The translations under genes were made by a program, and so were the position numbers. A stretch of 38,771 nt of DNA from Clostridiaceae bacterium (GTDB lineage Bacteria > Bacillota > Clostridia > Oscillospirales > Acutalibacteraceae), in contig JAEEUW010000010.1 of assembly GCA_016290665.1 (NCBI GenBank), forward strand, positions 1 to 38,771, in the 5' to 3' direction. Below are positions 1 to 38,771 of the stretch, one piece after another; position 1 is the stretch's first letter, and the number at the start of each line of letters is the position of its first letter. The notes beneath the pieces were generated by a model. It saw only the letters and a program-made list of their open reading frames with translations, made no database searches and was not told the DNA's origin.

Positions 1-2285
1 CATACGCCGACGCAGACGCCGCAGCCCATGCAGTCGAACGGGGAAACGGCGAGGGTGTATTGATATTTGCCCCTGCCCTTGCCGGCCTTCTTGTCCACCA
101 AAATGGCGTTTTCGGGCGCACCCGCGGCCTCTTCCTCAGTCAGGCAGTAGGGACGGATCGTCGCGTGCGGGCAGACATAGGCGCACTGGTTGCACTGCGC
201 GCAGGTGGCTGCGTTCCATTCGGGAACGAGCACCGCAACGCCGCGCTTTTCATAGGCGGAAGCGCCCTGCTCGAACGTACCGTCGGCGTGGTCGCTGAAC
301 GCGGAAACGGGCAGCGCGTCGCCGTTCATCAGGCCGACCGGCTTCATGATGGAATCGACCATCTTGACAAGCTTGGCAGCGCCTTCGCTCCTGGCCGGGG
401 CGGCGTCGTCGGCTGCGTCGGCCCAGTCGGCGGGCACGTCGATCTTGACATAGGCCGTGGCGCCGGCGTCGATCGCTTTTTCGTTCATTTCAACGATCTC
501 TTTGCCCTTCTTCATGAACTTCTGGGCTTTTTCCTTCATGTAGCCGATGGCTTCCTCTTCGGGAAGGACCTTCGACAGCGAGAAGAACGCGGACTGCAGC
601 ACGGTGTTGGTGCGCTTGCCCAGACCGATCTTCGCGGCGATGTCGATCGCGTTGACGGTATAGAGCTGGATGTTGTTTCTGGCGATGATGCGCTTGGCTT
701 CGCCGTTGAGCTTTTCGGCGAGCTCTTCGGGGCTCCACTGGCAGTTGATCAGGAACACGCCGCCGGGCTTGACGTCGTTGACCATCTTGTAGCCCTTTTC
801 CACATAGGACGGGTTGTGGCAGGCCACGAAGTCCGCTTTGTTGATGTAATAGGGGCTCTTGATCGGGGCGTCGCCGAAGCGCAGGTGCGAAATCGTCACG
901 CCGCCGGTCTTCTTGGAGTCATACTGGAAGTACGCCTGCACGTATTTGTCGGTGTGGTCGCCGATGATCTTGATCGAGTCCTTGTTGGCGCCCACGGTGC
1001 CGTCGCCGCCCAGACCCCAGAATTTGCATTCGATGGTGCCGGGAGCCGCGGTGTTCGGCGATTCCTTTTCTTCCAGCGACAGATGGGTCACGTCGTCGTT
1101 GATGCCGATGGTGAAGTGCTTCTTCATGTCGGCCTTCTTCAGCTCGTCATAGACGGCGAACACGCTCGCGGGCGGGGTGTCCTTGCTGCCCAGACCGTAA
1201 CGGCCGCCGATGATGGCGATGTCGGTGCGGCCGGTCTCTTCCAGCGCGGCAACAACGTCGAGATACAGCGGCTCGCCCAGGGAGCCGGGCTCCTTGGTGC
1301 GGTCGAGCACGGCGATCTTTTTGCAGGTCGCGGGAATCGCGGCGGCCAGATGCTTCGCAGAGAACGGACGGTAGAGGCGAACCTTGACAAGGCCGACCTT
1401 TTCGCCCTTGGCGGTCAGATAGTCGATGACTTCTTCGGCCACGTCGCAGATGGAGCCCATGGCAACGATGACGTGCTCGGCGTCAGGCGCGCCGTAGTAG
1501 TTGAACAGCTGATAGTCGGTGCCGAGCTTGGCGTTGACCTTGCCCATGTATTCTTCCACGATGGCGGGCATCGCGTCGTAATACTTGTTGCAGGCTTCTC
1601 TGTGCTGGAAGAAGATGTCGCCGTTTTCGTGCGAGCCGCGCATGACCGGGCGCTCCGGGTTCAGCGCGCGCTTGCGGAACGCTTCCACGGCGTCCATATC
1701 GCACATTTCCTTGAGGTCTTCATAGTCCCAGACCTGAATCTTCTGCAGCTCGTGGGAGGTGCGGAAGCCGTCGAAGAAGTTGATGAACGGCACGCGGCCC
1801 TTGATGGCGGCCAGGTGCGCCACGGCGCCGAGGTCCATGACCTCCTGCGGATTGGTCTCGGCCAGCATGGCAAAGCCCGTCTGGCGGCAGGCGTAAACGT
1901 CGGAGTGGTCGCCGAAGATGTTCAGCGCGTGAGACGCGACGCAGCGCGCGGACACGTGGAACACCGACGGAAGCAGCTCGCCGGCGATTTTATACATGTT
2001 GGGGATCATCAGCAAAAGACCCTGCGACGCGGTGTAGGTCGTGGTCAGCGCGCCCGCGGCCAGCGAGCCGTGCACCGTACCTGCCGCACCGGCTTCCGAC
2101 TGCATTTCGGAAACCTTGACGGTCGTGCCGAAGATGTTCTTCATGCCCTGCGCCGACCACTGGTCCACATAGTCGGCCATCGGGCTGGACGGGGTAATCG
2201 GGTAAATGCCCGCCACTTCCGTGAACGCATAGGATACGTACGCGGCAGCGTTGTTGCCGTCCATGGTTTTCATTTTTCTTGCCAT
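1..2285 (-). CDS. nifJ: pyruvate:ferredoxin (flavodoxin) oxidoreductase, partial (C-terminal part runs off the window start)
   Basis: Reverse-strand translation from ATG at 2285 gives MARKMKTMDGNNAAAYVSYAFTEVAGIYPITPSSPMADYVDQWSAQGMKNIFG...GPSLGEPLY-type PFOR sequence and a ferredoxin-like CAQCNQCAYVCPHA...CMGCGVC motif; RBS aaaggagga. Missing from the supplied ORF track because it is truncated by the window edge. Confidence 0.95.
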   Translation of the reverse strand, partial: MARKMKTMDGNNAAAYVSYAFTEVAGIYPITPSSPMADYVDQWSAQGMKNIFGTTVKVSEMQSEAGAAGTVHGSLAAGALTTTYTASQGLLLMIPNMYKIAGELLPSVFHVSARCVASHALNIFGDHSDVYACRQTGFAMLAETNPQEVMDLGAVAHLAAIKGRVPFINFFDGFRTSHELQKIQVWDYEDLKEMCDMDAVEAFRKRALNPERPVMRGSHENGDIFFQHREACNKYYDAMPAIVEEYMGKVNAKLGTDYQLFNYYGAPDAEHVIVAMGSICDVAEEVIDYLTAKGEKVGLVKVRLYRPFSAKHLAAAIPATCKKIAVLDRTKEPGSLGEPLYLDVVAALEETGRTDIAIIGGRYGLGSKDTPPASVFAVYDELKKADMKKHFTIGINDDVTHLSLEEKESPNTAAPGTIECKFWGLGGDGTVGANKDSIKIIGDHTDKYVQAYFQYDSKKTGGVTISHLRFGDAPIKSPYYINKADFVACHNPSYVEKGYKMVNDVKPGGVFLINCQWSPEELAEKLNGEAKRIIARNNIQLYTVNAIDIAAKIGLGKRTNTVLQSAFFSLSKVLPEEEAIGYMKEKAQKFMKKGKEIVEMNEKAIDAGATAYVKIDVPADWADAADDAAPARSEGAAKLVKMVDSIMKPVGLMNGDALPVSAFSDHADGTFEQGASAYEKRGVAVLVPEWNAATCAQCNQCAYVCPHATIRPYCLTEEEAAGAPENAILVDKKAGKGRGKYQYTLAVSPFDCMGCGVCVGV

Positions 2286-2370
2286 TTGGATATCCTCCTT
2301 TATGTGATTGCAAATGTGAAACAAATTGCACGCTGACAACAGGCCGGATTGACCGATTATCAACTTTATT

Positions 2371-2399
2371 ATTGTATCATGAATCAAAAGGGATGTAAA
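2371..2399 (-). promoter_or_regulatory. sigma-A type promoter for nifJ
   Basis: On the minus strand TTTACA-17 bp-TACAAT, upstream of the nifJ start. Confidence 0.5.
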
Positions 2400-2432
2400 G
2401 GGTTTATGAAAAGAAAATAATAGAAAACGAGG

Positions 2433-2474
2433 GGACAGGGAACAGGGAGCAGGGAACAGGGAGCAGGGAGCAGG
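2433..2474. repeat. 7-bp tandem repeat array (GRRCAGG)x6
   Basis: ggacagg gaacagg gagcagg gaacagg gagcagg gagcagg read directly. Confidence 0.9.
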
Positions 2475-2613
2475 TAAAGTGGGCGGAAGGGTTTGGCTGC
2501 CGGCGGACGGCGGCGGCTGTTCACGCGCTGGCGTTCGCTGAAGCTGCACCGTTGTGCCATTTTCCATTCTTCGCGGGCAGTCTTTCGCCTTTTGATACAG
2601 CCTTCCCCGCGTC

Positions 2614-2644
2614 CCTGTCCCCTGTCCCCTGTCCCCTGTTCCCT
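2614..2644. repeat. 7-bp tandem repeat array (CCTGTYC)x4, inverted relative to 2433-2474
   Basis: cctgtcc cctgtcc cctgtcc cctgttc cct read directly. Confidence 0.85.
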
Positions 2645-2645
2645 C

Positions 2646-2674
2646 TTGTTTTTTTCGTTTCAACTTGCTATAAT
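2646..2674 (+). promoter_or_regulatory. sigma-A type promoter
   Basis: TTGTTT-17 bp-TATAAT, immediately 3' of the heptamer array and upstream of the ATG at 2709. Confidence 0.5.
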
Positions 2675-2708
2675 GAAACCGACCATTCAAAACAGGAGGC
2701 GGCAAACC

Positions 2709-3710
2709 ATGGACACCCTGAAAGCCTTACTCAAAAAAGCGGGCCCGTTTTTGACGGCCATCTTTCTCGCGCTGACCACGCTGAGCGTGGGCAACAACCT
2801 GTTCATCAAAAAAGCGCCCGACGTCCGGCTGACGGCGGCGCTGATTTCCGACACGCACGTGGGCGACGCGTTCTATCGCCAGCTCTCGCTGCCGCCGGGC
2901 CTGCGCGACATTTCGCGCCGGGTGAAGCCCGACGTGCTGGTTCTGGCCGGCGACTGCACCGACAACGGCAACGAGGCGAACTGGACGACGCTGCAAACCC
3001 TGTTTCAAAAGAACGCGGACGTTCCGAACACGATCCTTGCGGTGGGCAACCATGACTGCTGGACGAGCTATGACGGCGAAAAGGTCTATGACGAAGCAAA
3101 AGCGAACTTTCTGCAATACGGCGGCGCCATCATGGGCGAAACGCCGGACGACGTCTTTTTCCTGCGCGAGATCGGCGGCTACAGCTTTCTCGTGCTCGGC
3201 TCCGAGGCCGCTTCCACCGACTGCGTCATGACCGACCGCCAGCTGAGCTGGCTGGAAGCAACGCTTGCCGCGGCCGCAGAAAAAGCGGACGGCAAGCCCG
3301 TGTTCGTCATCAACCACCAGCCGATGAACTTCACCCACGCGGTGGGCGCGGACGAAGGCGGCAACGGCTTTGATTCGCAGCAGACGAGCGACCGCCTGCA
3401 GGCGATCCTCGACCGGTGTCCGAACGTGATCTATATCTCCGGCCACCAGCACTATCCGCTGTCGCTTGACGCGGCGGACAACGACGTCGGCTTCGTCACG
3501 GTGGAGCGCGTGGGGCAGCATATCACGAGCGTCAACCTCCCCTGCTACGGCTACGGCACCTTTCTGGAGGGCGGCACCAGCGTCTTCGGCCATGGGCTCG
3601 TGATGTACGTTTTTGACGACCACGTGCAGTTCAAGGGCCGCAACTTCTTCCTTTCCAACTGGTCGCGCGACTTCGACGTGTCGGTGCCGGTGGAATCAGT
3701 CGACAGTTGA
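2709..3710 (+). CDS. membrane-anchored calcineurin-like metallophosphoesterase (paralog 1)
   Basis: N-terminal hydrophobic anchor, then ISDTHVG / VLAGDCTDNG / VGNHDC / NHQP / SGHQH motifs; start chosen at ATG 2709 after 'caggaggcggcaaacc'. Confidence 0.85.
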   Translation: MDTLKALLKKAGPFLTAIFLALTTLSVGNNLFIKKAPDVRLTAALISDTHVGDAFYRQLSLPPGLRDISRRVKPDVLVLAGDCTDNGNEANWTTLQTLFQKNADVPNTILAVGNHDCWTSYDGEKVYDEAKANFLQYGGAIMGETPDDVFFLREIGGYSFLVLGSEAASTDCVMTDRQLSWLEATLAAAAEKADGKPVFVINHQPMNFTHAVGADEGGNGFDSQQTSDRLQAILDRCPNVIYISGHQHYPLSLDAADNDVGFVTVERVGQHITSVNLPCYGYGTFLEGGTSVFGHGLVMYVFDDHVQFKGRNFFLSNWSRDFDVSVPVESVDS

Positions 3711-3735
3711 CAGTCGACAGTCGTCAGTCAACAGT
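3697..3735. repeat. 7-bp tandem repeat array (CRACAGT-type, about 5 units)
   Basis: cagt cgacagt tgacagt cgacagt cgtcagt caacagt; overlaps the stop codon of the preceding CDS. Confidence 0.8.
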
Positions 3736-3756
3736 TATGGATGCAACCGAAAAAAG

Positions 3757-3785
3757 AAGCAGGCATCGACGCCTGCTTTTGTTAT
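3757..3785 (+). terminator. intrinsic terminator
   Basis: AGCAGGC-atcgac-GCCTGCT followed by a T-rich tract. Confidence 0.7.
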
Positions 3786-3863
3786 TATGGAGAAATCCGT
3801 CCGATCCTAAACGCAGCTTACTTTGCGGAAGATGCTTTGCCTTTTTTGTCCTTTCCCCCGCGT

Positions 3864-3891
3864 CACTGCAAACTGCACACTGCAAACTGAA
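3864..3891. repeat. 7-bp tandem repeat array (MACTGCA)x4
   Basis: cactgca aactgca cactgca aactgaa read directly. Confidence 0.75.
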
Positions 3892-3914
3892 AAACGCCCC
3901 GCAGGGCGTTTTTT
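3889..3914. terminator. bidirectional intrinsic terminator
   Basis: aaaaACGCCCcgcaGGGCGTtttttt. Confidence 0.7.
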
Positions 3915-4150
3915 TAATGATTGACTTCCTGATCCAGATAGTGCACAAAGTCGCCCACGGTGAGCAGCTGCGGCAGCATCCGGTCGGGGATCGAGATGTC
4001 GAAGGTTTCTTCCACGATACAGACCAGGTCGAACAGCTCAAACGAGTTCAGACCGAAATCGGAGGTCAGCACGTCGTCCGCCTTGGCCGTGGTGATGCGG
4101 CCGTCGGTGTAATCGCTTAAAATCTCCAGCAGTTTTTTTTGAATGTCCAT
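3914..4150 (-). CDS. acyl carrier protein
   Basis: 78 aa with DFGLNSFELFDLVCIVEETFDISI (phosphopantetheine-attachment Ser context); RBS gaaggag. Confidence 0.85.
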   Translation of the reverse strand: MDIQKKLLEILSDYTDGRITTAKADDVLTSDFGLNSFELFDLVCIVEETFDISIPDRMLPQLLTVGDFVHYLDQEVNH

Positions 4151-4154
4151 GCTC

Positions 4155-5471
4155 TTACTCCTTCGATTTTTCTTTCTCTTCCCGGCGTCTGCGCCAGATT
4201 TCGTTATAGATTTCTTCCACGGCGAGCGAAATTTTTGTCACGGAAAAGTCGCTGCATTCGGGGAACACGTACCACGTGTCGTCCAGCGTGTTCAGATCCA
4301 GACAGTCGCGCTTCTTGCCGAAGCGGTAGTGATATTCCACGTGCGCGGCATATTGGCCGGCGGCGGGGATCTCCATTGAAAACGGCTTGCCGTCGTAATC
4401 GCGCACGCCCTGCAGATGGAAACCGCCCATGTCGTGCACCAATGTGCCGTGACCCATGTGGACAAAGCCCTTGGAATTCGGCAGATCGTTGACGTCGACC
4501 CGGCTTTCAAAGCGGTATTCGTTGTTCTGCACTTCTTTTTTGACCTGCTCGCGCTCCCAGAGATACCAGTCGCCGGGGAAGCGGAACTCGGTCTCGCCGC
4601 TGTTGGCCTGCAGCTCGCCGTATTCCGTCAGCGTCCAGCTCTTGCCGCAGTTTTCGCAGTAGATCTTGTCGCCCTTCGAGCGCATCTTGTATTCCGTCAT
4701 GCAGTGCGGGCACTGGTAAAGGACCTTGTTGAGCCCCTCCGCGCGCTTCGGATAGCTGACGCGGATGTGACGCTCGCTCTGCCAGCGCCAGTCGTCGTTC
4801 TGCAGCAGGGTGCGGACCTTTTCGTTGATCTCGTCCACCGAGGCGCTTTCCAGCTGCTCGGGCGTGAAGGCCAGCCGCAGCTCGGCTTCCACAGGCCGCA
4901 CCTGCAGCTTGCGCGCGATGGAATGGTCGCCCCAGAACGGGTCGTAGATGTGGTGGCCGCGGCAAACGAACGTGACCACGGGCACCTTCATGTGCTTGCA
5001 AAGCTGGCCGATCGCGTCGGGAATCACTTCCGTCACGCCGCACAGCGAATAGCGCGCTTCGGCATAGATGCCGAACACCAGCCCGTCCTTGATCGCCTTG
5101 CGGCAGGTCCGCAGCAGGCCGACGTCGGCGGTGTATTTGCGCTTGGGCACGCCGCCGAAGCGACGCAAAAAGAACTCGCGGCCGATATAGTCGTCCACCG
5201 CCGCGGGGAACACGCCCCGGTCGGGATAGATGGCCGACATCATCACGTAAAAATCATAAAAAGCGTTGTGGTTGCAAAGCAGGATATACGGCGGCTTGAC
5301 GCCCTCCATGCCGATCTTTGTGATCTTGCCGTTATGGATCTTGCGGCGGATGGTGGAAAAGCCGTAGATCAGCGGCTGCACAAAGGCGTCCTGCGCCGTG
5401 GCGGGTTTGGTCATGTCGAACTTCTCCGTGGCGGGCGGGCCGCCGCGGGTATAACGTCCGTATCCCATCAT
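4155..5471 (-). CDS. PlsC-like 1-acyl-glycerol-3-phosphate acyltransferase family protein with an internal zinc-ribbon
   Basis: HNAFYD (HX4D) acyltransferase motif, CPHC...CENC zinc ribbon; start taken at ATG 5471 after 'ggaaggtg'. Confidence 0.75.
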   Translation of the reverse strand: MMGYGRYTRGGPPATEKFDMTKPATAQDAFVQPLIYGFSTIRRKIHNGKITKIGMEGVKPPYILLCNHNAFYDFYVMMSAIYPDRGVFPAAVDDYIGREFFLRRFGGVPKRKYTADVGLLRTCRKAIKDGLVFGIYAEARYSLCGVTEVIPDAIGQLCKHMKVPVVTFVCRGHHIYDPFWGDHSIARKLQVRPVEAELRLAFTPEQLESASVDEINEKVRTLLQNDDWRWQSERHIRVSYPKRAEGLNKVLYQCPHCMTEYKMRSKGDKIYCENCGKSWTLTEYGELQANSGETEFRFPGDWYLWEREQVKKEVQNNEYRFESRVDVNDLPNSKGFVHMGHGTLVHDMGGFHLQGVRDYDGKPFSMEIPAAGQYAAHVEYHYRFGKKRDCLDLNTLDDTWYVFPECSDFSVTKISLAVEEIYNEIWRRRREEKEKSKE

Positions 5472-5706
5472 ACTGGTAACACCTTCCAAGTGATTTGAAC
5501 TTCCGGTCTATGGCAGGAGAACGCAGAAAACAATCTGCTTCAAGTCATAGTATACCCAATGATAATACAGTTTTTCGCTTTTATTTTTCTATTTCAGAAA
5601 AATAAGAACATTTCCGGTGAACTCTTTGTGAATAAATCTTGTTCATTTTTTGTTGGGGGAAAAACGGCCAAAGAAGGCGCCGAAATCCGCCGCGTTTTTG
5701 TATGCA

Positions 5707-5735
5707 TTGACAAGTCCCGCGGATTGATGTAAACT
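5707..5735 (+). promoter_or_regulatory. sigma-A type promoter for the GH31 gene
   Basis: TTGACA-17 bp-TAAACT. Confidence 0.6.
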
Positions 5736-5763
5736 ACAAGCATAAGGAAGGGAGATGCGTGTT

Positions 5764-8700
5764 ATGATCAAGATTCTCGCGCTGTTCTGGACCGTGCTGA
5801 CCCTGCTGGTCTTCGCGTTCGGCAAGCCGGGCCCGGCGCCCTATGACCCCGCCGATTACGCCGCCGGACAGCCGCAGTCTGTGACGGAGGGCAGCCTCCG
5901 CGTGGAGCTGCTGCGCGACAGTCTGGTGCGTCTGGAAACAAAAGGCCCGCGCGGGTTTGAAAACCGGCCCTCGTTCACCGTGGAAAAGCGGACCGGCTGG
6001 AACGACGTCGCCTTCACCGAGAAAAGCGAAAACGGCTATCGGCTGATCGAAACCGCGCATTACACGGTCCACGTGCCGCTGGGCGCGCAGTCGGCGGCGG
6101 GCTGCTTCATCACCGACCCGCAGGGGAAGCGCCTTTGGCAGTTTGAAAGCGACACCGACAGCAACGTCTTCCTGCCCTCCGCCTCCGACGCGCTGCAAAG
6201 CTGGTCGTTCACCGACACGCCGCGCGTGATCCCCTCGTCCGACGGCTACAGCGTGGCAAAAAACTTTTATGAAAACAACGGCTGGGATCTCAGGAACGAC
6301 GCGCAGGACGTGTTCGTCTTTTTGCCCGGCGGCAGCTACAAGACCTTCCTGCAGGATTTCACCGACCTGTGCGGCAAGACCGAGCTGCTGCCGCTGAACC
6401 TGTTCGGCTACTGGGATTCGCGCTACTATGAATACAACCAGAAAACCGCCCGGCAGCAGATCCGCGACTACTATGACAAGGGCTATCCGCTGGACGTTCT
6501 GGTGATCGACACCGACTGGCGCATTTCCGCCGGCGGCACGGGCTACAACATCAACCGTCTGTTGTTCCCCGCGTTCGAGCAGTTTGCCCGCGAAACGCAC
6601 AGGCAGGGCGTGTCGCTCGTGTTCAACGACCACCCGGAGCCGACCCGCGGCTGCGAGAATCTGCTGGATAAATACGAGATGTTCTACCGCACGACGAACC
6701 TGCAGAAGATCCTCAAAAAAGGGCTCGACTACTGGTGGTACGACCGCAACTGGTGGACCAGCCTGAAGCCCGTTCACGACGACCTTTCCATCTACACCAC
6801 GGGCATGTACGCCTACCACTGGATCACAAAGGACTATTACGACCGCGCCGCGTGCAAGGGCGAAAGCGCCCGCCGGCCGATCATCATGGCCAACGTGGAC
6901 GGCGTGGGCAACGGCACGCTGGAATACCCGAGCGAACTGGCCGCCCACCGCTACGCGCTGCAGTGGACGGGCGACATCGGCACCGACAACCGGTCGCTGG
7001 CGCAGGAGATCGAAAACATGGTCCTGCTGGGCAACGAACTCGCCCTGCCCTACACCAGCTCCGACCTCGGCGGCCACACGTCCGACGTGACGCCCGAAAT
7101 GTATATCCGCTGGATCCAGTACGGCGCGCTCTCGCCGATCATGCGCGTGCACTGCACCAAGCCCTATTCGCGGATGCCGTGGCTGTTCGGCGAAACCGCC
7201 GAGCGCGTGACGCACACCTACACGGATCTCCGCTACCGGCTGCTGCCGCTCTATTACGCGCTGGCGCACGAAAACTATGAAACCGGTCTGCCGCTGCTGC
7301 GGCGGCTGGACACGGCCTATCCGCAGTATGCGGAAGCCGACCGCAACGACGAATATCTGCTCGGCGACAGTCTGCTGGTGGCCCCGCTGAGCGAAAGCGA
7401 GCCGCTTGCCGAGGATTACAGCTTCACCTGCGGCGGCAAGGAGGGCCTCAAAGGCGAATACTTTGCCAACGACACCTTCTCCGGCGAGCCGGAGGTGGTG
7501 CGCCAGGACAAAACCGTGTATTTCGACTGGGGCTACAGCGCGCCGCAGGGCCTTTCGGTCTCCGATTACTTCTCGGTGCGCTGGACGGGCGAGCTGGCCG
7601 TGGGTGCAAAGCCCGTGCGCCTGACCGCCTATGCCGACGACGGCATCCGCATCTGGCTGGACGGCGAAAAGATCGTTGACGGCTGGGATACCTTCAACAC
7701 CCTGTTCACCACCGATTACATTCCCGCGAACAGCCGCCATTCGATCAAGATCGAATTCCGCGACGGCAACAACCACGCCCACGTGTTCGTGTCGCTGTTC
7801 ACCACCGGCGACGTCTCGCGCGACGTCTTTTTGCCCGACGGCGCGTGGATGGACGTCTGGACGGGCGAAACCTTTGTCGGCCCGAAAACGGTCACCGTCC
7901 GCCACGGGCTTGCGACCTCTCCCCTCTTCGTGCGCATGGGCGGCGTGCTGGTTCTGGCGGACAACATGAAAAACACGAGCGAAAAAGACTGGCGCCGCCT
8001 GACGCTCGACGTTTATCCGGGCGCCGACCGCGGCGGCAAGACCACGCTCTATGAAGACGACGTGACCACCGTCGCCTACAAGGACGGCGCGTTCCGCACC
8101 ACGGAGATCTCCCTTTCCGGCGGCAAGACCCAGACGCTGACGATCGCGCCCGCCGAAGGCCACTTCAAGGGCAGCCGGGCCTTTTCCGACCGCAGCTGGA
8201 CGGTGCGCGTCCACGGCCGCGCCGGCTGGGGCAAGCTGCTTTCCGCAACGCGGAACGGCAAGCCGGCCGCATGGAAAACGGTTGCGCAAGACAAGGACGC
8301 CGACCCGCTGGCCGTCACCGGCGGCGCGCGCGACGGCACGGTGTATGAGCTGACCTTCACCGCGCCGGTCGGCGAGGCGCAGACGCTCGCGTTCACGTTT
8401 GAACAGGCGCCGCGGGACGGCACGAACAAGGACTATGACCGCAGCCGGGCGGAGTTGTCGCTCTCGGTGCGCAGGCTGGAAAAGCAAAGCGCCGCCTTCA
8501 CGATCGATGACGGCTGCCGCGACTTTGCCGTGTTTGCCGCCGACCGCGATTTCACCGCGGTGCGCAAGCGGAACGGCGACGGATCCGTGGGCGAAGCGAC
8601 CGTCGGCGGAGAAAAGAACCTCTTTGACGACAACTATTCCATCGGCTGGACCGGCGGCGACACGCAGAACCGCGGCAGCACGACTTGCGGCCTGGTTTCG

Positions 8701-8955
8701 AACCGCAGCTTCACGCTGACGCTGCACGCGAGCGGCAGGGAAACGTTCCGGCTTTACGTCGGCGGGTTCCGGAGCCTGAGCGCGCTGACCGTGCGCGACC
8801 GCAGCGGCAACGTGCAGACCGTTTCCTTCGGCAACACGGACGGCAACTACTACCGCGAAGTGACAATCGAAGCCGACGGCAGCAGCGAGCTGGAGGTCAC
8901 CTGCCGTCTGCTGTGCGGCAGCAACATCACGCTGGCGGCCTGCACGGCGCAGTAA
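5764..8955 (+). CDS. glycoside hydrolase family 31 protein with PA14 domain, exported/anchored
   Basis: IDTDWRIS, SSDLGGHTSDVTPEMYIRWIQYGALSPIMRVHC (GH31), KGEYFANDTFSGEP...YFSVRWTGEL (PA14), GAWMDVWTGETF (C-terminal beta domain), N-terminal hydrophobic segment. ATG at 5755 is also possible. Confidence 0.85.
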   Translation: MIKILALFWTVLTLLVFAFGKPGPAPYDPADYAAGQPQSVTEGSLRVELLRDSLVRLETKGPRGFENRPSFTVEKRTGWNDVAFTEKSENGYRLIETAHYTVHVPLGAQSAAGCFITDPQGKRLWQFESDTDSNVFLPSASDALQSWSFTDTPRVIPSSDGYSVAKNFYENNGWDLRNDAQDVFVFLPGGSYKTFLQDFTDLCGKTELLPLNLFGYWDSRYYEYNQKTARQQIRDYYDKGYPLDVLVIDTDWRISAGGTGYNINRLLFPAFEQFARETHRQGVSLVFNDHPEPTRGCENLLDKYEMFYRTTNLQKILKKGLDYWWYDRNWWTSLKPVHDDLSIYTTGMYAYHWITKDYYDRAACKGESARRPIIMANVDGVGNGTLEYPSELAAHRYALQWTGDIGTDNRSLAQEIENMVLLGNELALPYTSSDLGGHTSDVTPEMYIRWIQYGALSPIMRVHCTKPYSRMPWLFGETAERVTHTYTDLRYRLLPLYYALAHENYETGLPLLRRLDTAYPQYAEADRNDEYLLGDSLLVAPLSESEPLAEDYSFTCGGKEGLKGEYFANDTFSGEPEVVRQDKTVYFDWGYSAPQGLSVSDYFSVRWTGELAVGAKPVRLTAYADDGIRIWLDGEKIVDGWDTFNTLFTTDYIPANSRHSIKIEFRDGNNHAHVFVSLFTTGDVSRDVFLPDGAWMDVWTGETFVGPKTVTVRHGLATSPLFVRMGGVLVLADNMKNTSEKDWRRLTLDVYPGADRGGKTTLYEDDVTTVAYKDGAFRTTEISLSGGKTQTLTIAPAEGHFKGSRAFSDRSWTVRVHGRAGWGKLLSATRNGKPAAWKTVAQDKDADPLAVTGGARDGTVYELTFTAPVGEAQTLAFTFEQAPRDGTNKDYDRSRAELSLSVRRLEKQSAAFTIDDGCRDFAVFAADRDFTAVRKRNGDGSVGEATVGGEKNLFDDNYSIGWTGGDTQNRGSTTCGLVSNRSFTLTLHASGRETFRLYVGGFRSLSALTVRDRSGNVQTVSFGNTDGNYYREVTIEADGSSELEVTCRLLCGSNITLAACTAQ

Positions 8956-8973
8956 AAAGTCCCGCGCCGAAGA

Positions 8974-9002
8974 TTGACAAGCCGTACGTTTCGTTGTATC
9001 AT
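8974..9002 (+). promoter_or_regulatory. sigma-A type promoter
   Basis: TTGACA-17 bp-TATCAT upstream of the CDS at 9038. Confidence 0.6.
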
Positions 9003-9037
9003 AAAAGGCGATCTTTCCAAAGAAAGGAACATGACTC

Positions 9038-10006
9038 ATGAATAATGTCAAAATTCTGCTGCAGCGGTTCGTTTCGGCGGTGCTGGCGTTCTTTCTGGCG
9101 TTTCTGCCGTTCGCGAACGGCAAAAAGCCCAAGGATCCGGGCGACGCGGTCTGCAAGGTGGCCATCGTGTCCGACGTGCATATCGACCGCCGTCTGCCGG
9201 CCGGCCAGCTGGCGCTGCAAAACTGCTACAAGGACATGCTTTCGCTTTCGCCCGACGGCATCGCCGTGCTCGGCGACCTGACCAACTACGGCGACAAGGC
9301 GACGCTGGAACGGTTCTTTGAAATCACGCGGGATACGATCCCGGCGGACGTCGGCACGGTCGTCATTGCCGGCAACCACGACATCGGCCACGCGAAGGAG
9401 GCCGACGGCGAACGGATGAACCCCGAGGCGCTGGCGGACTTTGTGGACTGCTGCAACCGCTATCTGGATTACGGCCTTGAGCATCCCTATTACACGATTG
9501 AAGTGAACGGTTACCCGTTCATCTGCCTCAACGACGAGAGCGCCGACAACTGGGACCGCCCGGAATACAGCGACGACGCGCTGCGCTTTCTGGAGGACGA
9601 GCTGACAAAATATGACGGCAGCGGCAAGCCGGTGTTCGTGCTGCTGCACGTGCCGCTTGCGGGCGTTCACGGCGAAGAGAACTTCTATCCCGACGGCGGC
9701 ACGGAGGAGCCCTGGAGCAGCCGGATTCAGACTGCGCTGGAAGCGCACAAAAACGTGTTCTGCCTGAGCGGCCATCTGCACAAGGGGCTTTCCAACAAGA
9801 TCGACACGCCGACCTATACCTGCGTCAACGGCGTGCATTACCTGAATCTGCCGTCCTATCTGATGCCGAACTGGCCGGTGGATTACGCGGTCAACGGGCT
9901 GGGCTTCTTCATGGAGATCAGTGAAAGCGCGGTGCTCTTCCGCTGCCGGAACTATTACATGCACAACTGGGTGGACAATTTCGACTATCTGTGCAAGCTG
10001 GTATAA
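9038..10006 (+). CDS. membrane-anchored calcineurin-like metallophosphoesterase (paralog 2)
   Basis: VSDVHID / VLGDLTNYGD / AGNHDIG / SGHLHKG motifs, N-terminal anchor. Confidence 0.85.
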   Translation: MNNVKILLQRFVSAVLAFFLAFLPFANGKKPKDPGDAVCKVAIVSDVHIDRRLPAGQLALQNCYKDMLSLSPDGIAVLGDLTNYGDKATLERFFEITRDTIPADVGTVVIAGNHDIGHAKEADGERMNPEALADFVDCCNRYLDYGLEHPYYTIEVNGYPFICLNDESADNWDRPEYSDDALRFLEDELTKYDGSGKPVFVLLHVPLAGVHGEENFYPDGGTEEPWSSRIQTALEAHKNVFCLSGHLHKGLSNKIDTPTYTCVNGVHYLNLPSYLMPNWPVDYAVNGLGFFMEISESAVLFRCRNYYMHNWVDNFDYLCKLV

Positions 10007-10020
10007 CCGCATACAAACGC

Positions 10021-10052
10021 AACGGACGTCCTGAAAGGGGCGTCCGTTTTTT
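10021..10052 (+). terminator. intrinsic terminator
   Basis: AACGGACG...CGTCCGTT followed by TTTT. Confidence 0.75.
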
Positions 10053-10093
10053 CGTCCTTAGCGCAAAGCGGCTGACTTTCCTGTTTTTTCCTC

Positions 10094-10122
10094 TTGACAA
10101 ACGGCCGCGGAGGGCGTATGAT
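10094..10122 (+). promoter_or_regulatory. consensus sigma-A promoter without an obvious cognate downstream gene
   Basis: TTGACA-17 bp-TATGAT. Confidence 0.6.
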
Positions 10123-10127
10123 GTTAT

Positions 10128-10141
10128 CGAACAAATGTTCG
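10128..10141. promoter_or_regulatory. LexA/DinR SOS box
   Basis: CGAACAAATGTTCG; 13/14 to the Bacillus-type CGAACATATGTTCG, placed just downstream of the -10 element. Confidence 0.65.
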
Positions 10142-10153
10142 ATTTAGCCGTTG

Positions 10154-10191
10154 AGAAAAAGCGGCACCCGCTCCCGGAAGAGAGCGGGTGC
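10154..10191 (-). terminator. intrinsic terminator of the surface-protein gene
   Basis: GCACCCGCTC/GAGCGGGTGC stem with a T tract on the minus strand. Confidence 0.7.
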
Positions 10192-10205
10192 ACGGTTCAA
10201 CCGTG

Positions 10206-13200
10206 TCAGCGCTTGAAAATCGCAAGGATGTTGTGGAAGAACCTGATCAGCCACGCGAACGGGCCGGTGTGGATCTCGCCGCAGTATTTGCAGCGCTGCG
10301 AAGCTTTGAGGTCGGCGCCGCAGTCGCGGCAATAGCCGCTGCCGTTGTCGGTGTGGGGTTTCTTTGCAACGCTCTGCGTCTCCTTGTGGCTGCCGTCGCG
10401 GGTGCAGGTGCGGGTCTGCTGCCCTTCGGCGGTGCAGGTGGGCTGCTTGGTGACAACCCAGCCGCCCCAGGCGTGGCCTTTGGCCGGCACCTGCTCGGTT
10501 CTGGTTGCGGGGCAGTTGACGCAGGTGAAGGTCTTCACGCCCGCCGCCGTGCAGGTCGGCTGCGTGGTCACAACGCCGGCGTTCCAGCTGTGCTCCGCCT
10601 TGGGAATGACCGTCTGGGCTTTCAGGACTTCGCCGCAAGCATCACACACGCTGCCGTCGGTCAGGCCGGTCTGCGTGCAGGTGGCCGCTTTGCCGGGCAC
10701 GGTTTTCGGCATGTGGGGCAAACGCCCGATCTCCGCCGTTTCAAGCACGGCCCCGCAAACGGTACACTCGGTATGCTTGCTGCCGGCGCGCTTGCAGGTG
10801 GCCGGTGTGTCGGTGATCCAGCCGGAGGAAACGTGGCGCAGCGCGGTGCCTTCTGCTTCAAAGGTATGGCTGTCGTTCCCTTCCACAGCGCCGCAGTCTT
10901 TGCAGGAATAATAGTAGACCGCATTCTTTGCGCAGGCAGCAGCAGATTTCAGCGCCGCCTCTTTCACCGCTGCGGCCGTATAGACGTGAACGCCGGTCGG
11001 GTCGATCGTTGTGTTCTGGCCGCGCACCGCGCCGCAGACGGAGCACGCTTCGTGCCCCGCGCCCGCCGCGCTGCAGGTGGGCGCCGTGTCGGTGATCCAC
11101 ACCCAGCTGTGCGCGCCGGTCGGCGCCAGCGCCGCGTAGGTCGTGTAATCGCAGCGCGTGCAGGTCTCATACGCCGCCCAGCCGCTTTCGCCGCAGGTGG
11201 GCGCCCGGCCTTCGTGCTGCACCTTGTCGTGCCCGAGGGCCGGAATTACAACGCTTTCATTCAGCACCTCGCCGCACAGGGCGCAGACCGCTTTGCCGCT
11301 GCCGGGCGCGGTGCAGGTGGCCGGAACAACGGGCACAACGGTCGCTTCGTGCGTGCTGCAGACCGCGGAGCCGCCCGAAACCTCGTTTTCAATTTCCGTC
11401 ACATAAACGGCGGGGACCACGCCGTGCATATCGTTGGACCAGGCCGACGTGAAGCCCACAGCGCCGCCGGGGAAGACCCCGCAGGGGCGTCTGCCGAAAA
11501 AGTTGTCGGCGGCATTGCGCAGCACCCAATAGTTGTCCGAAGCACTGCGGTTTTCCAAAGCATAGGGAGTGAATTGCAGCTTTCTTGTTTCGGCGTCAAA
11601 GCCGTAGCCGGCGTTCAGCGCCTGCGCCGACGAAAGCAAGAACACCGGATCGTCGGTGGTCTCCCAGTCATATCGCTCATACCCGGCTGTGCCGCGCAGG
11701 GTCATCATGCCCCGGTTGTCCTGCTCGGTCGTCCTGATCTTTGCCCGCTGCGCGTCGTTGAAGGCGGTATTCCAAAAATCGTTGATCAAAAAGTCGCGGA
11801 TGTGGCTGACCGTGTAATCGGTGGCGTAATGGGTCCGCGCCTCGTCCGCCCAGCCGTCATTGTCCCAATAATCATCATAATAGTTGCCGCGCTGATAAAC
11901 AAGAGATTCCATGATCTCGTTGCACATCAGCAGCCCGTTTTCGGGGTCCAGAATGCGCCAGGTCAAAGGCTCAAACTTATAATACCAGACATATTTCACA
12001 AGCGCTCCGTCGGTGAAGCTGTAATCATAGCCGGCATAGACCTTCGGCTTCGGCGCATTCACGGAGGTGCTTGTGTCCTCCCGGATCATAACGGTGTATT
12101 CAATCTTTGCTCTGTATTTTTGACCGTTTTGGATCAGATCCGCATAATCCGTGTAATAATCCGCATCAAAGTTCCAGCGGTATTCACTGATTGTCAGGTT
12201 GCGCTGCGGCGCAAGGGGCAGCCGTTCGTTCAGCGCGGCGATCACGGCTTCGTCCGTCTCTTTGCTTTGCGGATAGCTTCCGAAATGGACAAGATCGCCG
12301 ACATGCAGCAGCGCATCGCCGCCGGCGTCGTTTCTGAGCGTTTCCAGCCGCATGGCCGGGCAAACGCCGTAGTAAGCGTTGGTGTCTTTGAGATTGGCGG
12401 GGGCGGAGCTCATGGCGCCGCTTTGGTTGACTGCGCAGTCGTAGTTCATATTAAAATATTTGCTCACGGTGCGGGTCCACCACGCGGCGGTCTCTGCGCC
12501 GGAACCGCCAAGGCCCTGCGCCTTTGCGTAATCCGTGCCGGCCAGCGCTCTTGCGGCGTCGGCGCTTCTGCCGTTCGTGTTGAAGCCGGCGTCTGCGCTG
12601 CAAAGATCATCCCAGGCGGGCAAAAAGATTTTGTCTGCGGTTGCGGGCGCGTCATACCGGTGCGCACCGTTTCCGCCGGCCCCGCTGCCGACATACCAGT
12701 AATCGTTCGTAAGCGGTTCCGCCAGAATGTTTTCCTGCTGCGCCGCGCTGAAGGCAGTTGTCAAAAAATGCTCGTTGAGCCACACGCTGATGGTTTCCCA
12801 CCAGCCGCCGGAATGGTTGCTGTCGGTAATGCTGCCGTATTCGCCCGTATAGAACGAAGACGCAAGCGCGTTCCGGTAAACGGCAAACGGCTGACTGTCG
12901 ATCAGGGCGGTGCACACAACAAGGCCGCTGTCGGGGTCGATCACGCACCAGCGCAGGGGCTCAAAACGAAACCAGTAGGTGTTCCCCGCCGGATAGCCGT
13001 TTTGCGCCTGATACCCGCTTTCCTGCCCGTCCGGCGTGGTGTTGGGCCGGCTTTCGTCAATGGTGACGCCTCTGTATTTGACGTTTTGAAACACAACGTC
13101 AATATAGCTCATGCCGTCAAAGGGCAGGCAAACCCCGACGTCCGCGCCGGTGCCGATCTCGTTGCCGTAATAGCGAAATGTCTTTTGCTCGCCGGGAAGC

Positions 13201-13373
13201 TGCGGCAGCGCCGCAAGCAGCGCTTCGTCCGTCACGAGCGACTGCGGATAGGTGCCGTATTCCAGAATGTCGCCCGCGGCAAAAGCGCTCTCTTCTGCCG
13301 CGGCAAACGGCACGAACGGCACCGCGCCGAGCAGCAGCAAAAGGGCGAGCAGAACGGATATTGTTTTCTTCAT
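10206..13373 (-). CDS. large secreted surface protein with two DUF6273-like domains and multiple CxxC (zinc-ribbon-like) repeats
   Basis: Signal peptide MKKTISVLLALLLLLGAVPFVPFAAA; EYGTYPQSLVTDEAL and HFGSYPQSKETDEAV repeats; repeated CxxCG/ALGH modules; start at MKK with aaggag RBS (the listed ORF start lies in the RBS). Confidence 0.75.
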   Translation of the reverse strand: MKKTISVLLALLLLLGAVPFVPFAAAEESAFAAGDILEYGTYPQSLVTDEALLAALPQLPGEQKTFRYYGNEIGTGADVGVCLPFDGMSYIDVVFQNVKYRGVTIDESRPNTTPDGQESGYQAQNGYPAGNTYWFRFEPLRWCVIDPDSGLVVCTALIDSQPFAVYRNALASSFYTGEYGSITDSNHSGGWWETISVWLNEHFLTTAFSAAQQENILAEPLTNDYWYVGSGAGGNGAHRYDAPATADKIFLPAWDDLCSADAGFNTNGRSADAARALAGTDYAKAQGLGGSGAETAAWWTRTVSKYFNMNYDCAVNQSGAMSSAPANLKDTNAYYGVCPAMRLETLRNDAGGDALLHVGDLVHFGSYPQSKETDEAVIAALNERLPLAPQRNLTISEYRWNFDADYYTDYADLIQNGQKYRAKIEYTVMIREDTSTSVNAPKPKVYAGYDYSFTDGALVKYVWYYKFEPLTWRILDPENGLLMCNEIMESLVYQRGNYYDDYWDNDGWADEARTHYATDYTVSHIRDFLINDFWNTAFNDAQRAKIRTTEQDNRGMMTLRGTAGYERYDWETTDDPVFLLSSAQALNAGYGFDAETRKLQFTPYALENRSASDNYWVLRNAADNFFGRRPCGVFPGGAVGFTSAWSNDMHGVVPAVYVTEIENEVSGGSAVCSTHEATVVPVVPATCTAPGSGKAVCALCGEVLNESVVIPALGHDKVQHEGRAPTCGESGWAAYETCTRCDYTTYAALAPTGAHSWVWITDTAPTCSAAGAGHEACSVCGAVRGQNTTIDPTGVHVYTAAAVKEAALKSAAACAKNAVYYYSCKDCGAVEGNDSHTFEAEGTALRHVSSGWITDTPATCKRAGSKHTECTVCGAVLETAEIGRLPHMPKTVPGKAATCTQTGLTDGSVCDACGEVLKAQTVIPKAEHSWNAGVVTTQPTCTAAGVKTFTCVNCPATRTEQVPAKGHAWGGWVVTKQPTCTAEGQQTRTCTRDGSHKETQSVAKKPHTDNGSGYCRDCGADLKASQRCKYCGEIHTGPFAWLIRFFHNILAIFKR

Positions 13374-13542
13374 GTTCGCACATCTCCTTTGCAAAAACCG
13401 GAAATCTTTTTTCCTTTTTCATTATAACACAGTTTTTGCCGTTTGGAACCTTTTTGGAGTGAACAGCGTGTTTTTGGGTGTGAAAAGTTGCCATATTTCC
13501 GAATTGGAATCAAAAGGCGGGGGAGCCAAGCCGCACGTTGGC

Positions 13543-13609
13543 GTAGCGTCGCGCTCCGCGCGACTTGCTGCAGCGAATCGGGACCCGGCCGCGCGGAGCG
13601 CGGCGCTAC
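13543..13609. repeat. 22-bp imperfect inverted repeat adjoining the heptamer array
   Basis: GTAGCGTCGCGCTCCGCGCGAC (13543-13564) versus reverse complement of GCCGCGCGGAGCGCGGCGCTAC (13588-13609), 20/22 complementary. Confidence 0.8.
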
Positions 13610-13684
13610 TGTTCCCTGTCCCCTGTTCCCTGTCCCCTGTTCCCTGTTCCCTGTCCCCTGTTCCCTGTCCCCTGTTCCCTGTCC
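13608..13684. repeat. 7-bp tandem repeat array (MCTGTYC)x11
   Basis: actgttc cctgtcc cctgttc cctgtcc cctgttc cctgttc cctgtcc cctgttc cctgtcc cctgttc cctgtcc. Confidence 0.9.
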
Positions 13685-13697
13685 CCTGCGCACTCTA

Positions 13698-13718
13698 ATT
13701 CTCCATTCTCCATTCTCA
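13698..13718. repeat. 7-bp tandem repeat (ATTCTCM)x3
   Basis: attctcc attctcc attctca. Confidence 0.7.
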
Positions 13719-13731
13719 AAGAAGGTGCCCC

Positions 13732-14982
13732 ATGTCCTGCTATATCTGCATCGATCTCAAAAGCTTCTTCGCCTCCGTCGAATGCGTCGACCGGGGGCTG
13801 GACCCGTTCCGGGCGAACCTGGTCGTGGCCGACGAGGCGCGCGGCCGGGGCGCCATCTGCCTGGCTGTGTCGCCCGCCATGAAGGCGCTGGGCGTCAAGA
13901 ACCGCTGCCGGCTGTTCGAGATTCCCGCCGGAATCGACTATATCATCGCCCTGCCGCATATGCGCCGCTATATGGAGGTCTCCGCCGGCATCGTGGCGCT
14001 CTATCAGCAGTACGTGTCGCCCGACGATCTCCACGTCTATTCCATTGACGAATGCTTCATCGACGCCGCGCCCTATCTGCGGCTCTATCGCCAGACGCCC
14101 CGGGCGTTCGCCCAGATGCTGATGGACGCCGTTTTTCAAAAGACCGGCATCTGCGCCACGGCGGGAATCGGCACCAACCTGTTTTTGTGCAAGCTCGCGC
14201 TCGACATCACCGCCAAGCACGCGGATGACCATATCGGCGTGCTGGACGAGGCGGGCTTTCGCCGTCAGCTTTGGCGCCACCGGCCCATCACGGATATCTG
14301 GGGCATCGGCCGCGGCACGGCGCGGCGGCTCGCTTTGCTCGGCGTCTATGACCTGCACGGCGTGACCGAGCTGCCGGAGCAAGTGCTCTACCGGGAATTC
14401 GGCGTCAACGCGCAGGTGCTGATCGACCACGCCCACGGCCGGGAGTCGGGCACCATTGCGCAGATCCACGCCTACAAGCCGAAATCGCACTCGCTGTCGA
14501 ACAGTCAGATTCTCTTTTCCGATTACACGCGCGCCGACGCTTATGTGGTGCTGCGCGAAATGGTGGACGCGCTGGTGCTCAAGCTGGTGGAGCAGGGCCT
14601 GCTGGCGGGCTCTGTCGCGCTTTCGGTGGGCTACAGCGGCGACCGTCTGCCCGCCGCGGGCGGCAGCCATCGGCTGGAAAAGCCCACCGACTCGTTCCGG
14701 ACGATCATGGCGGCGTTTGACGGCATCTATACGCGCACGGTGCGGGATCTGCCGATCCGGCGGGTCGGCATTGCGCTGCAGGAGCTCACGTCGGGCGCGA
14801 ACCTGCAACTGACGCTGTTCGACGATCTGCCGGAGCGGCAAAGGGAACGCGACCTGCAGACGGCGCGGATCGGCATCAAAAACAGGTTCGGCAAAAACGC
14901 CCTGCTCAAAGGTCTGAGCTACACCGAGGCGGGCACGGCGCGGGTGCGCAACAAACTGATCGGAGGCCATAACGGTGGATGA
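13732..14982 (+). CDS. Y-family DNA polymerase (UmuC/DinB-like)
   Basis: ICIDLKSFFASVECVDRGLDPFRANLVVAD, VYSIDECFIDAAPYL, AGIGTNLFLCKLALDITAK, WGIGRGTARRL motifs. Confidence 0.9.
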   Translation: MSCYICIDLKSFFASVECVDRGLDPFRANLVVADEARGRGAICLAVSPAMKALGVKNRCRLFEIPAGIDYIIALPHMRRYMEVSAGIVALYQQYVSPDDLHVYSIDECFIDAAPYLRLYRQTPRAFAQMLMDAVFQKTGICATAGIGTNLFLCKLALDITAKHADDHIGVLDEAGFRRQLWRHRPITDIWGIGRGTARRLALLGVYDLHGVTELPEQVLYREFGVNAQVLIDHAHGRESGTIAQIHAYKPKSHSLSNSQILFSDYTRADAYVVLREMVDALVLKLVEQGLLAGSVALSVGYSGDRLPAAGGSHRLEKPTDSFRTIMAAFDGIYTRTVRDLPIRRVGIALQELTSGANLQLTLFDDLPERQRERDLQTARIGIKNRFGKNALLKGLSYTEAGTARVRNKLIGGHNGG

Positions 14983-15343
14983 AAAAGACCGCGGCCGGCT
15001 CTTTTTGCCCTATGCGGCGCTGGTCGGCTTTGAAGAACTGGTCAAAAAACAGACGCAGGTCTATGACCGGCGGCGCGCGCGCAGCGACGAGGAAAACGAG
15101 CTGCTTTCGCGGCAGGTGAACGCGCTGCGGCGCGGCATGCGCATCCGCGTCACCTTTTATGAAGACGGGTTCTACCGCACCTGCAGCGGCACGGTGCGGC
15201 GCGTGGAGCCCGTGGCCCGCACGCTGACGCTGGACAAACGAACGCTGTCGTTCGACGATCTCTATGCCGTGCAGCCGGTTGACTTGCCGGAGGAATGGGA
15301 TTATAATGGAAGCACAGCGACCGCCGGGGAGGAATACTTATGA
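14975..15343 (+). CDS. YolD-like protein, GTG start, overlaps the polymerase gene
   Basis: 122 aa directly coupled to the Y-family polymerase; RGMRIRVTFYEDGFYRTCSGTVRRVEP...LTLDKRTLSFDDLYAV is YolD-like in size and context. Confidence 0.6.
   Translation: MDEKDRGRLFLPYAALVGFEELVKKQTQVYDRRRARSDEENELLSRQVNALRRGMRIRVTFYEDGFYRTCSGTVRRVEPVARTLTLDKRTLSFDDLYAVQPVDLPEEWDYNGSTATAGEEYL
15279..15307 (+). promoter_or_regulatory. sigma-A promoter embedded in the 3' end of the yolD-like CDS
   Basis: TTGACT-17 bp-TATAAT, upstream of ATG 15340. Confidence 0.6.
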
Positions 15344-16305
15344 AACAACTGCTGATTCCGCTGCGCAAAGTGATTGCAATCTTTCTGACTTTTTATTTCT
15401 TTTTGGCCACACTCTCCGTCCGGAGCGACAACATTGCGCCGCTGGACGAGGAGTGCCTGCGGCTGCACCTGACGGTGATCTCGGACATCCACACCGAGGG
15501 GAACAACATTCCGCGCTTCAAAATCAACGCGCGGTCGCTCAAGAACCTCGGCAGCGTCAAGGACGTCACCGACGCGCTGGTGCTGCTGGGCGACAACACG
15601 ATGAACGGCCAGGCCGGAGAAAGCCTGCTGTGCTACGGTATGCTGGAAACGGTCAACCCCATAAAGCCCTATTACACGGCGATGGGCAACCACGACGTGG
15701 GCAACGGCGACGAAAGCAACGGCTCGTTCGAAAAGCTGCGCGAGCGGCAGCTCGGTTATCTGCAAGCCTTTGTGGACAAAGATCTGGAGGAACTGTATTA
15801 CAGCAAAACCGTGAACGGCTACAGCCTGATTATTCCGGCGCCGGACAGCGAAGAAAGCGCCGCGCGCACCTTGTCTGACAAGCAGCTCGACTGGCTGGAA
15901 GCGCAGTTGGACGCGGCGGCCGAAACCGGCAAGCCGATCTTCGTGTTCAACCACTATCCCGCTTCCCGTATCGGGCAGGGACACGACCGCTATGCGGCGC
16001 TGGTGACGAAATATCCCAACACCTTCGTCATTGTGGGCCATATGCATTACTACATCCGCTTCGGCCGTCTGTACGGCGCGCACGTCACGCCGGAGATCTG
16101 GGTGCCCTGTCTGTCGATGATGGACGAGAACGGCGAAGCGAACGACAAAACCGGCCTCGGCTATCTGCTGGAGGTCTATGACGACGAGGTCGTGTTCCGC
16201 GGCATGAATTTCTATGAAGGCAGACTGACCGACGTGGAGCAGCGGTACGCGCTGCAAACGCCGCAGGCAGAGGAACCGGAGATTCCGCCCGCGATCGGCT
16301 TCTGA
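15340..16305 (+). CDS. membrane-anchored calcineurin-like metallophosphoesterase (paralog 3)
   Basis: VISDIHTEG / LLGDNTMNG / MGNHDVG / NHYP / VGHMHYY motifs, N-terminal anchor. Confidence 0.85.
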   Translation: MKQLLIPLRKVIAIFLTFYFFLATLSVRSDNIAPLDEECLRLHLTVISDIHTEGNNIPRFKINARSLKNLGSVKDVTDALVLLGDNTMNGQAGESLLCYGMLETVNPIKPYYTAMGNHDVGNGDESNGSFEKLRERQLGYLQAFVDKDLEELYYSKTVNGYSLIIPAPDSEESAARTLSDKQLDWLEAQLDAAAETGKPIFVFNHYPASRIGQGHDRYAALVTKYPNTFVIVGHMHYYIRFGRLYGAHVTPEIWVPCLSMMDENGEANDKTGLGYLLEVYDDEVVFRGMNFYEGRLTDVEQRYALQTPQAEEPEIPPAIGF

Positions 16306-16326
16306 TTGCCGATAAACAAAAAAAGA

Positions 16327-16364
16327 AAAACTGCGCAGGAGTTCAAACCCCCGCGCAGTTTTTT
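16327..16364. terminator. bidirectional intrinsic terminator
   Basis: AAAACTGCGC...GCGCAGTTTT. Confidence 0.75.
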
Positions 16365-16368
16365 GTTG

Positions 16369-17529
16369 TCAAAGCTCCAGCGCCGCCCGCAGCGCCGCTT
16401 CCGTCGCCTTGAGCGAGCCCTGCATCACGCCGCCCCGGCCGCCGCCGCGTGCGCCGCAGCGTTCGCGCAAGCGCTGCATCACGGGCTGCAGATCGAAGTC
16501 CGTCTTGGTCAGCAGAATGAACCGCCTGTCGTCCCCCGCCGTGCAGCAAAACGCGAAGCGTTCCGCTTTTGCGGCAAGGCGGTCGGCAAAGAACAGCAGC
16601 GTATCCGGGTCGGTGTCGACCGCGGCAAACTGCACCGGCCGCACCGGCGCGGCGTCGGCCTCGGCCTGCAGCATTCGCCGCCGCAGACCGGTCGCCTCAT
16701 ACTGCAGCGCAAGGTGCTCGTCCCTGAGCTTCTGCACGTACGCCGCCGTTTCGGTCTGCTTTGCTGAAAGCAGCGTGCTGACCAGACGGTTCTGCTCCAG
16801 CTTTTGCCGCGTGTCGGCAAGCAGCCGCCGGCCGCACAGGATCCACAGGCGGGTGCCGCCCTTGTTCTTTTCGCTTCTGATCACGCGCAGCGCGCCGATC
16901 TCGCCGGTCCGCGCCGCGTGCGGGGCGCAGCAGGCGCAAAGATCGACCCCTTCGATCTCCACCAGCCGCAGCGGCCCTTCCACGTCCTTCTTGCTGCGGT
17001 AGCACAGGCGGTCTTTTTCTTCTTCCGTGGGGAAAAACGGGCGGATCGGCAGGTTCTTCCAGATCGCTTCATTGACAAGGTCTTCCACTTTACAGATGTC
17101 ATTTTCCGTCAGAATCCCGTCAAAATCGACCGTAACCTCCTGATCCGACAGATGAAACCCGACGTTGCGATAGCCAAACAGCCGATGGACGACGCCCGAC
17201 AAAATATGCTCGCCGGAATGCTGCTGCACGTCGGAAAACCGCTTGTCCCGGTCGATTTCGGCGTGCAAATGCGTCCCAGGGGCCAGCTTTTGCACAGTTT
17301 CCTCGCAGTTTTTCACAAGGTGAAGCGTGCCCTGGGGACGGATTTCCACATTTTCCACAATGCAGTCTCCCAGGGTTCCGCGGTCGCCGGTCTGCCCGCC
17401 GCCCTGCGGAAAGAAGGCGGTACGGTCCAGAACGACCCCCAGCAGGCCGTCCTCCAATGTGTAAAGGCTTTTTACTTCACAGTCAAACGACAGCGTTGCG
17501 TAACGCAGCGGATCCAGATGTGTCGTCAT
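16369..17529 (-). CDS. alanyl-tRNA editing protein (AlaX-like) with DHHA1-like C-terminus
   Basis: FFPQGGGQTGDRG, QQHSGEHILSG (HxxxH), CACCAPHAARTGEIG (CxxxH), RGGGRGGVMQG C-terminal motif. Confidence 0.85.
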   Translation of the reverse strand: MTTHLDPLRYATLSFDCEVKSLYTLEDGLLGVVLDRTAFFPQGGGQTGDRGTLGDCIVENVEIRPQGTLHLVKNCEETVQKLAPGTHLHAEIDRDKRFSDVQQHSGEHILSGVVHRLFGYRNVGFHLSDQEVTVDFDGILTENDICKVEDLVNEAIWKNLPIRPFFPTEEEKDRLCYRSKKDVEGPLRLVEIEGVDLCACCAPHAARTGEIGALRVIRSEKNKGGTRLWILCGRRLLADTRQKLEQNRLVSTLLSAKQTETAAYVQKLRDEHLALQYEATGLRRRMLQAEADAAPVRPVQFAAVDTDPDTLLFFADRLAAKAERFAFCCTAGDDRRFILLTKTDFDLQPVMQRLRERCGARGGGRGGVMQGSLKATEAALRAALEL

Positions 17530-17616
17530 ATTCGTTACTCCTTAAAAAAAGGCTGCCGTCGGGGCGGCTCTTCCTTGCGGAGTGCGCCCCCGGGCAGCCC
17601 TTTGTTGTTGCAAGAA

Positions 17617-18597
17617 TCAAAGACCGAACGAGCTCTTGGCGCTTTCAAACAGCATCTGAAGCGAGATCTTGCGGAAGATCTTGGCAAAGAAATTGAAGAT
17701 GTCGTTGAACAGGCGGGTGAACCGGGTCAGCACGTTGGCCGAAACGTTCTCCGGTGTGGGCGCGTGCTTGACCAGACAGTTGGAAATGATCGTCTTCACG
17801 CCGGCGTTATACATGTGCTCCGCCTTCTGCACGGAATCGACGTCGAACGGATACAGCTCCAGATTGTTGTTCAGCACACGGGCCATCAGCGTCGCTCCGG
17901 GCAGCACCGTGGACGTGGCAAGACCGACGTAGCCGTTCTGCTGCGCAATGTCGATGCTCAGGTGGGTGATCACCGGGGTCGCGTTATACACCGCGCGGCC
18001 GCCGTTCTGCTGAATCTTGTTCAGGATGTCGCGGTTGGCGGAGATGACCGTTGCGGTCTTCATCACGCCGAGCGTCTTCATCACGAGGATCAGGGAATCG
18101 ATCTGATCGGCCGAGCCGTTGCGCACGGTGAGCACGACCTTCATGCCGTAGAGCTGGCAGACCGCCACGGCCTCCTCCAGCGTGGGCACCTTTTCGTTCG
18201 GATACTTGTCCACGTTGCCGCCGCGGGTGATGTGGTATTCCGAAATCTTGTCATAGGGCAGCGCGCTGATCAGGCCGACGCCGTCGGTGGAAGCGCTCAG
18301 GTTCAGATCGGAGAAGCAGACCCAGCGCTGGTCCAGCGTGGGCTGCACGTCGATCTCGCAGCCGTCGCAGCCGCAGCGGCCGGCCAGCTTCATGGCGGCA
18401 AGCGTGTTTTCGGGCGCGCAGGCCGAAAGGCCGCGGTGGGCGATGACCGTGACTTCGTTCACTTTCATGAAGTCGGAATCCTGCAGCAGCAGGGCGCCCT
18501 TGGGCAGATCGTCCGCCGCCAGGGCGGGCGTGACCGCCGCAAAGAGAAGCAGCGCGGCAAGGAGCACGGTCAGCATCGTTTTCATGTTATGTTTCAT
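17617..18597 (-). CDS. exported glycerophosphodiester phosphodiesterase-like protein
   Basis: Signal peptide ending ALAA; VIAHRGLSACAPENTLAAMKLAGRCGCDGCEIDVQPTLD motif. Confidence 0.8.
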   Translation of the reverse strand: MKHNMKTMLTVLLAALLLFAAVTPALAADDLPKGALLLQDSDFMKVNEVTVIAHRGLSACAPENTLAAMKLAGRCGCDGCEIDVQPTLDQRWVCFSDLNLSASTDGVGLISALPYDKISEYHITRGGNVDKYPNEKVPTLEEAVAVCQLYGMKVVLTVRNGSADQIDSLILVMKTLGVMKTATVISANRDILNKIQQNGGRAVYNATPVITHLSIDIAQQNGYVGLATSTVLPGATLMARVLNNNLELYPFDVDSVQKAEHMYNAGVKTIISNCLVKHAPTPENVSANVLTRFTRLFNDIFNFFAKIFRKISLQMLFESAKSSFGL

Positions 18598-18617
18598 CTT
18601 GCATCTTCCTTTCGGGG

Positions 18618-19862
18618 TCAGGACAGCGGGTGGATGAACAGTCCGCTGAGCAGCTTGGGTTCAAACCAGGTGGATTTCGGAGGCATGACGCGGCCGGCGT
18701 CGGCGATCGCCATCAGTTCCTCCAGCGAAGTGGGATACATCGAAAACGCAAGGCGCATGTCGCTTTGGCACCGGCGCTCCAGTTCGCCGAGGCCGCGGAT
18801 GCCGCCCACGAAATCGATCCGCTTGTCGGTGCGCGGGTCCTCAATGCCGAACAGCGGCGCAATGCAGTTGCTTTGCAGAATCGAAACGTCCAGCGACGCC
18901 ACGGGGTCGGCTTCGTCAAAGGTGCCGGCCTTCGCCGTCAGCTTATACCACTTGCCGTCGAGCAGAAGGCCGAAGGTGTGGCGCGCTTCGGGGCGGTAGG
19001 GCGCAAACGGCGCGGGCTCCACGGTGAACGCGCCGCCGAGCTTTTGCAGCAGCGTTTCCGGCGTCATGTCGCCGAGGTCGCGGATCACGCGGTTATAGTC
19101 CATGATTGCCAGCTCGTCCTTGGGAAAGGCGACGGCGAGGAAATAGTTGAACGCCTCGCTGCCGTCATAATCCGGGAACTGCGCGCGGCGCTTTTTGCCC
19201 ACGCGCACCGCCGAAGCGCAGCGGTGGTGGCCGTCCGCGATATAGAGGCATCCGGCGTCGGCAAACGCCTGCTGCAGTTCCGCGCAGACCGCCGCGTCGT
19301 CAATCACCCACACGGTGTTGCCGATTCCGTCGGCCGAAACGAAGTCATAGACCGGATCGTGGCTGTTCTGCCAGGCGGCGACGAGCCGCTGCACCGTGTC
19401 GCTGCCGCGGTAGGCCAGAAAGATGGGGCCGGTGTTGGCGTCGCAGAAGTCCACGTGGTTCACGCGGTCCTCTTCCTTGTCGGCGCGGGTGAACTCGTGC
19501 TTTTTGATCACGTCGTTCAGATAATCGTCGATGGAAGCGCAGCCGACAAGACCCGTCTGGGCGCGGCCGTTCATGATCTGGCGATAGATATAGAAGCAGG
19601 GCGTGTCGTCCTGGGCCAAAATCCCGTCGCGCTGCAATTTGCGCAGATTGTCGCGCGCGGTCTCATAGACGCGCCTGTCATAGGGGTCCACGTCGCGCGG
19701 CAGATCGATCTCCGCCTTGTCCACGTGCAAAAACGACAACGGCTTGTCGGCGGCCAGAGCGCGCGCCTCCTCGCTGTTCATCACGTCATACGGCAGCGCA
19801 GCCACGTCAAAGGCATATGCGGGGCCGGGTCTTACGGCGCGAAACGGCAGAAAAACAGCCAT
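18618..19862 (-). CDS. DUF1015 family protein
   Basis: MAVFLPFRAVRP...VAALPYDVMNSEEAR, YIYRQ, LYIADGHHRCASAVR; start at MAVF after ggagggatggag. Confidence 0.8.
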   Translation of the reverse strand: MAVFLPFRAVRPGPAYAFDVAALPYDVMNSEEARALAADKPLSFLHVDKAEIDLPRDVDPYDRRVYETARDNLRKLQRDGILAQDDTPCFYIYRQIMNGRAQTGLVGCASIDDYLNDVIKKHEFTRADKEEDRVNHVDFCDANTGPIFLAYRGSDTVQRLVAAWQNSHDPVYDFVSADGIGNTVWVIDDAAVCAELQQAFADAGCLYIADGHHRCASAVRVGKKRRAQFPDYDGSEAFNYFLAVAFPKDELAIMDYNRVIRDLGDMTPETLLQKLGGAFTVEPAPFAPYRPEARHTFGLLLDGKWYKLTAKAGTFDEADPVASLDVSILQSNCIAPLFGIEDPRTDKRIDFVGGIRGLGELERRCQSDMRLAFSMYPTSLEELMAIADAGRVMPPKSTWFEPKLLSGLFIHPLS

Positions 19863-19993
19863 CTCCATCCCTCCGTTCAAATTGATGGTTCCATTGTAAT
19901 CGGTCGTCCCGCTTTTGTCAACCGCGCGGGGAATGTATAAAACCTAATTTTTTGTGAACAATGAGAAAAGAACGCAGGAAGGGAGAGAAAGCG

Positions 19994-20443
19994 ATGGCGA
20001 TCTCAAAAGAGGACTACGCGGCGCTGGCGCGGCGGTATGCGCCGCCGTCGCCGCTTTGGAAGGACTGCGCCGCGGCGTTTCTTTGCGGCGGAACCATCTG
20101 CGCGCTTTCGCAGCTGGCGCTGGCGCTGCTGCAGCAGGCGGGCGCCGACGAGGAAACCGGCCGCCTGCTCGTCATGATCGGCCTCATCGCCGGCACCGCG
20201 GTCTGCACCGCGCTGGGCGTCTTTGACAAGCTGGCCAAGCACGCGGGCGCGGGCACGGCCGTGCCGATCACGGGGTTTGCCAACGCAGTGGTCTCCCCCG
20301 CGCTGGAATCGAAAAGCGAGGGCTTCGTGCTGGGCACGGCGGCGCAGATGTTTTCGATCGCGGGGCCGGTGATCGTCTTCGGCTGCGGCAGCGCCGCCGT
20401 CTGGGGCCTCGTCTATTTTCTCTGGAAGAAGGCGGGTGGCTGA
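19994..20443 (+). CDS. spoVAC: stage V sporulation protein AC
   Basis: GGTICALSQLALALL, AGTAVPITGFANAVVSPALESKSEGFVLGTAAQMFSIAGPVI, followed by spoVAD/AE. Confidence 0.9.
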   Translation: MAISKEDYAALARRYAPPSPLWKDCAAAFLCGGTICALSQLALALLQQAGADEETGRLLVMIGLIAGTAVCTALGVFDKLAKHAGAGTAVPITGFANAVVSPALESKSEGFVLGTAAQMFSIAGPVIVFGCGSAAVWGLVYFLWKKAGG

Positions 20444-20444
20444 G

Positions 20445-21479
20445 ATGGCGCAGAGAATCGGCGCGCATACCGTCCGGCTGGAGCGCCCGCCCTCCGTGGC
20501 GGCGCACGCGGGCCTTGCGGGCAAAAAGGAGCGCGAGGGTCCGCTGGGCGCCTGCTTTGACAAAACCTTTGAAGACGCGCGCTTCGGCAAAAAGACCTGG
20601 GAGCAGGCGGAGCAAACGCTGCTGCAGAACGCGCTGACGCTGGCGGCCGGAAAGCTGCCGCGGACCTGCCCGCAGCCCGAGGCGATCTTTGCGGGCGATC
20701 TGCAGAACCAGTGCACGGCCTCGTCCTTTGCCTTCAAAGAAAGCGGCCTGCCCTTCTGCGGCCTTTATGGCGCGTGCTCCACCATGGCGCTCACGCTGGC
20801 CATGGCCGCGCTTTCGGTGGAAGCCGGCGCGTTCCGCGCCGCCGCCGCAGTCACGGGGTCGCATTTCTGCACGGCGGAGCGGCAGTTCCGCAAGCCGCTG
20901 GAATACGGCGGCCAGCGCGCCCCCACGGCGCAGTGGACGGTCACGGGCGCGGGGGCGGCCATCCTTGCCGCAAACGGCGGCCCCGGCAACCCGCGGATCA
21001 CCCACCTGCATTTCGGCACGATCACCGACCTCGGCGTGACCGACGGGGCCAACATGGGCGCCGCCATGGCGCCCGCCGCGGCGCGCACGATTGCCGACCT
21101 GCTGCGCGACACCGACACGACGCCGCGGGACTACGACCTGATCCTCACGGGCGACCTCGGCTTTGTGGGCGGCGCGCTGCTGAGAGAGCTGCTGCGCCGC
21201 GAAGGATTTGACCTGACGGAAACCCACAACGACTGCGGCATGATGATCTATGACCGGGAAAAGCAGGACGTCCACGCGGGCGGCTCCGGCTGCGGGTGCA
21301 GCGCGAGCGTGCTCTGCTCGCATATTTTTGACGAAATGCGGCGCGGCAGATACCGAAGGATTCTGTTTGCCGCCACGGGCGCCCTGCTTTCCGCCACGTC
21401 GGCGCTGCAGGGTGCGAGCATTCCCGGCATCGCGCATGCCGTGGTGATTGAAAGCGGAGAAAGGATGACGGACCGATGA
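20445..21479 (+). CDS. spoVAD: stage V sporulation protein AD
   Basis: Thiolase-fold SpoVAD-type sequence: AGDLQNQCTASSFAFKESGLPFCGLYGACSTMALTLAMAAL, HFCTAERQFRKPLEYGGQRAPTAQWTVTGAGA. Confidence 0.9.
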   Translation: MAQRIGAHTVRLERPPSVAAHAGLAGKKEREGPLGACFDKTFEDARFGKKTWEQAEQTLLQNALTLAAGKLPRTCPQPEAIFAGDLQNQCTASSFAFKESGLPFCGLYGACSTMALTLAMAALSVEAGAFRAAAAVTGSHFCTAERQFRKPLEYGGQRAPTAQWTVTGAGAAILAANGGPGNPRITHLHFGTITDLGVTDGANMGAAMAPAAARTIADLLRDTDTTPRDYDLILTGDLGFVGGALLRELLRREGFDLTETHNDCGMMIYDREKQDVHAGGSGCGCSASVLCSHIFDEMRRGRYRRILFAATGALLSATSALQGASIPGIAHAVVIESGERMTDR

Positions 21480-21664
21480 ATCTAGACAAACTCCTGCGCT
21501 GTGTTTCGGCGCTGCTGTGCCTGACCCGATGGCTGCGGCAGACCAAAAAGGCGCTGACCGTGCTGACGCTGCTGGTGCTCTGCGGCGGCGCGCTGGGGCT
21601 GCTTATGCAAAAAAAGAACGCCCCGAAAAAGCTCAAAAAAGCTTTGGGGCGGGTGATCGGATGA
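21476..21664 (+). CDS. 62-aa predicted single-TM basic protein inside the spoVA operon
   Basis: ATGA overlaps with spoVAD stop (21476-21479) and with spoVAE start (21661-21664). Confidence 0.6.
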   Translation: MNLDKLLRCVSALLCLTRWLRQTKKALTVLTLLVLCGGALGLLMQKKNAPKKLKKALGRVIG

Positions 21665-22026
21665 CGCTGCTGCTCGCAATGGTCAAGGCGTTTCTGGTCG
21701 GCGGGGCCATTTGCCTGATCGGCCAGATCCTGATCGACCGCACGGCCCTCACCCCGGGCAAGGTGCTGGTGCTGTTTGTGGTCTGCGGCGTCGTGCTCGG
21801 CGCGCTCGGGCTCTATGAACCGCTGGTGCGCTTTGCCGGCGAGGGCGCCACGGTGCCGATTACGGGCTTCGGCTGGGCGCTGGCCAAGGGCACCAGAGAG
21901 GCCGTTGACGAACAGGGCTGGCGCGGCATTCTGCAGGGGCCGCTGGCTTCGGCCTCCGTCGGCGTGATGGCCGCGGTGCTCTCGGCGCTTTTGGTGAGCG
22001 CAGTCGCAAGGCCGAAGGAAAAATAG
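21661..22026 (+). CDS. spoVAE: stage V sporulation protein AE
   Basis: MTLLLAMVKAFLVGGAICLIGQILIDRTALTPGKVLVLFVVCGVVLGALGLYEPLVRFAGEGATVPITGFG. The listed ORF start at 21517 is an upstream extension. Confidence 0.85.
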   Translation: MTLLLAMVKAFLVGGAICLIGQILIDRTALTPGKVLVLFVVCGVVLGALGLYEPLVRFAGEGATVPITGFGWALAKGTREAVDEQGWRGILQGPLASASVGVMAAVLSALLVSAVARPKEK

Positions 22027-22039
22027 GGCGCAAAAAGAA

Positions 22040-22064
22040 GGGGCCGGATCCGTGGATCCGCCCC
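22040..22064 (-). terminator. possible intrinsic terminator of the SDR gene or spoVA operon
   Basis: GGGGCcGGATCC..GGATCCGcCCC inverted repeat, T-rich on the minus strand. Confidence 0.45.
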
Positions 22065-22070
22065 CGAAGC

Positions 22071-22985
22071 TTATCGCATAAACGTCAGATGCTCCGCCAG
22101 ATACTTACGCAGCTGCACGTGCAGCGGCTCGCTCGCCGGCACGTCGTCGTCTTCAAACACGTCGCCGAACATCTCCAGATGCGCCATGCGGATCACCGAG
22201 CTGGAAAGCATCGGAATCAGCGTGCCGAACACCTTGGTGCTGTTGTTCATCAGCCGCGCGTCCACGCCGAAGACCATGTTGCCCTTCTTCTTCCAGATGC
22301 CGTTCAGGATGTTGCCGACCATGCGGTCGCACGAGGTGGAAACCATCTGCAGCGCCTTTTCGCTGAAGTCGGATTCGTCGCCCTTCTTCTGGTTCGAGAA
22401 GATGTCGGTCTTGGTGAAGCCCGGACAGACGAGGCCCACGTAGCACAGGCCGCGGCACTCTTCGCGCACGGATTCCGTCAGGCTCTTGAGCGCCGCCTTG
22501 CTCGCGGAATAGATGCTGGTGCCCGCCAGCGAGCACAGCGCCGCGGACGAGGCGATGTTGACAAGGCCCGGCGTCTGCGATTTCAGAAGCATCGGCAGCA
22601 GCGCGTTCATGGAATAGACGCAGGAATAAAAGTTGATCTGCATCGCGCGGTCGATGTCCTCGAGCGAATAGTTGAGGAATTTGTCGAACTTCGGCAGGAT
22701 GCCGGCGTTGTTGATCAGGATGTCGGGCTGCACGTTCTGCTCTTTCAGCGCTTCGGCAAAGGTGCGCCAGTTTTCCTTTTCGGAAACGTCGAACAGGAAA
22801 TAGGAAAAATAGCGTCTGCGGTCGCCGAGCTCTTCCACCAGCGCGCGCATTTTGGCTTCGTTGCGCGCAACGCCGATTACGCGGCAGCCGTGGTCGGCAA
22901 TCAGCTTTTTCACAAGGCCCTTGCCGATGCCGCTGGACGCGCCCGTGACGATCACCGTTTTATAATCGAACCAGCATTCTGTCAT
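22071..22985 (-). CDS. short-chain dehydrogenase/reductase
   Basis: TVIVTGASSGIGKGLVKKL, INNAGI, YSASKAALKSLTESVREE; start at MTECWF with ggaagggg RBS. Confidence 0.85.
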   Translation of the reverse strand: MTECWFDYKTVIVTGASSGIGKGLVKKLIADHGCRVIGVARNEAKMRALVEELGDRRRYFSYFLFDVSEKENWRTFAEALKEQNVQPDILINNAGILPKFDKFLNYSLEDIDRAMQINFYSCVYSMNALLPMLLKSQTPGLVNIASSAALCSLAGTSIYSASKAALKSLTESVREECRGLCYVGLVCPGFTKTDIFSNQKKGDESDFSEKALQMVSTSCDRMVGNILNGIWKKKGNMVFGVDARLMNNSTKVFGTLIPMLSSSVIRMAHLEMFGDVFEDDDVPASEPLHVQLRKYLAEHLTFMR

Positions 22986-23010
22986 GAGAAAAACCCCTTC
23001 CGTGTTTGCT

Positions 23011-23051
23011 TCAAAAGAAAAAGCATCTGTTAAAAAGTTTAACAAATGCTT
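23011..23051 (-). promoter_or_regulatory. hairpin plus T-tract in the SDR 5' leader (attenuator-like or terminator)
   Basis: Minus strand AAGCATTTGTTAAA-ctt-TTTAACAGATGCTT followed by TTTCTTTT. Confidence 0.5.
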
Positions 23052-23125
23052 ATCGCGGGGATTCGGCAAAAATATGAACGGTTTGTTAATTGTTGAGGCG
23101 CGGGGCGCCGTCTGTCAACGAACGC

Positions 23126-23177
23126 AAAAGCAACGCCTCCTTTTGGAAGCGTTGCTTTTCAGCTGCCGTTTATTCCA
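23126..23177. repeat. left direct repeat of the AT-rich island (includes terminator hairpin)
   Basis: 50/52 identical to 26687-26738; core aaaagcaacgcctccttttggaagcgttgcttttc is identical in both copies. Confidence 0.9.
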
Positions 23178-25218
23178 TATCTGCGGTAACAACTTCACCG
23201 CTGTATTCATTACAAATCCATTCCCAACGAGTAACTCGTTTGGTCATAGCCAGAGTATTAATGGGATCAGAAATAAAACAAATAGTTATTTGAGAATCGG
23301 TCTGGCACGCAATAGCCAGATAGTAACTCTTTTTATACTGCATTGCAGTGGTGTATTCATTATTGGAAAACGAGAATACATCACCAAGGCAGCTCACACT
23401 CTTGACTTCATAGTAGCGCTTTCTTCCATCTACGAGGCCAACTTCTATGTCATACCCCATGTTTTGGGTTGAAACATCTATTACAGAAGAAACGCCATCC
23501 ATTTGCTCAAGAACAGCAGCAACATTCATTTCAACGCTTCGCCATTTGTTAATCACTCGGTTTTTACTAAATGTTTCCCTCTGCGTTTCGACATTGGAAG
23601 ATGCCAACGAATGAACCACTCCATTCTCTATGGGTTGGTTCATCGCCAATTGTTCTGTTTTTAGTCCAATGATTTTAGTAAAAGCAGTATAATCGGCTGG
23701 AGTGGCGAGCGATTCAATAACTGCGCCCTCAAAAGCTGCGTTTACAACTTCATTACCTTCCAGATCTGCAGAAGAAACTACACCTGAATTGAAGCTAATT
23801 AGTTTGGCTTCAGCTATTTTCTGAGCCATTCTCTCAGACATACCAAATCTTGATTGGTTTATCGCTTTGACCAAAACACACTCTCTTGTTTTTGCTGAAC
23901 ATTCGATTATTTTCATTGCATCTAAGCATTGTTCCAGAGGGATTTCTTTATATCCAAGAGAACTCAATAAATCTGTAAGGCCTTGAATCTTTTTTTCATC
24001 CTTTTTTCCTGCGCCTTTAATCGCAAGAGCTACTGAAATCTTATCGAAGTCAGCATCCGTCATTCCAATCGGCTGCAAAAACACTTCTTTTTCACTGCCG
24101 TAGATGTCACAAACAACTGCTTTTAGGTTTTTGAATAATTGCTCCACAAGAACATCGTTTATATCTTTTCCTTTGATTTGAAATAAAGGATCAATCTGAG
24201 CTTTTTTTATAACATTTACTATGCCAAAATCATCTGTGCCATCAACAAGGATTGATTCAACTAAGTGCGAAAGAATGTTAGCGCATTGCTTTGTAGCGCT
24301 GTTCGTATCTTCATCCAAAACAACTTTAGTTCTGGAAGGGTCAGTAGAAAAATCGCCGTTGATTTTTATCGGCATACTAAGTGAATTAAGCGTTGGCATA
24401 AAAGAGTGAACAACAGCTTCTTTGTTGTTAGCAGCTATTATTCTGTTGCCATCATACTTAAAAGCAACTGCGCTTTTTCCAGTATCTTTTGTAAATGGGG
24501 TAACTAACCATGCGCTTGAATCAGAATCAGACTCTGCTTGAACTAACAAAAAAGTATTGTTAAGTTGTTCTCGATTAATGCTATAGCTCTTTTTGTTATC
24601 AATATGGAATTCAACAGTTACAATGGACTGCAAGAAGATCATCGAATCACTGTTAAAGCATTTAACTTCTTCAGAAAGAGAATGGTTCTTTACCTCGAAA
24701 ATAAATACAGTTTTATATCCCTGGCTTTGAAGATCATTAATAATAGGATAATAGGATTCTCCGCTAAAACGATGTGGAATACGAATCATGGGTACTTCGT
24801 TTGCTTCTGGTATGACTTTCTTTGTGAGATTGCGTGAAAAAGTTGTCTTTATGTCTCCACTAACCAAATGAACAGTTTCCGCATAGTTTACAACAGACTT
24901 AAAGCCTATTCCTCTAAACCCGATCGTATTCCCTTTCCTTTGCTTTGTGGAAGAACCGCTTCGACAAAGAGCAAGAATATCATTATCTGAAAATTCTCTG
25001 CCATCATTTGCAACCATGTAAGTGCTTATACTCAATGCTTTAATTAAGAATCGCTTTGCACCAGCATCATCCGCATTTTGCAATAATTCAATTAAGGATC
25101 GGCCGGTGTAGCTTTCAGAGATGTATTTCTCCATGCTAGCTAAATCCTTGAAAAGTAGTGGAGAACTCAACGCTTCTTTCAAAAACAAGTTTTGAATTGT
25201 ATCAATAATATAAGACAT
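23170..25218 (-). CDS. sacsin/NO VEIN-type HATPase with C-terminal DUF3883-like (PD-(D/E)XK-fold) domain
   Basis: SYTGRSLIELLQNADDAGAKRF, VANDGREFSDNDILALCRSGSSTKQ, TIGFRGIGFKSV (GHKL ATPase motifs); C-terminal NMGYDIEVGLVDGRKRYYEVKSVSCLGDVFSFSNNEYTTAMQYKKSYYLAI. Confidence 0.8.
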   Translation of the reverse strand: MSYIIDTIQNLFLKEALSSPLLFKDLASMEKYISESYTGRSLIELLQNADDAGAKRFLIKALSISTYMVANDGREFSDNDILALCRSGSSTKQRKGNTIGFRGIGFKSVVNYAETVHLVSGDIKTTFSRNLTKKVIPEANEVPMIRIPHRFSGESYYPIINDLQSQGYKTVFIFEVKNHSLSEEVKCFNSDSMIFLQSIVTVEFHIDNKKSYSINREQLNNTFLLVQAESDSDSSAWLVTPFTKDTGKSAVAFKYDGNRIIAANNKEAVVHSFMPTLNSLSMPIKINGDFSTDPSRTKVVLDEDTNSATKQCANILSHLVESILVDGTDDFGIVNVIKKAQIDPLFQIKGKDINDVLVEQLFKNLKAVVCDIYGSEKEVFLQPIGMTDADFDKISVALAIKGAGKKDEKKIQGLTDLLSSLGYKEIPLEQCLDAMKIIECSAKTRECVLVKAINQSRFGMSERMAQKIAEAKLISFNSGVVSSADLEGNEVVNAAFEGAVIESLATPADYTAFTKIIGLKTEQLAMNQPIENGVVHSLASSNVETQRETFSKNRVINKWRSVEMNVAAVLEQMDGVSSVIDVSTQNMGYDIEVGLVDGRKRYYEVKSVSCLGDVFSFSNNEYTTAMQYKKSYYLAIACQTDSQITICFISDPINTLAMTKRVTRWEWICNEYSGEVVTADME

Positions 25219-25220
25219 AA

Positions 25221-25574
25221 TTAAGCATTCCTTACGGCATAAAGTCGTCCCTTTGTAGCATTATTTAGTGTATTATCATCATAACATAGAATCTTCAAGG
25301 TATCATATCCTCTAAAATCACAAGAGAATAACGCTTGGCTCTCGCAGTATAATAATTCACCATCCGAATCATAAAGATTGATCTTTATATCAACATTTGT
25401 TGAAATCTTTGAGCCTTTTATACTTGCTAATTCAACATAGACATCAAGATGAGCAGAAGTTGAAGAAGTGGGTCTACAACTCACATTTAGAACTTGTAAA
25501 TTGTTTCCTTCAAAGGTGTTAGTCATTATTTGAATATTCTTTTTTAGTTCTTTTGCTAGATCTTCATAAACCAT
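25221..25574 (-). CDS. 117-aa protein of unknown function, probable beta-rich fold
   Basis: Starts after aagagcggagg RBS; stop lies 2 nt before the HATPase start codon. Confidence 0.75.
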   Translation of the reverse strand: MVYEDLAKELKKNIQIMTNTFEGNNLQVLNVSCRPTSSTSAHLDVYVELASIKGSKISTNVDIKINLYDSDGELLYCESQALFSCDFRGYDTLKILCYDDNTLNNATKGRLYAVRNA

Positions 25575-25645
25575 AGCTTATAACCTCCGCTCTTTATCTT
25601 ATAGATGATAATCTTAAAAAAATCGACTGGGTAGTTATCAATTGA

Positions 25646-26566
25646 CTACACTTTTCTTTTTTTAAATAACGGGCTTTTCTCAATCCTTTCATCTACGTTT
25701 CGATGTTTAATAGCATCACATATACTACTCAAATCAGGCATCAAATGAAATGTATTATAACCAAGAGTGTCTAAGTATTGAATCAATTCTTTTCTTAAAT
25801 CTTTGTGAACCTTAATACAGAAAGAGTTTCCTTCGAGAATAGACAAATGCTCCTCTAGATCCAAAGTGTACGGAAACATGAACAGCCCTTGTTGCATAAT
25901 AATCCTTTGATTTGATTGATTCGGATCAATAAAGAGAATCGCACGATTTTTTATCTTTTTTTCCGTTTTTCCGTTTTCCGGCTCGTTTGTGTCTTTATAT
26001 GTGCCCAAATCAAACGCTTCACGTCTTAGCCAGTTTTTGCCAAAAAAATCATTGACGCTATCAATGCATTGGCACGCTTTTGTAGCAAGTGAATCGGTTC
26101 GAGTCAACTGATTGTTGTATAAATCATGCTTCAAAGAAATCGAAGAAAGGCAGAGATTATCTTTGATGCTTGCACATCTAATATAATAATAGTTCTTATC
26201 TTCTGGAACTTTATATGCACCGTTTGATTTTTTTGAATACAATGCAAATGACAAGGCAATAAACGGATTATAAGTGAAATCTAACAGTCTTGTTGGAAGT
26301 CCAAAATGCTGTGCAAACGACATAAAATCGATTGGTGTCGTTGCATGAAAATAATTACTACCATATTTTTCAAAGTCTTTCAGAAACTTATTCTCAATAT
26401 TAGAATAATCACCGTCTCGAATAATTCTAGGAATCAATTCGTCCTGCTTTCCATAACCTCTGAACACATATGTACCCATTCTTGCGAGTTCGTTTAATCT
26501 GCTGATTACTGATTGCGCTCCATCCACTGCATCAAATGTGTCGAAACAAGCATTTTGTAATACCAT
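25646..26566 (-). CDS. FRG domain-containing protein
   Basis: TYVFRGYGKQDELIPRIIRDG...FMSFAQHFGLPTRLLDFTYNPFIALSFALYS matches the FRG domain pattern. Confidence 0.85.
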   Translation of the reverse strand: MVLQNACFDTFDAVDGAQSVISRLNELARMGTYVFRGYGKQDELIPRIIRDGDYSNIENKFLKDFEKYGSNYFHATTPIDFMSFAQHFGLPTRLLDFTYNPFIALSFALYSKKSNGAYKVPEDKNYYYIRCASIKDNLCLSSISLKHDLYNNQLTRTDSLATKACQCIDSVNDFFGKNWLRREAFDLGTYKDTNEPENGKTEKKIKNRAILFIDPNQSNQRIIMQQGLFMFPYTLDLEEHLSILEGNSFCIKVHKDLRKELIQYLDTLGYNTFHLMPDLSSICDAIKHRNVDERIEKSPLFKKRKV

Positions 26567-26643
26567 GTTGAAACTCCCTAATTCTATCCGTTGAGTTTGT
26601 ATCTTTTTTATCGCACAGCTGTAGTTAATCTTAAGTGTTATTT

Positions 26644-26672
26644 ATTATATCACATAAGGGTATTTAGGTCAA
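26644..26672 (-). promoter_or_regulatory. sigma-A promoter of the FRG/HATPase operon
   Basis: Minus strand TTGACC-17 bp-TATAAT, inside the island next to the right repeat. Confidence 0.65.
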
Positions 26673-26686
26673 TTACTATTAAATCA

Positions 26687-26738
26687 AAAAGCAACGCCTC
26701 CTTTTGGAAGCGTTGCTTTTCGGTTGCCGTTTATTCCA
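26687..26738. repeat. right direct repeat of the AT-rich island, overlaps the 3' end and terminator of the ABC gene
   Basis: See 23126-23177; contains the stop codon of the ABC gene (26731-26733). Confidence 0.9.
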
Positions 26739-28653
26739 GCTCAAACGCGCCCTGATAGAGCTTGGCGTAGGTGCCGCCCTGGGCGATCAGCTGGTCGTGC
26801 GTGCCGCGCTCGATGATGCGGCCGTGGTCCAGCACCATGATGACGTCGGCGTTCTGCACCGTGGAAAGGCGGTGGGCGATCACGAAGACCGTGCGGCCCT
26901 TCATCAGCGCGTCCATGCCCTTCTGGACCAGCGCTTCGGTGCGCGTGTCGATCGAGGACGTCGCTTCGTCCAGGATCATCACCGGCGGGTCGGCCACGGC
27001 GGCGCGCGCAATGGAGATGAGCTGGCGCTGGCCCTGCGAAAGGTTGGCGCCGTTGCTCGTCAGCATGGTGTCGTAGCCCTGCGGCAGACGCGAGATGAAG
27101 CCGTGGGCGTTGGCCTTCTTTGCCGCGTCGATGATCTGTTCGTCCGTGGCGTCCAGATTGCCGTAGCGGATGTTCTCCTTCACCGTGCCGGTGAACAGGT
27201 TGACGTCCTGCAGCACGATGCCCAGCGAGCGGCGCAGGTCGTTCTTCTTGATCTTGTTGATGTTGATGCCGTCATAGCGGATCTTGCCGTCGGCAATGTC
27301 ATAGAAGCGGTTGATCAGGTTCGTGATCGTCGTCTTGCCCGCGCCCGTGGCGCCCACGAAGGCCACCTTCTGACCCGGCTCGGCATAAAGCGAGATGTCG
27401 TGCAGGACGGTCTTGCCCTCCACGTAGGCGAAGTCCACGTCGAACAGACGCACCTCGCCCATGAGCGGCGTATAGGTCACGGTGCCGTCGCCGTGCGGGT
27501 GCTTCCACGCCCAGTGGCCGGTGTGTTCGTCGGTTTCGGTCAGCGCGCCGTTTTCGGTCTTTGCATTGACCAGCGTCACGTAGCCGTCGTCGCTTTCCGG
27601 CGCGGCGTCCATCAGGTCAAAGATGCGCTCGGCGCCGGCCAGCGCCATGACCACGGCGTTGAGCTGCTGCGAGAACTGGTTGATCGGCATCACGAACGAG
27701 CGCGACAGCTGCATGAACGCCGCCACGGCGCCGAGGTTCAGCCCGCCGATGCCGCGGGTCGCCATCAGGCCGCCGAGGATCGCCACCAGCACGTACTGCA
27801 GATGGCCGAGGTTGTTGTTGATCGGGCCCAGGTTGTTGGCAAAGCGGTTCGCCTGCGTGGTGTTTTCGCACAGCGCGTCGTTCTTTTTGTCAAACGCTTC
27901 CTTGACCCTGTCTTCGCGGCAGAAGACCTTAACCACCTTCTGGCCGTTCATCATCTCTTCGATATAGCCGTTGACGTCGCCGAGGGCGCTTTGCTGCTTG
28001 ACAAAGTATTTGCCCGACTGGCCGGCCACCTTGCCCGTGACGAAGAACATGAACGCGATGAACAGCACCACGAAGATCGTCAGGTGCCACGAGGTCGCCA
28101 CCATGGAGACGAACACCGCCACCACCGTGACGAACGACGAAAGCGTCTGCGGCACCGTCTGCGAGATCATCTGGCGCAGCGTGTCGGCGTCGTTGGTGTA
28201 ATGGCTCATCACGTCGCCGTGGGTATGGGTGTCGAAATATTTGATCGGCAAAGTCTGCATATGGGCGAACATCTCGTTGCGGATCTTTTTGAGCACGCCC
28301 TGCGCCACGACCGCCATGGTGCGGTTCTGCAGATAGACCGCGGCCACGCCGGCAAGATAGATCGCCGCCATTTTGCACAGCGCCCAGAAGAGCGGCCTGT
28401 AGTCGGCGGTCTGCTGCTTCACCAGCGGCAGGATGTAGTCGTTGATCAGCGTTTTGAGGAACAGCGACGCCGCCACGCTGGCCGCGGCGGTCACGATGAT
28501 GCAGACCGCAACGACCATGAGGCGCAGCCAGTTGCCCTGTGTGATGGCGCGCAGCAGGCGCGTCACGGTGCCCTTTTTCACCTTTTGCTTGGGCACGCCG
28601 CGGAAGTTCTGGCCGCGCGGCGGGGGCATTCTGCGGGTTTCACCTTCAGCCAT
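26731..28653 (-). CDS. ABC transporter, fused permease/ATP-binding protein
   Basis: VGATGAGKTTITNLINRFYD (Walker A), LSQGQRQLISIARA signature, VMILDEATSSID. Confidence 0.9.
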   Translation of the reverse strand: MAEGETRRMPPPRGQNFRGVPKQKVKKGTVTRLLRAITQGNWLRLMVVAVCIIVTAAASVAASLFLKTLINDYILPLVKQQTADYRPLFWALCKMAAIYLAGVAAVYLQNRTMAVVAQGVLKKIRNEMFAHMQTLPIKYFDTHTHGDVMSHYTNDADTLRQMISQTVPQTLSSFVTVVAVFVSMVATSWHLTIFVVLFIAFMFFVTGKVAGQSGKYFVKQQSALGDVNGYIEEMMNGQKVVKVFCREDRVKEAFDKKNDALCENTTQANRFANNLGPINNNLGHLQYVLVAILGGLMATRGIGGLNLGAVAAFMQLSRSFVMPINQFSQQLNAVVMALAGAERIFDLMDAAPESDDGYVTLVNAKTENGALTETDEHTGHWAWKHPHGDGTVTYTPLMGEVRLFDVDFAYVEGKTVLHDISLYAEPGQKVAFVGATGAGKTTITNLINRFYDIADGKIRYDGININKIKKNDLRRSLGIVLQDVNLFTGTVKENIRYGNLDATDEQIIDAAKKANAHGFISRLPQGYDTMLTSNGANLSQGQRQLISIARAAVADPPVMILDEATSSIDTRTEALVQKGMDALMKGRTVFVIAHRLSTVQNADVIMVLDHGRIIERGTHDQLIAQGGTYAKLYQGAFELE

Positions 28654-30398
28654 TACCGCGCACCCCCTTTCGTCTGCGACGCATAGACTTCCTTGTAGAT
28701 CTCACACGTTTCCAGCAATTCTTCGTGCGTGCCGATCGCGTCGATCCGGCCGTCTTCGAGCACAAGGATCTTGTCGGCGTGCTCCACGGAGGAAACGCGC
28801 TGGGCAATGATGATCCGCGTGGTGTCGGGAATCGCCTGACGGAACGCGCGGCGGATCAGCGCGTCGGTCTTGGTGTCCACCGCGCTGGTGGAGTCGTCCA
28901 GAATGAGGATCTTCGGCTTTTTGAGCAGGGCGCGCGCGATGCACAGGCGCTGCTTCTGGCCGCCGGAGACGTTGGTGCCGCCCTGTTCGATATGGGTGTC
29001 GTAGCCGTCAGGGAAGGTGCGGATGAACTCGTCCGCCTGCGCCAGCCGGCAGGCCTCGACCAGCTCTTCGTCGGTGGCTTCTTCGTTGCCCCAGCGCAGG
29101 TTCTCTTTGATCGTGCCCGAGAACAGCACGTTCTTTTGCAGCACCATGGCCACCGCGCTGCGCAGCGTGTCGAGGTCGTAGTCGCGCACATTGACGCCGC
29201 CCACGCAAACCGTGCCCGCCGTGGCGTCATAGAGCCGCGGAATCAGCTGCACCAGCGTGGATTTGCCCGCGCCCGTGGCGCCGAGGATGCCGACGGTCTG
29301 TCCGCTTTCAATGGTGAACGTGGCGTCGCGCAGGCAGGGGTTTTCGGCGTCGCCCGCATAGGAAAAGCTGACGCCGTCGAACGAAACGCTGCCGTCCTTG
29401 ACGGCAAAAACCGGCCGGGCCGGGTTATGCAGATCGCTGTCTTCCTCCAGCACTTCGCAGATGCGCTGCGCCGACGCCTTGGACATCGTGAGCATGACGA
29501 AGATCATGGACAGCATCATCAGCGTGCCGAGGATCTGCATGGAATAGGCGATCAGGCTCACGAGGCTGCCGGTGGTCATGCCCGCTTCGGGCACGTTGCC
29601 GCTCTGCACGATCAGATGGGCGCCGAACCACGAAAGCAGCAGCATCGTGGCATAGGACGAAAACTGCATCAGCGGCGCGTTGAGCGCCAGCAGCTTTTCG
29701 GCCGAAACAAAGTCGCGGAAGATGCTTTCCGAAACGGTGTTGAACTTTTCCTTTTCGTGCGCTTCACGCACGAAGGCCTTGACCACGCGGATGCCGTGCA
29801 GGTTTTCGGACACCACGCGGTTCAGGACGTCGTAGGTCCGGAACACCCGTTCAAAGATCGGGTGCGCGTGGCTGACGATGAAGGCGAGGCCCGCCGCCAG
29901 AAACGGCAGCACGCACAGGAAGATCAGACTCAGCCGGTGGTTGACGCGGAACGCCATAATCAGCGAAAAGATCAGCATCAGCGGCGAGCGCACGGCGATG
30001 CGGATGATCATCTGATAGGCGTTCTGCAGATTGGTCACGTCCGTGGTCAGGCGCGTGACCAGCGACGCCACCGAAAAGCGGTCGATGTTGGAAAACGAAA
30101 ACGCCTGCACGTTGTGGAACATATCGTGGCGTACGTTGCGCGCAAAGCCCGCCGACGCCGTGGCGGCGTTTTTGCCCGAAAGCACGCCGAACGTCAGCGA
30201 CAGCACACAGAACACCACGAGCAGGCCGCCGGTTTTGAAAATGCTTTGCATGTCGCCGACCGTCACGCCGTAATCGAGCAGCCGCCCCATGTAGTAGGGG
30301 ATCAGCACCTCCATAACGACTTCGAGCGAAACGAACAGCGGCGTCAGAATCGACGAAAGCTTATACTCCCGGATGCATTGACTGAGCCGTCGGATCAT
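28653..30398 (-). CDS. ABC transporter, fused permease/ATP-binding protein (heterodimer partner)
   Basis: LGATGAGKSTLVQLIPRLYD, VSGGQKQRLCIARALLKKPKILILDDSTSAVD; TAATG overlap with the next gene. Confidence 0.9.
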   Translation of the reverse strand: MIRRLSQCIREYKLSSILTPLFVSLEVVMEVLIPYYMGRLLDYGVTVGDMQSIFKTGGLLVVFCVLSLTFGVLSGKNAATASAGFARNVRHDMFHNVQAFSFSNIDRFSVASLVTRLTTDVTNLQNAYQMIIRIAVRSPLMLIFSLIMAFRVNHRLSLIFLCVLPFLAAGLAFIVSHAHPIFERVFRTYDVLNRVVSENLHGIRVVKAFVREAHEKEKFNTVSESIFRDFVSAEKLLALNAPLMQFSSYATMLLLSWFGAHLIVQSGNVPEAGMTTGSLVSLIAYSMQILGTLMMLSMIFVMLTMSKASAQRICEVLEEDSDLHNPARPVFAVKDGSVSFDGVSFSYAGDAENPCLRDATFTIESGQTVGILGATGAGKSTLVQLIPRLYDATAGTVCVGGVNVRDYDLDTLRSAVAMVLQKNVLFSGTIKENLRWGNEEATDEELVEACRLAQADEFIRTFPDGYDTHIEQGGTNVSGGQKQRLCIARALLKKPKILILDDSTSAVDTKTDALIRRAFRQAIPDTTRIIIAQRVSSVEHADKILVLEDGRIDAIGTHEELLETCEIYKEVYASQTKGGAR

Positions 30399-30834
30399 CG
30401 GCCTCCACCTCCTTTTGAATCTTGTTGAGGACCGAGAAGAAGCAGCGAAGCTCTTCTTCGGTCAGCGCGCCGCGCAGCGTTTCCTCCAGCGTGTCAAACG
30501 CGGTCTCCACCTGCCGGTGAAGCTGCAGCGCCTTTTCGGTCAGCGTGATCTTTTTGAGCCGGGCGTCGGTCGGCACGCCTTCGCGCACGACAAGGCCGTT
30601 TTGTTCCATCCGCTGCAGAATGCTCGTCGCCGTGGAGCGCCGGACGCCGCACGCCTTTTCAAAATCGCGCTGGAACACGTCCTCGTGCCGGTGGTCATAG
30701 AGCCAGCCGATGGCCCAGCCGTGGGTCCCGGTCAGACCGCCGTCGCATACCTCCTGCGCGCGCCGGTCCACATAGCGCTTGATGCAGCGCGAGGTCTTGT
30801 GCAGCGCAAACGAGATGCGTTCATTTTGCTGCAT
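30361..30834 (-). CDS. MarR family transcriptional regulator
   Basis: winged-helix segment FEKACGVRRSTATSILQRMEQNGLVVREGVPTDARLKKITLTEKA; overlaps the ABC gene start. Confidence 0.9.
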   Translation of the reverse strand: MQQNERISFALHKTSRCIKRYVDRRAQEVCDGGLTGTHGWAIGWLYDHRHEDVFQRDFEKACGVRRSTATSILQRMEQNGLVVREGVPTDARLKKITLTEKALQLHRQVETAFDTLEETLRGALTEEELRCFFSVLNKIQKEVEADDPTAQSMHPGV

Positions 30835-30857
30835 CGAATCCCTTCTTTCTTTTTATT

Positions 30858-30886
30858 GTTCGCTTTCGAACTGTTAGCTTTCGAAC
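30858..30886. promoter_or_regulatory. tandem operator for the MarR regulator
   Basis: Minus strand GTTCGAAAGCTAAC-A-GTTCGAAAGCGAAC. Confidence 0.55.
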
Positions 30887-30893
30887 AATATAC

Positions 30894-30922
30894 AGGATAC
30901 ACCTCCGACGCAAAAATGTCAA
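30894..30922 (-). promoter_or_regulatory. sigma-A promoter of the MarR/ABC operon
   Basis: Minus strand TTGACA-17 bp-TATCCT. Confidence 0.55.
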
Positions 30923-31102
30923 GCCCCCAGGCGCATTTTCCGGCAAAAAACGGACAAACTAACGCCGCGGTCGTTCACAATTGGATCACATTTTGTTTTA
31001 AAAAAAGTTTCGCTTCTATCAACACACGGTGACGATCGGGGCGTATGCTCTCTACAGTTCATTGGCAAAAGACGTTATCATCACGAAAGGAAGAGATTGT
31101 TT

Positions 31103-31315
31103 ATGAAAACACCGTTTTTGACGCTGAAGCTCGCCTGCGCCGTCTGCGCCGCGGCCTTCGTGCTGTTTGCGCTGTTGGCCTTCGTGCTGCCGCAGGCAAA
31201 GGTGCTGCTTTGTGTGCTGTGCGCCGTGTTTTTCCTGGCCCTGAGCCTCAACGTGCACGCGCTGCAGAAGGCAAAGCGCAGCGTGCGCGCCCGGACGCTG
31301 GATCGCGCGGCATAA
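31103..31315 (+). CDS. small hydrophobic (two-TM) protein
   Basis: MKTPFLTLKLACAVCAAAFVLFALLAFVLPQAKVLLCVLCAVFFLALSLNVHALQKAKRS; RBS aaaggaag. Confidence 0.6.
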   Translation: MKTPFLTLKLACAVCAAAFVLFALLAFVLPQAKVLLCVLCAVFFLALSLNVHALQKAKRSVRARTLDRAA

Positions 31316-31339
31316 AGCGTTTTGCAAAAAGGCCGAAAC

Positions 31340-31379
31340 AAAAAGAGCGAAAGTTTTTCTTCCGCTCTTTTTCTTTTTA
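31340..31379. terminator. bidirectional intrinsic terminator
   Basis: AAAAAGAGCG...CGCTCTTTTT. Confidence 0.7.
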
Positions 31380-31418
31380 TATCTGCTTTAAGCTGAAGCT
31401 GTAAACTGTTGCCTGCAA

Positions 31419-32885
31419 TCACTGATAGTTGATCGCGACCATGCCGAGCATGATGAGCGCCGACAACGCGAACTCCGCCAGAAACAGCTTCCACGACCAG
31501 CGCAGCCACTTGCCGTAGGAGACGCCGACGAGGCCGATGGCGATGATCATGATGCCGCTCGTGGGGTACAGCAGATTGGTGAAGCCGTCGGCCAGACAGA
31601 ACGTGGTGACCACGCTCTGGCGCGTGATGCCGACCAGGTCGCTCAGCGGCGCCACCAGCGGCATGATGAGGAAGGCCTTGGCCGTGCCGGAGCCGATGAA
31701 GAATTCCAGCAGCGCGATCACAAGGAACAGCAGCAAAATCGCCATAAACGGCGACAGGTTCTGCATCACGTTATAGACGTGGAACAGAATCGTGTGCATG
31801 ATTTTGCCTTCGTTGAGGATATAGGAGATCGCCAGCACGAATACGATCAGCGGGATCGCCGGGGCAATGGTCTTTGCGCCCTGCAAAAAGCTCTTGAAAA
31901 GCGCCTTGCCGCGCAGACCGGTGAAGTAGCCGGCCAGCAGCGCGCCGGTGGTGAACAGAATCGCCATGGCGGGCAGCGACAGCATGCCGCCGAGCGAAAA
32001 CACAAAGTCGAGCAGGATGAAGCACATGTCGAGCGCCATGCAGATGAGGAACGCCCGCATGCCCTTGCGCACCGTGTGGTTCGCCAGCACCGTGTCGATG
32101 TCGCTGATGCTGTATTTTTCGTGCAGCGCGCGGTCGCTTTCAAAAACGAGGGAGCGCTCGGGGTGCTTTTCGATCCGTCTTGCATAAAGGAACAGGAACA
32201 AAAACAGGATCGCGTAAACGCCGACAAAGACCAGAAGGCGCAGCCACAGGCCGGAGAACACCGGCAGACCGGCGAGCTTTTGCACCGTGACCACGTTGAA
32301 CGGGTTGAACGTGGCGGCGGTGAAGCCCCAGGCCACGGCGACCAGACTGATGCCCAGGCCGACCAGCGAATCCCAGCCGAGCGCCAGCGAAACCGCGACG
32401 GCGATGGGCACAAGGGTCAGCGATTCTTCCAGAATGCCCGCCGTGGACGAAAGCGCCATGCAGACGAACAGCACGATCGCCATGAGGAGATATTTGCGGT
32501 CCCGGAACCGGTGGATCAGCGAGGCCATGATGTATTGCAGCACGCCGACCTTGTCGAGGATCAGGAACGAACCGCCGATGAAGAAGATAATCAGGATGAT
32601 CGCGATGCCCGTGGTCGCCTGGCTGCTGGTGAAGCAGAGGATCGGCGACAGGACGATCTTCCAGATCGGCATTTTATAGGCCAGCTCCCGGTAGGTGCCG
32701 TTGACGATGGCCTCGTGGCCGTCGATCGAGGTGATCTCATATTCGCCGCGCTGCAGCACCTGCGTGAGCACGCCGACGAACACCAGAATGGCGACCAGCA
32801 CGAGCGTGATGGCCAGCATGGTCTTTTTGTTGAGGGACAAGCCGAGTTCTGCTTCGTTCTTTTGTGCGGTCTTGGTTTCGTCCAT
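31419..32885 (-). CDS. YfcC-family (DcuC/arginine-ornithine antiporter-like) transporter
   Basis: Polytopic; IILIIFFIGGSFLILDKVGVLQ, SSTAGILEESLTLVPIAVAVSLALGWDSLVG, FFIGSGTAKAFLIMPLVAPLSDLVGITRQ. Confidence 0.75.
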   Translation of the reverse strand: MDETKTAQKNEAELGLSLNKKTMLAITLVLVAILVFVGVLTQVLQRGEYEITSIDGHEAIVNGTYRELAYKMPIWKIVLSPILCFTSSQATTGIAIILIIFFIGGSFLILDKVGVLQYIMASLIHRFRDRKYLLMAIVLFVCMALSSTAGILEESLTLVPIAVAVSLALGWDSLVGLGISLVAVAWGFTAATFNPFNVVTVQKLAGLPVFSGLWLRLLVFVGVYAILFLFLFLYARRIEKHPERSLVFESDRALHEKYSISDIDTVLANHTVRKGMRAFLICMALDMCFILLDFVFSLGGMLSLPAMAILFTTGALLAGYFTGLRGKALFKSFLQGAKTIAPAIPLIVFVLAISYILNEGKIMHTILFHVYNVMQNLSPFMAILLLFLVIALLEFFIGSGTAKAFLIMPLVAPLSDLVGITRQSVVTTFCLADGFTNLLYPTSGIMIIAIGLVGVSYGKWLRWSWKLFLAEFALSALIMLGMVAINYQ

Positions 32886-32888
32886 TAC

Positions 32889-33965
32889 TCAAAGATTCCT
32901 TTCCAGATGTACCAGGAAGTCCTGGATATTCGTCACCAGCCCCTTGACCGAAAGCGAGCCGCGGTCGTGCAGCTTGTTGACGGCGAATTCCGAAATATCC
33001 ACCGAATAGATATAGACCGGGCGGATCACGCCGTTTGTTTCACAGTAGGACGGCGTCATGTTGCCCGTGGCGATCGTGTGCAGCTGCGTGGCGAGGCAGA
33101 TCACCGTGGTCGCCCTGCGCGTATGCGCGCGCATCGCGTTCTGCGCGTCATAGACGTTCGGGATCACCTCGGGCAGCGGCCCGTCGTCGCGGATGGAGCC
33201 GGCCAGCACGAACGGCAGATCCCGCTCGATCAGCGCGTGCATCACGCCGGTTTTCAGCTGATAGTCCTGCAACAACTGTTTGATCGAGCCGGCGCGGCGC
33301 ACCAGATTGATCGTGTGCAGGTGATGGTAATGGCCGTTTTCCACCAGCTTCTTGCTGTAGATATCCTGCCCGAGGCCCGTGTGGAACAGCGCCGCCTCCA
33401 GGTCGTGCGTCGCCAGCGCGTTGCCCGCGAACAGGCAGTGGCAGTAGCCGCGCTTGATCAGGTTCGCCATGGCGCTGCGGCTGTCGTTGTCGAACACGCA
33501 GGCGGGGCCGAGTACCCAGACGATATGGCCGTGGTCACGGTCGTGGCGCAGAATGTCGTAGAGCTGGTCGTATTCCCGCGAAAACGAGGTCTCGCGCGAC
33601 TGGCCGGTGCGAAACGCGAAGGCCGTGCTGCTCCCCTTTTCTTCGTCGGACGCGAAGCAGTCGGCGTGGACGAACACGCCCGTGGAGCCGTCGTCCCTGC
33701 GGCCGACCACCACGGCGTCGCCCTTTTGCACGCGGCGCGGCTCGGTGACGACCGGTTCGCCGTCTTTGATTACCACGGCGCAGTCCATACGGCTCTGGCG
33801 CAGCATCTTCCATTCGCCGCCGATCTTGAAATACTCGGGATAGATCGTGGTGGCATAGAACTGTTCGGGCAAAAAGCCGTCGCCCGCGGGCTCGGTCGCA
33901 ACGTCCGGCGCGGACAGAAACGGCTCGCGGTCAAAATCGGGGGGCAGAAAACGCGGGAACTGCAT
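32889..33965 (-). CDS. LOR/SDH (TIGR00300)-type ornithine cyclodeaminase family protein
   Basis: ATTIYPEYFKIGGEWKMLRQSRMDCAVVI, GHIVWVLGPACVF, FAGNALATHDLEAALFHTGLG, GHYHHLHTINLVRRAGSI; start at MQFPRF. Confidence 0.7.
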   Translation of the reverse strand: MQFPRFLPPDFDREPFLSAPDVATEPAGDGFLPEQFYATTIYPEYFKIGGEWKMLRQSRMDCAVVIKDGEPVVTEPRRVQKGDAVVVGRRDDGSTGVFVHADCFASDEEKGSSTAFAFRTGQSRETSFSREYDQLYDILRHDRDHGHIVWVLGPACVFDNDSRSAMANLIKRGYCHCLFAGNALATHDLEAALFHTGLGQDIYSKKLVENGHYHHLHTINLVRRAGSIKQLLQDYQLKTGVMHALIERDLPFVLAGSIRDDGPLPEVIPNVYDAQNAMRAHTRRATTVICLATQLHTIATGNMTPSYCETNGVIRPVYIYSVDISEFAVNKLHDRGSLSVKGLVTNIQDFLVHLERNL

Positions 33966-33999
33966 GAGAGGATGCTCCTTTACCATAGTACTACAGTGA

Positions 34000-34029
34000 A
34001 GTATAGCACAATCAAACGGCGGAATGCAA
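34000..34029 (-). promoter_or_regulatory. sigma-A-like promoter
   Basis: Minus strand TTGCAT-18 bp-TATACT. Confidence 0.45.
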
Positions 34030-34079
34030 GCCCCTGTCCCCCGCCGGATGCAATAATTTCAGAAAATGTCGATTATCTC

Positions 34080-34108
34080 TTGCCTTTTCGGCAAAAATTT
34101 GAGATAAT
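34080..34108 (+). promoter_or_regulatory. sigma-A-like promoter of gltX
   Basis: TTGCCT-17 bp-GATAAT. Confidence 0.45.
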
Positions 34109-34157
34109 AGATAGAACGTATCATCGGAGAATTCTTCTCCGGTCGGAAGGTGATCAT

Positions 34158-35822
34158 TTGACAGAGTATCAACAGCTTGCGGCGCTGCTGTTCCCGGACG
34201 TGACCGAAACGGTGGACGATCTGGAACGCCGCTTCCCGCCGCGCGATCTGAAAGAGGGCGCCCGCGTCACGCGCTTTGCGCCCAGCCCCACGGGCTTTCT
34301 GCATATCGGGGGCCTGTTTTCCGCCCTCATTTCCAAGCTGAACGCAGCCACCACGGGCGGCGTGTTCCTGCTGCGGATTGAGGACACCGACAAAAAGCGC
34401 GAGATCACGGACGGCGTTTCCGAAATCATCAAGGGGCTTTCCGCGTTCGGCGTGGACATCGACGAAGGCGTCATCGGCTATGAAAAGGAAACCGGCGATT
34501 ACGGGCCCTATCAGCAAAGCCGCCGCGCCGGCATCTATCACGTGGTGGCCAAAAAGCTGGTGGAAGAGGGCCTCGCCTATCCGTGCTTCTGCACCGAAGA
34601 GGAGCTCGGCGCTATCCGCGAAAAGCAGGAGGCGCTGCAGCTTGACGCCAAGGGCTATTTCGGCGCATGGGCCGTCTATCGCGACACGCCGTTTGAAAAG
34701 CAGAAGGAGCTGCTGCAAAGCGGTCTGCCCTGGACGCTGCGTCTGCGTTCCCCCGGACAGCCGGACAGACGGATCGCCTTTGACGACCTGATCAAGGGCA
34801 AGATCGAAATGCCCGAGAACATCCAGGACGTGGTGCTGCTCAAGCGCGACGGCATTCCGACCTACCACTTCGCCCACGCAGTGGACGACCACTTCATGCG
34901 CACGACGCACGTGATCCGCGGCGACGAATGGATCTCCTCGGTGCCGCTGCACATCCAGCTGTTCAAGGTCTGCGGCTTCCGCGTGCCGAAATACGCGCAC
35001 ATCGCGCCGATCATGAAGGAAGAGAACGGCGGCAAGCGCAAGCTCTCTAAGCGCAAGGACCCCGAAGCGGCCGTGACCTACTATGCCGAGCAGGGCTACC
35101 CGAAGGAAAGCGTGCTCGAATATCTGCTGACGCTGGCGAACTCCAACTTTGAAGACTGGCGCCGCGCCAACCCCGACGCGCCCCAGAGCGCCTTTCCGTT
35201 CAACCTGAAAAAGATGAGCACCTCCGGCGCGCTGTTCGACCTTGACAAGCTCAACGACGTGAGCAAAAACGTGATTGCGGGCATGGACGCCGACACGGTA
35301 CTGCAAAAAGCGCTCTGCTGGGCCGAAGACTATGACCCGCAGCTGTATGACCTGCTGCGGCGGGACGAAGCAAAGAGCCGCGCGATCTTTTCCATCGACC
35401 GCGGCGGCAAAAAGCCGCGCAAGGACCTTGCCAAGTGGAACGAGGTGCGCGCGTTCGTTTCCTATTTCTTTGACGATCTGTTCCGGACGGATCTTTCCGA
35501 GCTGCCCGAAAACATCACGAACGACCTTGCCGCCGCCGTGCTGGAAGCGTATGAGACCGCCTACTGCGCCGCGGACGACAAGGAACAGTGGTTCGCGCGC
35601 ATCAAGGCGCTGTGCGAACCGCTCGGCTGCACGCCGAACGTGAAGGAATACAAACAGAACCCCGACGCCTACAGGGGCCACGTGGGCGACCTGTCCACGG
35701 TGATCCGCGTGGCGGCCACGGGCCGGCGCAACACGCCCGATCTGTATTCGATTCTGCAGATTCTCGGCGAAGACCGGGTACGCGCCCGGCTGCGCAGGGC
35801 GCGCAAAGCGCTGAACGGCTGA
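34158..35822 (+). CDS. gltX: glutamyl-tRNA synthetase
   Basis: VTRFAPSPTGFLHIGGLFSALISKLNA (HIGH), KRKLSKRKDPEA (KMSKS-like); TTG start after 'ggaaggtgatca'. The 1347-aa ORF in the track is this gene plus a spurious upstream extension. Confidence 0.9.
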   Translation: MTEYQQLAALLFPDVTETVDDLERRFPPRDLKEGARVTRFAPSPTGFLHIGGLFSALISKLNAATTGGVFLLRIEDTDKKREITDGVSEIIKGLSAFGVDIDEGVIGYEKETGDYGPYQQSRRAGIYHVVAKKLVEEGLAYPCFCTEEELGAIREKQEALQLDAKGYFGAWAVYRDTPFEKQKELLQSGLPWTLRLRSPGQPDRRIAFDDLIKGKIEMPENIQDVVLLKRDGIPTYHFAHAVDDHFMRTTHVIRGDEWISSVPLHIQLFKVCGFRVPKYAHIAPIMKEENGGKRKLSKRKDPEAAVTYYAEQGYPKESVLEYLLTLANSNFEDWRRANPDAPQSAFPFNLKKMSTSGALFDLDKLNDVSKNVIAGMDADTVLQKALCWAEDYDPQLYDLLRRDEAKSRAIFSIDRGGKKPRKDLAKWNEVRAFVSYFFDDLFRTDLSELPENITNDLAAAVLEAYETAYCAADDKEQWFARIKALCEPLGCTPNVKEYKQNPDAYRGHVGDLSTVIRVAATGRRNTPDLYSILQILGEDRVRARLRRARKALNG

Positions 35823-35835
35823 AAGAAAGGATGAT

Positions 35836-37488
35836 ATGATGGAAGAAACGACCTCCAACTTCATTCACGATTTTATTGACGAGGACCTTGCCGCCGGCGT
35901 CTATGACCGCGTGCAGACCCGGTTCCCGCCGGAGCCCAACGGCTATCTGCACATCGGCCACGCCAAGGCGATCCAGATCAACTTCACCACCGCCAAGAAA
36001 TACGGCGGCGTCTGCAACCTGCGGCTCGACGACACCAACCCCTCCAAGGAGGATATGGAGTATGTCGACGCGATCAAGGAAGACATCCGCTGGCTCGGCT
36101 TTCAGTGGAACGACGTCTATTACGCCTCGGGCTACTTCGACTTCATCCACCAATGCGCGATCCGGCTGATCGAGCTGGGCAAGGCCTATGTGGACGATTC
36201 CACGGCAGACGAGATCCGCGAAAGCCGCGGCACGCTGACCGAGCCAGGCAAAGAGAGCCCCTACCGCGGCCGCAGCGTGGAAGAAAACCTCGACCTGTTT
36301 TGCCGCATGACGGCCGGCGAGTTCCCAGACGGCGCCCGCGTGCTGCGCGCGAAGATCGACATGCAGTCGCCCAACATGAACATGCGCGACCCGGTCATCT
36401 ACCGCATCGCCCACATCGCCCACCACCAGACCGGCGACAAATGGTGCGTCTATCCGCTCTATGACTTCGCCCATCCGCTGTCGGACTACAAAGAGGGCGT
36501 GACCCATTCGCTGTGCTCGCTGGAATTCGAAAACCACCGCCCGCTCTACGACTGGTTTTTGCGCGCGCTCGACCTGCCGCAGCCCCCGCGCCAGATCGAA
36601 TTTGCCCGGCTGAACCTCAACTACTGCCTGACCAGCAAGCGCAAATGTCTGCAGCTGGTCAACGAGGGCATCGTGGACGGCTGGAACGATCCGCGCATGG
36701 CCACAATCTGCGGCATGCGCCGCCGCGGCTACCCCGCCGAGGCGATCCGCGACTTCATCGGCCGCGTGGGCGTTTCCAAGGCCTATTCCGTGGTGGACTT
36801 CGGCTTGCTCGAAGCCTGCGTGCGCGACAACCTGAACAAAAATGCGCCGCGCTGCATGGCCGTGCTCCGGCCGCTGCGGGTCGTCATCGACAACTACCCC
36901 GACGGCAAAACCGAAGAGATCGAGCTGCCCGTCAACCAGGACAAGCCGGAGATGGGCACGCGCAAAACCACGTTTTCCAAAGAGCTGTTCGTGGAACGGG
37001 AAGACTTCATGAAGGAACCGCCGAAGAAGTATTTCCGCCTCTTCCCCGGCAACGAAGTGCGGCTCCGCGGCGCCTACTTTGTCAAGTGCGTCGGCTTTGA
37101 CGAGGACGAAGACGGCGTTGTCACCTGCGTCCACTGCACCTATGACCCCGCCAGCCGCGGCGGCAATTCGCCCGACGGCCGCAAGGTCAAGGGGACGCTG
37201 CACTGGGTCAGCGCAGACGACTCCCTCCCCTTCACGGCAAAGCTCTATGACCGCCTGTTCAACGCGGAAAACCCGTCGGATGAATCGAAGGGCAGCTTCA
37301 AAGACAACCTGAACCCCGATTCGCTGATCGTGCTGGAGGGCTGCCGGCTCGAGGGCGGGCTGTCCGGGTTAAAACCGGGCGACACCTTCCAGTTCATGCG
37401 GCAGGGCTACTTCTGCGTCGACACGACGTCCACCCCGGAAAAAACGGTCTTCAACCGGACTGTGCAATTAAACTCCTCCTGGAAATAA
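35836..37488 (+). CDS. glnS: glutaminyl-tRNA synthetase
   Basis: TRFPPEPNGYLHIGHAKAI, NLRLDDTNP, LTSKRKCLQLV, VDGWNDPRMATICGMRRRGYPAEAIRDF. Confidence 0.95.
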   Translation: MMEETTSNFIHDFIDEDLAAGVYDRVQTRFPPEPNGYLHIGHAKAIQINFTTAKKYGGVCNLRLDDTNPSKEDMEYVDAIKEDIRWLGFQWNDVYYASGYFDFIHQCAIRLIELGKAYVDDSTADEIRESRGTLTEPGKESPYRGRSVEENLDLFCRMTAGEFPDGARVLRAKIDMQSPNMNMRDPVIYRIAHIAHHQTGDKWCVYPLYDFAHPLSDYKEGVTHSLCSLEFENHRPLYDWFLRALDLPQPPRQIEFARLNLNYCLTSKRKCLQLVNEGIVDGWNDPRMATICGMRRRGYPAEAIRDFIGRVGVSKAYSVVDFGLLEACVRDNLNKNAPRCMAVLRPLRVVIDNYPDGKTEEIELPVNQDKPEMGTRKTTFSKELFVEREDFMKEPPKKYFRLFPGNEVRLRGAYFVKCVGFDEDEDGVVTCVHCTYDPASRGGNSPDGRKVKGTLHWVSADDSLPFTAKLYDRLFNAENPSDESKGSFKDNLNPDSLIVLEGCRLEGGLSGLKPGDTFQFMRQGYFCVDTTSTPEKTVFNRTVQLNSSWK

Positions 37489-37511
37489 CCAATACGAAAG
37501 GAAGCATTCTC

Positions 37512-38213
37512 ATGAAACTCGCATACCGTATCGTCACCCCGATTCTTGCGGTCGGCGCCGTGGTGCTCGGCTTCTTCCTCAAGCTGTTCACCTTTGTGGT
37601 CGGCTCCACCGACGACCAGATCAACAATCTGGTCAACGCCGTTTCCTCGCTGTTCAACGGCATCCACACGACCTATGAATACTCCGCGTTCGAGATCATC
37701 AAAATGGTCCTGGCCGGTCCCGTGAAGGAAGACGCCGAAAAGAGCTTTTCCGAAATCGCCGCACCGATCATGTCCGACATCATCGCGTTTGCCGTGCTGT
37801 TTTCGATTATGCTGCTGATCATGCTGGCTGTTGCCGTGCTCGCCGCGCTGGCAAACAGCAAGAAAAAGCGCATCGCCGTCATCTGCACCTGCGCGGGCGG
37901 CCTTGCCGTTTCGCTGGCCGCCATCGTCGTCAGCAACAGCGCGTTCGCCAAGATCATTGCCGGCGAGGTCAATCTGACCGAGCTGGTCAGCCTGGTCAGC
38001 GACAACGTGCTTGCCACGCTCGCCACGGCGATCGTTTCCGTGACCAGCGCCACGCTTTCGGCCGGCTTCTACGCCGTGTTCGGCTTCTTCATCCTGATTA
38101 TCATCTGGACGATCCTGTCGAATTTCGTCATCAAGAACCCGATTCAGAAAAGCAAGAGCTACAAGCGCAAGAACGTCAAGCGCACGGTGATCAAACCGGA
38201 AAAGAAAGCGTAA
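37512..38213 (+). CDS. polytopic membrane protein of unknown function
   Basis: 233 aa with several hydrophobic segments and a basic C-terminus; RBS gaaaggaag. Confidence 0.7.
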   Translation: MKLAYRIVTPILAVGAVVLGFFLKLFTFVVGSTDDQINNLVNAVSSLFNGIHTTYEYSAFEIIKMVLAGPVKEDAEKSFSEIAAPIMSDIIAFAVLFSIMLLIMLAVAVLAALANSKKKRIAVICTCAGGLAVSLAAIVVSNSAFAKIIAGEVNLTELVSLVSDNVLATLATAIVSVTSATLSAGFYAVFGFFILIIIWTILSNFVIKNPIQKSKSYKRKNVKRTVIKPEKKA

Positions 38214-38227
38214 AACGCTTGAAACGA

Positions 38228-38268
38228 AGAACCGCCGATCCCTTTGGATCGGCGGTTCTTTGTTTTTT
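38228..38268. terminator. intrinsic terminator
   Basis: AGAACCGCCGATCC-ctt-GGATCGGCGGTTCT plus T-rich tract. Confidence 0.8.
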
Positions 38269-38272
38269 TAAA

Positions 38273-38771
38273 TCAAACGTTAAACAGGAAGTGGACAATA
38301 TCTCCGTCCTTCATCACATAGTCCTTGCCCTCCGACCGGACCAGGCCCTTGTCGCGCGCGGCGGCCAGGGATCCGCAGGCCATCAGGTTGTCGAACGTGA
38401 CGATTTCGGCGCGGATGAAGCCGCGCTCAAAGTCGGAATGGATCTTGCCGGCGGCCTGCGGCGCCTTGGTACCCTTTTTGATCGTCCAGGCACGCACCTC
38501 GGGCGTCCCCGCGGTGAGGTAGGAGATGAGACCCAGCAGATGATAGCTGCGCTGGATCAGCAAATCCAGGCCGCCCTGCTCCACGCCGAGGTCGGCGAGA
38601 AACATTTCGCGGTCCTCCTTGGAAAGCGAGGAAATCTCGGCCTCCAGCCCGGCGCAGATCGGCAGCACCTCGCTGCCCTCCGCTTCGGCGATGGCACAGA
38701 CGGCCTTATACTGCCCGTTGCTGTCGATGCCGGCTGTGAAGTCCTCTTCGCTCATGTTGCAGGCGTAGATG
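38273..38771 (-). CDS. ychF: YchF-family redox-regulated ATPase/GTPase, C-terminal part (runs off window end)
   Basis: IYACNMSEEDF..., YHLLGLISYLTAGTPEVRAWTIKKGTKAPQAAGKIHSDFERGFIRAEIV...GKDYVMKDGDIVHFLFNV (TGS-type C-terminus). Confidence 0.9.
   Translation of the reverse strand, partial: IYACNMSEEDFTAGIDSNGQYKAVCAIAEAEGSEVLPICAGLEAEISSLSKEDREMFLADLGVEQGGLDLLIQRSYHLLGLISYLTAGTPEVRAWTIKKGTKAPQAAGKIHSDFERGFIRAEIVTFDNLMACGSLAAARDKGLVRSEGKDYVMKDGDIVHFLFNV

Follow-up and report, generated by a model that had tools for sequence, protein, structure and literature searches.

The DNA analyzed here, a 38,771-nt stretch from a Clostridiaceae bacterium (hereafter, the window), carries an AT-rich cassette that is probably a two-gene ATP-gated nuclease defence unit accompanied by an FRG gene, unrelated and accessory. 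Conservation as a unit extends to two genes, which encode a 117-aa protein and a 682-aa HATPase, and not to all three. The FRG gene lies outside this unit and is a separate defence gene that happens to be a neighbour in this genome. The features of the cassette and its flanks are collected in Table 1.

Table 1. Features of the cassette and the adjoining host genes (positions in the window).
Feature	Position	Strand	Content or basis
Host short-chain dehydrogenase gene, one side of the insertion spot	22071..22985	-	
52-nt direct repeat, left copy	23126..23177	.	hairpin AAAAGCAACGCCTCC-TTTT-GGAAGCGTTGCTTTT plus last codons and stop of the HATPase gene
Compact GHKL ATPase (SACS) + DUF3883/NOV_C nuclease-like protein, 682 aa	23170..25218	-	ORF call, Pfam
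DUF3883 (PD-(D/E)XK-like) domain, residues 559-682	23173..23544	-	Pfam, predicted structure, alignment
117-aa partner gene, predicted Ig/FN3-like beta-sandwich	25221..25574	-	ORF call, profile searches, predicted fold
FRG-domain (ART superfamily) gene, 306 aa	25646..26566	-	ORF call, Pfam, PADLOC
Promoter TTGACC-17-TATAAT, extended -10	26644..26672	-	promoter scan
52-nt direct repeat, right copy	26687..26738	.	terminator hairpin plus last codons and stop of the ABC transporter gene
Host ABC transporter gene, other side of the insertion spot	26731..28653	-	

Composition and boundaries of the cassette

The GC content was 35.8% between the two copies of the 52-nt repeat and 60.8% in the remaining window. 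GC3 ranged from 22% to 32% in the three cassette genes and from 84% to 90% in the two flanking host genes. Because both measures contrast with the flanks, the AT-rich block is not a product of chance, and its interpretation as foreign DNA, horizontally acquired by a GC-rich spore-forming bacterium, is supported. An earlier note on this sequence had described an AT-rich block with three same-strand genes in GC-rich DNA, and that description was borne out, with all three ORFs on the minus strand. The 2-nt distance that it gave between the stop codon of the 117-aa gene and the start of the HATPase gene was likewise correct. The FRG gene is separated from the 117-aa gene by 71 nt, with a good Shine-Dalgarno sequence (AGCGGAGG); a terminator was looked for between these two genes and none was found. 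The promoter claimed in the same note does exist as a sequence pattern, and in a suitable position: it matches the consensus at 11 of 12 positions and lies 77 nt ahead of the FRG start. Its weight comes from this score and position, since promoter-like sites in total were no more frequent than expected by chance (9 observed, 11.1 expected). An Rfam search of the window returned no match.

The two copies of the 52-nt repeat are 96% identical and in direct orientation. Each consists of a 15-bp terminator-like hairpin and a gene end, and the last codons and stop within the repeat are common to the ABC transporter and HATPase genes. The left copy folds with -26.2 kcal/mol (z -5.2) and the right copy with -32.8 kcal/mol (z -7.7). 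The limits that the earlier note had drawn around the cassette, 23126-26738, coincide exactly with the outer edges of the repeat, which that note did not mention. The repeat was found just twice in the host genome, with no further occurrence of its hairpin, and it was absent from the viral contigs searched; at other HATPase loci, the search for comparable flanking terminator repeats gave just short or AT-rich matches. An integron gene cassette was considered and rejected, as the repeat, by reading, has no attC RYYYAAC/GTTRRRY core. There was no integrase within the cassette.

Other genomes provided a view of the site itself. In one of the same genus (G010), the ABC transporter gene is followed directly by the dehydrogenase gene with about 280 nt between them and no insert, and in a further genome (G001), a different gene occupies the gap. 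Since the gap is empty in the first and holds another gene in the second, it looks like a variable insertion spot. The 52-nt repeat may have originated as a recombination site, from a circular molecule that carried a copy and recombined, or by local duplication.

Genetic linkage of the 117-aa gene and the HATPase

Relatives of the HATPase were collected by scanning genome contigs with an alignment of three relatives as the query. This yielded 70 loci, mostly with full-length proteins of about 680 aa; a first scan of the genome contigs with the lone HATPase sequence had given no matches. A gene with the partner domain was found beside the HATPase in 41 of the 70 loci, a frequency that is not unbiased because the loci were gathered via the subfamily's own motifs. 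The partner was on the HATPase strand in all 41 cases. Spacing was mostly between -50 and +30 nt, a 4-nt overlap being frequent, and the smaller partner gene usually came first, overlapping or abutting the HATPase gene. With the 117-aa protein of the window as the single query, phmmer detected more than 25 loci with an adjoining partner (E < 0.01).

A domain profile was then compared with 39 of the genomes that have a HATPase-family locus. It produced 29 matches, and all 29 were at that locus, as judged from the match positions and the contig ranges of the HATPase loci. Among 399 genomes sampled evenly from the phylum, the profile matched just the window and two other genomes, G513 and G774. 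The partner domain adjoins the HATPase in G513. In G774, the domain gene has an IS transposase as its neighbour, and a HATPase was not seen on the contig stretch read, which speaks against a strict two-gene unit.

On the HATPase tree, the partner was present in 33 of the 34 members of the window's clade and in none of the 26 members of the sister clade, a distribution requiring 2 changes compared with 19.9 in shuffles. The partner-bearing clade is a deep one that spans at least seven phyla, and its HATPases are compact (about 680 aa). Its sole exception (L061) sits on a very long branch, so that its placement is unsure, and has two tandem genes of another kind, of about 160 aa each, downstream. 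The sister clade, which manages without a 117-type partner, also counts against the two-gene unit, and it implies that this type of HATPase does not require the partner in general. Pairwise distances of HATPases and partners were correlated over 33 loci (r = 0.893; shuffle maximum 0.451), and much of this co-divergence reflects close relatives, as the correlation for distant pairs only was 0.47.

The FRG gene as a probable accessory

The FRG protein scored 69.1 bits in the Pfam search (cut-off 25) and matched PADLOC PDC-S15 at 2.6e-36. It is an ordinary member of the FRG-domain candidates (PDC-S15; ART superfamily), located upstream of the 117-aa/HATPase pair. FRG proteins have been proposed to be effectors of the ART superfamily, possibly NADases (PMC9503650). 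Searching the 39 HATPase-locus genomes for PF08867 identified nine FRG genes, none of which (0/9) was at the HATPase locus. Two FRG homologues from the same genus are 49-51% identical to that of the window: one is flanked by hsdS and hsdR in a type I system, and the other immediately precedes a type IV restriction enzyme, alongside a NUDIX gene.

The earlier note had interpreted the three genes as one anti-phage or abortive-infection module with the FRG protein as a second effector, which in such a module the HATPase would control. Much about the cassette would fit this: the genes share a strand and a common upstream promoter, the 71-nt gap has no detected terminator, and all three arrived in a single cassette. 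The genus homologues, too, directly precede the DNA-cleaving subunit of other systems, so the FRG protein may be coupled functionally to the nuclease that follows it. We nevertheless regard the three-gene module as unlikely, given that the FRG gene was absent from every HATPase locus examined in the 39 genomes and that its homologues accompany type I and type IV restriction operons. A check for co-occurrence of the exact FRG, 117-aa and HATPase trio elsewhere found it in this window alone. With three different operons in a single genus, the pattern instead fits an FRG accessory effector gene that roams and comes to rest ahead of DNA-cleaving systems.

The HATPase-DUF3883 protein

Two Pfam domains, SACS and NOV_C (DUF3883), were detected above their cut-offs in the 682-aa protein. 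The putative catalytic residues of the ATPase (E44, N48, D51, and R296) were invariant in all 33 compared sequences, and so were those of the conserved E...D...ExK of DUF3883 (E563, D590, E604, and K606); the G boxes of the ATPase were likewise invariant in the relatives. The predicted structure (pLDDT 86) has a low-confidence linker, residues 525-560, in front of the DUF3883 domain. A fold search pointed to Hsp90, MORC2, GyrB, and MutL, with alignments to the last three at modest TM-scores. The assignment of a GHKL ATPase with DUF3883 as a nuclease-like domain, made in the earlier note, is sustained by the domains and the invariant catalytic residues of 33 sequences, while the nuclease activity itself is a prediction from them. 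That note had also expected PADLOC to be negative, which was wrong for two of the genes, as the HATPase matches TmtA (3.3e-52) and the FRG protein matches PDC-S15.

The TmtA match raises the question of an ordinary divergent Tiamat that has lost its middle region, the 117-aa gene standing in for a domain that is fused in longer versions. TmtA models do match both ends of the protein. This origin seems improbable, however, since full-length members of the clade from different phyla measure about 670-770 aa, which marks the compact two-domain form as an old architecture. In addition, two genomes with long relatives, G807 (1595 aa) and G606 (1073 aa), contain no 117-type domain at E <= 0.001.

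The 117-aa partner

The structure predicted for the 117-aa protein (pLDDT 95.6) is a beta-sandwich with an N-terminal helix. Its best structural matches were small beta-sandwich proteins and Ig/FN3-like domains, at modest TM-scores, and we are confident of an Ig/FN3-like beta-sandwich at the level of the predicted model. No family was assigned by Pfam, NCBIfam, or PHROGs, and a plasmid search found no homologue. A single-sequence search of the order recovered the window alone; two weak matches (E 0.006-0.008) were rejected, as they sit in unrelated ORFs. Pairwise BLASTP did not match the 117-aa protein to the partner in G513, which the domain profile recognizes at 2.3e-26, although this partner is one row of the profile; HMMs seeded without G513 also recover it. 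The literature on DUF3883 that was searched (open-access publications other than preprints) held no description of a 117-aa and HATPase unit, and the partner family appears to be undescribed in these libraries and this literature.

Partners elsewhere in the family are modular. The domain is fused to ankyrin repeats (L096 and L109), HIRAN (L057 and L059), a zinc ribbon (L056), or uncharacterized regions, reaching up to 670 aa, and several operons carry two tandem partners. This variety suggests sensor or adaptor subunits that feed one nuclease. It is harder to reconcile with a toxin-antitoxin-like pair, in which the 117-aa protein would be an antidote silencing the HATPase nuclease and the cassette would serve addiction or its own stabilization rather than phage sensing. 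Such a pair would explain why the small gene is usually first and overlaps or abuts the gene of the larger enzyme, and the mobile context would suit it; yet large, fused, and tandem partners are unlike simple antidotes, the island neighbours are defence genes, and we give this reading little credence.

Defence context

Within 6.5 kb of the HATPase loci, PADLOC matched type I RM, BrxL, Avs2, and type IV REase genes, as well as PARIS, AbiE, AbiL, HerA/SIR2, PD-T4-2, Hhe, and Mokosh, in a tally that was uncontrolled. These neighbours support a defence role of the HATPase loci without proving it, and no phage assay of any family member came to light. The designation of the cassette as defence-type in the earlier note agrees with them and with the GHKL and PD-(D/E)XK-like domains. 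A non-defence function as a sacsin- or MutL-like factor of protein quality control or DNA repair, to which the sacsin-type domain and the resemblance of the GHKL fold to Hsp90 and MutL could point, is very unlikely in view of the patchy spread (2 of the 399 genomes sampled in the phylum), the mobile island setting, and the presence of a fused nuclease domain whose catalytic residues do not vary.

Proposed mechanism

For the two-gene unit, we propose, by analogy with VcSduA, that a GHKL dimer gates DUF3883 and that recognition or restraint comes from the beta-sandwich partner. The 682-aa protein would be a GHKL ATPase of a compact, Tiamat-like type, with DUF3883 at its C terminus acting as a PD-(D/E)XK nuclease. 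The 117-aa beta-sandwich would be its dedicated partner, binding the ATPase and determining the timing or the target of nuclease action; recognition is favored for this role because the partner fusions carry recognition-type modules. Upon phage infection, the GHKL module would dimerize and rearrange in an ATP-dependent manner, setting DUF3883 free to cut DNA, either that of the invader or that of its own cell (abortive infection), which may protect against the phage. The FRG protein would act as a separate back-up effector, consuming NAD or ADP-ribosylating its targets.

As a more tentative extension, the 117-aa fold may be a shared docking domain through which one GHKL-DUF3883 nuclease takes interchangeable partners and so responds to several infection signals. 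Some partners consist of the bare domain, and others add ankyrin, HIRAN (DNA-end binding), zinc-ribbon, or uncharacterized modules. If the partners are indeed interchangeable sensors, this would be a bacterial case in which the signal inputs to a single nuclease are modular.

The analysis defines an unnamed Ig-like partner family that is clearly linked, at the genetic level, to a single clade of GHKL-nuclease enzymes across at least seven phyla, and it turns the vague annotation "HATPase + DUF3883" into a testable two-component system. In addition, FRG drops out of the unit, and the results suggest that genes of this type move about as add-ons to DNA-targeting systems.

Comparison with known systems

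Among known systems, one of the closest is Tiamat, with the protein TmtA (PADLOC PDLC03964-03972). The whole-protein match of the 682-aa HATPase is confined to two ends: the N-terminal sacsin-type HATPase (residues 5-308 against model positions 13-338, 1.5e-42) and the C-terminal DUF3883 (positions 1448-1518 of a 1538-position model, 4.8e-11). TmtA models are 1063-1782 aa long, and their middle region has no match in the window protein. Tiamat is a single-gene system, whereas 33 of the 34 loci of the window's clade have a partner gene. With about half the length of TmtA and a partner gene that is absent from the two long relatives, the HATPase is a variant of the GHKL-nuclease kind and not a standard Tiamat.

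Sacsin and NO VEIN share the SACS and NOV_C Pfam domains with the window HATPase, which differs from them in being short, prokaryotic, and two-domain; repeats, HEPN, and DnaJ were not found in it. Prokaryotic MORC and paraMORC proteins, in which GHKL-S5 modules are tied to restriction-type nucleases in defence loci (PMC2292703), may be related to it in fold, as the fold search returned MORC2 and MutL at modest TM-scores, and have a nuclease domain of another type.

VcSduA, a GHKL-type Shedu, also has an N-terminal GHKL domain, and its conserved motifs and fold recur in the window HATPase. Its nuclease domain is DUF4263, in contrast to DUF3883/NOV_C here, where Pfam finds no DUF4263, and the VcSduA text consulted describes no such partner gene (PMC12137116). 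According to the same text, the N-terminal GHKL ATPase of VcSduA is thought to control its C-terminal PD-(D/E)xK nuclease, and ATPase mutants and nuclease mutants each lose anti-phage activity (PMC12137116). VcSduA is the closest experimentally tested analogue of the window HATPase in architecture.

Insertion Site of the Cassette

The cassette lies between two copies of a 52-nt direct repeat, for which no further copy was found elsewhere in the host genome, and the interval they bound is without an integrase. In G001 the same gap between the ABC transporter and short-chain dehydrogenase genes is occupied by a 453-aa gene (L136) with a lower GC content (46%), and this spot is therefore variable within the genus.

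Coordinates of the repeats and of the compared loci
Feature	Sequence	Position	Content
52-nt direct repeat, two copies	window	23126-23177 and 26687-26738	terminator hairpin and last codons; one on each side of the cassette
Partner-less clade member with tandem ~160-aa genes downstream	L061	10008-11220	
Partner homologue locus	L132 (G774)	7193-10397	119-aa partner homologue, preceded by a HEPN (pEK499_p136) gene and a 254-aa gene and followed by an IS transposase

Gene Neighborhoods of the Homologues

Members of the sister HATPase clade (L052, L112, L113, L114, L085, and others) have upstream partners of other kinds, either ~210-aa proteins with C-terminal '..KARLNVTLIDYV' or proteins of 800-1400 aa. 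L061, the only member of the window's clade lacking the partner, is followed downstream by two tandem ~160-aa genes resembling each other; the one scanned yielded no Pfam family.

No HATPase was seen on the G774 stretch carrying the 119-aa partner homologue, and this gene group is possibly a disrupted unit or a different unit. A GmrSD-type gene also lies near this homologue.

Homologues of the window's FRG gene in L142 (G007) and L141 (G005) occur in two settings: in the hsdS/hsdR interval of a type I RM operon, and immediately 5' of a type IV restriction enzyme that is accompanied by a NUDIX gene.
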